DNA of 64,000 bases from Bacteroidota bacterium (GTDB lineage: Bacteria > Bacteroidota > Bacteroidia > Flavobacteriales_E > Vicingaceae): the NCBI GenBank assembly GCA_013112545.1, contig JABFGJ010000011.1:1-64000 (forward strand), in the 5' to 3' direction. The notes beneath the pieces were generated by a model. It worked only from the letters and a program-made list of their open reading frames with translations, had not been told where the DNA came from and searched no databases. This document shows, piece by piece, positions 1 to 64,000 of the stretch; within the stretch, counting starts at the first letter, position 1; every line of letters starts with the position of its first letter. The translations under genes were made by a program, and so were the position numbers.

Positions 1-505
1 CGGACAATTAAGCCTTTTTGATCCATAGGAGGGTTCTATATGGAAAACAGAATGTGATTTCAGTAAAATAAGTTCATTTAGACTGCTATTTGAGTAATTT
101 CAATTTTTATCGGACAACAATGATTATAAATTTACTTTCGATAGAAATCCATATGATAAAGTAGTATCATTGTATTATTACTATGGTGGAGCTGAAAGAT
201 ATGGGACTTTTGAAAACTTTATCAAAACAGGTGATTTTAGCGATTTGAGGTCTTTTGAATTGTATTCAATACGAGGGCAAGTTATATTCGATGACTTATT
301 TAAATTTGAAGAACTAGAAGAATCTATTTCCGTAATTAACAATAAATTAGGACTTTCAAGTAATAGTATAAGTCTTCCAACAAAAAAAACTAAAGGAGGG
401 TCAAGAAAAGTTAAAGATTATAAGGAGTTAATAAATGATGATGTAAAAAATATCATAGATGTCTGTATGGCAAGGGAAATTAAATTACTTGATTACAAAT
501 TTTAA
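1..505 (+). pseudogene. degenerate or 5'-broken sulfotransferase fragment
   Basis: The open stretch from about 98 to the stop at 503-505 encodes the C-terminal part of a PAPS-dependent sulfotransferase. Residues encoded at about 140-180 read DRNPYDKVVSLYYYY, which matches the 3'-phosphate-binding motif (RNPxxRxxSxY) of the Sulfotransfer_2 family. Upstream in the same frame there are stops at 26-28 and 95-97, and neither other frame is open across the first 100 bases, so the 5'-phosphosulfate loop cannot be reached in this window. The only near-start in the open part is a TTG at 170, inside the conserved motif, so it is not a credible start. I read this as a decayed or frameshifted gene. A sequencing error is the alternative. 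It ends just before the next sulfotransferase. Confidence 0.6.
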
Positions 506-509
506 ATTG

Positions 510-1331
510 ATGGATAACAGATTTCCAAACCTGTTAATAATTGGTGCAATGAAGTCAGGTACTACTTCGTTGCATGATTATTTAAATAAACATCCAGATG
601 TTTTTATGTCTGAGCCTAAAGAAATTCATTATTATGCAACTAATTCCAAAATGGCCAAAGAAGAGTATTTGGAATTATTTCAATCGGAAAAAAAAATTGT
701 TGGGACAAGCCCTCAAAGTTATACAAAATGCCATAATAAGTATTATAAGGATATACCCGAACGAATTTATAAGGATACTCCCCATGTGAAATTGATTTAT
801 ATCGTGCGTGACCCCATAGAAAGGTATAAGTCGCATATATTGGAAAGTTTTCATTGTGACCCGATTGAAGATATTGAATATAGTAAAAGCTCAGGTAACT
901 ACATAAAAACTAGCATGTATGGTTTACAATTAAAAGCCTACCTAGAATTTTTTGATTTAAGCCAAATCCATATTCTTAGCTTAGAAGACTTAAATGCAAA
1001 ACCACTGGAAGAAATGAATAAATTATTTGATTTTTTAGGAATAGATCAAATGAAAGAGGCACATTTATTCCAAACGAAAAAAAATACAGCTGAATCAAAA
1101 AACATACCTCGTATAATTAAGTCTCATTTTTTATATCGAATTGGCAAGCGAATTAATAGGAGAATCACTCAAAAAATTGCAGAAAGATTAGCTTTTCGTT
1201 TTTTCAAGGAACAGTTAACAAAACCACAACTTTATGAAAATGAAATCAGTGATTTAAAAAATTATTTGAAAGGGGATATTGATGAATTTAGAAGAATAAC
1301 AGGAAAAAAATTTGAACAATGGTGTATATGA
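510..1331 (+). CDS. sulfotransferase family protein
   Basis: A cytoplasmic sulfotransferase of 273 residues, expected to move sulfate from PAPS to a sugar hydroxyl or amino group. The 5'-phosphosulfate-binding loop GAMKSGTTSL lies at residues 12-21. The 3'-phosphate-binding element IYIVRDPIERYKSH is at about 96-109 (Arg100, Ser108), and the family's late motif LSLEDL sits before a PLEEMNKLFDFLGI helix. I chose the ATG at 510 because it puts the first beta strand directly ahead of the P-loop; an upstream alternative at 459 would overlap the preceding reading frame. The stop overlaps the next start (ATGA, 1328-1331), so the two are translationally coupled. No signal peptide is visible. The substrate is unknown; the neighbours imply a surface glycan precursor. 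Confidence 0.85.
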   Translation: MDNRFPNLLIIGAMKSGTTSLHDYLNKHPDVFMSEPKEIHYYATNSKMAKEEYLELFQSEKKIVGTSPQSYTKCHNKYYKDIPERIYKDTPHVKLIYIVRDPIERYKSHILESFHCDPIEDIEYSKSSGNYIKTSMYGLQLKAYLEFFDLSQIHILSLEDLNAKPLEEMNKLFDFLGIDQMKEAHLFQTKKNTAESKNIPRIIKSHFLYRIGKRINRRITQKIAERLAFRFFKEQLTKPQLYENEISDLKNYLKGDIDEFRRITGKKFEQWCI

Positions 1332-2086
1332 ATCGATTAATCCCTGTATTAACTATGTCGAATTCTAAATTGGTGAAAACGAGATGTTTTAAGAAACCAA
1401 ATTATATTGGTGACCCAATAAATGCAGTTAAAATCTTTAATGATAAAATGGTCGATGAGATTATTTTATTAGACATCACAGCAACAAATGAAGGTAGAGA
1501 ACCAAACTATGCAAAAATTGAAGAGATTTGTAGTGAAGCATTCATGCCTTTTGCTTATGGAGGAGGAGTTAGAAGTTTGGATCAAATTCAAAAGTTGTTT
1601 CAATTGGGAATTGAAAAAGTTGTTTTAAATTCTATTTTAGCTGAAAATTTAGGTTTGGTAAAAGAAGCAGTAGCTATTTTTGGATCTCAAAGTATAATAG
1701 CTTCTGTTGACGTCAAAAAAAATATTTTGGGAAAATACTATGCATATACTCACTCGGGTACTAAAAAAGTTAAAATGCCTATAGTTGAATACATTCAAAT
1801 ACTTGAAAAGGCAGAGGTAGGTGAGATATTTCTTAATTCAATTAATAGGGATGGAACCTATAAAAGTTATGACTTGAATTTAATTAAGTTACTTTCAGAA
1901 TTGATAGATATTCCACTAGTAGCTTGCGGAGGTGCCGGTGAATTAGGCGATTTTAAAAAAGGAATTGAAGCAGGAGCATCAGCTGTTTCAGCTGGTAGTT
2001 TCTTTATATATAAAAGGCCTCACCAAGCAGTATTGATTAGTTATCCCACACAAAAGGAAATTAGTATATTGAATTTTAATAAATAG
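1328..2086 (+). CDS. HisF2/WbuZ-type acetamidino-sugar modification protein (HisF paralogue)
   Basis: A (beta/alpha)8 barrel of 252 residues related to the cyclase subunit of imidazole glycerol phosphate synthase. Barrel motifs include PFAYGGGVRS, EIFLNSINRDGT and VACGGAGELGDF. In true HisF the first strand ends in IPCLD, with the Asp as a catalytic residue; here it reads IPVLT. The second catalytic Asp appears kept in IASVDVKKN. That pattern fits the HisF2/AglZ/WbuZ group, which with a HisH glutaminase supplies ammonia to an N-acetyl sugar amidotransferase, and does not fit histidine synthesis. Such an amidotransferase is encoded at 3785-4876. The start at 1328 forms an ATGA overlap with the sulfotransferase stop; a GTG-like start at 1319 would need a longer overlap. 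No HisH-like gene is visible in this window. Confidence 0.85.
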   Translation: MNRLIPVLTMSNSKLVKTRCFKKPNYIGDPINAVKIFNDKMVDEIILLDITATNEGREPNYAKIEEICSEAFMPFAYGGGVRSLDQIQKLFQLGIEKVVLNSILAENLGLVKEAVAIFGSQSIIASVDVKKNILGKYYAYTHSGTKKVKMPIVEYIQILEKAEVGEIFLNSINRDGTYKSYDLNLIKLLSELIDIPLVACGGAGELGDFKKGIEAGASAVSAGSFFIYKRPHQAVLISYPTQKEISILNFNK

Positions 2087-2087
2087 C

Positions 2088-2723
2088 ATGAAGATTAAGA
2101 ATTCTAGAATATTGGTGTTGGCGCCACATACAGACGACGGAGAATTTGGTTGTGGAGGAACAATTGCAAAATTGATTGAAGATCAAAACGAAGTATATTA
2201 TGTTGCATTTTCAACTTGTGAAAAATCCGTTCCAAGTCATTTGCCCAAGGACATACTTAGTAAAGAGGTTAAATTAGCTACTTCTATTTTAGGAATACCT
2301 GCTCGTAATTTAAAAATTTTAAATTATGAAGTCAGAGAATTTATTAGAGATAGACAGAAAATTTTGGAGGATTTAATTGAAATTAGAAAATCAATAAAGC
2401 CTGACATAGTTTTTATGCCATCATTAAATGATGTACATCAAGACCATAAAACCATAGCAGAAGAAGGTTTAAGAGCATTTAAGTTTCAAAGTATTTTTTC
2501 ATATGAACTACCTTGGAATAATTTGAAATTTCAAAATACTTTATTTATAAAGTTAGAGGAACGGCATATTAAAATAAAGGTGGAAGCATTGAACTGCTAT
2601 GAATCTCAGCAATTTAGAACTTATGGTCAAGAGGCTTACTCAATACCACAAGCAAAATTCAGAGGATTGCAATCAGGGTGTGAAAATGCAGAAGTTTTTG
2701 AAGTAATCCGGTTGTTCTTTTAG
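2088..2723 (+). CDS. PIG-L family N-acetyl sugar deacetylase
   Basis: A 211-residue PIG-L/LmbE-type zinc-dependent deacetylase. It opens with strand RILVLAPHTDDGEFGCGGTI, where the PHxDD signature gives two zinc ligands and the catalytic Asp. The third ligand motif appears as DVHQDHKT at about residues 121-128. Family members remove acetyl groups from N-acetylglucosamine-type sugars on carrier molecules or nucleotide sugars. The gene begins one base after the upstream stop and ends two bases before the next gene, so it is part of the same operon. In this setting it probably deacetylates an amino sugar of the glycan, leaving a free amine that could be re-acylated or sulfated. That order of steps is inference. 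Confidence 0.85.
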   Translation: MKIKNSRILVLAPHTDDGEFGCGGTIAKLIEDQNEVYYVAFSTCEKSVPSHLPKDILSKEVKLATSILGIPARNLKILNYEVREFIRDRQKILEDLIEIRKSIKPDIVFMPSLNDVHQDHKTIAEEGLRAFKFQSIFSYELPWNNLKFQNTLFIKLEERHIKIKVEALNCYESQQFRTYGQEAYSIPQAKFRGLQSGCENAEVFEVIRLFF

Positions 2724-2725
2724 AA

Positions 2726-3700
2726 ATGAGAACTTGTATATTAATAGGAGGTACAGGTAGAAGTGGGTCAAATGTTTTAAAAGAAATATTAAGTCATCAC
2801 CCTGAATCATTTAGTTTGTTTTTTGAGCCAAGATATATTCTTGATCCAGATGGAGTTATTGATTTTTATGAGTCATTTGATAACTGGTCTGCTTATAATG
2901 TGGATTATAAGTTAAGAAGATTGTTTAAGTTATTAGATCAATTGAAACAAAAAAGTATTACAGATCGAATAATGATGAATTTATATAAATCATTTAAATG
3001 GAATCGACAATATTTGACACCACCCAAATACTATCAATGGGAATTAGACAAACATATCCCTGGTTTCTCGGAAAGAGTTGAGAATCTAAAAGAAGAACTT
3101 AAAGTCTATGCTTTTGATAGTTATTGGGCGGGATCACCTAGTTTTACTTTTGGAAACAAAAGCCTTTGCACTCCATTTTATAAAAAAGAGGAAGTAAAAC
3201 CAATATTGTCTGATTTTATTATATCTAATATTCAGTCAATATTGGATATTAAAAAAAAGGATGTTTTTATCGATGATTCAACCTTTAATATACTTCATGC
3301 TTCAACATTATTAGATTTAATTCCTGTGGCTAAAATGATTCATATATACCGCCATCCACTAGACGTTGTTGGCTCGTTAAAGAAACAGAATTGGGCACCG
3401 AAAGAGTTGCACCAGGTAGTTAGTTGGTATAAATCAACTATAAAACGGTGGCAAATAGTGAAAAGTAAGATTCCAAGTGATTCTTTTATTGAAATTAAGT
3501 TTGAGGATTTAATCTATAAGACACACGAAACAATAAATTTGATTTCTGATTTTACAGGAGAACAATTTATAGGTTTAGCTTCAAAAGTCGATTTAAGTAA
3601 ACATAATATAGGAAATTGGGAAAACCTATTTTCTAAGGACAATCAAGCTTTTTTAATAAAGAACTTAGAAGATGAAATTAGGATTTTAGGATATAATTAA
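2726..3700 (+). CDS. sulfotransferase family protein
   Basis: A second intact sulfotransferase, 324 residues. The P-loop-like phosphosulfate motif GGTGRSGSNVL is at residues 8-18. The 3'-phosphate-binding stretch is MIHIYRHPLDVVGSLKKQNW, about two-thirds of the way along, followed by IEIKFEDLIY, the usual late motif before the C-terminal helices. It differs strongly in sequence from the protein at 510-1331, so the two probably act on different positions or sugars. It starts two bases after the PIG-L stop. An 84-bp AT-rich gap follows, so transcription may restart before the amidotransferase. The acceptor is not predictable. Confidence 0.85.
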   Translation: MRTCILIGGTGRSGSNVLKEILSHHPESFSLFFEPRYILDPDGVIDFYESFDNWSAYNVDYKLRRLFKLLDQLKQKSITDRIMMNLYKSFKWNRQYLTPPKYYQWELDKHIPGFSERVENLKEELKVYAFDSYWAGSPSFTFGNKSLCTPFYKKEEVKPILSDFIISNIQSILDIKKKDVFIDDSTFNILHASTLLDLIPVAKMIHIYRHPLDVVGSLKKQNWAPKELHQVVSWYKSTIKRWQIVKSKIPSDSFIEIKFEDLIYKTHETINLISDFTGEQFIGLASKVDLSKHNIGNWENLFSKDNQAFLIKNLEDEIRILGYN

Positions 3701-3784
3701 AGTTATAATATATCAAGTATTACTAAACTTTAAATGAACTAGTTTTAATACTTTTGAAAGTTTGAAATTAGAAATGATAACTTC

Positions 3785-4876
3785 ATGGAGTCAATAGGGC
3801 AAGAATGTACTTTTTGTGTAATGGATCAAAGCGACCCAAAAATTCAATTTGATACTAATGGTGAATGTAATCACTGTAAAAGCTTAAGGAAGGAACTTAA
3901 AGAATTATTGCCTCTTGAAAAAAGGAGGGAGCAATTAAACAAACTAGTACAGAAGATAAAGGAGACTAGCACTAAAAATGAATATGATTGTGTAATTGGG
4001 CTTAGTGGCGGGGTTGATAGCTCTTATTTAGCATATTTGGTTGTTAAAGAATTAAAGCTTAAACCACTTGCAGTTCATTTAGATAATGGATGGAATTCTG
4101 AATTGGCTGTTCAAAATATAGAACAAATTACGAGTAAGTTAAATATTGATTTATTTACTTATGTTGTTGACTGGGATGAATTTAGGTCAATACAACTTGC
4201 TTATCTTAAAGCATCAGTAATTGACATAGAAGTTGTTTCTGACCAAGCGATAAGAAATACTCTGTTAAAACAAGCATTAAAATTTAAAATTCCATACATT
4301 TTAAGTGGGAATAATATTAGAACTGAGGGTATATTGCCTAAAGAATGGTATTATAATAAGTCAGACCAAATAAACTTAAGAGCTATAAATAAAAAGTTCG
4401 GCACCCAAAAATTAAACACTTATCCTCAACTAACAGACTGGGAGCAAATTAAGGTGAGGAAAATGAAGAAAGTCGATCGACTTAATATACTAGAATACAT
4501 CGATTTTAATAAAGATGATGCCAAACAATTAATCATAAATGAATTAGGATGGAGGGATTATGGTGGGAAACATTATGAATCAATTTTTACTCGTTTTTAT
4601 CAAGGTTATATTTTAGTTAATAAATTCAAAATCGATAAGCGAAGAGCTCATTTATCGTCATTAATTGCAAGTGGACAGATGAGTCGTCCTGAAGCTATTA
4701 TGGAATTGAAATCATCGCCATACCCAAGTGAAACAATGGAGAGAGATGATTATGACTTTGTATTAAAGAAATTAGGATTAAAACTTGAAGAATTTGAAAA
4801 GATTATGGAAAAACCTATAGTACGGCATGATACTTTTAAGATTGATCAGGGATTAAAGAAAAAATACTTCGGCTAA
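3785..4876 (+). CDS. N-acetyl sugar amidotransferase (WbpG/WbuX/PseA-type)
   Basis: A 363-residue enzyme of the family that converts an acetamido group on a nucleotide sugar to acetamidino, using ammonia from a HisH/HisF-like partner. It has an N-terminal zinc ribbon with Cys8, Cys11, Cys28 and Cys31, and a PP-loop ATP-pyrophosphatase motif SGGVDSS at 74-80 that activates the substrate by adenylation. The middle region includes LSGNNIRTEGILPKEW and the C-terminal third a QMSRPEAI helix, both family-like. Its ammonia-channelling partner is probably the HisF2 protein at 1328-2086. Characterised relatives act in O-antigen or flagellin glycan synthesis. The exact sugar (a mannuronic, pseudaminic or legionaminic derivative) cannot be named from this window. 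Confidence 0.88.
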   Translation: MESIGQECTFCVMDQSDPKIQFDTNGECNHCKSLRKELKELLPLEKRREQLNKLVQKIKETSTKNEYDCVIGLSGGVDSSYLAYLVVKELKLKPLAVHLDNGWNSELAVQNIEQITSKLNIDLFTYVVDWDEFRSIQLAYLKASVIDIEVVSDQAIRNTLLKQALKFKIPYILSGNNIRTEGILPKEWYYNKSDQINLRAINKKFGTQKLNTYPQLTDWEQIKVRKMKKVDRLNILEYIDFNKDDAKQLIINELGWRDYGGKHYESIFTRFYQGYILVNKFKIDKRRAHLSSLIASGQMSRPEAIMELKSSPYPSETMERDDYDFVLKKLGLKLEEFEKIMEKPIVRHDTFKIDQGLKKKYFG

Positions 4877-4879
4877 CAA

Positions 4880-5992
4880 ATGGAGTTTAAAGAGAAGTCA
4901 ATTTTGCTCTTATCTCCTCAGTCATGGAATCATTTATGGGTTTCTAAGCATCATTTTGCGATTGAGTTAGCTAATTTAGGTAACCTAGTTTATTATTTCT
5001 CTCCGCCCGAACATGGCTTACTTCCTATAATTAAACTTAAGAGATATGAAGCAAGTAAAAACCTTTTTTTAGTAGAGATAAAAATACCTTTGCCATTAAT
5101 TTTAAGGCATAAATTTACGAGCTTATATAAAAAACTTATAAAATTTTTAATTAACAGATTCGTTAAGAAAAATCAAGTAAAGATTGATGTAATATGGGAT
5201 TTTGATGTAAATAACACATTTTACTTATCTGAAAAAGAATCAGTTTATCAAAACTCAATAAAAATTTTTCAGCCAGTAGATCTAAATACTGGTCATCGGT
5301 TTTATGGGAAATCCCCGGATATAATACTCAGTGTATCTGATTCAATTTTAAATCAATATAGTTATTTAAAAACTAAAAGTCATAATCTTGGTCATAGTGT
5401 TTCTCCTGTTTTTAATAGGGGTACCTATAAGTTTAAAGATAAAGAGTCATTAAGTTTTGGTTTCGCTGCTAATTTTAATAAGCCGTTTATAGACTGGGAA
5501 ACTATTGCACTATTAAGCGATAGCTTTCCTGAGCATCAGTTTTATTTATTTGGCCCATTTTCTTTAGAAAATACAATGAGTAATTTTAGCAAGGCCAACT
5601 TTATGATGTTATTGAAAAGAGTTAATGTCCATTTTGTTGGTAGTTTAGCTAAAGAAGTGCTAGCTAAGCAATTCCATGAAATGGATGGTTTGTTCATGTT
5701 TTACAATAAGTATAAGAATGAGAACAACAATTCAAATTCACATAAAATTTTAGAATATTTAATAACTGGAAAACCTATCATCACTAATTCATTAAAGTAT
5801 TATAAAGATAAAGATGAATTGATAACCATGACTGATGAAGATGCTAAACCTGAGAATATTTTGTTAGTATTCAGTAGGTTTGTTAAAGAGTTGCCAAAAT
5901 TAAGTACAAATGAAAAACAATACTATAGAACAAGTTATGCAAGTAAATTTACTTATCTATCTCAGATTAAAGAAATTGAGAGATTAATATAG
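4880..5992 (+). CDS. glycosyltransferase, GT-B fold
   Basis: A 370-residue protein with the layout of a GT-B glycosyltransferase. The N-terminal Rossmann half begins SILLLSPQSWNHLWVSKHHFAIELANLGN. The C-terminal half carries LSFGFAANFNKPFIDWETI and a nucleotide-sugar-binding segment NSHKILEYLITGKPII, comparable with the EX7E region of GT4 enzymes although the first Glu is not obvious. It begins three bases after the amidotransferase stop, so the two are co-transcribed. It has no signal peptide and is probably membrane-peripheral, extending the lipid-linked repeat unit. Donor and acceptor are unknown. A 211-bp AT-rich gap with no gene follows. Confidence 0.7.
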   Translation: MEFKEKSILLLSPQSWNHLWVSKHHFAIELANLGNLVYYFSPPEHGLLPIIKLKRYEASKNLFLVEIKIPLPLILRHKFTSLYKKLIKFLINRFVKKNQVKIDVIWDFDVNNTFYLSEKESVYQNSIKIFQPVDLNTGHRFYGKSPDIILSVSDSILNQYSYLKTKSHNLGHSVSPVFNRGTYKFKDKESLSFGFAANFNKPFIDWETIALLSDSFPEHQFYLFGPFSLENTMSNFSKANFMMLLKRVNVHFVGSLAKEVLAKQFHEMDGLFMFYNKYKNENNNSNSHKILEYLITGKPIITNSLKYYKDKDELITMTDEDAKPENILLVFSRFVKELPKLSTNEKQYYRTSYASKFTYLSQIKEIERLI

Positions 5993-6203
5993 TTCATATT
6001 AAATAAACTAGTTTGGTATTCTTTACAAAAATTTCACCTCAGTTTATACACTTTGATGTTAAAAGAGAGGAAGACTTATAACCTGTCATTGGTGCTATGT
6101 TGGGTTAAAAACTTAAATAATTAATTACTTTAATGAAAATATTCGACAATTAGAAAACTCGTCAATATGAAACTATTTTTCTAAAATATAAGGCAAATCC
6201 ATT

Positions 6204-7316
6204 ATGAATTATTCATTATTTATTCTCCACTTTCGTCCTTTAGAAAATTACCCTCCAATACAAAATCTTCTACATGTAATCAATCAGTGTTCAGAAAGTA
6301 AAAAAATAAGAATCAGGTGCATAAGTACTAGAGGGCAGATGCAAATGATTAGTTTTCAGGGAATAGAAGTCAATCGATTTGGGAGGTTAAATTCAAGTAA
6401 ACTGTTATTATGGTGGACTTATCTTTGGTATAATTTTGCTGCATTGTTTTTATTGTTAATACATCGTCCAAATTTGGTTATGTATTATGAAAGTCTTTCG
6501 GCCTTTCCGGTCTATGTGTACAGCCGTTTTATAAATAGGTCTGCCAAAGTGTATATCCACTATCATGAATATACCAGTCCTGCTGAATATGAAAAATCAA
6601 GCCCTGTTGAGCGTTTTTTTCATCGTTTAGAAAAATCAATTTATGGAATTGTGGATTGGATTTCTCACACAAATAAGATGCGCTTAGATCAATTTTTAGT
6701 AGATGAGAATATTACTTTTAATAAAGTAAAGCATCATTGTTTACCCAATTATCCATTGAAGAAATGGGCTATGCCAAATCAAAATTGGAATGGGAAAGAT
6801 GCTTTAAAAATGATTTATGTTGGTTATTCATTAACGGAAAAGGGTAGTTATTTGTCTGAAATAGTAGAGTACCTTAGCCAGTTAACAATAAAAACCACAC
6901 TTAGTATTTTTTGTTTAAAACAGAATGATTTCTTAAAACAATTTGAAGGAACGAATGGTAGTCTGACTATTAAAGTACATAAAGCCTTAGCTTACGAAGA
7001 ACTTCCTATAATCTTGAGTCAACATCATATTGGATTGATTTTATACAAGGCTACAACACCCAACTATATTAATAACGCACCCAATAAACTATTTGAATAC
7101 CTGAGTTGTGGATTAGATGTGTGGTATCCTCAAGAAATGCTTGGAATACATGAGTATAAAACACAAGAGTCACCAAAAGTAGTTTGTATAGACTTTAATT
7201 TTCTTAAACAGGTTAATATAAATCATTTATTGCTAAACGAGAATGAGTCGAGAAATATCACGTATTTTGCAGAGAACGTATATTCGCAGCTTATTCATAG
7301 ACTTGAAAAGGCTTAA
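6204..7316 (+). CDS. glycosyltransferase, GT-B fold
   Basis: A 370-residue GT-B-like glycosyltransferase. Recognisable parts are an N-terminal domain with a hydrophobic membrane-associating stretch LLLWWTYLWYNFAALFLLLI at about 69-88, a YIHYHEYTSP segment, and a C-terminal donor-binding region INNAPNKLFEYLSCGLDVW typical of GT4-like enzymes. The start follows a 211-bp intergenic gap, so this gene may open a new transcript within the cluster. It ends shortly before the CgeB-like gene. The hydrophobic patch suggests it works at the inner membrane on a polyprenyl-linked acceptor. The sugar transferred is unknown. Confidence 0.72.
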   Translation: MNYSLFILHFRPLENYPPIQNLLHVINQCSESKKIRIRCISTRGQMQMISFQGIEVNRFGRLNSSKLLLWWTYLWYNFAALFLLLIHRPNLVMYYESLSAFPVYVYSRFINRSAKVYIHYHEYTSPAEYEKSSPVERFFHRLEKSIYGIVDWISHTNKMRLDQFLVDENITFNKVKHHCLPNYPLKKWAMPNQNWNGKDALKMIYVGYSLTEKGSYLSEIVEYLSQLTIKTTLSIFCLKQNDFLKQFEGTNGSLTIKVHKALAYEELPIILSQHHIGLILYKATTPNYINNAPNKLFEYLSCGLDVWYPQEMLGIHEYKTQESPKVVCIDFNFLKQVNINHLLLNENESRNITYFAENVYSQLIHRLEKA

Positions 7317-7339
7317 TTATCTTGGGTAATAATAATAGC

Positions 7340-8359
7340 ATGAAACGACTTTTAATAGTTGGCTCAAATTCTAAATGGGCTATAGAAGGGTATTTTGTAA
7401 AATACCTCAATGCCTATTTTGAGGTTAGTTTTTTTAATGCTCATGGTATTTATTTAGATTATTACCACAAGAGCTTGTTCAATAAGATTATTTGCCGATT
7501 AAATCTTTCTAATATTTTAAAAGAATTAAACATAGAATTAATAAGAATTGTAGCAGATGAAAAAATAGATGCAATCTTAGTTTTTAAAGGGATGGAAATA
7601 AAACCTTCAACTTTAAAAAGGCTAAAAGTAAAAGGAGTGAAACTATTTAATTATAATCCTGACCATCCTTTTGAGTTTTTTGGAAGAGGTTCAGGAAATA
7701 AATTTGTTAAAGATGGAATCAAATTTTATGACCATCACTTTAGTTATTCAAAGGAAATTGTTAAAGATTTGTTAGAAAAATATAAAGTATCTGCTTCATG
7801 GCTACCATTTGCTTATGAACAAAGTAAAGAGCCTTCAATGCTTAAAGATATTAAAGCGGTATGCTTCATTGGGAACCCTGATTCAGAAAGAGCAAGAATA
7901 ATTAAAGTATTATTGGAAGCTCAAATTCCAGTTCATGTATATGGTAACAATTGGCCTAGTTTTCTCAACCCAAACTCACTTTTAGAATGTTATAAAGCAA
8001 TTTATCATGAAGAATTTATAGAAAAAGCACAAGCCTACCGTATTCAATTGAATACATTTCGACCACACAATGCGAATAGTCATAATATGCGAACCTTTGA
8101 AATGTCTGCTTTGGGTTGCATTGTATTAGCTCCATCTAGCCAAGAGCACCATGTTTTTTTTAAGCATAGGAAACATGTTTTCTTATATCAGAATGAGAAA
8201 GAAATGATTCAGCTTGCGAAAGATATTATCGATTTAAATGAGCAAGAGGCTTTACAATTAAAATGGAATGCTTTCCATCGATGTATTGATTCAGGAAATC
8301 ACTATCAAGATCGAGCAGAATTAATGGCTAGTGTTATAAAAAAACAGTTTAATTCATGA
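7340..8359 (+). CDS. CgeB-like glycosyltransferase
   Basis: A 339-residue protein resembling the CgeB/DUF3880 branch of GT-B glycosyltransferases. The N-terminal half contains LFNYNPDHPFEFF, a segment characteristic of that group. The C-terminal half contains VCFIGNPDSERARII, LNTFRPHNANSHNMRTFEMSALG and a final IVLAPSSQEHH region, which forms the nucleotide-sugar site with a conserved Glu. I preferred the ATG at 7340 (MKRLLIVGSNS) over the upstream TTG at 7322 because it places the first beta strand at the terminus. The stop overlaps the start of the polymerase gene (ATGA at 8356). Its role is presumably another glycosyl transfer in repeat-unit assembly. Confidence 0.72.
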   Translation: MKRLLIVGSNSKWAIEGYFVKYLNAYFEVSFFNAHGIYLDYYHKSLFNKIICRLNLSNILKELNIELIRIVADEKIDAILVFKGMEIKPSTLKRLKVKGVKLFNYNPDHPFEFFGRGSGNKFVKDGIKFYDHHFSYSKEIVKDLLEKYKVSASWLPFAYEQSKEPSMLKDIKAVCFIGNPDSERARIIKVLLEAQIPVHVYGNNWPSFLNPNSLLECYKAIYHEEFIEKAQAYRIQLNTFRPHNANSHNMRTFEMSALGCIVLAPSSQEHHVFFKHRKHVFLYQNEKEMIQLAKDIIDLNEQEALQLKWNAFHRCIDSGNHYQDRAELMASVIKKQFNS

Positions 8360-9750
8360 AGGTTAGTGGTATAATTATACTTTTAGTAAGTTTAGTGGCT
8401 AGCCTTGTGTTGTATTTAACAACCGAACAACCCTATGGTAGCTATCCGAAATTATTGGCTACTATCTCATCAACTTTTATCTTTTATTTGATTTTTGATA
8501 TCATTTTCAATAGAGGGATTAAGAACATTTATATTCTACCGTATTTGATTTTAACATGGCTTTTTTTTCAATCTCCATTTTTATTAAATGAGAAAACCGA
8601 ATACTTTTTACGAGTTATAAAATTAGAATATATCGACGAAATTGCTACTTACTCCTTTTTATCTATTATCTTAATCATTATAGGGTACACCTTTTTCTTA
8701 AATCGTTCTCTTCGACCATTGAGTTCTGTCACATTTAATTTTGATGAAAGAATGCTTCGTAAATTATTGGGTTTTTTTATAATTGTTGGAGTATTATATC
8801 GAATAGGAGAAAAAATTAGTCCAAGTTTAATCAACCAATTGTCCAATATAATTCAAGTTTTATTTTTTGCTCCTACTATTGTTTTTGCATTATATACCAT
8901 CTATTTATTAAGGCGAGAAAAAACGTTTAAAATTGATTTGTTCCATTTAATTGTAATTACCTATTTATTAGCTGAATTTCTATTGCGTTTATCAACGACA
9001 TTGATGGCACAGGTTGCCATTTTATTAGTTGGTGGGATTTTAGCTTATTATAGAGAAAGAAGAAAAATTCCATATTTATGGTTGATATTAGCTTTAGTGA
9101 TCTTTATTCCTTTATATCAAGCTCGTAAATATTTTAGAGACTCAATTCGTGATGAAAATATTTCAGGTTCAGAATTAGCTATTGGCACTGAAATTATTGA
9201 GAAAGCTTTTATAGAAGAACAAGTCAAAGAAGAGATGATTGCTTATCAAACTAGTAGATTTAATAAAGAGCATAATCGATTTGAAAATTTAAGTTTTATT
9301 GCTCACGTAGTTTATCAACATAAAACAGGGAATAAGCCTTTTTTGTATGGTGAAACTTTTTATTGGCTGCCTATAGTTCCGATACCAAGAATCATATTTC
9401 CTTCAAAGCCTGAAAATAAGATGTCTACAGAATTGGCCACTGCATATGGTGTACGAGGAATGGTTTCCAATGCTTCCATTAATTTCCCTATGTTAATTGA
9501 AGGATATATTAACTTTGGTTTTAAAGGCATGTTAGTTATGGCTTTTTTATTTGGACTTGCCTATAAATGGTTTGTAATGAAATTTGGAGCAGGAATTGGT
9601 GATATAAATCTCTTAATGGTTATTAACTCTATCAAACATTTTATACATGCAGAAGGAAACATAACTTTAGTATTTGGAGCTTTAATACAGATTTATCTTT
9701 TTTGGTGGGTAATATTAAAAGTGTTAAAAGTTAGAGAAGCTATACGTTGA
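8356..9750 (+). CDS. O-antigen/capsule repeat-unit polymerase-like membrane protein (Wzy-like)
   Basis: A polytopic inner-membrane protein of 464 residues with roughly ten to twelve hydrophobic helices spread over its length. A large hydrophilic loop lies at about residues 258-340, where RKYFRDSIRDE and related charged segments occur, followed by a loop containing PRIIFPSKPENKMSTELATAYG. Wzy polymerases have just this shape: many helices, one big periplasmic loop with conserved Arg residues, and little sequence identity. It sits among glycosyltransferases, overlaps the upstream gene by four bases and the downstream one by a base. I infer that it polymerises undecaprenyl-linked repeat units in the periplasm. 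A WaaL-type ligase is the main alternative. No Wzx flippase is in the window; it may lie upstream. Confidence 0.7.
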   Translation: MKVSGIIILLVSLVASLVLYLTTEQPYGSYPKLLATISSTFIFYLIFDIIFNRGIKNIYILPYLILTWLFFQSPFLLNEKTEYFLRVIKLEYIDEIATYSFLSIILIIIGYTFFLNRSLRPLSSVTFNFDERMLRKLLGFFIIVGVLYRIGEKISPSLINQLSNIIQVLFFAPTIVFALYTIYLLRREKTFKIDLFHLIVITYLLAEFLLRLSTTLMAQVAILLVGGILAYYRERRKIPYLWLILALVIFIPLYQARKYFRDSIRDENISGSELAIGTEIIEKAFIEEQVKEEMIAYQTSRFNKEHNRFENLSFIAHVVYQHKTGNKPFLYGETFYWLPIVPIPRIIFPSKPENKMSTELATAYGVRGMVSNASINFPMLIEGYINFGFKGMLVMAFLFGLAYKWFVMKFGAGIGDINLLMVINSIKHFIHAEGNITLVFGALIQIYLFWWVILKVLKVREAIR

Positions 9751-10721
9751 TGAAAATGAAATTGATATATAGAAAATCAAATAGATCATTTCATAGTATA
9801 GAAAATGTGTTTAACACATTGCTTCCTGCTTTAGCTGTCGATAAATTTGAATTACCATTTGAAAGTAAGGGAATACTAAATCGTATAAGAAATATTTATT
9901 TTCTTATTGAAAAAAGATATAAATTTATCCACATCACAGGCCACGACCACTATCTCTTGTGGTGGCCATTTAATAACACAATACTAACGATTCATGATAT
10001 TGAAGCATTAAATCGAAAGTCAGGCATAAAGAAATGGATTTTTAAGAAACTGTGGTTTGATTGGCCGATTGCCAACGCAACAGTAATAACCACCATTTCA
10101 GAGTTTAGTAAAAATGAAATTTTAAGACTAGGCAAAACTAAAACACCCATCAAAGTAATCCCAAACCCATTAACTTTGCCTTTATCTCTAGATATTAAAG
10201 AATTTAATGCAACTAAACCTCGTATCTTGCATATAGGAACTAAGGAAAACAAAAATTTAATTCGATTAGTTGAGGCAATTAAAGAACTTCCAGTTATCTT
10301 GGTTATTGTTGGAAAACTAAATGGGCAACAAGGATATATAATAGAACAAAGTCAAGTGGAGGTAGAATTGCTCCATTCTTTATCTAATGCAGAAATGATG
10401 GAAGAATATCGAAAATGTGATTTGCTTGCTTTTGTATCTACTTATGAAGGTTTTGGACTGCCGATTATTGAAGCACAAGCTATTGGTAGAGCTGTGATTA
10501 CGAGTAATGTGGCTTCTATGCCCGAAGTTGCTGGGGATGGAGCTTTGTTGGTTAATCCTTATTCAGTTGAAGAAATTAAAAATGGGATGGTAAAGTTAAT
10601 TCAAAATGAAGAATTGAGAAAAGAATTGATAAAAAAGGGATTGGAGAATGTAAAGCGATTTGAACCGCAGAAAATATCGCAGCAATACAGGGATTTATAT
10701 ATGAAAATACAAGATGATTGA
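9750..10721 (+). CDS. glycosyltransferase family 4 protein
   Basis: A 323-residue GT4 retaining glycosyltransferase. The donor-binding half is clear: [14 protein letters not shown] then [20 protein letters not shown], and the catalytic-region signature [15 protein letters not shown], whose two Glu residues fit EX7E, followed by [13 protein letters not shown]. The start at 9750 (TGATG with the polymerase stop) is preferred to a TTG one codon earlier. The 3' end overlaps the next gene by eight bases. Acting on the cytoplasmic face of the membrane, it presumably adds one sugar of the repeat unit; donor unknown. Confidence 0.85.
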
Positions 10722-11850
10722 TAAGCCTAATGTTCTCATTTTTATTGATTGGTTTTATCCAGCTTTTAAAGCAGGTGGTCCAATTAAATCGGTTTTCAAT
10801 ATGGCAGAAGCCTTAAAAGAAGAGTATGCTTTTCATATAGTAACCTCTAATCTAGATGAGGATGGGTCAGTACTTGATGTAATATTCAATCAATGGACAG
10901 AATTCTCAGGCTTTCCAGTTATTTATTTGAATGCAGAAAAACAAAAGAATAAAAATTTTAAAAAACTATTAGATGAAGTGAGACCTGTTGTGATTTATTA
11001 TAATAGTTTATTTTCTAAAAATTTCACTTTAATTCCATATCTGTTATTTAAGAAAGAGTCTATTATCCAATTAATAGCACCTCGAGGCATGTTAGGTAAA
11101 GGAGCATTGGCCATTAAACCACTCAAAAAGAGTTTATTTTTACAATTTGCTAAATGCTTTATATTCAGTCAATCTAAAACTTATTGGCATGCTACATCAG
11201 AACAAGAAGCAAAGGAAATTAAAGCTGCTTTAGGAACAAAAACTAAAATAAAAATCGCTCAAAACCTTTCTTCTCCTATTGTTCGAAGAGAACATTTGAT
11301 AAAAGAGATAGGTGAGCTCAAATTGGTTTTTATTTCTAGACTAGCTTTAAAGAAGAACCTATTATTTGCTCTGGAGCTTATGCAAAAGTTACAGAATGAA
11401 ATGGATATTTCATTGGATATATATGGCCCAATTGAAGAGGAAAATTATTGGGAAAAATGTAAGGCCATTATTGAAAAGGATAATCGGATTCATTATAAAG
11501 GGATTTTAGCACCACATGAAATTACACCTACGCTTCAACAATACCATTTTTATATCTTGCCAACTTTACATGAAAATTATGGACATAGTATTGTTGAGGC
11601 TATAGTTTGTGGTGTACCAGTAATTATTTCTAAAAATACCCCATGGTTAAACATAAATCAAAATGGAATTGGCGCAGACTTGCCATTAGATGAGTTAAAT
11701 CAATGGGAGTTGTATTTAAGAAAAATTATAGAATTATCTCAAGCTGAATATGACCAAATGGTGAAAAATTGTTTAGAATTTTCAAAACATAATATTGTAG
11801 ATAAACGACATAGAATTGCAGCCATTGATTTATTTAAATTTAACTCTTGA
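10714..11850 (+). CDS. glycosyltransferase family 4 protein
   Basis: A 378-residue GT4-type glycosyltransferase. The N-terminal acceptor domain shows DWFYPAFKAGGPIKSVFNMAEAL, a glycine-rich first-loop motif common in WcaI/WbaZ-like enzymes, and LIAPRGMLGKGAL. The donor domain has KLVFISRLALKKNL and HENYGHSIVEAIVCGVPVI, which keeps the EX7E-like arrangement. It starts inside the end of the preceding GT4 gene (8-bp overlap), so the two are translationally coupled. The following 110-bp gap is AT-rich and includes a short inverted repeat (11889-11896 with 11918-11925). It likely completes the repeat unit; donor unknown. Confidence 0.83.
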   Translation: MIDKPNVLIFIDWFYPAFKAGGPIKSVFNMAEALKEEYAFHIVTSNLDEDGSVLDVIFNQWTEFSGFPVIYLNAEKQKNKNFKKLLDEVRPVVIYYNSLFSKNFTLIPYLLFKKESIIQLIAPRGMLGKGALAIKPLKKSLFLQFAKCFIFSQSKTYWHATSEQEAKEIKAALGTKTKIKIAQNLSSPIVRREHLIKEIGELKLVFISRLALKKNLLFALELMQKLQNEMDISLDIYGPIEEENYWEKCKAIIEKDNRIHYKGILAPHEITPTLQQYHFYILPTLHENYGHSIVEAIVCGVPVIISKNTPWLNINQNGIGADLPLDELNQWELYLRKIIELSQAEYDQMVKNCLEFSKHNIVDKRHRIAAIDLFKFNS

Positions 11851-11960
11851 AAACATTTTTTTTTAAAAAGGACTCAATAAAGAAAAGCAATCGTTTTTTT
11901 ATACATAAAAAGCACATAAACGATTAGAATGGATAATTTAGCCACCTTTAAACATTAACT

Positions 11961-13682
11961 ATGTATATTTTAGGAATAAATGCATATCATGGCGATTCTT
12001 CGGCATGTATTTTTAAGAATGGCGAAATTATAGCTGCCACTGAAGAAGAACGATTTAGAAGAGTAAAACATTGGGCAGGATTTCCAACTCAAGCTATTGC
12101 ATTTTGCTTAAAAGAGGCAGGTATATCAATTCAAGAGGTGGATTATATTACGATTTCACGAGATCCATCGGCTAATATTCATAAAAAAATCATCCACAGT
12201 GTTAAGAATTTAGTTAGTGTTAAAGCATTGAAAGATCGATTGGCTAATTCTAAAAAAGTTGGAAGTGTTAAGGCTGAGTTAAGTAAATTCTTTAATGTTA
12301 CTGAAGAGGAAATAAAAGCTGAAGTTGTGAATGTGGAACACCATAGAAGTCATTTGGCAAGTGCCTTTTTTGCTTCACCATTTGATGAGTCGGCAATCTT
12401 ATCCATCGATGGGTTTGGAGATTTCACATCAACCATGATTGCTACTGGCAAAGGAAACAAAATAGAAGTTATTGATAAAGTGATTTATCCACACTCAGCT
12501 GGTATTTTCTACACTTCTTTAACCCAATATCTTGGATTTTCACATTATGGAGACGAATATAAAGTAATGGGATTAGCACCTTATGGAGAACCAAAATATG
12601 TAGAAGAATTAAAAAAAGTAATTCGTTTTACACCGAATGGATTGTTTGAATTAGACACAAAATTCTTTACTCATGCTAAAGAAGGAGTTAGTATGAGCTG
12701 GGAGGGTGGAGACCCTCACATTGAGTCTATTTTTTCAGATGAACTTATAAAACTATTGGGTCCCGCTCGAAAACAAGGAGAAGACTTAACACAGAAGCAT
12801 AAAGACATTGCTACTTCAGTTCAAAAAGTAACGGAAGAGTTAATATTCCACATCTTGAACCATTTACAAAGGCGCACAGGGCTTAAAAATATATGTATAG
12901 CTGGAGGAGTTGCTCAAAACTCAGTCGCTAATGGTAAGATTTTAGAGCGTACTAGTTTTGAAAAGGTATATATTCCTTCGGCTGGTCATGATGCTGGCAC
13001 TGCAATGGGTTCAGGGTTGTGGTTATATAATCACATTCAAGGGAATGATCGTCTGCCTGCAGTTTACAATGCATATACTGGATACAAAGCGAGTAATGAG
13101 GAAATAGAAGCATGTTTAAGAGAAAACGAAGTTGAGTATTCCAGATATGAAGAAAAGGAATTATTAGAGGTTGTATCTCAAGCATTAGTAGATGGAGCTG
13201 TTGTTGGTTGGTTTCAAGGCCGAGCAGAGTTTGGACCTAGAGCTTTAGGCCATCGTTCTATCCTTGTAGATCCAACTCGAACAGATGCGAAAGAGTTGTT
13301 GAATTCTAAAATAAAACGAAGAGAAAGTTTTAGACCCTTCGCTCCTTCTATTTTAGAAGAATATGTCAGTGAGTATTTTGAAAAAGTTGATAAAGTTCCA
13401 TTTATGGAAAAGGTATATCCTATAAAACCAGAAAAGCACCACGTCATTCCTGCTGTTACTCATGTTGATGGAACAGGTCGATTGCAAACCGTTGAGAAAG
13501 GCGATCGTTATTACGATTTAATTGAGAAATTTAGACAAAAGACTGGTATTCCTATTTTATTAAATACTTCTTTTAATGAGAATGAGCCAATAGTAAATAC
13601 GCCTCAGGATGCTTTAGATTGTTACTTGAGAACCCAAATGGATGTAATTGTCTTGGAGAATTGTGTCGTACGAAGAAAATAA
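11961..13682 (+). CDS. carbamoyltransferase, NodU/TobZ family
   Basis: A 573-residue O-carbamoyltransferase. The N-terminal domain begins ILGINAYHGDSSACIFKNG and continues ATEEERFRRVKHWAGFP; HHRSHLASAFFASPF supplies the metal- and carbamoyl-adenylate-binding histidines. The middle has SIDGFGDF and GLAPYGEPKY. The C-terminal Carbam_trans_C domain contains GRAEFGPRALGHRSIL, RESFRPFAPSIL and LLNTSFNENEPIVNTP. Family members make carbamoyl adenylate from carbamoyl phosphate and ATP, then carbamoylate a hydroxyl on a sugar or antibiotic. Length is normal. Within this glycan locus it most likely carbamoylates a sugar of the repeat unit. It is followed closely by the last gene of the cluster. Confidence 0.9.
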   Translation: MYILGINAYHGDSSACIFKNGEIIAATEEERFRRVKHWAGFPTQAIAFCLKEAGISIQEVDYITISRDPSANIHKKIIHSVKNLVSVKALKDRLANSKKVGSVKAELSKFFNVTEEEIKAEVVNVEHHRSHLASAFFASPFDESAILSIDGFGDFTSTMIATGKGNKIEVIDKVIYPHSAGIFYTSLTQYLGFSHYGDEYKVMGLAPYGEPKYVEELKKVIRFTPNGLFELDTKFFTHAKEGVSMSWEGGDPHIESIFSDELIKLLGPARKQGEDLTQKHKDIATSVQKVTEELIFHILNHLQRRTGLKNICIAGGVAQNSVANGKILERTSFEKVYIPSAGHDAGTAMGSGLWLYNHIQGNDRLPAVYNAYTGYKASNEEIEACLRENEVEYSRYEEKELLEVVSQALVDGAVVGWFQGRAEFGPRALGHRSILVDPTRTDAKELLNSKIKRRESFRPFAPSILEEYVSEYFEKVDKVPFMEKVYPIKPEKHHVIPAVTHVDGTGRLQTVEKGDRYYDLIEKFRQKTGIPILLNTSFNENEPIVNTPQDALDCYLRTQMDVIVLENCVVRRK

Positions 13683-13688
13683 TAAAAA

Positions 13689-14453
13689 GTGAAAGTATCC
13701 ATCATCACCGTTTGCTTCAACAGTGAAAAAACGATAGAAGACACCATTTTATCTGTCGTTTCCCAAAGCTATGCAAACATCGAGTATATTATTTTGGATG
13801 GAATATCTTCAGATTCAACTTTAGAAATAGTTGAAAAATATCGAGCTAACATAGCTGTTGTAATTTCCGAAAAAGATGGTGGGATGTATGATGCTTTAAA
13901 CAAAGGCATTGATTTAGCCACAGGAGAAGTAATTGCCATCTTGAACTCCGATGATGTTTATAAAGATAAACATGTCATTCAGGAAGTAGTTGATTCCTTG
14001 ATAGCTAATAATTCGGATGCTTGCTATGGTGATCTGGTGTATGTAGATAAAAACAACCTGAATCTCGTTAGCCGATATTGGAAAGCGAAAGCATATAAAG
14101 AGAATTACTTTATTAAAGGTTGGATGCCACCACATCCTAGCTTTTTTGTAAAGAAAACTTGTTATGAAACTTATGGCAAATTTAATTTAGGTCTGGTTAG
14201 CGCAGCTGATTATGAATTGATGTTGCGCTTTATACACAAACACCACATAAAACTCAGTTATGTACCGCGAGTTTTAGTCAAAATGCGTGAAGGCGGTTTA
14301 AGCAATATTTCTCTTTTTAATCGACTTAGAGGGAATAAGGAAGATCATTTAGCTTGGAAAATAAATAGCCTAAAACCAAGTTTTTTAACTTTAAGCATGA
14401 AGCCTTTACGTAAAATATTGCAGTTTATACCAACAAAAAAGCGGATTGATTAA
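13689..14453 (+). CDS. glycosyltransferase family 2 protein
   Basis: A 254-residue GT-A fold glycosyltransferase. It begins VSIITVCFNSEKTIEDTI, has QSYANIEYIILDGISSDST, then EKDGGMYDALNKGIDLATG and the metal/nucleotide-binding AILNSDDVY (a DxD variant), and later the acceptor-side WMPPHPSFFVKK and SAADYELMLRF. This combination is typical of WcaA-like or PGL-type GT2 enzymes in exopolysaccharide loci. It uses a GTG start at 13689, six bases after the carbamoyltransferase stop, with no better ATG nearby. Its stop codon lies in the loop of the terminator hairpin, so it is the last gene of the polysaccharide transcript. Confidence 0.87.
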   Translation: MKVSIITVCFNSEKTIEDTILSVVSQSYANIEYIILDGISSDSTLEIVEKYRANIAVVISEKDGGMYDALNKGIDLATGEVIAILNSDDVYKDKHVIQEVVDSLIANNSDACYGDLVYVDKNNLNLVSRYWKAKAYKENYFIKGWMPPHPSFFVKKTCYETYGKFNLGLVSAADYELMLRFIHKHHIKLSYVPRVLVKMREGGLSNISLFNRLRGNKEDHLAWKINSLKPSFLTLSMKPLRKILQFIPTKKRID

Positions 14454-14464
14454 TCCGCTTTTTT
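14435..14464. terminator. bidirectional intrinsic terminator
   Basis: A perfect 13-bp stem (14435-14447 with 14452-14464) with a four-base loop. The G+C core is GCGGATT/AATCCGC, flanked by A6 on one side and T6 on the other, so it can stop transcription in both directions. The stop codon of the GT2 gene (14451-14453) lies in the loop and stem. It separates the glycan locus from the convergent DUF6089 gene. Confidence 0.92.
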
Positions 14465-14496
14465 GTTTTATATGTTGAAATACTCTAAATCTAGCT

Positions 14497-15405
14497 TTAG
14501 AATTTCGTTCGTTTCTTTCTTCTGCTGATGACACTCTTATAACGAGAGCGACCAAATGAATTACCTTTTGAGATGTAGTAAGAAAGTGAAACTTGTGCAA
14601 ATAAGTAACCGTCATTTCCATCTGGATTTCCTCTTCTTGCACCAGGTCTATAAAAATCTTGATTGGGTAAATCTGCATTACCTCTAGCATAGGCCTCTGC
14701 ACTTCTGTTTGCAAATATCGCAGATTCTTCAAATGGCAACTCACTGTCATAAGCATAATCGGTGCTTACGTCATCTAAGTAATCGGTATTTGTAAAACGA
14801 TAAACCATTTCAAAACCCAAGCGCATTTTTCGGTTAAAAGTAAAATTTGCGCCTAAACCAAAAGGAATCACAATGGCTGTTTCATCATAAACATTTTCAA
14901 TACCTTCTGTAGCTAAAGGTCTTAAATAATACCATTTTCCATCATGTTGGGCATAAGGGTAATACATTAATATACCAACCCCAGCAGTAACATAAGTACT
15001 AAAGTCAACTCTAGATTTACTTCTTCTACTCATGTCATTAAAAGAGAAAAAGGTGAATTCACCTAAAAGTGAGAATTCTAATAAATCAGTTCTAAAACTT
15101 AAATTTCTTGCAATTCTTGTAGGTTCGTTTGATAAACTATCAGCACCGCTAATTCTGGCATAGTTAATTGTCAATTTTGCTGCTACGCTACGGGTGAAGT
15201 TGTAACGGTAAAAACCACCAATGCCAAAACTTGTTTGCTTTAGCTTCATGTCCATAATAAATGGTTTGGCTTCACCGGTATTTCCACCAATTTCACCTAA
15301 ATAGTTAGATGCTCCAAGGCTTACACCAAAATCCATACTATACTGCGCATAGCCGTGTAATGAAGTCAAGGAAGCCAACAAACAAATGAATATCAGTTTT
15401 TTCAT
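14497..15405 (-). CDS. DUF6089-type outer-membrane beta-barrel protein
   Basis: A 302-residue exported protein with a signal peptide ending near residue 20 (SLHGYAQ), then alternating aromatic/glycine strands typical of an eight- or ten-stranded outer-membrane barrel. Segments include SLGASNYLGEIGG, FGIGGFYRYNFT, LLEFSLLGEFTFF and a last strand LFAQVSLSYYISK. The SLGxSNYLGE(I/L)GG opening is characteristic of the DUF6089 family, which is common in Bacteroidota and related to the T9SS accessory PorG. I cannot tell PorG proper from a paralogue here. After the last strand comes a short basic tail rich in Arg and Lys. It converges on the glycan operon and has a TATATTTG -7 box just before its start. 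Confidence 0.75.
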   Translation of the reverse strand: MKKLIFICLLASLTSLHGYAQYSMDFGVSLGASNYLGEIGGNTGEAKPFIMDMKLKQTSFGIGGFYRYNFTRSVAAKLTINYARISGADSLSNEPTRIARNLSFRTDLLEFSLLGEFTFFSFNDMSRRSKSRVDFSTYVTAGVGILMYYPYAQHDGKWYYLRPLATEGIENVYDETAIVIPFGLGANFTFNRKMRLGFEMVYRFTNTDYLDDVSTDYAYDSELPFEESAIFANRSAEAYARGNADLPNQDFYRPGARRGNPDGNDGYLFAQVSLSYYISKGNSFGRSRYKSVISRRKKRTKF

Positions 15406-15410
15406 AGATG

Positions 15411-15418
15411 CAAATATA
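15411..15418 (-). promoter_or_regulatory. -7 box of the DUF6089 gene
   Basis: On the - strand these bases read TATATTTG, a perfect match to the Bacteroidota -7 consensus TAnnTTTG. The box ends only five bases before the ATG at 15405, so the transcript would have almost no leader. No clear TTTG -33 element is seen at the usual spacing. Confidence 0.55.
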
Positions 15419-15555
15419 ATAGAATTTGCATAAAAATAGCCTTTTTAAACTGGGTTTTAAAATTTTTTCATTTTTTCTTTTCCTTATTCATCGTTTTATT
15501 AGAGTGGAAAGAGGAGAGAGGAAAGTAGAGAGAAGAAAGAGGAAAACGAAAGAGG

Positions 15556-15589
15556 AAAACGAAAAAAAAGTATCATTTGTAAATCAAAG
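15556..15589 (+). repeat. 34-bp direct repeat, copy 1
   Basis: A 34-base sequence that ends TATCATTTGTAAATCAAAG and contains an A8 run is repeated exactly at 15904-15937, 348 bp downstream. Similarity extends a few bases further left in both copies (GGAAA-rich). The pair brackets the rest of the repeat mosaic. Confidence 0.92.
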
Positions 15590-15591
15590 CC

Positions 15592-15632
15592 CTAGCTTGC
15601 TTCGCTACATTGCATTCCACTCGCAATGACAG
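15592..15632 (-). repeat. GTCATTGCGAG-type dispersed intergenic repeat
   Basis: Read on the - strand, 15629-15592 starts GTCATTGCGAGTGGAATGC and ends GTAGCGAAGCAAGC. This is the form of a short intergenic repeat of the GTCATTGCGAG...GAAGCAA type that I recall from many bacterial genomes, often in palindromic pairs. Only one arm is seen here. Recognition is from memory of the motif, not from a search. Confidence 0.6.
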
Positions 15633-15903
15633 GGCTTTTGGGAATGGAAAATCATCATAAATTTAAATTCGTTTGGCTATATTGTATTCAATCTGTATTG
15701 AGTGGGTCAACATTGATGAAATTTTTTAAAAATCAAGCCTTGGGGAGCATTGAAGGTAAAACGCTGTGTGACTTTCGTGTTTACACAAAAGGAGTTCGTT
15801 TTACCTGTGGAGGGTGGCGTAGCATTTTCTATAAATTTAATCAGGTTGTGAATTTTTGGGTTCGTTTTGTTTCACACAAAAGGAACGAAGAAAAATGTAA
15901 GGA

Positions 15904-15937
15904 AAAACGAAAAAAAAGTATCATTTGTAAATCAAAG
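15904..15937 (+). repeat. 34-bp direct repeat, copy 2
   Basis: Exact second copy of the 34-base sequence at 15556-15589. It follows the imperfect palindrome GGTTCGTTTTG...CAAAAGGAACGA (about 15858-15897) and lies about 65 bases upstream of the M16 peptidase start. Confidence 0.92.
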
Positions 15938-16004
15938 ACTATTTTTTTCTCAATCCTTTTTTTAACTTAATTTCGAGACCCTTAAAACGAACGATTTATA
16001 GCTG

Positions 16005-17246
16005 ATGGTTGAATTTCAAGAATTTTTTCTCAATAACGGACTTCGAGTGTTTGTTAATCAAGATGTTGACACTTCTTTGGTGGCCTTTAATCTTGTTTAT
16101 AATGTGGGTGCGCGAGATGAAGAAGCCCATAAAACTGGCTTTGCACATCTGTTTGAACACCTCATGTTTGGTGGCTCAATCAACATTCCTTCTTTTGACA
16201 CTCCACTTCAGAATATAGGCGGAGAAAACAATGCATTTACAAGTAATGATTTAACCAATTATTACATCACATTGCCCAAGGATAATCTAGAAACCGCTTT
16301 TTGGTTAGAATCTGACCGTATGTTGAGTTTGTCATTTAGCGAGAAAAGTTTATCTGTTCAACGGCAGGTGGTTATTGAAGAATTTAATCAACGTTATCTT
16401 AACCAACCATATGGTGATGCATTCCTAAGATTAAGACCTTTGGCTTATAAACATCACCCATATCAATGGGCGACTATTGGTAAAAATATCGACCATATCA
16501 AAGAGGCAAGCATGGAAGATGTCAAAGGATTTTTTAACCGCTATTATATACCGAATAATGCGGTTCTTGCTATTTCGGGCAATGTGACTGTTGAAGAAAT
16601 TAAAATACTCAGCGAAAAATGGTTTGGAGAAATTCCAGCTGGCAAAGCCAATGTGAATGATTACCCTCAAGAGCCTAAGCAAACTGAAGCTAGAAGAGAA
16701 GAGGTCGTTTCTAACGTTCCTTTAGATGCTATTTATATCGCCTTCCACATGGAAAATAAATTACATAGAGATTATTATGTTGCAGATCTATTATCGGATA
16801 TTTTAGCAAGCGGTAATTCATCTCGATTGTTCTTCAAATTAGTCAAAGAATTAAGTTTTTTTGCGGATATCAGTTGTTATATTACTGGAGATCATGATCG
16901 AGGTTTGTTTGTGATTTCAGGAAAGATTAATCCTACAATAAACATGAAAACTGCTGAAGCTGCTTTATGGAAAGAATTGGACTTGATGAAATCGACTCTG
17001 GTCAGCAAAAATGAATTGATTCGCGTTAAAAATAAAATGATGACATCGGTAGAATTTGCAAAAGCAACGGCATTAAACAAAGCAATGGCCTTGGCTATTT
17101 CAGCATTGTTGGGCAATCCTAATTTGATTAATGAAGAACCTGAATTGTATCGAAGTATTCGTGAGGCAGATATACAACGTGTTGCCAATAGCATTTTAAC
17201 AAATGAAAACTCTTCTACCTTAATCTATAAAAAACAGCTTTCATGA
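16005..17246 (+). CDS. M16 family zinc peptidase, catalytic subunit
   Basis: A 413-residue pitrilysin-type peptidase with the inverted zinc motif HLFEH at residues 48-52; the third ligand is a Glu in VVIEEFNQR at about 125-126. Family features around it include NVGARDE, GGENNAFTSNDLTNYY and WLESDRM. The second half (about 165-400) is the non-catalytic M16 domain and lacks the substrate-binding Arg/Tyr pair found in two-domain relatives, which is present in the next gene's product. The two genes overlap (ATGA at 17243), so a heterodimer is likely. No signal peptide is obvious, so the compartment is uncertain. Confidence 0.88.
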   Translation: MVEFQEFFLNNGLRVFVNQDVDTSLVAFNLVYNVGARDEEAHKTGFAHLFEHLMFGGSINIPSFDTPLQNIGGENNAFTSNDLTNYYITLPKDNLETAFWLESDRMLSLSFSEKSLSVQRQVVIEEFNQRYLNQPYGDAFLRLRPLAYKHHPYQWATIGKNIDHIKEASMEDVKGFFNRYYIPNNAVLAISGNVTVEEIKILSEKWFGEIPAGKANVNDYPQEPKQTEARREEVVSNVPLDAIYIAFHMENKLHRDYYVADLLSDILASGNSSRLFFKLVKELSFFADISCYITGDHDRGLFVISGKINPTINMKTAEAALWKELDLMKSTLVSKNELIRVKNKMMTSVEFAKATALNKAMALAISALLGNPNLINEEPELYRSIREADIQRVANSILTNENSSTLIYKKQLS

Positions 17247-18520
17247 AATTAAATCGAACTATTCAGCCAACAGCTAGGCTAATCGACAAGATTAAATTTA
17301 AAAAGGTAGAAAACTTAGGCTTTCAGAATGGAATTGAATGTTTTTATTTGAGTTCTAATGAGCAAAATGCTTTGAAATTGGATTTTGTATTTGATGCTGG
17401 ATATTGCTATCATCAAAATTCTATTATACCAAGCGCTGTCAGTCAGTTGATGCTTGAGGGAACAAATACGAAAAGTTCTAAAGAAATAAATGAATTACTA
17501 GAATTGCAAGGTGCTTATGTTGACACCTCGGCTAATACCGATCATATTGTTTTGTCGGTTTATTGTTTAAAACAACAGTTAACTTATATTCTTCCCATAA
17601 TAAATGATATTGTTTCTCAGGCAGATTTTAAACAAGTTGAAGTAGATTCGTTTACTGCAATTCAAAGGCGAAAGTTTTTAGTCAATCAAGAAAAGGTTTC
17701 TTTTTTAGCTAAAAACAAATTCATAGAGCACATATATCCCAAAGGGCATTTATATGATCATGCCATCAGAGAGTCAGATTTCGAATTAATAAAAAGAGAA
17801 GATTTAATTAAGTTTTACGATCAAACCATAAGAAATAAAAAATTTAGACTGTATATCAGTGGTGGAGTTTCTCAGGTGGAGTTAAAACTCCTTCAAAAGA
17901 ATTTTCAGGAAATAGATTACCAAGCAGTTCCTCAAAGGAGTATTACTGATTTTTCGTTTAAACCTAAAAAAGAACACCTTTTAAAAGTAGATGCAAATCA
18001 AGTCGCTTTAAGAATTGGCTGCCCAACGATTAACAGGCAGCATGCCGATTTTCCGAAGCTCACCATTGCAAATACCTTATTGGGTGGTTATTTTGGTTCT
18101 CGCTTGATGACTAACTTAAGGGAGGATAAAGGATATACCTATGGCATAGGGAGTGGGATTGCAACGCAAAAGCAAGGAGCCTATTTTTATGTCAGTACTG
18201 AGTTGGGTTGGCAATACATCAAGCCTGCAATGAAAGAAATTGAAAATGAGTTTCATCGTTTAAGCACTGAGCTGGTTGCTGATAAAGAATTGGAATTGGT
18301 AAAAAATTACATGCGCGGAATGTTGCTCCGAAACTTTGACGGAACCATGGCAACCATGGATCGTTTTCGTTTTTTAAATGAGAATGGGCTTGATTTTTCT
18401 TATTATAAATTACTATTAAAAGCTTTAAACGAAACCAACTCTATTGAAATTATGAGCATATTTCAACAATACCTTACTTTCCAAAATATGAGTATAGTTA
18501 GTTCTGGAGAACCATTTTAA
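17243..18520 (+). CDS. M16 family peptidase-like partner subunit (no HxxEH)
   Basis: A 425-residue M16 homologue in which the zinc motif is absent: the corresponding segment reads SQLMLEGTNTKSS. The C-terminal domain keeps LGGYFGSRLMTNLREDKGYTYGIGSG, the Arg/Tyr-containing loop that binds substrate in M16B heterodimers such as the mitochondrial processing peptidase alpha/beta pair. Together with the catalytic subunit at 16005-17246 it should form a clam-shell protease with a shared active site. It is coupled to that gene by a four-base overlap. Substrates could be signal or transit peptides or small peptides; nothing here decides. Confidence 0.85.
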   Translation: MKLNRTIQPTARLIDKIKFKKVENLGFQNGIECFYLSSNEQNALKLDFVFDAGYCYHQNSIIPSAVSQLMLEGTNTKSSKEINELLELQGAYVDTSANTDHIVLSVYCLKQQLTYILPIINDIVSQADFKQVEVDSFTAIQRRKFLVNQEKVSFLAKNKFIEHIYPKGHLYDHAIRESDFELIKREDLIKFYDQTIRNKKFRLYISGGVSQVELKLLQKNFQEIDYQAVPQRSITDFSFKPKKEHLLKVDANQVALRIGCPTINRQHADFPKLTIANTLLGGYFGSRLMTNLREDKGYTYGIGSGIATQKQGAYFYVSTELGWQYIKPAMKEIENEFHRLSTELVADKELELVKNYMRGMLLRNFDGTMATMDRFRFLNENGLDFSYYKLLLKALNETNSIEIMSIFQQYLTFQNMSIVSSGEPF

Positions 18521-18614
18521 TTTAAAATAAATAATTTGAGTTAAATTCGCTTCTTAAAAAGCAACCTTCGAAAAAATAAACGTCAATAAGTCACATTAGC
18601 ATAAAAGAAAGATT

Positions 18615-21600
18615 ATGAAAAAATTATGGATTGTTTTAATTGTATTGGTTTCACTAGTTAGCGAAGCTAAAGCCTCGCACCTTTATGGTGGGGAAATTTC
18701 TTGGGTTTGTTTAGCCAATGGGAAATTTGTGTTTAAACTAGATGTTTATAGAGAATGTACTGGAGTTAATTTTAATTTTGTCAATCAAACATTGGCTATT
18801 TCAGGAGGTGTTTTACCAAGAGGGACAAACAACCAAATTATTAGTAGCATTACAATGAAGCCAGATTCTAACAGATGGATTAATTTGGGTAATGGTGACA
18901 TTACTCCAAGATGTCCAGACCCCAATGGGGCTTCAAAAAGCTGCTTTGATCCAGATCAGAGTAAAAGGGAAGGGGCAATACAGCGATTTCCGTTTGAATC
19001 AGATCCCATACAGTTAAATGGCACACCACCAACTAACGGTTGGACTTTTTTCTGGACTGATTTTGCTAGACCAAGTCAGGTTGTAAATGGTCCATCAGGT
19101 GCAATGGGACTTAGAGCGGTTATGTATCCAATTCCAAACCCAAATGGAACTACACCGCCATTTTTAACTACTAACCAATGTCAAGATAATTCTCCAAACT
19201 TTGCTGAAATACCTGCTGTTCAGATTTGTAGAGGATATGAATTTACTTTTAACCACAATGCTCAAGATCAAGAATTAGACTCATTAAATTATGCTTGGGA
19301 TTTTCCTTTAGGTGCTACTCCAACTTCTATTATTCAATATACTGCACCTTATACATATAACAGTCCATTGCCTAACAAGACATTTAATTCGAATAACAAA
19401 CCTGTTACTTTGGATCCATTAACTGGAGAGATGAGAATGGCTGTTTATAATGGATCAGGCCCTGTGGCTTATGCTACAGTAGTTCGAGTTGACGCATGGC
19501 GTTGCGGTCGTGTAATCGCCTCTATTTTTAGAGATATTCCGTTTTTGCTGTTTGATTGCGATCGCCTTCCAGTCTCTGGTAAAATTAATAAACCACCTAT
19601 TACTACTTTTGGTAGTGCAGGTTCTGGCTCTACGGGTGATACCATTATTGAAGTGTATGCTGGTGAATTGGTTAAACTGAATTTTAGTGCTGCTGATGGA
19701 GATATAAACGCTAACAATACACCGCCTTTCCAAAATGTAACGCTAGAACCTTCTGGTTTTATGTTTTCAACCAATTTTGCAAGTGCAAACCAGTGTAATA
19801 ATCCAATCTTAGCTCCTTGTGCAACTTTAAATCCACCTCCAACAAGAGCGCCTGGAGAACCATATAAACGATCTGGTTTAGCCGGAGTTGGAACAGAAAC
19901 TGAATTTAGATGGCAAACCGATTGTAATCATTTGGGCATTGCCGGCGGAGGGTTGTGTAATTCAGGAACTGGTGTAGCTGGTGCTGGTAGTGGTCTTTTC
20001 AACTTTGTGATGAAAACTTATGATGATCATTGTCCGATTCGATCTATCAATTACCCTTCGATTACTGTACGTGTAAAAGCACCTATAACATTAGAAGAAC
20101 CTATCGTAAAAGGAGCTTCTGTTGCTTTTGATGGAAAAGTAAATGTGCAATGGGCACCACCTATCGATTCGGCGAATACATTTTCTAAATACGACATACA
20201 ATCAGCTACTTCTAATAATGGAACAGCAGCTACTTCATATTTAGACGTGCAAACCAATGTTACAAAATACAAAAAAGACAGATTATTCCCATTTTTAAAT
20301 TTTGGCCCCAACATATATACACCAATACCAGCAAACAAGGATTATTATTTCAGGATGAGAACTAAGTCAGGTTGTACTGGAGAAGAGCCTTCACCTTATT
20401 CTCAACCAGTTCGTATTATAGAAGTAGAAGCAACACCCTCAGGCGCTGCTACAGCTCCTAGAAGCCAAACTACTTTGACGTGGAATGCTCCTAAACCCAA
20501 CAACTCAGTTACTAAGCCTTATTTTATTTATGAATCGCCAACAACTTATTACATTCATGAAAATATTGATGTGAATGCATTAACGAATCCAGCGAAATGG
20601 AACATTATAGGACATACAAAGAATAGAACATTTGTTCGAAAAACACCTGTTTGTGATAGCCTAGTTGGTTATCGTATTGAGGCTAGAGACACAATTATAA
20701 CTTATGACCAAGGAACTCGAATTCCCGACAATAAGTTTGATACGCTAGTTTTTAGCACTTTTAGTATAGTAACTGCAACTCAAATGGTTGCGTCGGGTTC
20801 TTTATTGGCTGCTGAATTAGATACTTTACAGGTATTGGCGAATGGAGATGTATTTATAAAAGTTGACTTAGGGACAACTGGTACGGCTGGGTCAATCGAT
20901 TATCAAAGAAATATTGCTGGAACTTGGACTACAGTTGGAAGTACCAATATTCCAAAAACTTCATTTATTGATGTTGGAGCTAATGCTACTTTGGGAGTTC
21001 CATTAGAATATCGAGTTATTTTAAATGATAAATGTGTACCAAATTTAAATAGTACAAGTGGTATCTATAAAACAATGGTACCAAGAGCGGTAGAATTATA
21101 TGATGATATAACTTGTGAGGGGTATATTGATGTTACTTGGGATGCACCAGTTGGCATGACCAACAACAATATTCGCTATAAAGTATTTGAAAAGAAAGAC
21201 AATGGCCCCTTTATCCAAGTAGCTGGTAATCTGAGTGTAAGAACATTTAGACAATCTACAATTACTAAATTCACAGACTATTATTATTACATCGTTGCAG
21301 AAAATGCAAAGGGAGAAGTAAATATATCAGAAGTAAAGCACGAACCAGTTGATGATATCAGATCACCCGCAATTTTAGATGCTCCAAATGTTAGGTGTGT
21401 GCGTGTTTTATTAGATGGCTCGGTAGAGGTAGAATGGGAAAAAATAGACCCACTCACTTATGACCCAACAGAGAACTTTACCGGTTATGGATTCCGATAC
21501 CGAGAAACAGGAACTACAAATTGGGTAACTTATACTAATAATACGCTTAATTTAACAGATACTGTGGTTCACATATCAAAACCGAACAACCCTAACAAAT

Positions 21601-23495
21601 TGGATGCTCAACAAAAAGGATATGATATAGAAGTGTTTATGTATTCTGGTTGCGATGGAACGGTTCCTTCTCCTGTACCTGCATTGGTGAAAACCATTAA
21701 TTTAGGAGTAACTGTAGATACAAATAAGATAGGTTCTATAAATTGGAATGGTATTGGAATAGCTAATACAAATGATTACTATTTATACAAAGATACATTC
21801 CCTACAACTGGTTATAACAAACCTTTGTTTGGAAGTACTCCTACTACAAGTTATCAAGACGAGTCCAATGCTGCAGCATGTAGTGATCTTTTGTATTACT
21901 ACACTCAAATAGAAGACCCTTTGATTGGATGTATAAGCCAATCTAATATTGACACCATCACATATAAAGATTCAATTGCACCACCAGCGCAACCTATGAA
22001 TTTTTTAACAGTGGAAGCTGATGGTAGTGTTACCTCATATTGGGCTCAAAAATCAGCAGTTGATGTTGAAATGCTGAACTTTATTAAACCTAAAGACAAT
22101 ACTGGATACCCTTCAATTTTACCAAATTTTATCCCTTATGAAACGACAGGCAGGAAATATAACTTTCCTTTAAATTTGGTAGATGCTAGTAATTCAGTCG
22201 TAACCATGGCCATTCAACCCATTGATGGATGTGATCAGAAATCACAAGATGAAGAGAATTTCGATTTCCATTCAACCATGGACATAAAATTAAATTGGAA
22301 TGCTTGTGATTCAACGATAGAAATACATTGGAATCCTTATGAATGGTATAATGTAGGGAATGGCGTTGAGTATCGTGTTTTGTGGGATACTACAGGGACT
22401 GGTTTTTATATATCAGAGGATAGGACTACCGATACGAGTTATAATATTAAAATCACACCAGATTTTAACATTGGAGATACTCCTAAAGAGTTTGAAGTTT
22501 ACGTCCGTTCTATACCTACTGGGCCTGGTTCTCAATTTTATATATCAAGGTCTAACCGTAAAAAAATAACGATATCATTTGCAAGTACACCAAGATATGA
22601 TTATGTACACTATACCAATGTGTTAGATGATAATGAAGTAGAGTTACAAGTTTACCCAGATAAAGATGATGCTATTTTTGTAAATATTGGAGAGTATGAA
22701 ATCTTCAGAGGTATTAGTAAAGCAGATATGTCGAAAATAGGTAATGTTCTTCCAAAACAAGTGCTTGATTCTACTTTTAGGTTCTACGATTACTCGGCCT
22801 CAACCAATGAATACAGTTACTTTTACAAAGTAATTGTAAAAAATACCTGTGGTGGTCCAGTTGATACTTCTAATTATGGAAGAACTATTTTCTTACAAGT
22901 AGATGCTGACAATGAAGCTTTAACCAATACTTTAACATGGAATGAGTATGAAGGGTGGGATAGCACTACAGCCTATTATAATGTATATAGAAGTTACAAT
23001 AAAGGAGGTTTAATCAAACATGACGTTGTTGCTCCTAAAGAAGAAGGAAAAATGAATTTATTTGTTGATGATGTTTATAATGAGCAATTCGCCATTGGAG
23101 ATTTCTGCTACATAGTTGAAGCTGTTCAAGGTTCTATGACTACAGATTTTGGTATTGATCAGAAATTAAATCCTGCAATCTCCAGATCAAATTTAGTTTG
23201 TGTTGTTCAAGAGCCTTTGTTTTATATCCCAAATGCTTTTTCACCTACCTCTAATGTTGCCGAAAATAGAATTTTTGGACCTCGTGGTCAATTCTTTGAT
23301 TGGACTTATTATGAGATGATTATTTATAATCGTTGGGGAGAGCAAGTGTTTTTCTCAAACAATGTAGCTAAAGGTTGGGATGGGACGATAAACGGAAAAG
23401 ACCCACAAATTGGTTCTTATGTTTATACCATCAGGTTTAGAGATGGTGACGGAAAAGAGCACAAGCGAAAAGGTACTGTAACCTTGATACAATAA
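18615..23495 (+). CDS. large T9SS-exported protein with gliding-motility C-terminal domain (CHU_C)
   Basis: A 1626-residue surface or secreted protein. Residues 1-20 form a signal peptide with a likely cut after EAKA. The mature N-terminus SHLYGGEISWVCL begins a domain often seen in Bacteroidota CHU_C proteins (SHxxGGEI, YRECTG). The middle is a series of fibronectin type III-like modules of about 90-110 residues, recognisable by repeated VEVEWE/VTWDAP and YYYIVAENAKG-type strands, with paired Cys residues. The last 90 residues, from IPNAFSPTSN through YNRWGEQVF, GWDGTING and GSYVYTIRFRDG, form the gliding-motility-associated C-terminal domain that directs export through T9SS and outer-membrane attachment. 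It is probably an adhesin or structural surface protein. It is transcribed alone and followed by a strong terminator. Confidence 0.88.
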   Translation: MKKLWIVLIVLVSLVSEAKASHLYGGEISWVCLANGKFVFKLDVYRECTGVNFNFVNQTLAISGGVLPRGTNNQIISSITMKPDSNRWINLGNGDITPRCPDPNGASKSCFDPDQSKREGAIQRFPFESDPIQLNGTPPTNGWTFFWTDFARPSQVVNGPSGAMGLRAVMYPIPNPNGTTPPFLTTNQCQDNSPNFAEIPAVQICRGYEFTFNHNAQDQELDSLNYAWDFPLGATPTSIIQYTAPYTYNSPLPNKTFNSNNKPVTLDPLTGEMRMAVYNGSGPVAYATVVRVDAWRCGRVIASIFRDIPFLLFDCDRLPVSGKINKPPITTFGSAGSGSTGDTIIEVYAGELVKLNFSAADGDINANNTPPFQNVTLEPSGFMFSTNFASANQCNNPILAPCATLNPPPTRAPGEPYKRSGLAGVGTETEFRWQTDCNHLGIAGGGLCNSGTGVAGAGSGLFNFVMKTYDDHCPIRSINYPSITVRVKAPITLEEPIVKGASVAFDGKVNVQWAPPIDSANTFSKYDIQSATSNNGTAATSYLDVQTNVTKYKKDRLFPFLNFGPNIYTPIPANKDYYFRMRTKSGCTGEEPSPYSQPVRIIEVEATPSGAATAPRSQTTLTWNAPKPNNSVTKPYFIYESPTTYYIHENIDVNALTNPAKWNIIGHTKNRTFVRKTPVCDSLVGYRIEARDTIITYDQGTRIPDNKFDTLVFSTFSIVTATQMVASGSLLAAELDTLQVLANGDVFIKVDLGTTGTAGSIDYQRNIAGTWTTVGSTNIPKTSFIDVGANATLGVPLEYRVILNDKCVPNLNSTSGIYKTMVPRAVELYDDITCEGYIDVTWDAPVGMTNNNIRYKVFEKKDNGPFIQVAGNLSVRTFRQSTITKFTDYYYYIVAENAKGEVNISEVKHEPVDDIRSPAILDAPNVRCVRVLLDGSVEVEWEKIDPLTYDPTENFTGYGFRYRETGTTNWVTYTNNTLNLTDTVVHISKPNNPNKLDAQQKGYDIEVFMYSGCDGTVPSPVPALVKTINLGVTVDTNKIGSINWNGIGIANTNDYYLYKDTFPTTGYNKPLFGSTPTTSYQDESNAAACSDLLYYYTQIEDPLIGCISQSNIDTITYKDSIAPPAQPMNFLTVEADGSVTSYWAQKSAVDVEMLNFIKPKDNTGYPSILPNFIPYETTGRKYNFPLNLVDASNSVVTMAIQPIDGCDQKSQDEENFDFHSTMDIKLNWNACDSTIEIHWNPYEWYNVGNGVEYRVLWDTTGTGFYISEDRTTDTSYNIKITPDFNIGDTPKEFEVYVRSIPTGPGSQFYISRSNRKKITISFASTPRYDYVHYTNVLDDNEVELQVYPDKDDAIFVNIGEYEIFRGISKADMSKIGNVLPKQVLDSTFRFYDYSASTNEYSYFYKVIVKNTCGGPVDTSNYGRTIFLQVDADNEALTNTLTWNEYEGWDSTTAYYNVYRSYNKGGLIKHDVVAPKEEGKMNLFVDDVYNEQFAIGDFCYIVEAVQGSMTTDFGIDQKLNPAISRSNLVCVVQEPLFYIPNAFSPTSNVAENRIFGPRGQFFDWTYYEMIIYNRWGEQVFFSNNVAKGWDGTINGKDPQIGSYVYTIRFRDGDGKEHKRKGTVTLIQ

Positions 23496-23512
23496 ACAAG
23501 GTGTTTAACATA

Positions 23513-23542
23513 AAAAAGGGGCTTCTTTCGAAGCCCCTTTTT
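23513..23542. terminator. intrinsic terminator
   Basis: A 13-bp stem AAAAAGGGGCTTC (23513-23525) pairs with 23530-23542 around a TTTC loop, ending in T5. The A-run on the left makes it usable in both directions. It lies 17 bases after the T9SS gene and ahead of guaB. Confidence 0.92.
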
Positions 23543-23578
23543 AGTATATATTAACACGTTCTTTAAGCCCTTTATTAT

Positions 23579-23586
23579 TACTTTTG
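23579..23586 (+). promoter_or_regulatory. -7 box of guaB
   Basis: TACTTTTG matches TAnnTTTG exactly and ends 21 bases before the ATG at 23608. Its position also rules out the upstream in-frame TTG at 23584 as the guaB start, because that codon is inside the promoter element. No clear -33 TTTG is visible. Confidence 0.55.
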
Positions 23587-23607
23587 TGCATCTTTAAAAA
23601 AAGCAAA

Positions 23608-25086
23608 ATGAGCAATCACATAGCCCCCAATCGATTCTTACCCGAAGGCCTAACTTATGATGATGTATTATTAGTACCGGCCTATTCTGAAGTTATGCCG
23701 CGGGAAGTCACGATAAAGTCAAATTTTTCGAAAGAGATAGTTTTAAATACGCCCATCGTTTCTGCAGCTATGGATACCGTTACAGAATCAGCTTTAGCTA
23801 TTGCTATTGCAGGTGAAGGGGGAATTGGAGTTCTGCATAAAAACATGAGCATAGAGCGCCAAGCCGAAGAAGTTCGAAAAGTAAAACGATCTGAAAGTGG
23901 AATGATTCAAGATCCGATTACACTTAAAATGGATGCCAAAGTATCTGATGCACTTAACTTAATGAAGGAGAATAAAATTGGTGGAATTCCAATTGTAGAT
24001 TCAGCCAATAAGTTAATGGGAATTGTAACTAACCGAGATTTGCGTTTTCAAAAAAACATGAGCGAAAATATTGTGAATGTGATGACCAGCAAAAATTTAG
24101 TTACAACAACTAAAGGAACTAATTTAAGCAAAGCAGAAGAGATTTTGCAGTCACATAAAATTGAAAAATTACCTGTAGTTGACCTAGAGAATAAACTGAT
24201 AGGATTAATTACCTATCGCGACATCATAAAGGTGAAAGAGCGACCAAACGCTTGCAAAGATCAATATGGAAGGTTAAGAGTTGCTGCTGCAGTAGGAGTT
24301 ACTGGAGATGTGATGGAGCGAATTGAAGCTTTAGTAAAAGTGGGAGTGGATGCAGTCATCATCGACACTGCACACGGACATTCAAAAGGAGTGATAGACA
24401 CTTTAAAAAGAGTAAAATCAAGCTTTCCAAACTTGCAAGTTGTCGTAGGAAACATAGCTACCAAAGAAGCAGCTAGAGCTTTGGCCGATGCGGGAGCAGA
24501 TGCTATAAAAGTTGGAATTGGGCCAGGCTCAATTTGTACCACTCGAGTGATTGCTGGAGTGGGTGTGCCTCAGTTTTCAGCCATTATGATGGTTGCAGAA
24601 GAGTTAAAAGGCTCTGGAGTTCCGATAATAGCCGATGGTGGTCTTCGATTTACAGGAGATTTAGTTAAAGCCATAGCTGCTGGAGCTGATACCATAATGG
24701 CCGGGTCTTTATTTGCGGGAGTGGAAGAATCTCCAGGAGAGACCATCATTTACGAAGGCAGAAAGTTTAAAGCTTATCGAGGTATGGGCTCTTTAGAAGC
24801 CATGCAAAAAGGTTCTAAAGACAGATACTTTCAAGACATGGAAGATGACATTAAAAAATTAGTGCCAGAAGGAATCAGTGGTCGAGTTCCATTTAAAGGG
24901 TCATTGAGTGAAGTGATTTACCAAATGATTGGTGGAATTAGAGCAGGGATGGGCTATTGCGGCTGCAAAACAATTGAAGAGTTAAAAACAAATGCAACAT
25001 TTATAAAAATAACACATGCTGGAATAAGAGAGAGCCACCCGCATGATGTAACAATTACTAGAGAAGCTCCAAATTACAGTAGATAA
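23608..25086 (+). CDS. guaB: inosine-5'-monophosphate dehydrogenase
   Basis: A 492-residue IMP dehydrogenase, catalysing the NAD+-dependent oxidation of IMP to XMP, the first committed step of GMP synthesis. The barrel begins [17 protein letters not shown]. Two CBS domains are inserted at about 93-210 ([20 protein letters not shown] and [19 protein letters not shown]). The active-site loop [15 protein letters not shown] holds the catalytic Cys. [19 protein letters not shown] binds phosphate, and [17 protein letters not shown] is the flap region. Length is normal for the bacterial enzyme. It has its own -7 box, and the periplasmic folding-factor genes follow 27 bp downstream, so some read-through is possible. 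Confidence 0.97.
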
Positions 25087-25113
25087 TTTATTAAGTAGAA
25101 ATTAATTAAAGAC

Positions 25114-27048
25114 ATGAAAAGATTATTGATTTTACCATTTTTAGTTTTAAGTTTTGTTTCATTTGCTCAAAGTGAAAAAACATTACTCGATTTTAACGAT
25201 GAAAAAATAAGTGAAACTGAATTTAAACGAGTGTATCTCAAAAATAATTCTGGAGAAATTGTCAGCAAAAGCACCGTTGACGAATACTTGGATTTGTACA
25301 TCAATTTCAAATTGAAAGTAAAAGAAGCCCTAAGTTTAGGAATGGACAAAGATCCAAGTTTTGTAAGTGAACTAAAAGGCTATAGAAGTCAGTTGGCTCA
25401 ACCATATTTGTCAGAAAACAATATGTTAGAAGCGTTAAAGAAAGAGGCTTACGAGCGTTTGAAATGGGAAATAAAAGCAAGTCATATCTTAGTGAACTGT
25501 GGGCCTAAAGAAAGTCCTGCAGATACTTTAGTCGCCTATAAAAAAATACTAGAATACCGAAAAATGGCTTTATCAAAAGGATTTGATAAAGTAGCCAAGG
25601 AATATTCAGATGATCCTTCGGCCAAAGAAAATGGGGGAGAGTTAGGCTATTTTACTGCTTTTTATATGGTTTATCCATTCGAATCTGCAGCCTATGAAAC
25701 AAAAGTTGGAGAAATTTCGATGCCGATTAGAACTCGTTTTGGCTATCATTTAGTTAAAGTGGAGGATAAAAGACCAGCAAATGGTTCAATAACAGTAGCA
25801 CACATATTGATTTCTACTGACCCTGAATTAGCATCTTCTGATGATGCCGAAGCAAAAGCGAAAGAAGTGTATAACTTAATTCAAGAAGATATTCCATTTG
25901 AAGAATTGGCAAAACAATTTTCAGATGATAAAAGAACAGCAGATCAAGGTGGATTATTACCTGCTTTTAGCGTAGGTCGCATGATTAAAGAATTCGAAGA
26001 TGCTGCTTTTGCTTTAGAGAAAAATGGAGATGTTTCGAAGCCAATCAAATCAAAGTATGGTTGGCATATCATTAAAAGAATTGAAAAAGAAGAACTAGGG
26101 ACTTATGAGAGCTTGTCTAAAGAATTAGAATCAAAAGTTAAAAAAGATTCTCGTTCTAATTTAACAGAAGGAGCTGCACTAAAGAAAATTCAGAAAACCT
26201 ACGGTTTCACTGAGAACATTAAAGAGCGTAATGATTTTTACAAATTGATAGATACTAGTTATTTTGGTTCAAATTGGGATAAAAAACGTTTTTCAAAATT
26301 AAATAAAGTCATGTTTGAGATTGGAGATAGAAAAGTAAATCAAACAGATTTTTCTAATTATTTAAATGAAATCCAAACTAATAAAAGCCCAATAGATGCT
26401 CAAATTTTCATTAATGATGCATATACAACTTTTAAAAAGAACCAAATAATGGCATTTAAAGATTCAAAATTAGAATCAGAATATCCTGAGTTTAAAGCTT
26501 TGATTCAAGAATATCACGACGGAATTCTATTATTTAACCTAACTGATAAATTAGTTTGGTCTAAAGCGGTAGAAGATACCACAGGTCTTGAAGCTTTTTA
26601 TGAGCAACATAAAGAAAACTACAAGTGGGGAAAAAGAGCAGATGCAGTAATTTTTTCGGCAGCAAATGAAAAAATAGCCAATGAAACTAAAAAGTTATTG
26701 AAAGCTGGTAAAGACTTAGAAGAGGTTATAAATGAAATTAATAAGACTTCTCAATTGAATTTGAAAAAAGAATCAAAAAAATACGAGAAAGGGGAGAATG
26801 AAATGCTAGATCAAGTAGAATGGAAAAAAGGCTATAGCAAAAACATAGATAATCAAGGTAGAGTTTCATTTGTATGGATCGTTGAGGTCTTAGAACCTAC
26901 CTATAAAACTTTAGAGGATTCTAAAGGAATAATAACTTCTGATTATCAAGAATACCTTGAACAAGAATGGATTAAAGCTTTAAGGGCAAAATATAAATAC
27001 ACCGTTAATCAGGAAGTATTAGAACAATTAAAAAAAGAATTAAACTAA
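25114..27048 (+). CDS. periplasmic peptidylprolyl isomerase with two parvulin domains
   Basis: A 644-residue exported folding factor. It has a signal peptide at 1-19 (ending VSFAQS) and an N-terminal SurA-like chaperone region with KVDEYLDLYINFKLKVKEA-type helices. Two parvulin (PpiC) domains follow: KASHILVNCG to YHLVKVEDKRPA at about 122-225, and TVAHILIST to GWHIIKRIEKEE at about 227-330. The C-terminal 300 residues are helical and have no recognised domain; they may form a third, degenerate module. It is likely to assist outer-membrane or T9SS substrates in the periplasm. It is the first of three consecutive folding-factor genes ahead of a MoxR ATPase. Confidence 0.85.
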   Translation: MKRLLILPFLVLSFVSFAQSEKTLLDFNDEKISETEFKRVYLKNNSGEIVSKSTVDEYLDLYINFKLKVKEALSLGMDKDPSFVSELKGYRSQLAQPYLSENNMLEALKKEAYERLKWEIKASHILVNCGPKESPADTLVAYKKILEYRKMALSKGFDKVAKEYSDDPSAKENGGELGYFTAFYMVYPFESAAYETKVGEISMPIRTRFGYHLVKVEDKRPANGSITVAHILISTDPELASSDDAEAKAKEVYNLIQEDIPFEELAKQFSDDKRTADQGGLLPAFSVGRMIKEFEDAAFALEKNGDVSKPIKSKYGWHIIKRIEKEELGTYESLSKELESKVKKDSRSNLTEGAALKKIQKTYGFTENIKERNDFYKLIDTSYFGSNWDKKRFSKLNKVMFEIGDRKVNQTDFSNYLNEIQTNKSPIDAQIFINDAYTTFKKNQIMAFKDSKLESEYPEFKALIQEYHDGILLFNLTDKLVWSKAVEDTTGLEAFYEQHKENYKWGKRADAVIFSAANEKIANETKKLLKAGKDLEEVINEINKTSQLNLKKESKKYEKGENEMLDQVEWKKGYSKNIDNQGRVSFVWIVEVLEPTYKTLEDSKGIITSDYQEYLEQEWIKALRAKYKYTVNQEVLEQLKKELN

Positions 27049-27049
27049 T

Positions 27050-27907
27050 TTGAGACTCCAATTAATTGTCCTTACAATTAGCTTGTTTTTATCTTTAGCA
27101 GGCTGCAAATATTTTCAACCTAAAAGCTCGAATCAAGAAGTTGCAAGAGTTGGTGAACAATATTTGTATCAGTCCGATATAGAGCAAATCACCTTTGATT
27201 TGTCACCTGAAGATAGCCTTGTTGTTGCTAATAATTATATAGACAATTGGATTAAAGAGCAATTGCTTTTAATAAAAGCACTTCAAAATTTAAGTGAAAG
27301 TCAAATAGATTTTGAACAACAATTAGAAGATTATCGAAATTCTCTAATAATATATGCTTATGAAAACCAATTGATTAAGCAAAAGCTGGATACCTTAGTA
27401 ACTGATGAGCAAGTGTTAAGTTATTACAATAAGAATCAACTCAATTTTGAATTAAAACATAGTTTGTTTCGAGGAAGGTTGGTGAAATGTCTAGTTTCTG
27501 CACCAAATCAAGACTCATTAAAATTTTGGTTAGAAAAGGAATTACCATTATTTGACTCTAAGTTAATTGAGTATTGCGCTCAATTTACCTTGAGTTGCGA
27601 CTTAGATACGAGCAATTGGATTTCTGACAATAGCCTAAATAAACTTTTACCCGAGGGAAAAGATGTTGAAGATGTTAGTATTCATACTGGAAATATTGAA
27701 GTAATAGAGGACACATTATCCCGTTTGTATTTTGATGTATGGGAAATAAAACAAAAAGGTGAAAAAGCGCCAGTTGCTTATGTTAAAGAACAAATTGTTG
27801 AAATAATTAGAAATAGAAGAAAATTAGAACTAATATCAAGCGTGAAAAATGAAATATTTGAAGAAGCAACCTTAAATAAGAAATATGAAATATATCGTAA
27901 AAAGTAG
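27050..27907 (+). CDS. SurA/PpiC-like lipoprotein without an isomerase domain
   Basis: A 285-residue lipoprotein with signal LIVLTISLFLSLAGC, the Cys being residue 19. The mature part starts with a SurA-N-like segment QEVARVGEQYLYQSDIEQI and NYIDNWIKEQLLLIKAL, which is the region that precedes parvulin domains in PrsA/SurA proteins. No HILV...G-type parvulin core follows, so it probably acts as a chaperone without isomerase activity. It begins with TTG right after the upstream stop; the signal peptide fits this start and no ATG is available nearby. It overlaps the next gene by 23 bases, so the three genes are tightly coupled. The assignment is inferred from region and layout. Confidence 0.7.
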   Translation: MRLQLIVLTISLFLSLAGCKYFQPKSSNQEVARVGEQYLYQSDIEQITFDLSPEDSLVVANNYIDNWIKEQLLLIKALQNLSESQIDFEQQLEDYRNSLIIYAYENQLIKQKLDTLVTDEQVLSYYNKNQLNFELKHSLFRGRLVKCLVSAPNQDSLKFWLEKELPLFDSKLIEYCAQFTLSCDLDTSNWISDNSLNKLLPEGKDVEDVSIHTGNIEVIEDTLSRLYFDVWEIKQKGEKAPVAYVKEQIVEIIRNRRKLELISSVKNEIFEEATLNKKYEIYRKK

Positions 27908-29246
27908 TCTTAGTCTTATTTTGGTTTTAATTTCTTTTTGGGCAACTAGCCAAGAGAAAACCATTGATGAAATTATAGCTGTAGTTGGCGATGAAATAGC
28001 CACAAAAGCTGAATTGGAGACAAAGTATTCTGCTATTATTGCTCAAGGGATTAAAATTGACGACAATACTAAGTGTGATGTATTAGAGGATGTTTTATAC
28101 GCTAAAATATTACTTAATCAAGCCAATTTGGATAGTGTTGAGGTGTCTGACGGGCAATTAGAAGGTGAGTTAGACAGAAGAATGCGCTATTTTATAGGGC
28201 AAATTGGTTCTGAGCAAGCTTTAGAGGCTTATTATAAAAAACCCATTTCAAAAATTAAAGAAGAGTTGCGTGAATCGTTGAAAGAGCAAATGTTAATTCA
28301 AGCCATGCAAGGAAACATATCTGCTGATTTAAAAGTAACACCAGAAGAGGTGAAATCTTATTTTAACAATTTACCAAAAGATAGTATACCATTAATAAAT
28401 GCTGAAGTTGAAGTAGCTCAAATAGTTGCTTATGCACCCACAAGCCAGAAAGCAGTGAATGAAGTTAAAGCTAAATTGAGAGAATACAAGGACCGAGTGC
28501 TTAAAGGAGAAAAATTTTCAACCCTTGCCGTTTTATACTCCGAAGATAAAGGATCTGCTGTAAAAGGTGGAGAAATTGGCTTTGTTGGAAGAGCCGAAGT
28601 TGAACCTGAATTTTCAGCTGCTGCATTCGCATTAAAGCCTGGTCAAGTTTCGCCAATTATAAAAACACAATTTGGATTTCACATAATAGAATTAATTGAA
28701 AGAAGAGGAACCAAGATTAATGTGAGACATATTTTACTGAAGCCTAAATTGGATCCTATTTCAATGGAAAAGGCAAAATCGAAATTGGATTCAATCGCAT
28801 TATTGATAAAATCAGATTCCATTAGTTTTTCAGATGCAGCGAAGAAATTTTCAGAAGATGAAGACTCTAAAAAAGGGGGAGGCTTAATAGTAAATCCTTA
28901 TTCTTCAACTTCATTTTTTAGTATGGATGATTTAGACCCTTCTTTGTTTTTTGTTATCGACAAAATGGAAGAAGGCGAAATGTCAGTGCCTGTATTAATT
29001 GCTGACCCAAGAAGTAAACCAGGTTATCGAATTCTTTTATTAAAGCGAAGAACTAAACCACACACTGCTAATTTAAAAGATGATTATCAAAGAATTAAAA
29101 GTGCTGCCCTTGCTGAAAAAGAACAAGCAGAATTAGAACTTTGGGTCAAAAATGCAATCGAAAGGACATACATCAAAATTGATGAAGAATACACAAAAGG
29201 ATGTCAGTTCAATCAAGATTGGTTGAAAAAAAACAAGAATAATTAA
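27885..29246 (+). CDS. SurA-like periplasmic peptidylprolyl isomerase
   Basis: A 453-residue exported protein with a signal peptide (LVLISFWATSQ) and a SurA N-domain starting IDEIIAVVGDEIATKAELETKY, the standard opening of SurA. Two parvulin domains follow: EVEVAQIVAY to FGFHIIELIERRG, and INVRHILLKPK to about residue 385. A DEEYTKGCQFNQDW tail ends the protein. SurA relatives bind unfolded outer-membrane proteins and deliver them to the BAM complex. Its start lies within the 3' end of the lipoprotein gene, and its stop codon directly abuts the MoxR start, so all four genes form one operon. Confidence 0.87.
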   Translation: MKYIVKSSLSLILVLISFWATSQEKTIDEIIAVVGDEIATKAELETKYSAIIAQGIKIDDNTKCDVLEDVLYAKILLNQANLDSVEVSDGQLEGELDRRMRYFIGQIGSEQALEAYYKKPISKIKEELRESLKEQMLIQAMQGNISADLKVTPEEVKSYFNNLPKDSIPLINAEVEVAQIVAYAPTSQKAVNEVKAKLREYKDRVLKGEKFSTLAVLYSEDKGSAVKGGEIGFVGRAEVEPEFSAAAFALKPGQVSPIIKTQFGFHIIELIERRGTKINVRHILLKPKLDPISMEKAKSKLDSIALLIKSDSISFSDAAKKFSEDEDSKKGGGLIVNPYSSTSFFSMDDLDPSLFFVIDKMEEGEMSVPVLIADPRSKPGYRILLLKRRTKPHTANLKDDYQRIKSAALAEKEQAELELWVKNAIERTYIKIDEEYTKGCQFNQDWLKKNKNN

Positions 29247-30212
29247 ATGGAAAATTATAAATCAGATTCAGAAGCAGTTGATGCTTTTGTAAGTAAATAT
29301 TCTAAGCTTAATCAAGAAATTGGCAAAGTAATCGTTGGGCAGAATGATGTAGTTAAAAATTTGCTCATTTCTATTTTTAGCAATGGTCACTGTTTATTGG
29401 TTGGTGTGCCAGGTTTAGCTAAAACGTTATTGGTGAATACAATTTCTGAGGTTTTGGGTTTGAGCTTTAGTCGGATACAATTTACTCCTGATTTAATGCC
29501 TTCGGATATTATTGGTTCAGAAATATTAGATGAAAATCGGAGTTTTAAATTTATACCAGGTCCTTTGTTTGCAAATTTGATTTTAGCTGACGAAATAAAT
29601 AGAACACCACCAAAAACTCAATCGGCTTTATTAGAGTCGATGCAAGAGAAAATGATAACTACTGGAGGTAAAACTTATCATTTACCAAAACCTTTTTTTG
29701 TTTTAGCTACGCAAAATCCTATTGAACAAGAGGGGACATATCCATTGCCCGAAGCCCAATTAGATCGATTTATGTTCAATGTTTGGTTAGATTATCCAAA
29801 TTTTGAGGAAGAGTTAAATATTGTAAGAAATACAACCACTGATCAAACGGTAGAGTTAAATCAAATTATGAGTGGAGAAGAAATTCTCTTTTTCCAGCAA
29901 TTAATTCGAAAAATACCAGTTGCTGATAATGTTTTAGAATATGCTGTTAAGCTTGCTGCAAGCACCAGACCTCATACTAAACACGCAAACCAAATGGTAA
30001 ATGATTACCTGAGTTGGGGAGCTGGTCCAAGAGCGTCTCAGTTTTTAGTTGTTGGCGCAAAATGTCATGCAGCAATTCATGGAAAATATTCCCCTGATAT
30101 AGAAGATGTGAAAGCTGTTGCACATCCAATTCTACGCCATAGAATTGTTAGAAATTATAAAGCAGAAGCCGATGGGTTTACAATCGAAAGAATAATAGAT
30201 GAATTACTTTAA
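29247..30212 (+). CDS. MoxR family AAA+ ATPase
   Basis: A 321-residue MoxR-type AAA+ ATPase. Walker A is GVPGLAKT (about residues 55-62); Walker B with the MoxR signature is LILADEINRTPPKTQSALLESMQE; sensor 1 is FFVLATQNPIEQEGTYPLPEAQLDRF; and the lid domain contains GAGPRASQFLVVGAKCHA. MoxR proteins usually work with DUF58 and von Willebrand A partners in metal insertion, envelope maturation or stress response. Here no such partner follows; instead the gene closes an operon of periplasmic folding factors, with no bases between it and the surA-like gene. That suggests a link to envelope protein quality control, which is inference. Confidence 0.92.
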   Translation: MENYKSDSEAVDAFVSKYSKLNQEIGKVIVGQNDVVKNLLISIFSNGHCLLVGVPGLAKTLLVNTISEVLGLSFSRIQFTPDLMPSDIIGSEILDENRSFKFIPGPLFANLILADEINRTPPKTQSALLESMQEKMITTGGKTYHLPKPFFVLATQNPIEQEGTYPLPEAQLDRFMFNVWLDYPNFEEELNIVRNTTTDQTVELNQIMSGEEILFFQQLIRKIPVADNVLEYAVKLAASTRPHTKHANQMVNDYLSWGAGPRASQFLVVGAKCHAAIHGKYSPDIEDVKAVAHPILRHRIVRNYKAEADGFTIERIIDELL

Positions 30213-30274
30213 TTCAGAACCTGTTGTAGAAAACACCTCTCATTTATAAGCAAGAAGCGAAGTTTCCTGAGACC

Positions 30275-30297
30275 CTGAAGGGGTCGAACTCTTTCAG
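30275..30297. terminator. possible terminator between moxR and the convergent gene
   Basis: A 9-bp imperfect stem CTGAAGGGG/CTCTTTCAG with two G-T pairs and a TCGAA loop, followed by only three T residues. It lies 63 bases past moxR in a 152-bp convergent gap. Weak as a terminator, but no better hairpin is visible there. Confidence 0.35.
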
Positions 30298-30364
30298 TTT
30301 ATGCATATTGTAAAAGTGAAATTACTCCGAGATTTGCTATTCCCGCTTAAACAATGAATTGGAT

Positions 30365-31312
30365 TTATTTTTTAGGGTTGTAGATTTGCTTATTTCCTTT
30401 TATAAGGTCTTTGTCGATTTTAAAATCACTTTTCTTTTTATTTAAACCTTCATCAAGATTGATATCAGCATGGTAAATCCAATTTTTACCATCCCAAACA
30501 AACCCGTCGAAACTCAAGTCTGCACCATAATATTCATAAATACCAATAAGGTTATTACTTGGTGGCGATAAATGGTCAAACTCTATTCGATTTAAAGCCT
30601 GATTATATTGGAGCTTCATCCTATTTTGTCCACCATATTCAAACTCTACTCTTGTTTTAGTTTCAGCATTGGCGTATTTAAAAATAGGTGCACCAAATCG
30701 AGCTACTCCTGCTTTATCAAACCATAAAACCTCTATTGATTTTTTGTTGGTTAATAGGTTGTTCCCATCCCAGGCTAGTAAGGTGTAATAGGTTTGAAAG
30801 TTTGTCTTTGACTCAATCAATTGATAAAAAAGTCGAGGCATCCATGTGTTAGAAATAGTAGTAGATTTTTCTTTTAAATCATCATTCAGTACAGTATCTC
30901 TTAAAAAAATAAAAGGATTGTTGTTTGTTGTGTTGCGAGTTAAAATACCACATTCGTATTGATAAGTTCCATCTTTAAATGGAATATTCCAGTTGAAAAG
31001 TAAAAAAGAGGAATCATGAGGTGCTAAAATTGAAATGCTTTTAATTTGGCTAAAAGTGTGTTTTTGAGCTTCAATTTTATTTAATTCGATTAATAAAAGA
31101 TCTTTTAGTTCTTGATTTAAAACTTCTTTAGATTCATCGTCATCAGAATTGAGCAATTCATAAGCTTTTACTTCTATTTCCCTTTCATTGATTTTCTTTT
31201 CACCACTGATTTCTACGGTTTTTAATCCAACCTGAGCCTGAGCATAAAGCTCAGGTGATACAAGTGATAAAACATTAAGTAATAAAAATGGGAATAGAAT
31301 TTTTTTTAGCAT
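30365..31312 (-). CDS. secreted protein of unknown function
   Basis: A 315-residue exported protein that I do not recognise as a named family. With the start at 31312 it has a signal peptide KKILFPFLLLNVLSLVSPELYAQ; an in-frame start at 31393 would put 27 residues of non-signal sequence in front, so I reject it. The mature protein alternates short helices with beta strands and has many aromatic residues (SFLLFNWNIPFKDG, QTYYTLLAWDGNNLLT, DGFVWDGKNWIYHADINL). No lipobox Cys, transmembrane helix or T9SS tail is visible, so it is probably periplasmic or outer-membrane-associated. It sits downstream of the ferredoxin gene on the same strand. Confidence 0.65.
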   Translation of the reverse strand: MLKKILFPFLLLNVLSLVSPELYAQAQVGLKTVEISGEKKINEREIEVKAYELLNSDDDESKEVLNQELKDLLLIELNKIEAQKHTFSQIKSISILAPHDSSFLLFNWNIPFKDGTYQYECGILTRNTTNNNPFIFLRDTVLNDDLKEKSTTISNTWMPRLFYQLIESKTNFQTYYTLLAWDGNNLLTNKKSIEVLWFDKAGVARFGAPIFKYANAETKTRVEFEYGGQNRMKLQYNQALNRIEFDHLSPPSNNLIGIYEYYGADLSFDGFVWDGKNWIYHADINLDEGLNKKKSDFKIDKDLIKGNKQIYNPKK

Positions 31313-31419
31313 AATTGGTGTATGTATAAATCCAGTAGTACTTTTTATTTTATGCCACAAAAATGGCAATGTAAAGCTTAATGGATATAACAAAGTTTAC
31401 ACCAGAATAGTATAATATA

Positions 31420-31812
<393 letters not shown>

Positions 31813-31865
31813 TTACTTGTTCTATTTCGTGTACAAATTTAGTGTTTTAGGATTATATAATAAAG

Positions 31866-32915
31866 ATGCAATTAGAAAGGAAAATTGAAATTTTAACTGA
31901 ATTAGGAGAATTCTTTAAGCATTCACTTTCTCCTGAGAAAAGCTCAGGTTTAAAGCAAGCGAATATTGAGTTAAAAGCCAAAGCCTTTTCCGAAGCAATG
32001 GGAATAGCATTTCATTCAAATGCTTGGTTTACTAAAGAATCAGTTAGAAGTGCAGTTTCAGCTTGGGCTAAAAGTTTAGAATATGACAAAGTTAGCAAAT
32101 GGCTATCTGTCTATGACTTTAATAATTCCGATAAGACTGTTGGTTTAATTATGGCGGGAAATATTCCACTAGTTGGCTTACACGATTTATTATGCGTTTT
32201 AATTTCGGGTCACCGAGTTAAAGCGAAACTTTCTTCAAAGGATAATGTGTTAATGACTCAAATTGTTGCTGCATTACAATTAATTGCGCCCGAGTTGGAA
32301 GAAAAGATTGAGCTCAATGTACAAATGAAAGGGCTTGATTATTTAATTGCCACTGGCTCAGATAATAGTGCTCGGTATTTCGATTATTATTTTAAAGATG
32401 TAACTAGAATTATTCGAAAAAATAGAACGTCAGTTGCTATAATTCAAGGAGATGAAAAGGAAGAAGAATTGAGTTTGTTGGCAGACGATATTTTTGGCCA
32501 TTTTGGTTTGGGATGCAGAAATGTGACTAAAGTTTATGTACCCCAAGGATATGATTTAGATTTATTGTTCAAAGCATTTTTCAGGTATCAAGATATTGCA
32601 AATCATAATAAATACGGCAATAACTACGACTATAACAAAGCAGTTTACTTATTAAATAAAATCGACTTGATCGAAAATGGCTTTTTACTTTTAAAGGAAG
32701 ATGAAAACATTCACTCGCCTGTTGGAGTGTTGTTTTATGAATATTATAATTCCTTGGAAGAACTTTCGCTAAAACTTAATTTAATTAAAGATCAAATTCA
32801 ATGTAAAGTTGCATCTATTGAGGGTAAAGAGTTTGTTCCTTTTGGAAAAGCTCAATCGCCAGAGCTTTGGGATTACGCCGACGGTGTTGATACGATAAAA
32901 TTTTTGTCGAGCTAA
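31866..32915 (+). CDS. LuxC-like acyl-CoA reductase
   Basis: A 349-residue member of the LuxC/aldehyde dehydrogenase-like acyl-CoA reductase group. Visible family parts are an N-terminal region NAWFTKESVRSAVSAWA, a nucleotide-binding NKTVGLIMAGNIPLVGLHD-like strand-loop (positions about 93-111), KAKLSSKD, and a middle segment containing IIRKNRTSVAIIQGDE and the active-site-like GHFGLGCRNVTKVYVP, whose Cys is a candidate nucleophile. Classical LuxC makes fatty aldehydes with LuxE and LuxD, neither of which is here. Bacteroidota often have this stand-alone version next to a ferredoxin, as here. Substrate and physiological role are unknown. Confidence 0.8.
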   Translation: MQLERKIEILTELGEFFKHSLSPEKSSGLKQANIELKAKAFSEAMGIAFHSNAWFTKESVRSAVSAWAKSLEYDKVSKWLSVYDFNNSDKTVGLIMAGNIPLVGLHDLLCVLISGHRVKAKLSSKDNVLMTQIVAALQLIAPELEEKIELNVQMKGLDYLIATGSDNSARYFDYYFKDVTRIIRKNRTSVAIIQGDEKEEELSLLADDIFGHFGLGCRNVTKVYVPQGYDLDLLFKAFFRYQDIANHNKYGNNYDYNKAVYLLNKIDLIENGFLLLKEDENIHSPVGVLFYEYYNSLEELSLKLNLIKDQIQCKVASIEGKEFVPFGKAQSPELWDYADGVDTIKFLSS

Positions 32916-32926
32916 GATTTATAGAA

Positions 32927-34417
32927 TTAAGGCTGATATTCGAAAGCGCCTAGGTCTGGCTTTCCATCGGCAATTCTTGAATTTTCAAGTATATCGAGTG
33001 GCACCGGATTAGCAAATTGCATTTTGCCCTTATCTCTTGCTTCTGAATTTTCATTTAGTTGGAAATCACCCATGTATTCATCTTTGAAAATAGAATTGGA
33101 AGGATTTTGCAAGATGTTTTTAAAGCTAGTCGTGTCGCTAATATTTTCATCTGTTTTGATAATACAGGTGTTAAAATTTAAATCTAAGGCTCCATTATTG
33201 ACTATTTCAGTAGCAAATTCTTTCGTTCTATCACCATAAATAATTGAATTTGTTACCGATACTCTTGGAACACCTTTTATTAAGGTTCCGATAGCATTTA
33301 CCGCTGTGTTTTGAACAAAAAAGCTAGGAGTTTCCCTAAATGATTTTGTGTAAAAATTGGCGAAAGTACTTTGGTTAAAAACATAATTTCCTGCGGACTG
33401 CAACATTACATTATATTGACCACAATCCGTTATGACTAGGTTTTCAGCCTGTATGTTGTACAAAGCGGAAATTAATCCATAGCCAGAGCAATTGTCTATG
33501 GTTGTGTTTTTTAAAGTCAGGGTTGAAAAGATAGAGTCCTTAGGGTCTTCAAAAGGTAAATGCTCAACTTGTAAGCCGATAAATCCATTTTTTATGATGG
33601 CGTAATTTATGCTATTTTGGCCTCCGTCATTTATCCAAATGCGATCCCATTGGCCAGGTAAATCTTTATAGGCAGGTTCTAAGCGATCTCCTTGAAAAAC
33701 TACAGGGTTTGCTTTTGTGCCATTTACCTTTATGCTACCCCCACGATATACCCACAAGCCACTGTTGTTGTGAAAATGAATTTGAACGCCAGGGTCAATG
33801 TTTAAAACATCTAAAGAATCAATCACTACAAAGCCATAAATGACATAGGGTAAATCATTCGTCCAAGTAACATTCACAGGGGCGATAGCATCAGAACATG
33901 GACCTCGTTGTCCGTTAGCATCTAAACAGCAATAATCAGGGATAAATCGATTGTATGTTGTTGGCGTATAATAATGTGCATTTTGACCCCAAGCAACCAA
34001 TTGCAAAGTTTTTCGATTTCCATTGGTAACAAACTCTATATAATCTTCAATAATAAAAGGATTTGCCTTGTTGTTAGGGTCAACAGTTACTTCTACAAAA
34101 ACGTACATGCTGTCATTTGGCGCTATTTCTACATCATAATGCTCATTACCAGGCATGCCGTCAACATTCATTCTAAAATTGGATTGCGAACCTCCATTTA
34201 GTCGTATAGAACTGATTTTTAAAATCTCTTTATAGGGATTATAAACCCTAAAGTTTTTAGTAATCGAACCAATAGTTGCGAAAACTGTATCAAAAGCAAT
34301 TGTATCTACAGACAGCTTTATATTAGCAGAAGCATCGGTGATAATGCTCTCGTCCTTTCTACAAGAATGGAGTAAAAAAAAGGATAAAATACAGCTTATG
34401 AGCAGCAGGTTTTTCAT
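32927..34417 (-). CDS. lipoprotein with Ig-like and parallel beta-helix regions
   Basis: A 496-residue lipoprotein: signal LLLISCILSFFLLHSC with the lipobox Cys at residue 19. Next comes an Ig-like/HYDIN-type domain of about 110 residues (SVDTIAFDTVFATIGSITK, FRVYNPYKEILKISSI), also seen in choice-of-anchor proteins. From about residue 190 there are repeats that fit a right-handed parallel beta-helix (GVQIHFHNNSGLWVYRGGS, INYAIIKNGFIGLQV, LTLKNTTIDNCSGYGL), ending with PDLGAFEY, a motif at the end of many such domains. It is probably anchored in the outer membrane and may bind or cleave a polysaccharide. The ATG lies four bases after a perfect -7 box. Confidence 0.75.
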   Translation of the reverse strand: MKNLLLISCILSFFLLHSCRKDESIITDASANIKLSVDTIAFDTVFATIGSITKNFRVYNPYKEILKISSIRLNGGSQSNFRMNVDGMPGNEHYDVEIAPNDSMYVFVEVTVDPNNKANPFIIEDYIEFVTNGNRKTLQLVAWGQNAHYYTPTTYNRFIPDYCCLDANGQRGPCSDAIAPVNVTWTNDLPYVIYGFVVIDSLDVLNIDPGVQIHFHNNSGLWVYRGGSIKVNGTKANPVVFQGDRLEPAYKDLPGQWDRIWINDGGQNSINYAIIKNGFIGLQVEHLPFEDPKDSIFSTLTLKNTTIDNCSGYGLISALYNIQAENLVITDCGQYNVMLQSAGNYVFNQSTFANFYTKSFRETPSFFVQNTAVNAIGTLIKGVPRVSVTNSIIYGDRTKEFATEIVNNGALDLNFNTCIIKTDENISDTTSFKNILQNPSNSIFKDEYMGDFQLNENSEARDKGKMQFANPVPLDILENSRIADGKPDLGAFEYQP

Positions 34418-34421
34418 GTTG

Positions 34422-34429
34422 CAAATATA
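34422..34429 (-). promoter_or_regulatory. -7 box of the beta-helix lipoprotein gene
   Basis: TATATTTG on the - strand, exact TAnnTTTG, four bases upstream of the ATG at 34417. Transcription would begin at or within a few bases of the start codon, as in a leaderless message. Confidence 0.55.
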
Positions 34430-34499
34430 ATGTCTAATAACCTATTCAGGTTTGTAGATATTGTGCAAAAACAAGAAATAGAACTGTGCTATTATTGCT

Positions 34500-35132
34500 T
34501 TATATCGAATTCCACTCTTTTAATAAGTCAACAAACTCTTTTTGTTGAGCTTGAGTTTTATCTTTCGCATACCATAGTTGTATGTGTTTAGAAAACTCAT
34601 CGTGGTCGCCGTTGGCTAATTTTTTAAACTCTGGCACCATGTCTTGTATTTCTTTTGGTCTTGGGCCCCAAGTTCCAATTACTTCTAAGTTTTCAGAATC
34701 AAGAACAATCATTTTAGGAATAGCTCTACCACCATTAGTTAAGTAAGCATCAATCAAATTTAAGTTTTCATCTCTTAAAACTAATTTTAAATCTACTTGA
34801 TTTGATTCTTCGGCTATTTTTGCAATCAATGGAATGTTTTGTGCAGCATCTCCACACCAACCTTCAGTAATTAAAAGCCAAGTCATTTTCTTAGAATGAT
34901 CAAATTGGTGAATGGTATCAATTAAGTTATCTGACAACTGAAGCGTTTTATTTAGCCTGTTCATTCTTTGCAAATTCAACTTAGCATAGTTTAGTAAGTC
35001 TTCACTTTGTTCTTCACCAGTTGTTTTTCCTTGTTCAAACAATGTATTTAGTAAGTTCATGTAAGCATCGTAAGTATATGCTTGGTTTATTATAGTTTGA
35101 TTAATAACTTGTTCGTTTAATTGAGTTTCCAT
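34500..35132 (-). CDS. thioredoxin-like family protein
   Basis: A 210-residue cytoplasmic protein of the thioredoxin-like group with a modified active site: LLITEGWCGDAAQNIPLIAKIAE has a single Cys (WCGDA) where thioredoxin has WCGPC. The rest of the fold is present: DLKLVLRDENLNLIDAYLTNGGRAIPKMIVLD, with the cis-Pro after RAI, then a final helix. The N-terminal 90 residues are helical. I chose the ATG at 35132 because the longer frame, up to 35300, would overlap the divergent mnmD gene and lies beyond the -7 box at 35148-35155. A single-Cys thioredoxin fold cannot do dithiol exchange alone; a peroxidase- or adaptor-like role is possible. Confidence 0.8.
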   Translation of the reverse strand: METQLNEQVINQTIINQAYTYDAYMNLLNTLFEQGKTTGEEQSEDLLNYAKLNLQRMNRLNKTLQLSDNLIDTIHQFDHSKKMTWLLITEGWCGDAAQNIPLIAKIAEESNQVDLKLVLRDENLNLIDAYLTNGGRAIPKMIVLDSENLEVIGTWGPRPKEIQDMVPEFKKLANGDHDEFSKHIQLWYAKDKTQAQQKEFVDLLKEWNSI

Positions 35133-35147
35133 ATTCTTAATTTTGCG

Positions 35148-35155
35148 CAAATTTA
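35148..35155 (-). promoter_or_regulatory. -7 box of the thioredoxin-like gene
   Basis: TAAATTTG on the - strand, exact TAnnTTTG, 15 bases upstream of the ATG at 35132, within the 60-bp divergent gap shared with mnmD. Confidence 0.5.
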
Positions 35156-35192
35156 ACCCCAATTTTCCGTTTTTGTGTAACCTTGATAACAG

Positions 35193-35864
35193 ATGAAAAA
35201 AGAACTTGTTATAACCAAAGATGGTTCTAACTCTTTTTATATTAAAGAGATAGATGAGCACTATCATTCCATCAATGGGTCGATAGCCGAGTCCGAACAC
35301 ATATTTATACGTTCAGGTTTATTGGAAATAGGCAAAAAACTAAACTCAATAAATCTTTTAGAGGTTGGAATGGGGACAGGATTAAACGTTTTAAAAACAG
35401 CCTTAGCACTTCAAAAAAGTGAACTTAAGGTCAACTATACTGCTTTAGAGGCATATCCTTTATCTTGGGAAGAAACGAGTCAACTTAATTATACAGAACT
35501 CATTCAAGAGGAAAACGCTAAAACGTATTTTCAACTCATTCATCAATCTGAATGGAATAAAAGCGTCGAAATCAATGAGTGTTTAAAGCTTTTGAAAGTC
35601 AATAAAAAGTTAGAGGAAATGGAATTCAATTCCGCCTTTGATTTAATTTATTTCGATGCATTTGCTCCGGAAAAACAAGCGGAAATGTGGACAGCAGAAA
35701 TTTTTGCAAAGCTATATGATTCCATGACTACAGGTGGAATCTTAGTGACATATTGTGTGAAAGGAGTAGTCCGAAGAACATTACAAGCTGTTGGTTTTCA
35801 GTTAGAAAAACTTCCTGGTCCGATAGGAGGGAAACGAGAAATTCTTAGAGCAATGAAGAGCTAG
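35193..35864 (+). CDS. mnmD: tRNA (5-methylaminomethyl-2-thiouridine)(34)-methyltransferase
   Basis: A 223-residue SAM-dependent methyltransferase equivalent to the N-terminal (MnmC2) half of enterobacterial MnmC, which makes mnm5s2U at the wobble position of tRNAs for Lys, Glu and Gln. The SAM site is LLEVGMGTGLNVLKTALAL. The signature FDAFAPEKQAEMWTAEIFAKL and the C-terminal TYCVKGVVRRTLQAVGFQLEKLPGPIGGKREILRA match the family. The FAD-dependent MnmC1 half is absent, as in MnmD proteins. Divergent from the thioredoxin-like gene and followed four bases later by the cysteine-cluster gene. Confidence 0.92.
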   Translation: MKKELVITKDGSNSFYIKEIDEHYHSINGSIAESEHIFIRSGLLEIGKKLNSINLLEVGMGTGLNVLKTALALQKSELKVNYTALEAYPLSWEETSQLNYTELIQEENAKTYFQLIHQSEWNKSVEINECLKLLKVNKKLEEMEFNSAFDLIYFDAFAPEKQAEMWTAEIFAKLYDSMTTGGILVTYCVKGVVRRTLQAVGFQLEKLPGPIGGKREILRAMKS

Positions 35865-35868
35865 AAAA

Positions 35869-36360
35869 ATGAAAGATGAATTAAGGCAAAAGCTAAATGC
35901 TGCTAAAAGTCAGCGAAAAGAGCTCAAAGCGTTTTTTAGAAAGCTGAAAAATAAAATTCCCAAAAACTTAGATGTTCAATTTCAAGAAATGCACGATAAA
36001 GCATTTGAAAAAATTGATTGTTTAGATTGTGCCAATTGTTGCAAAACCACATCACCTATTTTTTATGATAAAGATGTTGAGCGAATGGCAGGCCATTTTA
36101 AAATAAAAGCCTCCGATTTTTTTGAAAAATATTTGACAATTGACGAAGATGGTGATCAAGTTTTGAAGTCAGCTCCTTGTCCGTTTTTAATGGCCGATAA
36201 TAAATGTATGGCTTATGATGCAAGGCCAAAAGCATGTAGAGAGTATCCGCATACCAATCGAAAGCGTATGTATCAAATTTTAGATTTGACCGAGCAAAAC
36301 ACAAGAGTATGCCCTGCAGTTGCAGAGATAGTAATGCTGATGAAGAATGATCTCAAATAG
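35869..36360 (+). CDS. YkgJ family cysteine-cluster protein
   Basis: A 163-residue cytoplasmic protein of the YkgJ family, named for clustered cysteines that probably bind zinc or an Fe-S cluster. The first cluster is DCLDCANCCKTTSPIF at about residues 48-62; the second is APCPFLMADNKCMAYDARPKACREYPHT at about 102-129, followed by an isolated Cys near 145. An N-terminal basic helix of about 40 residues precedes the clusters. Function is not known for the family. It is four bases downstream of mnmD and ends at a terminator, so the two form a small operon; a link to tRNA modification is possible but unproven. Confidence 0.87.
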   Translation: MKDELRQKLNAAKSQRKELKAFFRKLKNKIPKNLDVQFQEMHDKAFEKIDCLDCANCCKTTSPIFYDKDVERMAGHFKIKASDFFEKYLTIDEDGDQVLKSAPCPFLMADNKCMAYDARPKACREYPHTNRKRMYQILDLTEQNTRVCPAVAEIVMLMKNDLK

Positions 36361-36398
36361 TTTTTAATTGGGTTTTATTAGAAACTATAGAATAAAAC

Positions 36399-36425
36399 AA
36401 AAGAGCTGCAATTTGCAGCTCTTTT
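36399..36425. terminator. intrinsic terminator
   Basis: A 12-bp stem with GAGCTGCA/TGCAGCTC core, A4 on the left, three-base loop ATT and T-run on the right. It separates the mnmD operon from the convergent sigma-factor operon and can work in both directions. Confidence 0.9.
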
Positions 36426-36474
36426 TAGCTTCAGTTGTTTACTAACCAATTATAAATTTTTTGAAGCTTCTTAA

Positions 36475-37728
36475 TTATTCCTTAGGCCAAATTCTAACCT
36501 GACCACTAAATGTTTTTTTACGTTCGTTATGTTCTATCTCAACTTTCCAAATAAAAATCCCTTTATCATAGCTTATCCCTTGGTTGTTTTTCTGACCATT
36601 CCAAGGCATTTCTTTTGAAAGGGTTTCATAAATTAAATTTCCGTTTGCATTGTGAATACTTAACTTGAATGAACCTGGAACTTGAAAAAATCCTTGTGGC
36701 ATAAAATTATCATTTAAGCCATCTCCATCAGGAGTGAACGCATTTGGAGCTAAAGGGTTAAAATCAGATTGTATTGAAATGGGCTTGTTTTTTCGAACAA
36801 CGCAACCATTTTCAGTAATATGTATTAATTCTACATCATAAAGCCCAGCGTTTACCATATCTACTGTTTGGTTGTTGCCAAGAATAGGGTCGTCTAAATT
36901 TTCTATCTCCCATGAATAATCTAGATTTGAAGGGCTAGCGTTTAAACGTACAGCCTCATCCCAATAGGGGTCTTTTAAATCTTCATAAGTGAAATTTATT
37001 TCAGGTAGCTTTTTTATTGTAAATGACTCTGACACTTTGCTATTCTCGTTGGTGCAAGTTATTTCAATTAAACCTTCCTTTTCTATTTCATAGGCAAAAC
37101 TTGCTCCAGTATAAGGTTGGGTTTTACCAGAAACTGTCCAAGTAAACTTTTCGCCCTTTATTATTTTATCTCTTATGGCTTTTATTTCTATTTCATTACC
37201 AAGACACAAAAAGCCTTGAATTTCTATGGATTGTAATTCGCTAGATTCTATTTCAATTGCTTTTGTAGTTTTAGAGCTATCTGCTTTGCTCTCAGTTAAT
37301 TCAATATCTTGTTGAATTTCTGATTTTTGTTCTATTGTATCTTTTTCAAGGATATTTTCATCGTTTTGAGTAGAATCAATAACTGCAATCTCAGCTTTAG
37401 GTTCTGAATCTTCTTCAACTTCTTTTTCTTTAATAATAGGAATCGGCTTGGCGCTTTTATTTTTTATTGCTGGTTTTTTCTCAATGGTTTTGTTGATATC
37501 ATTACTAGCCCTTGTTTCTTGATTTTTATGGATATAGTTTGCTGCTGTAAATGCTGCAACAAGTACAATTAAGCCAATAACAATTTGGGTCTTGTATGCA
37601 TTCCACAAGCTAGGCGGCTTTATATTTGTTCGCAAAGCATCCCAATCGCTAGATTGATAATCAAACGAAACTTCGTTTAATTTATCTTGGATTTTTTGCT
37701 CGTACTTTGTTAATTTTTTATTTTTCAT
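36475..37728 (-). CDS. membrane protein ending in a gliding-motility-type CTD, putative anti-sigma factor
   Basis: A 417-residue single-pass inner-membrane protein. Residues 1-43 are cytoplasmic and hydrophilic, with the SDWDALRTNIK element typical of the short anti-sigma segment in Bacteroidota regulators. One hydrophobic helix spans about 46-66 (no cleavable signal). A low-complexity Glu/Lys/Ser spacer of about 100 residues follows, then one or two PKD-like domains (about 165-325; CLGNEIEIKA, LDYSWEIEN), and the last 90 residues form a CHU_C domain (APNAFTPDGDGLNDNF, LSIHNANGNLIYET, MPWNG). It overlaps the ECF sigma gene by 11 bases. I infer that it holds the sigma factor and presents a T9SS-type CTD in the periplasm. 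Confidence 0.8.
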   Translation of the reverse strand: MKNKKLTKYEQKIQDKLNEVSFDYQSSDWDALRTNIKPPSLWNAYKTQIVIGLIVLVAAFTAANYIHKNQETRASNDINKTIEKKPAIKNKSAKPIPIIKEKEVEEDSEPKAEIAVIDSTQNDENILEKDTIEQKSEIQQDIELTESKADSSKTTKAIEIESSELQSIEIQGFLCLGNEIEIKAIRDKIIKGEKFTWTVSGKTQPYTGASFAYEIEKEGLIEITCTNENSKVSESFTIKKLPEINFTYEDLKDPYWDEAVRLNASPSNLDYSWEIENLDDPILGNNQTVDMVNAGLYDVELIHITENGCVVRKNKPISIQSDFNPLAPNAFTPDGDGLNDNFMPQGFFQVPGSFKLSIHNANGNLIYETLSKEMPWNGQKNNQGISYDKGIFIWKVEIEHNERKKTFSGQVRIWPKE

Positions 37729-38284
37729 TCTTAATATTTTGAAGAATCATGTATTTCAAATTCTTTTTAGCTTTGGATAAATTGGATTTTGATGTGCCTT
37801 CACTAATTCCAAGTTCTTCTGAAATTTCAGCATGGCTATAACCATCTAATACATAAAGGTTAAATACTGTTCGATAAACAGGACTTAATTGCTGAACAAA
37901 AGCTAACAAATCCTTTGCTGTTAATTCATCAAAGATGTTTTCTTCAATTTCCTCGTCAGCAATTCGCTCAATTTGTATGAGTGTTTCACTCATAACAAAC
38001 CTTTTTTTATGTTTTCTATAATGATCTATTGCATTATTTACCATTATTCTGCGTATCCAGCCTTCCAAAGAACCTTTAAAATTGAACTTTCCAATTTTCT
38101 CAAAAACTTTAATAAATCCATCTTGAAAAAGATCTTTAGCGTCTTCGGCACTTTCAGTATAGCGATAACATACCGTCAACATAGGGCTATATAATTGCTT
38201 ATATAGTTCTTGTTGGTATTTTGCATCGCCTTTTGAACATCCTTCAACGACTTTTCTTACAACTTCTTGATCAGATAAATTCAT
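37718..38284 (-). CDS. ECF-type RNA polymerase sigma-70 factor
   Basis: A 188-residue extracytoplasmic-function sigma factor. Region 2 runs from YSPMLTVCYRYTESAEDAKDLFQDGFIKVFEKI through the 2.4 segment GSLEGWIRRIMVNNAIDHYRK. Region 4 is at about 125-180: LSPVYRTVFNLYVLDGYSHAEISEELGISEGTSKSNLSKAKKNLK, a complete helix-turn-helix. It has its own -7 box 24 bases upstream of the ATG. Its partner gene starts inside its last codons, the classic sigma/anti-sigma arrangement. It may control envelope or T9SS genes, like P. gingivalis SigP; the regulon cannot be read from this window. Confidence 0.92.
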   Translation of the reverse strand: MNLSDQEVVRKVVEGCSKGDAKYQQELYKQLYSPMLTVCYRYTESAEDAKDLFQDGFIKVFEKIGKFNFKGSLEGWIRRIMVNNAIDHYRKHKKRFVMSETLIQIERIADEEIEENIFDELTAKDLLAFVQQLSPVYRTVFNLYVLDGYSHAEISEELGISEGTSKSNLSKAKKNLKYMILQNIKNEK

Positions 38285-38308
38285 TTAAATCCTCTAAATA
38301 CTATGACG

Positions 38309-38316
38309 CAAATTTA
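38309..38316 (-). promoter_or_regulatory. -7 box of the ECF sigma operon
   Basis: TAAATTTG on the - strand, followed by CG; exact TAnnTTTG. It implies a leader of about 18 bases before the ATG at 38284 and suggests the operon is read by the primary sigma factor, not only by itself. Confidence 0.5.
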
Positions 38317-38423
38317 TACAATGGTTGCCTTATAAAATAAATAGATATTCCTTTCAATTATTTTTTAAATTACAAGCCTCATTCTGTAATTTAGCAGTCC
38401 TTTTTTAAACTAAAAAATAATTC

Positions 38424-39344
38424 ATGAAAGTAACAGTTGTTGGTGCTGGAGCTGTAGGAGCTAGTTGTGCCGAATACATTGCAATTCAAAATTTTGCATC
38501 AGAAGTAGTAATAGTAGATATTAAAGAAAATTTTGCTGAAGGAAAAGCAATGGACCTAATGCAAACATCTTCTTTACTTGGTTTTGATACCAATATTGTT
38601 GGTAGTACTAATGATTACTCAAAAACAGCAGGTAGTGATGTCGCGGTAATTACGTCTGGAATTCCACGTAAGCCAGGGATGACTCGAGAAGAGTTAATTG
38701 GTATAAATGCTGGTATCGTTAAAATGGTTTCAGAAAATCTAGTTAAGCATTCGCCTAACATCATTATTATAGTAGTTTCTAATCCTATGGATACGATGAC
38801 TTATCTTGCACACAAGGTAACTGGGCTTCCTAAAAATAGAATTATAGGAATGGGTGGTGCACTTGATAGCGCACGATTTAAATATAGATTAGCAGAAGCT
38901 TTAACTTGCCCTCAGTCGGATGTTAGTGCTATGGTTATAGGTGGGCATTCAGATACTGGAATGATTCCTTTAACTCGTTTAGCTACCCGTAATAGTGTTA
39001 GAGTTTCTGAGTTTTTATCTGCAGACCGATTAGAAGAGGTTTCAAAAGCAACTATGGTTGGTGGAGCAACTCTAACGAGTATGCTAGGAACAAGTGCTTG
39101 GTATGCTCCTGGTGCTGCAGTTTCTGCAATGGTTCACGCTATTGCAACTGATTCTAAAAAGATGTTCCCATGTTCTGCATTTTTAGATGGCGAATATGGA
39201 TTATCTGATATTTCTATTGGCGTGCCATGTATTATTGGGAAAAACGGTATTGAAAAAATCGTAGAAATTGAGTTAACTGATGCAGAACAAGCAAAATTAA
39301 CTGAAAGCGCAGAGGCAGTTTCTAAAACAAATACCTTGCTATAA
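38424..39344 (+). CDS. mdh: malate dehydrogenase
   Basis: A 306-residue NAD-dependent malate dehydrogenase of the lactate-dehydrogenase-like type, interconverting malate and oxaloacetate in the TCA cycle. The NAD site is VVGAGAVGASCAEYIA at residues 4-19. Catalytic-loop residues are IPRKPGMTREEL with the substrate-binding Arg pair, VSNPMDTMTYLAHKVTGLP, then the catalytic His in VIGGHSDTGMIPL. GIGVPCIIG-like sequence (SIGVPCIIGKNGIEKIVEI) closes the fold. Length is normal. It is a single-gene unit with a terminator 25 bases after the stop. Confidence 0.97.
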   Translation: MKVTVVGAGAVGASCAEYIAIQNFASEVVIVDIKENFAEGKAMDLMQTSSLLGFDTNIVGSTNDYSKTAGSDVAVITSGIPRKPGMTREELIGINAGIVKMVSENLVKHSPNIIIIVVSNPMDTMTYLAHKVTGLPKNRIIGMGGALDSARFKYRLAEALTCPQSDVSAMVIGGHSDTGMIPLTRLATRNSVRVSEFLSADRLEEVSKATMVGGATLTSMLGTSAWYAPGAAVSAMVHAIATDSKKMFPCSAFLDGEYGLSDISIGVPCIIGKNGIEKIVEIELTDAEQAKLTESAEAVSKTNTLL

Positions 39345-39369
39345 ATTAAAAATAATATAATTGAAAATC

Positions 39370-39399
39370 AAAAAAGGTGAAGCTAGTTTCACCTTTTTT
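39370..39399. terminator. intrinsic terminator of mdh
   Basis: A 12-bp stem AAAAAAGGTGAA/TTCACCTTTTTT with a six-base loop GCTAGT and a T6 tail, 25 bases after the mdh stop. Confidence 0.92.
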
Positions 39400-39474
39400 G
39401 GTTTATTGACTTGCCTTTAAAAGTTTAACCAGTTTACGGTTATATTTAAGGAGAAATTAACGTTTGAAAACCTT

Positions 39475-39906
39475 ATGGAAGTAACTGTCATTCAGCTCAA
39501 GAAAATAGACATTGATGAAATTGGATGCCATTTAATATTAGAGGCAAAAATAGAGGGTGAGTTTATTCGACTAGTGTTGGATACTGGAGCCTCTAGAACG
39601 GTAATCCATTCTGGTTTTTTTGATGTAGAACTAATCCCCGAAAAAGAGAAATCGATAGGGGTAGGTTCAAGTGATTTGGAATCCTATCAAATAAGTATTG
39701 CTTTGATGCAAATTGGAGCCTTAAATTTGGTTGATTACAAAGTAGCCTCAATGGATTTGACTAATGTTATAGAATCCTATAAAAAACTGGAACTTGAACC
39801 GGTTCATGGTGTGTTGGGTGGGGATATTTTAGAAAAATATCAGGCCACAATAGATTATAAAAATCACCTGTTGACTTTATGCCTTAATGAACCAGAAGCT
39901 TCTTAG
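39475..39906 (+). CDS. retropepsin-like aspartic protease (clan AA)
   Basis: A 143-residue single-domain protein with the aspartic protease motif LVLDTGASRTVIH at about residues 37-49, where the DTG Asp is catalytic. HGVLGGDILEKYQATIDYKNHLLTL near the C-terminus is the second conserved segment (hydrophobic-hydrophobic-Gly) of retropepsins. It is half the size of pepsin, so activity would require a homodimer. There is no signal peptide or membrane helix, so it is cytoplasmic. Its 3' end overlaps the last 23 bases of the convergent T9SS gene. Substrate unknown. Confidence 0.8.
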   Translation: MEVTVIQLKKIDIDEIGCHLILEAKIEGEFIRLVLDTGASRTVIHSGFFDVELIPEKEKSIGVGSSDLESYQISIALMQIGALNLVDYKVASMDLTNVIESYKKLELEPVHGVLGGDILEKYQATIDYKNHLLTLCLNEPEAS

Positions 39907-42388
39907 TTTCGAGCTTTCCATTATCTCTAATGCTGATAAAATAAATGCCGCTAGGCCAAGCTTCAGTATTTATTTTTAGCTGTTTATCAAGCTTGCTTTT
40001 TTGATAAATAAGTTTTCCAGTTGCATCTCTAATAAGGATTTGACCCTTTTTGTTAGGGCTATTGTCAAATAAAATATTTACTTCAGATTGGGTCGGGTTG
40101 GGATAAATACTAAATGATGAATTGCTTGATAAATTGTTTGCAAATTCATCCTGAATTCCAACGCCATGTTCTGCCTTATAGATTTTAATGCCCCCTGCTT
40201 CATTTCCAATCACTAAATCCATTTTACCATCATTGTTCAAGTCTGCACCTGCTATAGCAATGTTATCCCCTAAATTAAGGTTAAGATAGTTGGTGTCCAC
40301 GAGGTTAAATTTGCCTCCATCAATGTTATTCATTATGCTATCATAGAAAAAGAGTTGCCCATATCTACTAGCTAATATTAATTTTAAGTCACCTTCTTCC
40401 ATATAAAGCAATGGATTCGCTTCAGTCTGAATAGAAACCTTTCCCCAATATTTATCTGAATAATCGATTACTGCATTTGTAGTTGGTTCATCATTATAGA
40501 AATTGTCATCAAAAAAAGGATGAATTAAATCAATGTAATTTGCTGTGTTGTTTATTCTAGCAATTTTTTGATATACACCATTGTTTGAGTAGAAAGTATT
40601 GTTTACATCTACCTGCTGTCCAACTTTTAATTTGTTTAGGTTGGGGTTTCCATTTAACTGGTAGCGCATGGTATCATCCTTCAAGTGTAAAATTGAATTA
40701 ACTGATATATTAAAAATCGGCTCAGTTTTAGAGCCTAAGTTTTTATATAATTCTATTCTTCCAATTATAGAGCTAAGCACTAAATCCAATAAACTATCTT
40801 GATCGACATCAAATAAATATGGAGAAGCAGCTGAGTAGGTAGATATTGACTGAAAATTTCTTTCTTCTAATTTAAATTCGGCATTCACATTATTTGCTGA
40901 AGTGTCTTTAAAATAATGGACAAATCCTTGGTTATCGCCAATTAATAAATCCATATCTCCATCATTGTCTAAATCACCAAGTGCTGGTTTAATTACATTT
41001 ATGGGTAAAGAGTCGTTTATATTAAGTAAGTAGCTCGAGAGTTTCAGATAATCTTCATCAATTAATTCAAAAGTAGGAGAAGTTAAAGTGCCTGTGTTTT
41101 TAAATAAAGCTAACTGTCCTTCCATTCCATCTTGTGTGCTATTTTGATTTCCGTTATTTCCAATTAGCAAATCCATTAAACCATCATTATTGTAGTCGAA
41201 AAAACTCGGATAAGCACCATTTCCAACATCAATCATGTCTTTGTAAAACAAATTGAGATTTGCTTGTAATTGAAAGTTGCTGACAATGTTATCGCTGTTT
41301 TTGTAAAACAAAATGTTGTTTTTCATCTTGGTAAAAGATAAAAAATCTTTACTGTTTGTCGAAACTATCATGTCTTTAGTACCATCATTGTTCATGTCGA
41401 TAAAATAGGCAACAGGAAAATTGGGCAAATGGACAGGAGTGTTGTATATCGGAAAAGCTGTATCTTTTTTATAAATGTGCGAGTTTATAAAAGGTGAAAG
41501 CGAATCCTGATTATAAAGGGCCGTTAAAGTATTTGAGCCAACATCACCAAGAATAATGTCGGTGGCATTGTTACCATTGAAGTCAAAAGCAGAGACACTT
41601 GAGCCTGCATGTTTTAAATGCTTTTCTATTGTTGTTTTTTCTTTTGAATTATCAGATTCAGGGTTTGGTAAATCACCACCTCTACAAGAGTCAAGGTAAA
41701 TATGACCATCAAAGCCAGACTCGGTAAAATCACCCCAGCATTTACTTCTTCTTTCAAACCCAATTCCACAGTTACCTGTTTTTTCAATAGAAAGGTTTTT
41801 ATGATATTCCATTTTTGATCCATTTTGGTCAAAAAATAACATGTCCATGTCGCCATCATGGTCAACATCATATATACAAGGTTTATTAAGTTGACCCGCA
41901 TTGATATTGTTTGTAATGGTATCGCCATACTGGTATCTTTGGTAAGCAGAGCGAAGTTTGGATTTTAATGCAAACCGTAGTTCGTTATTTGTACTCACAT
42001 TTTCATAAAGCGTAATGTTAGAACCACCAACAAACAAATCCATTTTGCCATCACAATTATAATCTCTAGTTATTAACCAATATCCCATTTTTGGGAAGTG
42101 ATTAATGTATTGAGGAGCATACTCGTATTTAATGGTATTACTAATTCCTTTATTAATAAAAGGGCTTAGTCTATTGCCACTTCTATCAAAAATGATTAAA
42201 TCCATAATTCCATCAGCATTCAAATCTATTTCATTGAATTGTGGAGCATTAAATCCACCTAAGAATGGAAATTCTAGCACTTGATTATTAATTCGAACTT
42301 CAATAGAATCCCAATCGCTATAGACATATTGAGAATAGCTATTCAAACAGAGAATTATGGCAATAAATAGGAATAGGAAATGTTTCAT
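39884..42388 (-). CDS. FG-GAP/VCBS repeat protein with T9SS type A sorting domain
   Basis: An 834-residue exported protein. The signal peptide is FLFLFIAIILCLNSYSQ from the ATG at 42388; a frame open to 42469 adds 27 residues of no signal character. About nine Ca2+-binding FG-GAP/VCBS motifs occur along the length (DLNADGIMDLIIF, DYNCDGKMDLFVGG, DVDHDGDMDMLFF, DYNNDGLMDLLIGN, DLDNDGDMDLLIGD, DLNNDGKMDLVIGN), which suggests a beta-propeller fold. The last 75 residues start with SIYPNPTQSEVNI and end with GIYFISIRDNGKLETKKLLV, the T9SS type A sorting signal that is cleaved on export. Probably a secreted or surface adhesin or enzyme scaffold. Confidence 0.88.
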   Translation of the reverse strand: MKHFLFLFIAIILCLNSYSQYVYSDWDSIEVRINNQVLEFPFLGGFNAPQFNEIDLNADGIMDLIIFDRSGNRLSPFINKGISNTIKYEYAPQYINHFPKMGYWLITRDYNCDGKMDLFVGGSNITLYENVSTNNELRFALKSKLRSAYQRYQYGDTITNNINAGQLNKPCIYDVDHDGDMDMLFFDQNGSKMEYHKNLSIEKTGNCGIGFERRSKCWGDFTESGFDGHIYLDSCRGGDLPNPESDNSKEKTTIEKHLKHAGSSVSAFDFNGNNATDIILGDVGSNTLTALYNQDSLSPFINSHIYKKDTAFPIYNTPVHLPNFPVAYFIDMNNDGTKDMIVSTNSKDFLSFTKMKNNILFYKNSDNIVSNFQLQANLNLFYKDMIDVGNGAYPSFFDYNNDGLMDLLIGNNGNQNSTQDGMEGQLALFKNTGTLTSPTFELIDEDYLKLSSYLLNINDSLPINVIKPALGDLDNDGDMDLLIGDNQGFVHYFKDTSANNVNAEFKLEERNFQSISTYSAASPYLFDVDQDSLLDLVLSSIIGRIELYKNLGSKTEPIFNISVNSILHLKDDTMRYQLNGNPNLNKLKVGQQVDVNNTFYSNNGVYQKIARINNTANYIDLIHPFFDDNFYNDEPTTNAVIDYSDKYWGKVSIQTEANPLLYMEEGDLKLILASRYGQLFFYDSIMNNIDGGKFNLVDTNYLNLNLGDNIAIAGADLNNDGKMDLVIGNEAGGIKIYKAEHGVGIQDEFANNLSSNSSFSIYPNPTQSEVNILFDNSPNKKGQILIRDATGKLIYQKSKLDKQLKINTEAWPSGIYFISIRDNGKLETKKLLVH

Positions 42389-42525
42389 TTTTTGTGATTT
42401 TAGTCGATTAAAATTAAGACGTATTTCTATTGATAAAGTTGTCTGTTCATAACTAGTTATGTAAAACACCAGTATTTATGATGTATATATTTGATTTGTA
42501 GTTGATTATTATAATTTTATTTTGC

Positions 42526-42557
42526 ATTGCTTTTTCCTTTTGGAAATTCTATATTTG
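42526..42557 (+). promoter_or_regulatory. promoter of secDF
   Basis: The -7 element TATATTTG at 42550-42557 matches TAnnTTTG exactly. A partial -33 element ATTG ends at 42529, giving a spacer of 20 bases. The start codon is 40 bases downstream of the -7 box. Confidence 0.55.
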
Positions 42558-42596
42558 CACGCTTCAAAATAGATAAAATTTAGAATATAAATTAAC

Positions 42597-45500
42597 ATGC
42601 AAAACAAGGGATTAATTTGGTCATTTATAGTATTACTTTCATTGGCCTGCCTATATCAGTTATCATTTACTTGGGTAGCTCAAGGTGTAGAGTCGGATGC
42701 AAAGAAGTTTGCTAATGGATCAACTGAGATAGAAGAAAATTATTTGGATTCTATGGCTGGAGAAGCTGTTTATCCACTTTTTGGTTTCACTTATACCGAA
42801 GTGAAAAAGAATGTATTGAACTTAGGCCTCGACTTAAAAGGAGGGATGAATGTTACTTTAGAGGTTTCAGTAGCTGACGTCATTAAAGCACTTTCTTCAG
42901 ATAGTAAAGATGAGAACTTTATAAAAGCCTTAAACCGAGCTAAAGAATTACAAAAATCAAATCAAGACAATTTCGTTGGCTTGTTTAGCACTGCATGGAA
43001 TGAAGTGGCTGGAGATCAAAAGCTGGCAAGTATTTTTTATACTTTAGAAAATAAAGATAAAATAGACAGAAACGCTACAAACGAAGATGTTATTGAGTTC
43101 CTTTCTTCAGAAGCAGATGCTGCATTTGATAGAACATTTGAAGTTCTAAGAACAAGGGTGAACTTATTTGGTGTAGCGCAGCCAAACATTCAGAAGTTAG
43201 CTGCTTCAGATAGAATTTTGGTGGAATTACCTGGTGTAAAAAATAAAGACAGAGTACGTCAATTATTACAAGGAACAGCAAAATTAGAATTTTGGGAGAC
43301 CTACGAAAATGCTAAAGTTTACCCATACTTAGCACAAGCGAATGAGAAGATAAACCTTATTTTAAAAGGTGAGGATGTAGAGTCAGAATTAGCTGATACA
43401 AGCAAGCAGGATACTAGTTCTGTTGATTTAACTGAAAAAACAGTTTCAGAAATTGATACTACTACTATCGATACAACTGCACAAAAAGAAGAATCTTCTT
43501 TATTAGACCAATTAACCGAAAACACAGATTCAACAAGTTCTGATTCATTGTCGAATCAATCATTTGAAGATTTTGCAAAAGACAATCCATTATTTGCAGT
43601 ATTATCACCTTCAATTTATCAAAATGCTCAAGGTAATTATTCTCCAGGAGAAGGTCCAGTTGTAGGTTATTCAGCAATAAAAGATACCAGTAAAGTAAAT
43701 AAGTATTTAGCAATGGAAGAAGTCATGTCGATTTTTCCAACCGATATGAAATTACTTTGGACTGCTAAAGCTTTTGACGATGACGAAAAGTTTTTGCAAT
43801 TAATTGCAATTAGAATTACAAGTAGAGATGGAAATGCTCCTTTAGAAGGTGATGTTATTACTGATGCTTTCCAAGATTTTGGACAGTTTGGTGGTCGCCC
43901 AGAGATTACCATGAAAATGAATTCATTAGGAGCTAAAACATGGAAAAACTTAACAGCTGACAACATTGGACATTCTATCGCAATTGTTTTGGACAATTAT
44001 GTTTATTCATTTCCAAATGTTAATGGAGAAATTGCAGGTGGTGTTTCAAGCATCGAAGGAGATTTTACAATTGAAGAAGCAAAATTAATTGCTAACATTC
44101 TTAAGGCTGGTAAATTGCCTGCCCCAGCAAGAATAGTAGAAGAAGCAGTTGTAGGTCCATCTTTAGGTCAAGAAGCTATTGATTCGGGCTTTAATTCATT
44201 TTTAATCGCTTTAGTCGTTGTATTGGCTTACATGATTTTCTATTATGGAAAAGCTGGTATTGCTTCTGATATCGCATTGCTTGCAAACTTGTTCTTTATA
44301 ATGGGAGTATTAGCTTCTACTAATATTGCGCTAACCTTGCCAGGAATTGCAGGTATTGTATTAACTATTGGTATGTCGGTGGATGCAAACGTGCTAATTT
44401 ATGAGCGAATTAGAGAAGAATTACGAGCAGGAAAAGGAGCGCGTTTAGCTATAGAAGATGGATATAAAAATGCTTATTCATCAATTATAGATGCCAACGT
44501 TACTACGCTTTTAACTGGTATAATTTTGTGGTTCTTCGGAACTGGTCCAATTGAAGGATTTGCTAAAACACTTGTAATTGGTATTTTAACTTCATTGTTT
44601 AGTGCTATTTTTATTACTCGTTTAATATTTGCTTGGAGATTAGATAATAAAAAGAACATCACTGTTTCTAGCAAGTTCACAGAAAATGCATTTCAAAACA
44701 TGAAATGGCAATTCGTTGCTAATCGAAAAAAATTCTATGTAATCTCTTCTATAGTTATTCTTTTAGGAATTATTTCATTTGCGACTAGAGGCTTGTCTTA
44801 TGGTATTGATTTTTCTGGAGGAAGAACTTACTTAGTAAGATTTGAGCAATCAGTTAATACAAGTGATGTTAGAAATGCTTTAGCTAAAACATTTGTTACT
44901 GAAGAGGGAGTGAGTTTAGCTCCTGAGGTTAAGGTTTTTGGGGATGACAATCAAGTGAAAATAACCACTAGTTACATGATAGATAGTGAGGATGATCACG
45001 CTGACGAAATCGTAGAACAAAAACTATTTGAAGGCTTGTCTGGTTTTCTTGAAAATAAAGACATGAAGGACTTTACAGCTAACCATTTAATGTCTTCTCA
45101 AAAAGTTGGGCCAACCATTGCTGATGATATTAAGAAATCCGCGATTTGGGCAATCTTATTCTCATTGGTAATCATTTTCTTATATATCTTATTGAGATTT
45201 AGAAAGTGGCAATATGGATTAGGTGCTGTTGTGGCAATTTTCCACGATGTATTAATTGTATTGTCTGTGTTCTCTATAGCTTATGGATATTTACCATTCT
45301 CATTAGATATAGATCAAGCGTTTATTGCAGCTATTCTAACAGTGGTCGGATACTCTATTAACGATACTGTTGTTGTATTTGATAGAATTAGAGAATACCT
45401 AGGACTTCACAAAAAACAAGAGATGAATGAAGTTATTAATCATGCATTAAATAGCACATTAAGCAGAACGATAAATACTTCGTTAAGTACTTTCTTTGTG

Positions 45501-45653
45501 TTGTTAATGATTTTTATCTTTGGTGGGGAAGTAATTAGAGGATTTGCTTTTGCATTATTGGTAGGTGTAGCAGTAGGTACTTATTCTTCTGTTTGTGTTG
45601 CAACACCAGTTGTAATTGATTTAACAAAGAACAAAGAAAAGCTTAAAAAATAA
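42597..45653 (+). CDS. secDF: protein translocase SecDF fusion
   Basis: A 1018-residue inner-membrane protein joining SecD and SecF, which uses the proton-motive force to complete Sec-dependent export. SecD: first helix at 7-27, the P1 region beginning LNLGLDLKGGMNVTLEVSV, then TVLRTRVN-like FEVLRTRVNLFGVAQP, and the helices with ALPGIAGIVLTIGMSVDANVLIYERIREELR. SecF half: SYGIDFSGGRTYLVRFEQS and VVGYSINDTVVVFDRIREYLG. Between the P1 subdomains (about 255-340) there is a Ser/Thr/Asp-rich, poorly ordered insert not found in E. coli SecD. The fused form is standard in Bacteroidota. It has a recognisable promoter and a terminator directly downstream. Confidence 0.96.
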   Translation: MQNKGLIWSFIVLLSLACLYQLSFTWVAQGVESDAKKFANGSTEIEENYLDSMAGEAVYPLFGFTYTEVKKNVLNLGLDLKGGMNVTLEVSVADVIKALSSDSKDENFIKALNRAKELQKSNQDNFVGLFSTAWNEVAGDQKLASIFYTLENKDKIDRNATNEDVIEFLSSEADAAFDRTFEVLRTRVNLFGVAQPNIQKLAASDRILVELPGVKNKDRVRQLLQGTAKLEFWETYENAKVYPYLAQANEKINLILKGEDVESELADTSKQDTSSVDLTEKTVSEIDTTTIDTTAQKEESSLLDQLTENTDSTSSDSLSNQSFEDFAKDNPLFAVLSPSIYQNAQGNYSPGEGPVVGYSAIKDTSKVNKYLAMEEVMSIFPTDMKLLWTAKAFDDDEKFLQLIAIRITSRDGNAPLEGDVITDAFQDFGQFGGRPEITMKMNSLGAKTWKNLTADNIGHSIAIVLDNYVYSFPNVNGEIAGGVSSIEGDFTIEEAKLIANILKAGKLPAPARIVEEAVVGPSLGQEAIDSGFNSFLIALVVVLAYMIFYYGKAGIASDIALLANLFFIMGVLASTNIALTLPGIAGIVLTIGMSVDANVLIYERIREELRAGKGARLAIEDGYKNAYSSIIDANVTTLLTGIILWFFGTGPIEGFAKTLVIGILTSLFSAIFITRLIFAWRLDNKKNITVSSKFTENAFQNMKWQFVANRKKFYVISSIVILLGIISFATRGLSYGIDFSGGRTYLVRFEQSVNTSDVRNALAKTFVTEEGVSLAPEVKVFGDDNQVKITTSYMIDSEDDHADEIVEQKLFEGLSGFLENKDMKDFTANHLMSSQKVGPTIADDIKKSAIWAILFSLVIIFLYILLRFRKWQYGLGAVVAIFHDVLIVLSVFSIAYGYLPFSLDIDQAFIAAILTVVGYSINDTVVVFDRIREYLGLHKKQEMNEVINHALNSTLSRTINTSLSTFFVLLMIFIFGGEVIRGFAFALLVGVAVGTYSSVCVATPVVIDLTKNKEKLKK

Positions 45654-45675
45654 TTTTTTTTTTATTTATAGAACG

Positions 45676-45703
45676 AGCCTCACTTGTATTTTCAGGTGAG
45701 GCT
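45676..45703. terminator. intrinsic terminator between secDF and tatA
   Basis: An AGCCTCAC/GTGAGGCT stem extended by three more pairs, with a TATTTT loop, followed by T6. It lies 23 bases after secDF and 20 bases before the tatA ATG, so tatA needs its own promoter or read-through. Confidence 0.88.
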
Positions 45704-45722
45704 TTTTTGTAATTTTACACCC

Positions 45723-45971
45723 ATGGATTTAACTGTATTTTTATTTATTGGAACACCAGAGCTTATAGTAGTTCTACTGGTTGTTGTCATGCTGTTTGGC
45801 TCAAAAAAGATACCTGAATTAGCACGAGGATTAGGTAAAGGTATGCGTGAGTTCAAAAATGCTACAAGTGATATACAAGAAGAAATAAGAAAGTCTTCTC
45901 AAGAAATAGAACGAAACATCAATCAAAAACCACAAGCTAAAAGTAAACCTGAAAACAAAACTAATTCTTAG
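45723..45971 (+). CDS. tatA: Sec-independent translocase subunit TatA/E
   Basis: An 82-residue Tat component. A single hydrophobic helix at about 3-22 (GTPELIVVLLVVVMLFG) is followed by the hinge GSKKIPELARGLGKGMREFKNA and an amphipathic helix, then a Lys/Gln/Asn-rich tail. The PELARGLGKGMREFK sequence is diagnostic of TatA/TatB proteins. It should oligomerise to form the passage for folded proteins with TatC, which is not in this window. An upstream in-frame start at 45684 lies inside the terminator, so the ATG at 45723 is used. The next gene starts on the last base of the stop (TAGTG). Confidence 0.93.
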   Translation: MDLTVFLFIGTPELIVVLLVVVMLFGSKKIPELARGLGKGMREFKNATSDIQEEIRKSSQEIERNINQKPQAKSKPENKTNS

Positions 45972-46924
45972 TGGAATATTTACTATTAGTCACAGGATTT
46001 GTTGTATTAATCTTAGGTGGAGAATTCTTAGTTCGAGGTGCTGTCAGTTTAGCGCTTAAATTAAATATCTCTCCATTAGTGGTTGGTATGACCATTGTTT
46101 CTTTTGGCACTTCTGCACCAGAGTTATTAGTTAGTATAGAGGCTGCAATAACTGGGCATCCAGATGTAAGTATGGGGGCAGTTGTTGGTTCAAATATTTC
46201 TAACATTAGTTTAGTTTTAGGATTAACCGTTCTAATATTTCCAATTTCTATCAGTAAAAACACCTTAAAAATTGATTGGCCTCTCATGATGGTTGCCAGT
46301 ATATTGTTGTATATACTATGCTTGGATGGAGTAATTGATTTTAAAGAAGGTATTTTATTTATTGCAATTTTAGCAAGTTTCACCGCATGGTTATTTATAA
46401 AATCGAGGAAAAAAGGAGAAATCGTCAATGCTGATCTTGACATTGATGTTGAACAAAGTGTCAAAACAAATATTTGGAGAGACTTGCTATTCCTTTTTTT
46501 GGGTTTTACTGGTTTGTTTTATGGCGCAGATTGGTTGATTGGTTCTGTTGTAGAAATTGCCACAAATCATGGAATAAGCGAAAAGTTAATTAGTGTAACG
46601 GTAGTAGCATTTGGCACCAGTTTGCCAGAACTAGTTACTTCGTGTATGGCAGCTTTTAGAAAAGAAACTGACATTTCAATTGGGAATTTAATTGGATCAA
46701 ACTTGTTTAACATACTAGCCATTTTAGGCATAACATCTTTAATAGAACCCATCGCTGTTTCTGATTCCATTAACCATTTCGACATGTATTATATGTTAGG
46801 CATTTCACTACTTGTTTTTCCATTGATGTATTTTGGAAGGAAAGTTGGGAGATTAAAAGGTTTATTGTTAGTGTCAGTCTATATAATTTACATTTATTTT
46901 TCCATTGTTATGGAAAAAGCATAG
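45971..46924 (+). CDS. calcium/sodium antiporter (CaCA family, YrbG-type)
   Basis: A 317-residue inner-membrane cation exchanger with ten predicted helices in two inverted halves. Each half carries the alpha-repeat signature: SFGTSAPELLVSIEAA at about 44-59 and AFGTSLPELVTSCMAA at about 213-228, the Glu and Ser/Thr residues forming the ion-binding site. A short cytoplasmic loop (SRKKGEIVNADLDIDVEQ) separates the halves. It uses a GTG start at 45971 overlapping the tatA stop; the second residue pattern MEYLLLVTGF fits a first helix. It probably exports Ca2+ at the expense of Na+. Confidence 0.92.
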   Translation: MEYLLLVTGFVVLILGGEFLVRGAVSLALKLNISPLVVGMTIVSFGTSAPELLVSIEAAITGHPDVSMGAVVGSNISNISLVLGLTVLIFPISISKNTLKIDWPLMMVASILLYILCLDGVIDFKEGILFIAILASFTAWLFIKSRKKGEIVNADLDIDVEQSVKTNIWRDLLFLFLGFTGLFYGADWLIGSVVEIATNHGISEKLISVTVVAFGTSLPELVTSCMAAFRKETDISIGNLIGSNLFNILAILGITSLIEPIAVSDSINHFDMYYMLGISLLVFPLMYFGRKVGRLKGLLLVSVYIIYIYFSIVMEKA

Positions 46925-46953
46925 GGTTGTCCGATAGAAACCATGCTTTTTTT
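46914..46953. terminator. intrinsic terminator of the antiporter gene
   Basis: AAAAAGCAT (46914-46922) pairs with ATGCTTTTT (46943-46951); a small bulge and four further pairs (GGTT/AACC) extend the stem inward. It is followed by T7 and overlaps the antiporter's stop codon. Confidence 0.8.
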
Positions 46954-47028
46954 GAGGTCATGTTGTATTTTTTAGGGGGTGTTAATAAAAAAAGCAAGTT
47001 TTTGTAAAATTTTAGCATTTTTCAATAT

Positions 47029-47036
47029 TACATTTG
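47029..47036 (+). promoter_or_regulatory. -7 box of the glutamine synthetase gene
   Basis: TACATTTG followed by CG, exact TAnnTTTG, 19 bases before the ATG. A TTTG at 47001-47004 could be the -33 element, though the 24-base spacing is slightly long. Confidence 0.55.
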
Positions 47037-47055
47037 CGCCTTAAAAAAATATAAA

Positions 47056-49248
47056 ATGTCAACTGTTCGATTTAAGGCTATAGAGTCTTGTTTAAATAGA
47101 GTACCTCGAGAAGTAAACGCTCCATCTTCAAAAATTTCTGAATACTACGGAGTTAATGTTTTTGATAGAAAATCAATGGCAGAGTATATGCCTAAAGACA
47201 TTTATAAAAGTGTTGTTGATGCGATAGAAAACGGAACACGAGTAGAAAGAAAAATTACCAACCACGTAGCTTCAGCCATGAAGGCCTGGGCAATGGAGAA
47301 AAAAGTAACCCATTACACACATTGGTTTCAACCATTAACTGGGACAACCGCTGAAAAGCATGATGCTTTTTTTGAGCCACTAAACGATAATAATGTAATC
47401 GAGCAATTTGATGGTAATCAGTTGGCACAGCAAGAGCCTGATGCTTCTAGCTTGCCAAATGGAGGCATTAGAAATACTTTTGAGGCAAGAGGTTATACCG
47501 CTTGGGATCCGAGTTCCCCTGCTTTTATCATCGGTAAAACCATGTGCATTCCTACCATTTATGTTTCTTATACTGGTGAAGCTTTAGATTATAAAACACC
47601 TCTACTAAAAGCTTTAAATGCAATTGATAAGGCTGCTGTTGATGTTTGTCTATATTTCGATAAAAATGTAAATAAAGTCAATGCTACACTTGGTTGGGAG
47701 CAAGAATACTTTTTAGTAGATAGGGCTTTATTTAATGCTAGGCCAGATTTGGTATTAACAGGTAGAACTGTTTTTGGACACAGTCCAGCAAAAGGTCAAG
47801 AGTTGGATGACCATTACTTTGGCTCAATTCCCGATCGAGCTCATGCCTTTATGGTAGAACTTGAAATCGAGTGTATGAAACTTGGAATTCCTGCAAAAAC
47901 AAGGCATAATGAGGTTGCTCCAAATCAATTTGAGTTGGCTCCTGTTTTTGAAGAGGCAAACTTAGCAGTTGATCACAATCAATTGTTAATGGATATTATG
48001 GATAAGGTAGCTCGAAAGCATAATCTAAGAGTGCTCTTGCATGAGAAGCCTTATGCTAAAGTTAACGGTTCTGGAAAACACAACAATTGGTCGCTAGCAA
48101 CCAATACTGGAGTTAATTTATTAAGCCCTGGTAAAACACCTAAAACAAATCTTCAGTTTCTAACTTTTTTAATTAACACTTTAAAAGCAGTTCACGACAA
48201 TGAACGACTTTTAAGAGCATCAATTGCAACTGCAGGCAACGAACATCGTTTAGGAGCCAACGAAGCCCCACCTGCAATAATTTCAGCATTTATTGGAACT
48301 GAATTAACCAATATGTTGGATGAATTAGTTTCAAAAGTAAAAGATAATAAAGTCCTTTCTGCGGAAGAAAAAACAGAATTGAAGTTGAATATTGGTAAAA
48401 TCCCAGAAATTTTATTAGACAATACAGATCGAAACAGAACATCTCCATTTGCTTTTACAGGAAACAAATTTGAATTTAGAGCCGTTGGTTCATCTGCAAA
48501 TTGTTCATTAGCAATGACTGTTATTAATTCCATTGTTGCTAAGCAGCTGATTGATTTTAAGAGAGATGTAGATGCTGAAATTAAAAAAGGAATTAAAAAA
48601 GATGAGGCAATTTTTAGAATATTAAAAAAATACACGATAAGCTCAAAAAATATTCGCTTCGAAGGGAATGGATATGGAGATGAATGGATAAAAGAAGCAG
48701 AAAAAAGAGGCTTATCTCATCTTAAAACAGCTCCGATTGCAATTAAGGAATTTGCTTCAAAGCAATCCATCGCTTTATTTCAGGATTTAGGGGTTATGTC
48801 TGAGCGAGAAACGAGAGCAAGGCAGGAAATCAATTTTGAACTTTACACCAATTTAATTCGAATTGAGTCAAGAGTGGTTGGTGATTTGGCTCAGAATCAC
48901 ATATTGCCTACGGCATTGAGGTATCAAAATCAGCTAATTAAAAATGTATCTGGATTAAAATCGATATTAGAAGGTGAAGCGTATAAATCAGCATCCTCTG
49001 TGCAATTAGAAATTATTATTAATATTTCGAAACACGTTAAGATTATTAAAGAATCAACGGACTTAATGATAAATGAGCGAAAACGAATAAACAAGATTGA
49101 GAGTCCCGAACAAAGAGCAAATGAATATTGCGATATCGTAAAACCTTTATGCGAAAAAATTAGATACAGCGTGGATAAACTGGAATTAACTGTAGATGAC
49201 GAAATGTGGCCATTACCTAAATACAGAGAGCTACTTTTTAACCATTAA
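47056..49248 (+). CDS. glnN: glutamine synthetase type III
   Basis: A 730-residue glutamine synthetase of class III (GSIII), joining ammonia to glutamate with ATP. The size is far above the 470 residues of type I. Diagnostic segments: KVTHYTHWFQPLTGTTAEKHDAF near residue 90, TLGWEQEYFLVD, the NEVAPNQFELAPVFEEAN motif corresponding to the type I NxVAPxQ(H/F)E strand, KVNGSGKHNNWSLAT, and NRTSPFAFTGNKFEFRAVGSSAN with the Arg that binds glutamate. The last 150 residues form the GSIII-specific helical domain. Bacteroidota commonly use GSIII as the main ammonia-assimilating enzyme. It is a single-gene unit. Confidence 0.96.
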   Translation: MSTVRFKAIESCLNRVPREVNAPSSKISEYYGVNVFDRKSMAEYMPKDIYKSVVDAIENGTRVERKITNHVASAMKAWAMEKKVTHYTHWFQPLTGTTAEKHDAFFEPLNDNNVIEQFDGNQLAQQEPDASSLPNGGIRNTFEARGYTAWDPSSPAFIIGKTMCIPTIYVSYTGEALDYKTPLLKALNAIDKAAVDVCLYFDKNVNKVNATLGWEQEYFLVDRALFNARPDLVLTGRTVFGHSPAKGQELDDHYFGSIPDRAHAFMVELEIECMKLGIPAKTRHNEVAPNQFELAPVFEEANLAVDHNQLLMDIMDKVARKHNLRVLLHEKPYAKVNGSGKHNNWSLATNTGVNLLSPGKTPKTNLQFLTFLINTLKAVHDNERLLRASIATAGNEHRLGANEAPPAIISAFIGTELTNMLDELVSKVKDNKVLSAEEKTELKLNIGKIPEILLDNTDRNRTSPFAFTGNKFEFRAVGSSANCSLAMTVINSIVAKQLIDFKRDVDAEIKKGIKKDEAIFRILKKYTISSKNIRFEGNGYGDEWIKEAEKRGLSHLKTAPIAIKEFASKQSIALFQDLGVMSERETRARQEINFELYTNLIRIESRVVGDLAQNHILPTALRYQNQLIKNVSGLKSILEGEAYKSASSVQLEIIINISKHVKIIKESTDLMINERKRINKIESPEQRANEYCDIVKPLCEKIRYSVDKLELTVDDEMWPLPKYRELLFNH

Positions 49249-49297
49249 GAAAAACTAAAATTAAGGCCTTGAATATTTAGTTTTATCAAGAAAGATT

Positions 49298-49337
49298 GGG
49301 TGCTATAAAATTCAAAAAATTGTTTATTTTAGCACCC
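49298..49337. other. hairpin between glnN and the PorE-like gene
   Basis: GGGTGCTA (49298-49305) pairs with TAGCACCC (49330-49337), extended by AAA/TTT pairs after a bulge. No T-run follows, so it is not a good terminator. It lies about 20 bases upstream of the next start codon and may act at the RNA level of the PorE-like gene, or mark the glnN 3' end. Confidence 0.45.
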
Positions 49338-49358
49338 ATTGTATAAATACTGTATCAA

Positions 49359-51374
49359 ATGAAGATTTTTAAAGTTGTTGGATTTTCCGTTTTTTTCTTA
49401 TCCCTTACCTTACAACTTGCTGCTCAGAAGAGTTACCTAGACGATGCTGACCACGCTTTGTATAAAGAAGAGAAGTACTTTGAGGCGATTGAAATGTATA
49501 AAAAGGCTTATGTAAAAGAGAAAGGAAGGGACGTAAAAGCTGAAATAATTTTTAAGATTGCCGAATCTTATCGATTAAGTGACCAAACAGAGCAAGCAGA
49601 AGTTTGGTACGATAAGTCTGTAATTGCACAATATGCCGATCCAATAGCTAGATTGCGATTAGCTGATATGCGAATGCAAAATGGAAATTATGATGAAGCA
49701 TTAGTTGAATATCAGAAATACGCTGCTGAGGTACCTTCCGATAATCGTGGAAAAATAGGAATAGAGGCTGCTAAAAAAGCCCAACAATGGAAAGATAATC
49801 CCGAAAATTACATTGTAGAGCCAGAGGTTTTGATTAATTCAGAGTATTCTGATTTTTCTCCAACATTTACTTCTCGAAAGAATGATCAAATGATTTTTAC
49901 ATCAACTAGAGAAGGCTCAACTGGGACAAGTATTTCTGATGTTACAGGCGATAATTTTTCCGATTTATATTATTCCGATCAAGATAAAAAAGGAAAATGG
50001 AGCGAGCCGAAATTAGTTGAAGGAGAAGATTTAAATACTGAGGGTTCTGAAGGTGCAGCTGTCATGAATAGCAGAAGAAACACCTTGTATTTTACAAGAT
50101 GTATGGTTGAAAAAAATGGCTATTTAGGTTGTTCTATTTATTCAGCTAAAAAACAAGGACAGAAATACAGTAAGTCTGAAAAAATTGCCATAGCTTCAGA
50201 TAGTGCAACTATTGGGCACCCTGCTTTAACACCAGACGATAAAGTTTTAATTTTTGCTTCTGATTTGCCAGGTGGTCAAGGGGGAAAAGATTTATGGTAC
50301 ATTAAAGAAGAAAAAAGAGGCGAATGGTCAAAACCTATCAATTTAGGGCCACAAATTAATACTCCTCAAAATGAAATGTTTCCTTATGTACATGAAAATG
50401 GCGATTTGTATTTTGCTTCTGATGGACATTTAGGAATGGGTGGACTTGATATTTTTGTTGCAAAAAAGAAAGGTGAAAACCAATGGGGTAATCCTGAAAA
50501 CATGAAATCCCCTATAAATTCAAGTGCCAACGACTTTGGAATTATATTCGATGGGAAAGATAAAGGATATTTAACTTCTAGCCGTGAAGGCGGAAGAGGT
50601 AAAGATGACATTTGGAGATTCTATAGTCCAGAACCTCAATTCAAATTGATTTGTTTACTAAAAGACCTTGAAACTGGCGAAGTATTGTCGGCTGGTAAAG
50701 TTGAGTTAATTGGAACTGACGGCAGCAAAGTTGAAGGCGAAACTAGCGCTGAAGGAATGGCTGAGTTTGATATAGCTAAAAACACCTCATATGTAATTAC
50801 AGCAAGTAAGCCAGGCTATTTAAATGCGAAAGGAAAAGAAACTACTGTAGGAGTTGAGGAATCTAAAATTTATTCTCATTTATACGAATTACAACCTGTA
50901 ACTGAGGATCCAATCAAATTACCTGAGATTTTGTATGCGTTTAACAGTACTGAATTAACTGAGCAAGCAAAAGATTCGCTTCAAGAATTGTATAAAACTT
51001 TAATTGATAACCCAACCATTATTATTGAATTAAAAGCAAATACAGATTCTAGAGGTAGTGGACCTTATAACTTAAAGCTTTCTCAAGGAAGAGCCGAGTC
51101 TGCTGTAAACTACTTAATTAGCTTAGGAATTGATGCTGCTAGAATGGTTCCAAAAGGATATGGAGAAGACAATTTATTGATTTCAGATGCTGAGATTAAT
51201 AAATTAGCGACTGAAGAAGAGCGGGAAGCAGCTCACCAATTAAATAGAAGAACTGAGTTTAGTGTATTGAGTTTTGATTTTGTTCCAAAACCAGAAGTAC
51301 CTGAAGTTCCAGAAATGGAAGAAGGTGGAACTGAAGAGCCAAAAACACAAGAACCGGATTCTACAGAAGAGTAG
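49359..51374 (+). CDS. PorE-like OmpA/PD40/TPR envelope protein, putative T9SS component
   Basis: A 671-residue exported protein with the four-part layout known for P. gingivalis PorE (PG1058). It has a signal peptide (SLTLQLAAQ), a TPR region at about 28-140 (ADHALYKEEKYFEAIEMYKKAY), and a PD40/WD40-like beta-propeller at about 160-420 (SPTFTSRKNDQMIFTSTREG, HPALTPDDKVLIFASDLPGG, YVHENGDLYFASDGHLGMGG). A carboxypeptidase-regulatory-like domain follows at about 430-510, then an OmpA peptidoglycan-binding domain at about 520-645 (TDSRGSGPYNLKLSQGRAESAVNYL). A Pro/Glu-rich tail ends it. Unlike PorE, no lipobox Cys follows the signal. It probably ties an outer-membrane complex to peptidoglycan. 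Confidence 0.8.
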   Translation: MKIFKVVGFSVFFLSLTLQLAAQKSYLDDADHALYKEEKYFEAIEMYKKAYVKEKGRDVKAEIIFKIAESYRLSDQTEQAEVWYDKSVIAQYADPIARLRLADMRMQNGNYDEALVEYQKYAAEVPSDNRGKIGIEAAKKAQQWKDNPENYIVEPEVLINSEYSDFSPTFTSRKNDQMIFTSTREGSTGTSISDVTGDNFSDLYYSDQDKKGKWSEPKLVEGEDLNTEGSEGAAVMNSRRNTLYFTRCMVEKNGYLGCSIYSAKKQGQKYSKSEKIAIASDSATIGHPALTPDDKVLIFASDLPGGQGGKDLWYIKEEKRGEWSKPINLGPQINTPQNEMFPYVHENGDLYFASDGHLGMGGLDIFVAKKKGENQWGNPENMKSPINSSANDFGIIFDGKDKGYLTSSREGGRGKDDIWRFYSPEPQFKLICLLKDLETGEVLSAGKVELIGTDGSKVEGETSAEGMAEFDIAKNTSYVITASKPGYLNAKGKETTVGVEESKIYSHLYELQPVTEDPIKLPEILYAFNSTELTEQAKDSLQELYKTLIDNPTIIIELKANTDSRGSGPYNLKLSQGRAESAVNYLISLGIDAARMVPKGYGEDNLLISDAEINKLATEEEREAAHQLNRRTEFSVLSFDFVPKPEVPEVPEMEEGGTEEPKTQEPDSTEE

Positions 51375-51394
51375 CGTAAATAAAATTAAATTTG

Positions 51395-51423
51395 AGCATC
51401 CATTTTTTATTAAAATGGATGCT
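51395..51423. terminator. intrinsic terminator
   Basis: A 12-bp stem beginning AGCATCCATTTT with loop TTATT, followed by T-run to 51429. It lies 20 bases after the PorE-like gene and 35 bases before purM. Confidence 0.9.
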
Positions 51424-51463
51424 TTTTTTATTCCAATTTAGAAACAAATATTCTTTAAGAATA

Positions 51464-52633
51464 ATGAGTTCAAACGAAAGATATAACCAGAGAGGTGTTT
51501 CAGCTTCTAAAGAAGATGTACACAATGCTATAAAAAATGTGGATAAAGGTCTATTTCCTAAAGCCTTTTGCAAAATTGTGCCTGACTTTTTAAGTGGAAG
51601 CGAAGATCATTGCATCGTAATGCATGCCGACGGAGCTGGAACAAAATCAGCTTTGGCTTATATGTATTGGAAAGAAACTGGCGACTTATCCGTTTGGAAA
51701 GGAATAGCTATGGATGCCATTGCCATGAATTTAGATGACTTGTTATGTGTTGGTGCTATTGATAAAATTATGTTATCATCTACAATAGGAAGGAATAAAA
51801 ATTTAATTCCTGGCGAAGTGTTATCAAAACTCATCAACGGAACTGAAGAAATATTAGAAGAACTTAGAAGCCACGGAATAGGAATATATAGCACAGGTGG
51901 AGAAACTGCTGATGTAGGCGATTTGGTAAGAACCATAATTGTTGACTCAACAGTTACATGTAGAATGAGAAAAGATGATGTAATTTCTAATCATAACATT
52001 ATTGGTGGTGAAGTCATTGTTGGTTTAGCCTCTTTTGGACAAGCAAATTACGAAACAGAATACAATGGTGGAATGGGAAGCAATGGACTAACTTCGGCAA
52101 GACACGATGTTTTTTCTTCCTATTTAAAAGATAAATATCCAGAGTCATTTGATTCAGCTGTTCCAGATGAATTGGTTTATTCTGGAACTAAAAAATTGAC
52201 AGATTCCATTGGTGGTGTTCCTATTGATGCGGGAAAATTAGTTTTATCACCAACTAGAACCTATGCCCCAATTATTAAAAAGATACTAGAAAAACATCGG
52301 GCGGAAATTCACGGTATGGTTCATTGCAGTGGAGGAGCACAAACAAAAGTGCTTCACTTTGTAGAAAATGTTCATGTGATTAAAGATAATTTATTTGATA
52401 TTCCTCCATTATTTAAACTAATACAGGAAGAGTCAGGAACAGATTGGAAAGAAATGTACAAAGTATTTAACATGGGACATCGTATGGAATTATATGTTCC
52501 TGCAGAAATTGCAGCTGATATTATCTCCATTTCAGAATCTTTTGGTGTTGCAGCACAAATTGTTGGAAGGGTTGAAAAATCAGACAAAACAGAATTAACC
52601 ATACAAACTCCACATGGAGTATTTAAATACTAA
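51464..52633 (+). CDS. purM: phosphoribosylformylglycinamidine cyclo-ligase (AIR synthetase)
   Basis: A 389-residue AIR synthetase catalysing the ATP-dependent ring closure of FGAM in purine synthesis. The N-terminal domain contains the opening SNERYNQRGVSASKEDVHNAI, VMHADGAGTKSALAYMYWKET and DAIAMNLDDLLCVGA. The glycine-rich segments GIYSTGGETADVGDLV and LASFGQANYETEYNGGMGSNGLTS and the C-terminal HCSGGAQTKVLHF and VFNMGHRMELYV complete it. It is the longer form common in Bacteroidota. The ATG at 51464 is chosen because the longer frame from 51392 would start inside the terminator. Five bases separate it from prfA. Confidence 0.93.
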   Translation: MSSNERYNQRGVSASKEDVHNAIKNVDKGLFPKAFCKIVPDFLSGSEDHCIVMHADGAGTKSALAYMYWKETGDLSVWKGIAMDAIAMNLDDLLCVGAIDKIMLSSTIGRNKNLIPGEVLSKLINGTEEILEELRSHGIGIYSTGGETADVGDLVRTIIVDSTVTCRMRKDDVISNHNIIGGEVIVGLASFGQANYETEYNGGMGSNGLTSARHDVFSSYLKDKYPESFDSAVPDELVYSGTKKLTDSIGGVPIDAGKLVLSPTRTYAPIIKKILEKHRAEIHGMVHCSGGAQTKVLHFVENVHVIKDNLFDIPPLFKLIQEESGTDWKEMYKVFNMGHRMELYVPAEIAADIISISESFGVAAQIVGRVEKSDKTELTIQTPHGVFKY

Positions 52634-52638
52634 AATAG

Positions 52639-53736
52639 ATGAGTAGCTTAATCGAAAAGTTAGAATCGATAAAAGATCGGTGGAAAGAAGTTTCTCAACT
52701 TATTGTTGATCCAGAGATTATTGGTGATATGAAACGCTATGTGAAATTAAATAAAGAGTATAGCGACTTAAAAGAGATAGTAGATGTGTATCATGAATAC
52801 AGTAATGTATTAGATAACATCAAATCTTCTGAAGAAATTTTAAGTACTGAAAAGGATGAAGAATTTCGAGAGATGGCTAAAATGGAATTGGATGATTTCA
52901 AGGCTAGAAAAGCTCCTTTAGAAGAGAAGATAAAACTCATGTTGATTCCTAAAGATCCAGATGATGATAAAAATGTTATTGTTGAAATTAGAGCTGGAGC
53001 CGGAGGAGATGAAGCAAGTATTTTTGCAGGAGATTTATATCGCATGTATGTCAAATACATCGAAAATAAAGGCTGGAAACATGAAATCACAACGATGAAT
53101 GAAGGTACTGCCGGAGGATTTAAGGAAATTGGATTTGAGGTTAGTGGAGAAAATGTTTATGGAGAAATGAAATATGAATCTGGAGTGCATCGAGTTCAAC
53201 GAGTACCTCAAACTGAAACCCAGGGTCGAGTTCATACATCTGCAGCATCTGTTGCGGTATTGCCCGAAGCAGATGAAGTAGATGTGAAAATAAATCCTGC
53301 CGATATTAAAAAAGATACTTACAGAGCATCAGGAGCAGGTGGTCAGCACGTAAATAAAACTGAATCAGCGGTTCGATTAACGCATATTCCTACCAATACT
53401 GTTGTTGAATGTCAAGATGGGCGTTCACAGATTAAGAATTATGAAAAAGCATTAAAGGTTTTGAGATCTAGAATTTATGAAGCGGAAGTATTAAAAGCTG
53501 AGGCAGAGATTGCTGCACATCGTAAAACCTTGGTTTCCACTGGGGATCGTTCTGCAAAAATTAGAACCTACAATTATCCTCAAGGAAGAGTGACAGACCA
53601 TAGAATTAATTTAACTTTATATAATTTAGATGCAATAATTAATGGTGAAGTTGGCGAAGTAATTGAAGCACTGAGAGTTGCCGAAAATGCAGAGAAATTG
53701 AAAGACGGTTTGAAAGATGATAATTCAGTAGGATGA
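52639..53736 (+). CDS. prfA: peptide chain release factor 1
   Basis: A 365-residue class I release factor recognising UAA and UAG. The GGQ motif that triggers peptidyl-tRNA hydrolysis is at residues 234-236 ([14 protein letters not shown]). The anticodon-like tripeptide is P190-Q191-T192 in [16 protein letters not shown]1 has PxT, most often PAT or PVT, so this is a slight variant but still type 1, not the SPF of RF2. The coiled N-terminal domain fills the first 100 residues. The stop overlaps the pyrF start (ATGA at 53733). Confidence 0.97.
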
Positions 53737-54557
53737 ATAGAAAACAACTTATAGAAGAAATAAAAAGCAAGCAGAGTTTTCTTTGTGTTGGATTGGATAC
53801 AGATATTACTAAAATACCCAAGCACTTATTAAGTTTAGATAATCCAATTTTAGAATTCAATAAGCAAATAATAGATGCCACCAAAGACTTCTGTGTTGCC
53901 TACAAACCAAACATCGCATTTTATGAATGTTTGGGTTCTAGAGGTTGGGATATACTTCAAGAAACACTAGCTTATATTCCAGATAATATTTTTACAATTG
54001 CCGATGCAAAGCGTGGTGATATTGGAAACACAGCTTCCATGTACGCCAAAACTTTTTTAGAGAAATACCAATTTGATTCGGTAACAGTTGCTCCATATAT
54101 GGGTAACGACTCGGTAAAGCCTTTTTTAGCTATACCAAATAAGTGGACTATTTTACTAGGCTTAACTTCAAATGAAGGAGCGCTTGATTTTCAATTTATA
54201 GAAGATAAATCAGGCCTGAAAGTGTATGAACATGTATTAAATACTTCAAAATCATGGGGTACTGTAGAAAATTTGATGTATGTAATTGGGGCAACAAAAG
54301 CAGAGTATTTTCAAAAAGTTCGAGCAATAATTCCAAATCACTTTTTATTGGTTCCAGGAGTTGGGGCTCAAGGTGGAAATTTACAAGATGTTTGTAAGCA
54401 GGGCATAAATTCAGATTGTGGATTATTGATTAATTCGTCAAGAGGAATTTTATACGCTTCACAGGATGAAGATTTTGCAGAAGTAGTCGCGATGAAAGCA
54501 AAAGAAATTCAACGAGAAATGTCCTTAATTTTGAAGCAATATCAAATCATAAGCTGA
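53733..54557 (+). CDS. pyrF: orotidine 5'-phosphate decarboxylase
   Basis: A 274-residue OMP decarboxylase of the longer type 2 group, making UMP from OMP in pyrimidine synthesis. The catalytic Lys/Asp tetrad lies in [40 protein letters not shown] is the opening phosphate-side strand, and [33 protein letters not shown] the closing part. It is coupled to prfA by a four-base overlap, and its last base is the first of the next gene's ATG (TGATG at 54555-54559). The prfA-pyrF linkage pairs translation with nucleotide supply. Confidence 0.96.
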
Positions 54558-55828
54558 TGAACGAAGATTTTCTCCACTATATATGGAAATTTCAAAGGTT
54601 TAATAAAAAGAATCTAAAATTAACTAGTGGAGAAAGCATAGAAATTATTCAGCCAGGAATTTTAAATACAGATTCAGGACCAGATTTTTTTAATGGTCAG
54701 ATCAAATTAAATTCAACCAAGTGGGCTGGTAATGTTGAAATACACAAACATTCAAGTGATTGGCTCAAGCATAAACATCAAGATGATTTAGCTTACGACA
54801 AAGTTATATTGCATGTCGTATGGATAGATGATACACCCATTAAACGATTGTCAGGTGAAGTTATTCCTTGCATAGAATTAAAGGGTTTGGTTAGCAAAGT
54901 CTTGCTAGAACAATATGATCAATTGCAGAAAGAATTCACATTAATTCCTTGTGAATCTAGTATAAAGTCGGTTGATTCTTTTATTATAGAAACCTTTTTA
55001 GAGCGTTTGGCATTTGAACGTTTAGAGCATAAATCGCAACGACTAAACCAATTGTTGAAATTGAATAAAAACGATTGGGAATCTACTTTATACCAAATGT
55101 TGGCCAAGTATTTCGGCTTTAAAGTAAATGCGATACCCTTTGAACTCTTGGCTCAGAGTTTACCTTATTCCATTATTCGAAAGCATGTTGGAAACTTATT
55201 TCAATTAGAAGCATTACTTTTTGGCCAAGCTGGATTGTTAGAAGGTGACTTTAAAGGAAATTATCCACGAGACTTACAACAAGAGTATCATTACTTAAAA
55301 GCAAAGTATCGTTTAAAAGCAATCGAACCATCTTTATGGAAGTTTATGCGAATGAGACCTGTTAACTTTCCAAGTATTAGAATTGCTCAATTTGCTGCTT
55401 TATTAAATGAGAAGAAAGCTCTATTTGAATCTATTGTTAATGAAAATGAAGTGCAACAGCTCGAAAAAACGTTTTCTGTGTCAGCTTCAGCATATTGGGA
55501 CTCACATTTTAGATTTGACAAACCTGCCGCTAATAAACGTTCTAAAAAATTAGGTGTATTAGCAATAAACACGTTGTTAATTAATTCGATTATTCCTTTA
55601 ATATTCAATTATGCCAAACAAAAGGGAGACGGTGAATTAAGCGAAAGAGCTTTGTTTTTTTTAACTCAGTTTAAGCCTGAAAAAAATAAAATTACAAGGC
55701 TTTGGAGCCATTTCAACATACAGGCTGATAATGCTCAACAAAGTCAAGCTTTAATTGAATTAAAAACAAATTATTGTGATTTAAAAAAATGTCTAAATTG
55801 CAGTATTGGAAATTCTATCTTAAAATGA
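54557..55828 (+). CDS. DUF2851 family protein
   Basis: A 423-residue cytoplasmic protein of the Bacteroidota-specific DUF2851 family. The N-terminal part is typical: DFLHYIWKFQRF, EIIQPGILNTDSGPDFFNGQI, WAGNVEIHKHSSDWLKHKH, and YDKVILHVVWIDD. The acidic and histidine residues in GPDFF...GNVEIH could form a nuclease-like active site; this is inference. The rest is mostly helical and ends with a short Cys-rich tail (CDLKKCLNCSIG) reminiscent of the family's C-terminus. Function is not established. It overlaps pyrF by one base and PspC by four. Confidence 0.85.
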   Translation: MNEDFLHYIWKFQRFNKKNLKLTSGESIEIIQPGILNTDSGPDFFNGQIKLNSTKWAGNVEIHKHSSDWLKHKHQDDLAYDKVILHVVWIDDTPIKRLSGEVIPCIELKGLVSKVLLEQYDQLQKEFTLIPCESSIKSVDSFIIETFLERLAFERLEHKSQRLNQLLKLNKNDWESTLYQMLAKYFGFKVNAIPFELLAQSLPYSIIRKHVGNLFQLEALLFGQAGLLEGDFKGNYPRDLQQEYHYLKAKYRLKAIEPSLWKFMRMRPVNFPSIRIAQFAALLNEKKALFESIVNENEVQQLEKTFSVSASAYWDSHFRFDKPAANKRSKKLGVLAINTLLINSIIPLIFNYAKQKGDGELSERALFFLTQFKPEKNKITRLWSHFNIQADNAQQSQALIELKTNYCDLKKCLNCSIGNSILK

Positions 55829-56058
55829 AAATGATGATAACAAAAATTCATGATTACTTTGAGCGTAAAGCCTTTGGTGTTTGTGAGTGGTGGGGGCTAA
55901 AATTAGGCCTCAAAACCAGTCGAATTAGACTGTTTTTCATTTACTTTTCATTTATCACCTTCGGCTCGCCACTATTAATTTATTTGATAATGGCATTTAT
56001 TTTAGAACATAAATACTTCTTTAAACTCAAAAGAAGAAATACAATCTGGGACCTCTAA
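55825..56058 (+). CDS. small PspC-domain membrane protein
   Basis: A 77-residue protein made almost entirely of a PspC domain: FGVCEWWGLKLGLKTSRIRLFFIYFSF followed by FGSPLLIYLIMAFILEH, giving one membrane-spanning segment, perhaps two. PspC in proteobacteria regulates the phage-shock response at the inner membrane; Bacteroidota often have stubs like this. I used the ATG at 55825, which overlaps the DUF2851 stop as ATGA. A start at 55789 would lengthen the overlap, and the ATG at 55831 is also possible. It is ten bases upstream of the K+ channel gene. Confidence 0.75.
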   Translation: MKMMITKIHDYFERKAFGVCEWWGLKLGLKTSRIRLFFIYFSFITFGSPLLIYLIMAFILEHKYFFKLKRRNTIWDL

Positions 56059-56068
56059 ATTTTCAATT

Positions 56069-57070
56069 TTGTTTCGTTTAAAACAATTCCGAAAACTATA
56101 CTATGCACTCATTGTGTTTATTATCATTTGTTTGCTCGGTGTTTTAGGCTTTTCGTTTATAGAAGGATATACAATATCAGAAGCAATTTACATGACCATT
56201 ATAACTGTGTCAACAGTTGGTTTTCAAGAAGTACGACCCCTAACAGATTCTGGTAGATTTTTTACTTCCATTTTAATCCTAACCAGTTTTGGTACATTTG
56301 CTTATGTTGCAAGCGTATTCTCAAACTATCTTTCTGACGGTGAACTAAGAAGGCATTTTACGAGGTTAAAAAAGATGAAAAAGATAAACAAATTAGAAAA
56401 TCACATAATTATATGTGGGTTTGGAAGAAATGGAAAGCAAATTCTTCATGAAATTGAATCATCTCATACGCCATATATCATTATTGAACATGCGCATGAC
56501 ATTGTTGAAGAGCTTTCTATGTCGAATAAGAACTATATAGAAGGAGATGCAACTGATGACAAAGTGTTAATTAATGCTGGTATTAATCGTGCTAAAGCTT
56601 TGGTTACAACTTTGCCCGATGACGCTGAAAATGTGTTTGTTGTGTTAACTGCACGTGAAATGAACCCTCAATTGCTAATTATTAGTAGGGCTTCAAAAGA
56701 TTCATCGGATAAAAAATTAAGAATGGCTGGAGCAAACAATGTTGTAATGCCCGATAAAGTTGGCGGAACTCATATGGCTTCATTAGTTATAAAGCCAGAT
56801 GTAGTTGAATTTTTTAATCACTTAACTGGGCAAGACAATAATATTTCTATAGAAGAAATTACCTACGAAAGTTTGCCTAAGGAATTTAAGAATAAATCAA
56901 TCGCAGATTTAGAAATTCGAAAAAGATCAGGAGCAAATATCGTTGGATTAAAAACAGAAGAAGGAGAATACATATTAAATCCTGCTCCGGAAACAATTAT
57001 AAATGAGGGAACGAAACTTTTTGTTTTGGGTATGGTCAATCAAATAGAAGATTTATTAAAATGGGAGTAA
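56069..57070 (+). CDS. potassium channel with RCK (TrkA) domains
   Basis: A 333-residue two-helix K+ channel. Transmembrane helix 1 is at about 10-30, the pore helix at 40-48, the selectivity filter TVGFQ at 49-53, and helix 2 at about 65-87. A cytoplasmic RCK N domain follows (IIICGFGRNGKQILHEIE, with the Rossmann GxGxxG at 117-122, then GDATDDKVLINAGI and RAKALVTTLPDDAENV), and an RCK C domain from about 240 to the end. The architecture is that of MthK. Position 53 is Gln where canonical filters have Gly (TVGYG). The start is a TTG at 56069, there being no suitable ATG. It overlaps the next gene by ten bases. Confidence 0.87.
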   Translation: MFRLKQFRKLYYALIVFIIICLLGVLGFSFIEGYTISEAIYMTIITVSTVGFQEVRPLTDSGRFFTSILILTSFGTFAYVASVFSNYLSDGELRRHFTRLKKMKKINKLENHIIICGFGRNGKQILHEIESSHTPYIIIEHAHDIVEELSMSNKNYIEGDATDDKVLINAGINRAKALVTTLPDDAENVFVVLTAREMNPQLLIISRASKDSSDKKLRMAGANNVVMPDKVGGTHMASLVIKPDVVEFFNHLTGQDNNISIEEITYESLPKEFKNKSIADLEIRKRSGANIVGLKTEEGEYILNPAPETIINEGTKLFVLGMVNQIEDLLKWE

Positions 57071-57996
57071 AAAAGAAATTATTAGTAACTGGAAGTAACG
57101 GATTATTAGGACAGAAGCTAGTCCATTTGCTAAAAGGTGAAGCATCAGCATTTAATCTAATTGCAACGTCTAAAGGCGCTAATCGCATTTCAGATACAAA
57201 AGGGTATATCTATGAATCTTTAGACATTACCAATGAAAAAGAGGTAAAAAGAGTTATAGGAAAACACAAGCCAGATGTTATTATTCATACAGCAGCCATG
57301 ACCAATGTTGATGAATGTGAGTCGAAAAAAGAGTTGTGCCGCACTTTAAATGTGGAGGCAGTAAAGTATTTGGTAAGTGCAGCTGAAGATTGTGAAGCAC
57401 ATTTTATCCATTTGTCAACTGATTTTGTTTTTGATGGTGAAGATGGCCCCTATAAAGAAGACGATATACCGAATCCACTTAGTTATTATGGACAATCGAA
57501 ATTAGATGCAGAAAAAATAGTTGAAAAATCTAAAACCAGTTGGGCAATTGTTAGAACAATAATCATTTACGGAATAGTAGAAGACATGAGTCGTTCTAAT
57601 ATTGTTTTGTGGGCAAAATCGGCCTTAGAGAAAAAGCAAGTTTTAAACATCGTGAATGACCAGTTCCGATCTCCAGTTTTAGCTGAAGATTTAGCAATGG
57701 GATGCATATTAATAGCTGAAAAAAATGCAGAAGGAATTTTTCACATCAGTGGAAAAGATGTCATGAGCATTGTAGAATTAGTAAAACGAGTTGCAACCTA
57801 TTATAATTTAGATGATTCATACATTCATGAAATTAGTTCTAAGTCCTTGAATCAAGCTGCTAAACGGCCACCAAGAACTGGATTTATTTTAGATAAAGCA
57901 AGAACTATTTTAGGCTACGAACCTCATTCCTTTGAAGAGGGAATCGCTATTTTAGAAGCCCAATTAAAAGCTGTTGAAAAAGCAAATGATAATTAA
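57061..57996 (+). CDS. RmlD-like NAD(P)-dependent sugar-nucleotide reductase
   Basis: A 311-residue extended short-chain dehydrogenase of the dTDP-4-dehydrorhamnose reductase (RmlD) group. The cofactor loop is LLVTGSNGLLGQKLV at residues 7-21. The catalytic region is FIHLSTDFVFDGEDGPYKEDDIPNPLSYYGQSKLDAEK, with Thr of STDFVFDG and the YxxxK pair (Tyr, Lys of YGQSK). The C-terminal substrate domain includes VNDQFRSPVLAEDLA and GIFHISGKD. It is the last gene of a long co-oriented run (purM to here). RmlA-C are not nearby, so the substrate may not be a dTDP-sugar. Confidence 0.8.
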   Translation: MGVKKKLLVTGSNGLLGQKLVHLLKGEASAFNLIATSKGANRISDTKGYIYESLDITNEKEVKRVIGKHKPDVIIHTAAMTNVDECESKKELCRTLNVEAVKYLVSAAEDCEAHFIHLSTDFVFDGEDGPYKEDDIPNPLSYYGQSKLDAEKIVEKSKTSWAIVRTIIIYGIVEDMSRSNIVLWAKSALEKKQVLNIVNDQFRSPVLAEDLAMGCILIAEKNAEGIFHISGKDVMSIVELVKRVATYYNLDDSYIHEISSKSLNQAAKRPPRTGFILDKARTILGYEPHSFEEGIAILEAQLKAVEKANDN

Positions 57997-58047
57997 GCCT
58001 TAAAACCTTTATATTTGTTAAACTTCATAAAAAAATAGAAACAGATT

Positions 58048-60114
58048 ATGCATAAACATTTACTCACAATTGTATCATTTTTTATTACTATAACAATTAA
58101 TGCTAGCAGTTTTGAAGCGGTTTTAAAAATTGATAATCCTTCTGCAAAAATCAACGACGGAGTAGCGTATGTTGAAGTAAATGGTGGCATATCACCTTAT
58201 ACTTATAAATGGTCAAAGCAAGACACAAAACTAAGCTCTAGCTCTTGTGAAAACCTTACAGAAGGCAGCACTTTTAGTGTAGTGGTTACAGATGCACGTG
58301 GAGAAAGTATTACCCTTAAAGGGAAAGTTGATCCTAAATCTGCTGAAGAAAATATAAATAGCTTTTTTGTCCCGATAGTAGAAGTGATGTCAGATCTTTT
58401 GTTTTCTGACCCTTTTTCAGCTATAGGTATTTACGACCCAGTTGTATATGCAGATCAAAAAAATGTAAAAGCTCCAGGTTGGACTAATCCAGAGGTTCAA
58501 AAAATATCGCTTCAAGAATGGATAGTAGCTGAAGGAGAACATGTGAACAATGGCGATTTAATCGCTGTGGTTTCTCAAGACAAAAAAAATGAAGTAAATG
58601 TATATGCAAATGCTAGTGGAAAATTAAAGCATTTAACCAAACAAGGTAAAATTATTTATGATGCAAATAACGTAGAACACATTATTGAAGTAGGCGCAGA
58701 AAATTTAGCTTCAATAATTTATGATAAACCTCTGCCAGTACTTCACCCAAATGGAGACCAACAAAAGAAGGGAATTCCATTTATAGTGGTTTGGTTAGTT
58801 CTTGGCGCAATTTTCTTTACTGTACGAATGCGCTTTATAAATGCCAAAGGCTTGAAACATGCAGTGGATTTGGTCAAAGGTAAATACGATGACCCTAAAG
58901 CTTGCACTGGAGAAGTTTCTCATTTTCAAGCATTGACAACGGCGCTTTCTGCTACAGTTGGTTTAGGAAATATAGCTGGTGTAGCAGTTGCCATTTCTTT
59001 AGGAGGACCAGGCGCCACATTTTGGATGATTATTGCTGGTTTAATTGGGATGTCATCTAAATTCGTAGAATGTACTTTAGGCGTAAAGTATAGAAAAGTA
59101 AACGAAAAAGGAGAAGTTTCTGGAGGGCCAATGTATTATTTAACGGAAGGACTAAAGAAAAAAAACATGGGTGGGCTTGGAAAAGTTTTAGCTGTTATTT
59201 TTGCTATTTTATGCATCGGTGGATCTTTTGGCGGTGGTAATATGTTTCAGTCGAATCAAGCATTTGCTCAGTTATCTTCTGAATTTCCTTCAATACAAGG
59301 TATGGGACTTCTATTTGGATTTGTCTTGGCATTATTAGTCGGCATTGTTATCGTTGGAGGAATTAAGAGCATTGCTAAAGTAACTGACAAAATCGTTCCT
59401 TTTATGGCAGGTCTTTATGTTCTGTTTTCGCTGATTATTATCGGAATGAATTTCGCTAATGTAGGAGATGTTTTCTATGAAATTTATAATGGAGCTTTTA
59501 ATTCCCCAGCAATAAAAGGTGGAGTTATTGGAGTCTTAATTGTAGGTTTTCAACGAGCGGCATTTTCTAATGAGGCTGGTGTTGGTTCTGCCTCAATTGC
59601 CCATTCTGCCTCTAAAACAGATGAGCCTGTAAGTGAGGGAATAGTAGCGCTTTTAGAACCTTTTATTGATACGGTAGTGGTTTGTACTATGACTGCTTTA
59701 GTTTTAGTTTTTACCGGTTATGCTGACGGATCTACGAATATAGAAGGAGCGGAACTTACCTCTGCTGCTTTTGGAAGTGTTTTTCCTTGGTTTACATATG
59801 TATTGGTTATAGCCATTTTCTTATTTGCTTTTTCTACTATGATTTCTTGGTCGTATTATGGTATGAAAGCTTGGGCTTACCTTTTTGGCAATAGTAAAAA
59901 AGCTGAAAACATCTATAAAGTTATTTTCTTGTGTTTTATCATGGTTGGTTCTTCTGCCGAATTAGGTGCTGTTTTAGATTTTTCTGACCTTATGATTCTC
60001 GGTATGGCATTTCCAAATATCTTAGGATTAGTGATCCTATCTAAGGAGGTTAAGTTAGATATGATTTCTTACTTTGCAAGGGTTAAGTCTGGTGAAATTA
60101 AAAAATTCAAATAA
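58048..60114 (+). CDS. alanine/sodium symporter (AGCS) with periplasmic SprB-like and lipoyl-like domains
   Basis: A 688-residue protein. Residues 243-688 are a full AGCS-family Na+/alanine symporter: [60 protein letters not shown] and [18 protein letters not shown], with about ten helices. The first 240 residues are unusual. They comprise a signal peptide (1-20), an SprB-repeat-like stretch at about 37-93 ([17 protein letters not shown]), a hydrophobic helix at about 105-122 resembling the first helix of ordinary AGCS proteins, and a lipoyl/biotinyl-like hammerhead at about 138-220. The last has [19 protein letters not shown], Lys at 179-180, and NASGKLKHL. The symporter core is ordinary; the extension's role is unknown. 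Confidence 0.85.
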
Positions 60115-60777
60115 GTGAAAAAGATATTTTATTTATTGCTCGGTTTTTTATTTTTAAGCGCCTGTTCTGATGAAACTATCGTAAATGAAGTCTCTGGAAC
60201 AATTTATAAAAACTGCGATAACTCAACTTACGGCTATGCAGAAATTGCATTGAAAACAAACCGTGGGGGCAGTTTTTCAGATCCTATAATTTTAGGAGGT
60301 GATGTTGCAAATGGTGATGGATATTTTCAATTTACTTATGAATTAAAAGAAAGTGAAAAAGGAACTGCTGAATTAATTCTATCTAATCCTGATGGATATA
60401 CAGTTCTTTTAGATGACCTTCCATTAAATAGAGACATTAAAACCAATATTTACATCGAGAATAAAAGTCCTGTTTCTATTAAACTATCGGGTAGTAGAGT
60501 ATTTCAAATTACTGATACTCTATTTATTGGTGTAAAAAATACTAGTATAAAAGAACAAGTAGTACAACCAACAAACGGCGTAATAGCTACATTAAAAATA
60601 AACGTACCAAATGAATATAAATCGACTACTCAAAAAACAATATACTACGGTGTAGGAACATCTGATTTTCAGAAATCAAAAGATGCATTAAGCATTCCTG
60701 ATTCAGTTTATCAACATGTTTCACTACAATTAAAAGGCTGTGATGTTTCAGAGCAAGTTGATTTGACAATCAACTAA
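60115..60777 (+). CDS. lipoprotein of unknown function
   Basis: A 220-residue lipoprotein with signal IFYLLLGFLFLSAC, the Cys at residue 17. The mature part is beta-rich; the first section (SGTIYKNCDNSTYGYAEIALKTNRGG) resembles an Ig- or carboxypeptidase-regulatory-like domain, but I do not recognise the family. It starts with GTG directly after the symporter stop codon; the signal peptide supports this start. It probably sits in the inner leaflet of the outer membrane. Co-transcription with the symporter is likely. Confidence 0.7.
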   Translation: MKKIFYLLLGFLFLSACSDETIVNEVSGTIYKNCDNSTYGYAEIALKTNRGGSFSDPIILGGDVANGDGYFQFTYELKESEKGTAELILSNPDGYTVLLDDLPLNRDIKTNIYIENKSPVSIKLSGSRVFQITDTLFIGVKNTSIKEQVVQPTNGVIATLKINVPNEYKSTTQKTIYYGVGTSDFQKSKDALSIPDSVYQHVSLQLKGCDVSEQVDLTIN

Positions 60778-60780
60778 TAC

Positions 60781-61692
60781 ATGTATCCAAACTTTAAGGA
60801 CTATTTTTATTTTAACCAAGTAGAAAAGAAAGGAGTTATCTTGCTTCTAGTTATTCTTTTATTATTAATTGGGGTTAATGTATGGATGTCAAATCAAAGT
60901 CAAGTAATTACTCATAATTCTTCTAAAATACAGGAAGGGTTAGCCTATTTAGATTCTATCGCTGAAGCGTCTAAAGATAATAATAGAAATTATGAAGAAG
61001 TTGAGCCTAAAAACCAGATTCTAAATCTAACAGAATTTGACCCAAACGAATTTTCAGTTAGCGAATTTCAAAAATTAGGATTAAGCAAAAAGCAGGCGAG
61101 TATTATTGAAAACTATAGAAATAAGGGTGGTGTTTTTAAATCTAAATCTGATTTTAAAAAGATGTATTCTATTTCCGATGAGCTTTATCAAAAGTTGGAA
61201 CCTTATATTTTGCTTCCCGATACTTTTATTTATGCTAATACAAAGAGATGGGAAAAGAAGGATTATTCGAAAAATAGAAAAACTTGGAAACCAGCTGAGG
61301 TCTATTTAAATACTTCAGACAGCGCCACATTCACTAAATTGAGAGGAATAGGGCCAACATACGCTTCGAGGATAATAAAATATAGAACAAGATTAGGAGG
61401 ATTTAGAAGCATCAATCAACTTACAGAAGTTTATGGAATTACAGATTCTTTAGTACAAACTTTTGGAGAACAATTGAAATTGGATACAATCCCTATTGTG
61501 AAATTAAATGTTAATGAGTTGACCGCAAAAGAGTTAAAGGTAAACCCTTACATCGATTGGAGCATTGCTAATTCAATAGTTGCCTATAGAGAACAACATG
61601 GAAAATATAAAAAACTGGAAGATATTAAGAAATCTGTTTTAATCAACGATAGCCTATATAATAAGCTGAAATATTATCTTGACATTCGGTAA
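60781..61692 (+). CDS. membrane-anchored helix-hairpin-helix protein (ComEA-like)
   Basis: A 303-residue protein with one N-terminal membrane helix at about 18-37 (KGVILLLVILLLLIGVNVW) after a short cytoplasmic segment, and a periplasmic part built of helix-hairpin-helix (HhH) modules. These are LTEFDPNEFSVSEFQKLGLSKKQASIIENYR (about 82-112), LNTSDSATFTKLRGIGPTYASRIIKYR with a GIG hairpin (about 178-204), and LNVNELTAKELKVNPYIDWSIANSIVAYR (about 243-270). ComEA uses HhH to bind incoming DNA during transformation. The triple repeat and type I topology are usual for Bacteroidota relatives. DNA binding is inferred. Confidence 0.85.
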   Translation: MYPNFKDYFYFNQVEKKGVILLLVILLLLIGVNVWMSNQSQVITHNSSKIQEGLAYLDSIAEASKDNNRNYEEVEPKNQILNLTEFDPNEFSVSEFQKLGLSKKQASIIENYRNKGGVFKSKSDFKKMYSISDELYQKLEPYILLPDTFIYANTKRWEKKDYSKNRKTWKPAEVYLNTSDSATFTKLRGIGPTYASRIIKYRTRLGGFRSINQLTEVYGITDSLVQTFGEQLKLDTIPIVKLNVNELTAKELKVNPYIDWSIANSIVAYREQHGKYKKLEDIKKSVLINDSLYNKLKYYLDIR

Positions 61693-61747
61693 AATAAGTT
61701 TGTGTTCAATTAAAATCTATCGTAAAATTGTTATAGGTTAAATAAGC

Positions 61748-62272
61748 ATGGAAGAGAAGATAAAAGCTGTAATTCGAGATGTAGTAGATTTTCCCAAAAA
61801 AGGGATAATATTTAAAGACATTACCCCCATTTTAGAAAATCCAATCTTGACAAAAGAAGTCAACGAAGAATTTAAGAGAAGGGTAAGTCACTTGAAAATT
61901 GATGCAGTTATGGGCGTTGAAAGCAGGGGTTTTTTCTGGGGATTATTACTTTCTCAACTCTTAGAAGTTCCTTTTATTCCTGTACGTAAAAAAGGGAAAT
62001 TACCCTATAAAACCATTGCTTATAAATACGATTTAGAATATGGTTCGGCAGAAATTGAAGTTCATATTGATGCAATAAAACCAGGCTCAAACATATTGAT
62101 ACATGACGATTTATTAGCCACTGGCGGTACAGCGATTGCTGCCGCAGAAATTATTAAAATGCAAAAAGCTACTGTTTGTGGATTTGCTTTTTTAGTAATA
62201 TTAGATTTTTTAAACGGAGAACAAAAGCTGAAGGCTTATTCTGATAACATAATAGGATTAGTTAATTATTAA
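61748..62272 (+). CDS. apt: adenine phosphoribosyltransferase
   Basis: A 174-residue purine salvage enzyme converting adenine and PRPP to AMP. The N-terminal part IRDVVDFPKKGIIFKDITPIL and the loop VMGVESRGFFWGLLLSQLL are family hallmarks, as is VRKKGKLPYKTIAYKYDLEYG. The PRPP-binding motif is NILIHDDLLATGGTAIAAAE at about residues 117-136. Length is normal (170-180). It lies nine bases ahead of the acyl-CoA dehydrogenase gene and 55 bases after the HhH gene, so the three are probably co-transcribed. Confidence 0.96.
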   Translation: MEEKIKAVIRDVVDFPKKGIIFKDITPILENPILTKEVNEEFKRRVSHLKIDAVMGVESRGFFWGLLLSQLLEVPFIPVRKKGKLPYKTIAYKYDLEYGSAEIEVHIDAIKPGSNILIHDDLLATGGTAIAAAEIIKMQKATVCGFAFLVILDFLNGEQKLKAYSDNIIGLVNY

Positions 62273-62281
62273 AACATAAAG

Positions 62282-63421
62282 ATGGATTTTAACAAGAACG
62301 AGAATCAAGAAATGATTGCAAGCATGGTGAAGGATTTTGCTGAGAAGCATATCCGACCAGATTTTATGAAGTGGGATGAATCTCAGGAGTTTCCTATTCA
62401 TATTTTTAAGCAATTGGGTGAATTGGGATTAATGGGCGTATTGGTCCCAACAGAATATGGTGGTTCTGGTTTTGGCTATCATGAATACATAACAGCCGTT
62501 TCAGGAATTGCAGAGGTGTGTGGTTCTATTGGATTGTCTGTTGCTGCTCATAATTCTTTGTGTACAGGGCATATTTTGGCTTTTGGAAATGAAGAACAAA
62601 AGAAAAAGTATTTGCCTAAGTTGGCAACTGCTGAATACATAGGTGCTTGGGGTTTAACTGAACACAATACAGGTTCGGATGCTGGTGGCATGAATACAAC
62701 TGCTGTACAAGATGGTGACTACTGGGTAATTAATGGAGCTAAAAATTTTATTACTCATGCTATATCTGGAGATGTAGCAGTAGTCATAGTCCGAACTGGA
62801 GAAAAAGGAGATTCGCATGGAATGACTGCTTTTATAATAGAAAAAGGAACATCTGGTTTTGCATCTGGAAAAAAAGAAGATAAATTGGGAATGAGAGCTT
62901 CTGAAACAGCCGAACTTGTATTTACTGATTGTAGAATTCATAAAGACCAAATGTTGGGTAAAGTTGGCGAAGGATTTATTCAGGCAATGAAAGTATTAGA
63001 TGGTGGTCGTATTTCCATTGCTGCACTTTCTTTGGGTATCGCTAAAGGGGCTTTAAAAGCTTCCATTAAATATTCAAAAGAAAGAGAGCAGTTCGGAAAA
63101 CCAATTTCACAATTTCAAGCAATTGCTTTTAAAATTGCAGACATGGCCACTGAAATTGAAGCTGCAGAGTTATTAACTCACCAAGCAGCGGACATGAAAA
63201 ATAAAGGTTTACCCATGACTAAAGAATCTGCTTTTGCGAAGTACTACGCATCAGAAGTTTGTGTAAGAGCAGCCAATGAAGCAGTGCAAATATTTGGCGG
63301 ATACGGATATACTAAAGAATTCCCAGCTGAGAAATTCTATCGAGATTCTAAACTTTGCACCATAGGAGAAGGTACATCCGAAATTCAAAAATTAGTTATT
63401 TCAAGGTTGATATTGAATTAG
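62282..63421 (+). CDS. acyl-CoA dehydrogenase
   Basis: A 379-residue flavoprotein of the short-/medium-chain acyl-CoA dehydrogenase family, making the 2,3-enoyl-CoA with FAD. Domain signatures are AHNSLCTGHILAFGNEEQKKKYLPKLATAE, GAWGLTEHNTGSDAGGMNTTA and INGAKNFITHAISGD in the middle beta-domain; RISIAALSLGIAKGALKAS and REQFGKPISQFQAIAFKIADM in the C-terminal helical domain; and FGGYGYTKEFPAEKFYRDSKLCTIGEGTSEIQKLVISR at the end, where the Glu of GEGTSE is the catalytic base. Substrate chain length cannot be judged. The gene ends at the bidirectional hairpin shared with the convergent T9SS gene. Confidence 0.95.
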   Translation: MDFNKNENQEMIASMVKDFAEKHIRPDFMKWDESQEFPIHIFKQLGELGLMGVLVPTEYGGSGFGYHEYITAVSGIAEVCGSIGLSVAAHNSLCTGHILAFGNEEQKKKYLPKLATAEYIGAWGLTEHNTGSDAGGMNTTAVQDGDYWVINGAKNFITHAISGDVAVVIVRTGEKGDSHGMTAFIIEKGTSGFASGKKEDKLGMRASETAELVFTDCRIHKDQMLGKVGEGFIQAMKVLDGGRISIAALSLGIAKGALKASIKYSKEREQFGKPISQFQAIAFKIADMATEIEAAELLTHQAADMKNKGLPMTKESAFAKYYASEVCVRAANEAVQIFGGYGYTKEFPAEKFYRDSKLCTIGEGTSEIQKLVISRLILN

Positions 63422-63457
63422 GATACAATATCTAGTTAATAGAATTAGTTCATTATT

Positions 63458-63498
63458 AAAAGGGAAGCATTATCGTATCAAGGTAATGTTTCCCTTTT
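63458..63498. terminator. bidirectional intrinsic terminator
   Basis: A 15-bp stem (63458-63472 with 63484-63498, one G-T pair) with an 11-base loop, A4 on the left and T5 on the right. The right half lies in the last codons of the convergent CHU_C gene, whose stop is at 63470-63472. Confidence 0.87.
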
Positions 63499-64000
63499 TG
63501 CTTAATACTTTATTTCCAAAAGTTAAAGCTTCTACAGTATAAACATACGTTTCTATCGCTTGAGGATTTCCTTTGTATGTACCATCCCAGCCAACTTCAA
63601 ATTGATTGGACTCAAAAATCAACTCGCCAAATCGATTGTAAATTTTAAATGCAATTAGTTCTTTTAATCCCCAACCTTTTGCAAAAATGACATCGTTAAT
63701 ATGATCTCCATTTGGACTAAATGCCTTTGGCACATCCAAGGAGTATTTCTCATCAACCGACACATTTAGAGTGTCTAAAATGTTAAAACATCCAAAATCA
63801 TCAAAAATGTGAATGAAGTAAGTTCTATTTTGAAGGGGTTGTATTGTAGGATTATAGCAATCTGTACAGCTTAATCCATCTGGTGGCGACCATCTATAAT
63901 TGAAATTTTTACCTACATAAATATTTCCAAGTATCTGCTCGCCAATAATCAAACTCGTATCGTTTATAGTAAACCCAAGTGGGATTTTTGGGACAATGAC
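63470..64000 (-). CDS. T9SS protein with gliding-motility C-terminal domain, partial
   Basis: The C-terminal 176 residues of a larger exported protein whose frame is open to the window edge; an internal TTG at 63952 is not its start. A PKD-like module comes first (about residues 36-83 of the fragment: YRWSPPDGLSCTDCYNPTI, NRTYFIHIFDDFGCF), a pair that normally ends long repeat proteins. The last 85 residues are a CHU_C domain: VPKAFSPNGDHINDVIF, FKIYNRFGELIFESNQ, GWDGTYKGNPQAIETYVYTVEA and a final KGNITLIR. The protein should be exported through T9SS to the cell surface. Size and function are unknown because the 5' part lies outside the window. Confidence 0.9.
   Translation of the reverse strand, partial: VIVPKIPLGFTINDTSLIIGEQILGNIYVGKNFNYRWSPPDGLSCTDCYNPTIQPLQNRTYFIHIFDDFGCFNILDTLNVSVDEKYSLDVPKAFSPNGDHINDVIFAKGWGLKELIAFKIYNRFGELIFESNQFEVGWDGTYKGNPQAIETYVYTVEALTFGNKVLSKKGNITLIR

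Follow-up and report, generated by a model that had tools for sequence, protein, structure and literature searches.

Symporters of the AGCS family (TC 2.A.25), represented by MmAgcS (PDB 6cse/6csf), have an odd number of membrane spans, and their first transmembrane helix (TM1) sits outside the LeuT-fold core. AgcS is found among the LeuT-fold structures listed in PMC10862720. Lipoyl domains in the vicinity of transporters are described for periplasmic adaptor proteins: according to PMC8277102 they stabilise self-assembly, appear to make no contact with the transporter in those RND and MacB assemblies that have been studied, and form a gating ring in MacA. The window analysed here, a stretch of DNA of 64,000 nucleotides, encodes a predicted AGCS symporter with a lipoyl-type domain placed ahead of TM1 in the same chain. 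The features referred to below are:

58048..60114, + strand: gene for an AGCS-family sodium:alanine symporter of 688 aa with a multidomain N-terminus (open reading frame, profile matches)
58048..58107, + strand: signal-peptide-like start, residues 1-20 (read from the sequence by eye)
58108..58332, + strand: single SprB-like/Ig-like domain, residues about 21-95 (weak Pfam match, model strands)
58342..58401, + strand: helix ahead of the insert, residues 99-118, amphipathic by eye (full-length model; aligned in relatives)
58429..58449, + strand: left edge of the insertion site, IYDPVVY, residues 128-134 (alignment of relatives)
58456..58725, + strand: lipoyl-type domain, residues about 137-226 (Pfam, A2 profile, model, Foldseek)
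58579..58587, + strand: codons 178-180 (D-K-K) of the hairpin turn, where real carriers have their modified Lys (model, family alignment)
58735..58758, + strand: right edge of the insertion site, PVLHPNGD, residues 230-237 (alignment of relatives)
58774..60111, + strand: AGCS transporter core from TM1 on, residues 243-688 (Pfam, NCBIfam, PDB profile and structure matches)
60115..60777, + strand: gene for a small lipoprotein-like product (LSAC motif), its GTG start codon immediately behind the stop of the symporter gene (open reading frame, tblastn)

A single open frame (58048-60114) encodes all 688 residues and is the only AGCS match returned by a genome-wide search. Pfam Na_Ala_symp (PF01235) covers residues 284-684 at 427.4 bits (cut-off 24, E 8.3e-128), TIGR00835 covers residues 246-671 at 417.9 bits (cut-off 272.65), and in a PDB profile search residues 244-684 align to chain residues 17-450 of MmAgcS 6cse (E 1.2e-97). 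The same structure is the top match of the full-length model in Foldseek (E 1.2e-18) and in the VIA structure comparison (Z 18.5, rmsd 4.2, 346 aligned), the rows of which mostly cover residues 321-675 and barely test the N-terminal domains; identity of the core to MmAgcS is 41-42% in the Foldseek alignments and 36% in the VIA alignment. A LeuT-type fold like that of MmAgcS is recovered in a model that is weak overall (pLDDT 57.6, pTM 0.46), much of the core lying at pLDDT <60. The protein had been called an alanine/sodium symporter in an initial sequence-only reading, and these matches bear that out: it is predicted to be a Na+-coupled alanine/glycine symporter of the AGCS family. An Rfam search of the window gave 0 matches.

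The N-terminal arm opens with the signal-peptide-like start, and lipoyl-bearing relatives begin with a similar hydrophobic stretch in the alignment. Pfam SprB (PF13573) matches residues 36-58 of the window protein at 17.1 bits, under its cut-off of 28; among seven relatives scanned one is over the cut-off (L002, 28.7), five are under it and L013 is unlisted. The label SprB-like is nevertheless a fair one, because all eight members of alignment A1 match SprB at E <= 0.1, the best at E 1e-6. The full-length model folds the region into strands with a block pLDDT of 67-81. A PDB search with the SprB-like profile returns neck and decoration proteins of phages (best E 1.9e-6), and in a viral fold library SprB-repeat and lipoyl-type proteins occur among the weak matches, as expected. 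The SprB-like repeat first proposed for residues 37-93 thus stands as to identity, with its limits moved to about 21-95. The SprB adhesin of gliding bacteria itself combines a long repeat array with a type IX secretion C-terminal domain; an SprB-type adhesin is rejected here, the window protein having a single SprB match, a symporter as its C-terminus and no sorting-domain match in Pfam at E <= 10.

The helix that the sequence-only reading placed next and called hydrophobic is present in the model at residues 99-118; by eye it looks amphipathic, unlike a membrane span. The signal-peptide-like start, a basic stretch after TM1 and the odd number of spans would together place the whole arm outside the cytoplasm, i.e. 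in the periplasm. As a separate observation, most AGCS relatives without extra domains (L026-L029, L032-L033, L035-L038 and others; not L030 and L034) likewise have a signal-peptide-like stretch and a helix at their start. Export of the N-terminus may thus be widespread in AGCS proteins of the class.

Between this helix and TM1 lies the lipoyl-type domain. Pfam Biotin_lipoyl (PF00364) matches residues 155-202 at 28.8 bits, over the curated cut-off of 22.1; a scan of four domain-bearing relatives put L003 (24.1) and L013 (28.1) above the cut-off and L018 (16.8) under it, with L001 unlisted. The match exceeds what chance would give: a 15-row profile of the region (A2) retrieves E2 lipoyl domains from the PDB, namely 8piu (pyruvate dehydrogenase E2) at the top with E 6.1e-6, a two-domain sum of which the better domain alone has an i-Evalue of 0.14, and the single lipoyl domains 1k8m (branched-chain E2, E 2.4e-4) and 2dnc (0.0013); the first biotin carrier, 1z6h, follows after the E2 matches at 0.031. 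The genome itself holds 21 Biotin_lipoyl matches, eight of them over the cut-off singly (one being the symporter gene) and one more together with its neighbours. On six other carrier-type proteins of this genome, which we assign to types by their motifs, the A2 profile scores 22.9, 15.7, 14.1 and 12.4 bits for the presumed E2-type and 3.7 and 2.2 bits for the presumed biotin-carrier-type proteins. Weaker A2 matches in 46 genomes of the order are mostly frames of 399-440 aa, the rest being 205 or 534-560 aa long. Nineteen such loci, of E2 type, were examined and match the profile, by construction as they were collected with the profile itself; the PDB and own-genome comparisons are less bound to it. 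The alignments examined for part of these loci span the E2 DK motif.

The full-length model has strands at 134-140, 152-158, 171-177, 181-186, 191-195, 202-205 and 221-230; residues 179-180 belong to the hairpin turn that follows 177. The blocks covering residues 151-200 have a pLDDT of 80-86, the flanking blocks 131-150 and 201-230 one of 53-78. Foldseek aligns the domain over 94 columns to 3crk_C, the L2 lipoyl domain of human PDC-E2 (TMt 0.75, rmsd 3.7, E 0.025), and also lists several biotin-dependent carboxylases. Strand pattern and 3crk_C match agree with a barrel-sandwich (hammerhead) fold, whereas residues 128-241 modelled alone with a 5-row alignment gave a mean pLDDT of 37.8 and no usable fold. 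The hammerhead for which structure prediction had been proposed as the check is recovered in the full-length model, over about 137-226 instead of 138-220, and profiles and model point to a lipoyl-type fold that is nearest to E2 lipoyl domains.

The E2 domains that are its nearest relatives, and the DKK of the window protein at the hairpin turn, would fit a real carrier with K179 or K180 lipoylated or otherwise modified. Six of six other carrier-type proteins printed from the same genome keep DK or MK. Against a carrier, Lys at 178-180 is found in four of 22 distinct lipoyl-bearing sequences (the window protein, i.e. L009, L069, L072 and L074; 22 of 23, L098 being left out) and is lacking in the other 18. 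By position, Lys stands at 179 in two and at 180 in two; it occurs at 181 in two more (L012, L018), which leaves 16 of the 22 without Lys anywhere in 178-181. The hairpin of the family profile is one residue longer than that of E2, and the domain lies downstream of a signal-peptide-like start, whereas known lipoyl ligases are cytoplasmic. A carrier is therefore highly improbable, and that function is rejected for the family. As the family has not kept the cofactor lysine, the domain would not carry lipoate, and the DKK of the window protein appears as an exception within its family. The absence of lipoylation expected in the sequence-only reading agrees with these counts; the lysine pair singled out there does lie at the hairpin turn but is not conserved, and a special role for it is not supported.

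The full domain occurs in AGCS frames in 11 of the 46 genomes of the order, in 9/395 genomes of a class sample (E <= 1e-12) and in 8/395 genomes of a phylum sample (E <= 1e-9), these samples overlapping and including the window genome. The domain-bearing frames are 691-723 aa long and belong to families f1, f20 and f54 of the window class; judging from named relatives (Lutibacter, Flavobacteriaceae, uncultured Flavobacteriales), the class is probably Bacteroidia and f1 probably lies within Flavobacteriales. AGCS proteins as such are present in at least 109 of the 395 class genomes, a lower bound as two candidates were scored per genome. The lipoyl-bearing layout is rare in the class. A mis-assembly or frameshift fusion of two genes has nothing in its favour except the oddity of the layout; the 22 distinct sequences that share it, the lipoyl-bearing genome matches listed without internal stops and the similar gene neighbourhood in most loci examined speak against such an artefact. 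We reject it, its probability being negligible.

Residues 134 and 230 bound the domain, which is set into a short YDPVVY...LHPNGD linker and ends about 18 residues ahead of the TM1 helix in the model. Four f1 proteins without the domain keep YDPVVY (to 134; YNPVVY in L020) and LHPNG (from 232), VVY being separated from the VLHPNG strand by about 4-6 residues, and L002 and L006 keep a variant of both edges. An insertion before TM1 on the presumed outer side, as originally proposed, is supported, and its edges are clean in the alignment with the domain-less f1 relatives. In a lipoyl domain the first strand neighbours the last, so that such a domain suits insertion into a hairpin turn.

Other regions occupy the same place elsewhere. 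In L080 and L082 (families f5 and f56) a stretch of about 70-80 residues without resemblance to the lipoyl domain separates YDPVVY from TM1; the two stretches share 26/97 identical residues, edges included (E 7e-12 in a two-sequence comparison), and the A2 profile matches both proteins in the YDPVVY edge only, so that on the present match these inserts are not shown to be lipoyl domains. L105 and L106 (f2) have a different region of about 170 residues between helix and TM1. Pfam returned nothing over a cut-off on the L080, L082 and L105 stretches; in PHROGs the L080 insert has no match and the L082 insert four weak ones (best E 0.03), one of them a tail fibre. Apart from the lipoyl type, the stretch before TM1 has thus acquired regions of at least two other kinds. 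The long region between helix and TM1 is also present in a third f2 protein, L115; in the N-terminal 170-255 aa of these three proteins we observed FYDNPPF (L105) or similar motifs (L106, L115).

Phylogenetic trees were built from the fetched loci, a part of all listed matches. Four ORF fragments of <430 aa (L090, L087, L086, L004) and rows with identical last 300 residues were left out beforehand; the trees use 74 of 76 rows, without L098 (a truncated copy of L072) and L004 (disrupted), and L008 and L021/L129, having the same protein score, count as one case. In the tree of 74 cores, four SprB-only f1 rows nest inside the f1 lipoyl-bearing rows. The fork of L017, L023, L014, L020, L008 and L022 has a support of 100/99, and two inner forks are weaker. 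The AU test rejects (p 0.001) a clade that unites the 11 lipoyl-bearing f1 rows and leaves out the SprB-only ones, a grouping defined by layout after the tree had been viewed, while a single loss for the four SprB-only f1 rows is allowed (AU p 0.44). The domain was hence lost at least once inside f1, with the SprB-like domain retained. In the free tree L080 and plain rows stand between the two lipoyl-bearing clades, and a clade uniting the four SprB-only f1 rows with all 22 is allowed (AU p 0.16); a single origin for all 22 lipoyl-bearing sequences is neither shown nor rejected by these trees. A quick tree of the domain itself has the same split between f1 and non-f1 sequences (SH-aLRT 98); it divides like the core groups, and therefore no recent exchange is seen.

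Among the 11 f1 sequences the core is on average 85% identical, the domain 60% and the SprB-like domain 54.5%. The dN/dS of the domain is 0.04-0.20 in the six of ten pairs with finite dS, rough values as dS exceeds 1 in five of these six, and dS is saturated in the other four. The arm thus evolves faster than the core and yet seems to be constrained. This bears on the view that the insert is a nearly neutral leftover, tolerated as a lipoyl domain fits a hairpin turn without disturbing its host: its divergence relative to the core, its loss inside f1 and the other inserts before TM1 would all agree with that. The low dN/dS in the measurable pairs and the retention of the domain in 11 f1 and 11 other sequences point the other way, as do W158, G163, G191 and Y225, which are invariant in the 15 A2 rows (W158 and G163 vary in some of the wider set of 22). 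We consider near-neutrality unlikely.

Gene neighbourhoods were compared by tblastn (E <= 1e-5) at 14 f1 loci and ten others (L001, L002, L003, L005, L132-L137); the names PspC-like, apt and acyl-CoA dehydrogenase are those we presume for the genes concerned. All 14 f1 loci have DUF2851, the PspC-like gene, an RmlD-like gene, AGCS, an HHH protein, apt and acyl-CoA dehydrogenase, with a K+ channel with TrkA domains in 11/14 and the lipoprotein in 12/14. At eight of the ten other loci AGCS is preceded by the PspC-like gene and followed by the HHH gene, while L002 has the HHH gene only and L132 (f20) neither; the L080 genome has most of the window gene neighbourhood (locus L137). From the similar surroundings in most loci, the gene appears to have been inherited vertically at one locus in f1, in f54 and among the named Flavobacteriaceae, a pattern not shown for f20. 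The lipoprotein-like gene was detected at none of the ten other loci; as a fixed partner of the domain it is rejected, being present beside all four domain-less f1 symporters and undetected beside the domain-bearing L120 and L127. Within the window, DUF2851, the PspC-like gene and the K+ channel with TrkA domains form a run ahead of AGCS (54557-57070, + strand) that recurs wholly or partly in other families. A frame at 63470-63952 on the - strand looks, by its motif, like the C-terminal end of a type IX secreted protein.

We propose that the signal peptide exports the N-terminus of the symporter, which would then stay in the periplasm as an arm carrying the SprB/Ig-like domain, the helix and, in the short linker before TM1, the E2-related lipoyl-type domain. 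The latter would be a recruited carrier domain, unmodified, in a site that we call tolerant because of the other inserts before TM1 in L080/L082 and L105/L106. It is predicted to act on the periplasmic face as a passive module for protein-protein docking, self-association or spacing, and might tune where or with whom the symporter sits, neither catalysing nor gating transport. Docking or self-association is favoured by analogy with the unmodified lipoyl domains of periplasmic adaptor proteins. This analogy is loose, because adaptor lipoyl domains seem to be off the transporter, and in MacA they gate. The domain may be called dispensable as SprB-only f1 rows nest among domain-bearing ones. Several observations count against docking: no neighbour gene follows the domain among the loci examined, its loss in relatives fits a near-neutral insert too, residues 179 and 180 are both Lys in the window protein, and the full-length model is weak and the standalone model of the domain failed. 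Periplasmic side and docking or spacer role both being inferred, we hold the reading as a whole, i.e. an AGCS symporter with a lysine-less E2-related lipoyl-type module for periplasmic docking, self-association or spacing, with moderate confidence.

The sequence-only reading had mentioned gating beside binding. Direct regulation of transport by a domain capping or gating the outer vestibule would suit a module ending this close to TM1, presumably on the substrate-entry side, and has a parallel in the gating ring that adaptor lipoyl domains of the MacA family form according to PMC8277102. Four f1 relatives without the domain keep the rest of the protein, which speaks against an essential part in transport, and other lineages have unrelated inserts or none at the site. 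No reliable placement of the domain is found in the model, and the position of TM1 outside the LeuT-fold core likewise argues against gating. A gating role finds no support in these comparisons and is quite unlikely. Beyond the docking, self-association or spacer module that we favour, it is possible, if doubtful, that in AGCS symporters of this class a socket lies between the exported helix and TM1, in which unrelated small domains (the lysine-less E2-related lipoyl domain and the inserts of L080/L082 and L105/L106) have been placed and swapped; the symporter would then be an envelope docking platform tying alanine/glycine uptake to periplasmic or outer-membrane partners.

The layout noted in the sequence-only reading is confirmed, on more evidence than the sequence by itself could give. 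The protein offers a clear case of a carrier-type domain minus its carrier lysine built into a secondary transporter; knowledge of alanine transport itself is unchanged by it. The relatives form a natural series (with the domain, with the domain lost, with a different insert and with no insert), and the role of the module is therefore directly testable. No description of an AGCS symporter with an inserted lipoyl-type domain was found in the listed titles and abstract beginnings of the open-licence literature.

Compared with known systems, the window protein has the core in common with MmAgcS and the AGCS family and lies over both the Pfam and the NCBIfam cut-offs. It adds a signal-peptide-like start and two predicted domains; the MmAgcS match begins at chain residue 17, whereas the window protein has 242 residues ahead of residue 243, and the remark of the sequence-only reading that in ordinary AGCS proteins the first helix leads almost straight into the next is to this extent fair. 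The SprB-only relatives (L008, L020, L022, L023, L002, L006) have the core, SprB-like domain, helix and linker edges as in the window, and the four f1 members among them also its gene order; they differ in being without the lipoyl-type domain, in place of which the f1 members carry the few linker residues described above. E2 lipoyl domains of 2-oxoacid dehydrogenase complexes are the best profile matches of the domain both in the PDB and among the six printed proteins of its own genome, and their strand and hairpin layout is compatible with it, whereas the window domain probably lies outside the cytoplasm and its carrier lysine is not conserved. The MexA/MacA adaptors, as described in PMC8277102, share a lipoyl-type fold in the periplasm beside a transporter, as proposed for the window protein, and the Pfam family Biotin_lipoyl_2 matches 4/8 members of A1 (best E 3e-4), under its cut-off in the members printed. 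These adaptors are separate proteins with an alpha-hairpin, of which residues 137-226 of the model have no counterpart beyond a 4-residue helix, whereas the window domain is part of the transporter chain and closer to E2 in sequence. The protein thus presents an unusual domain layout within a known transporter family and not a new kind of system.
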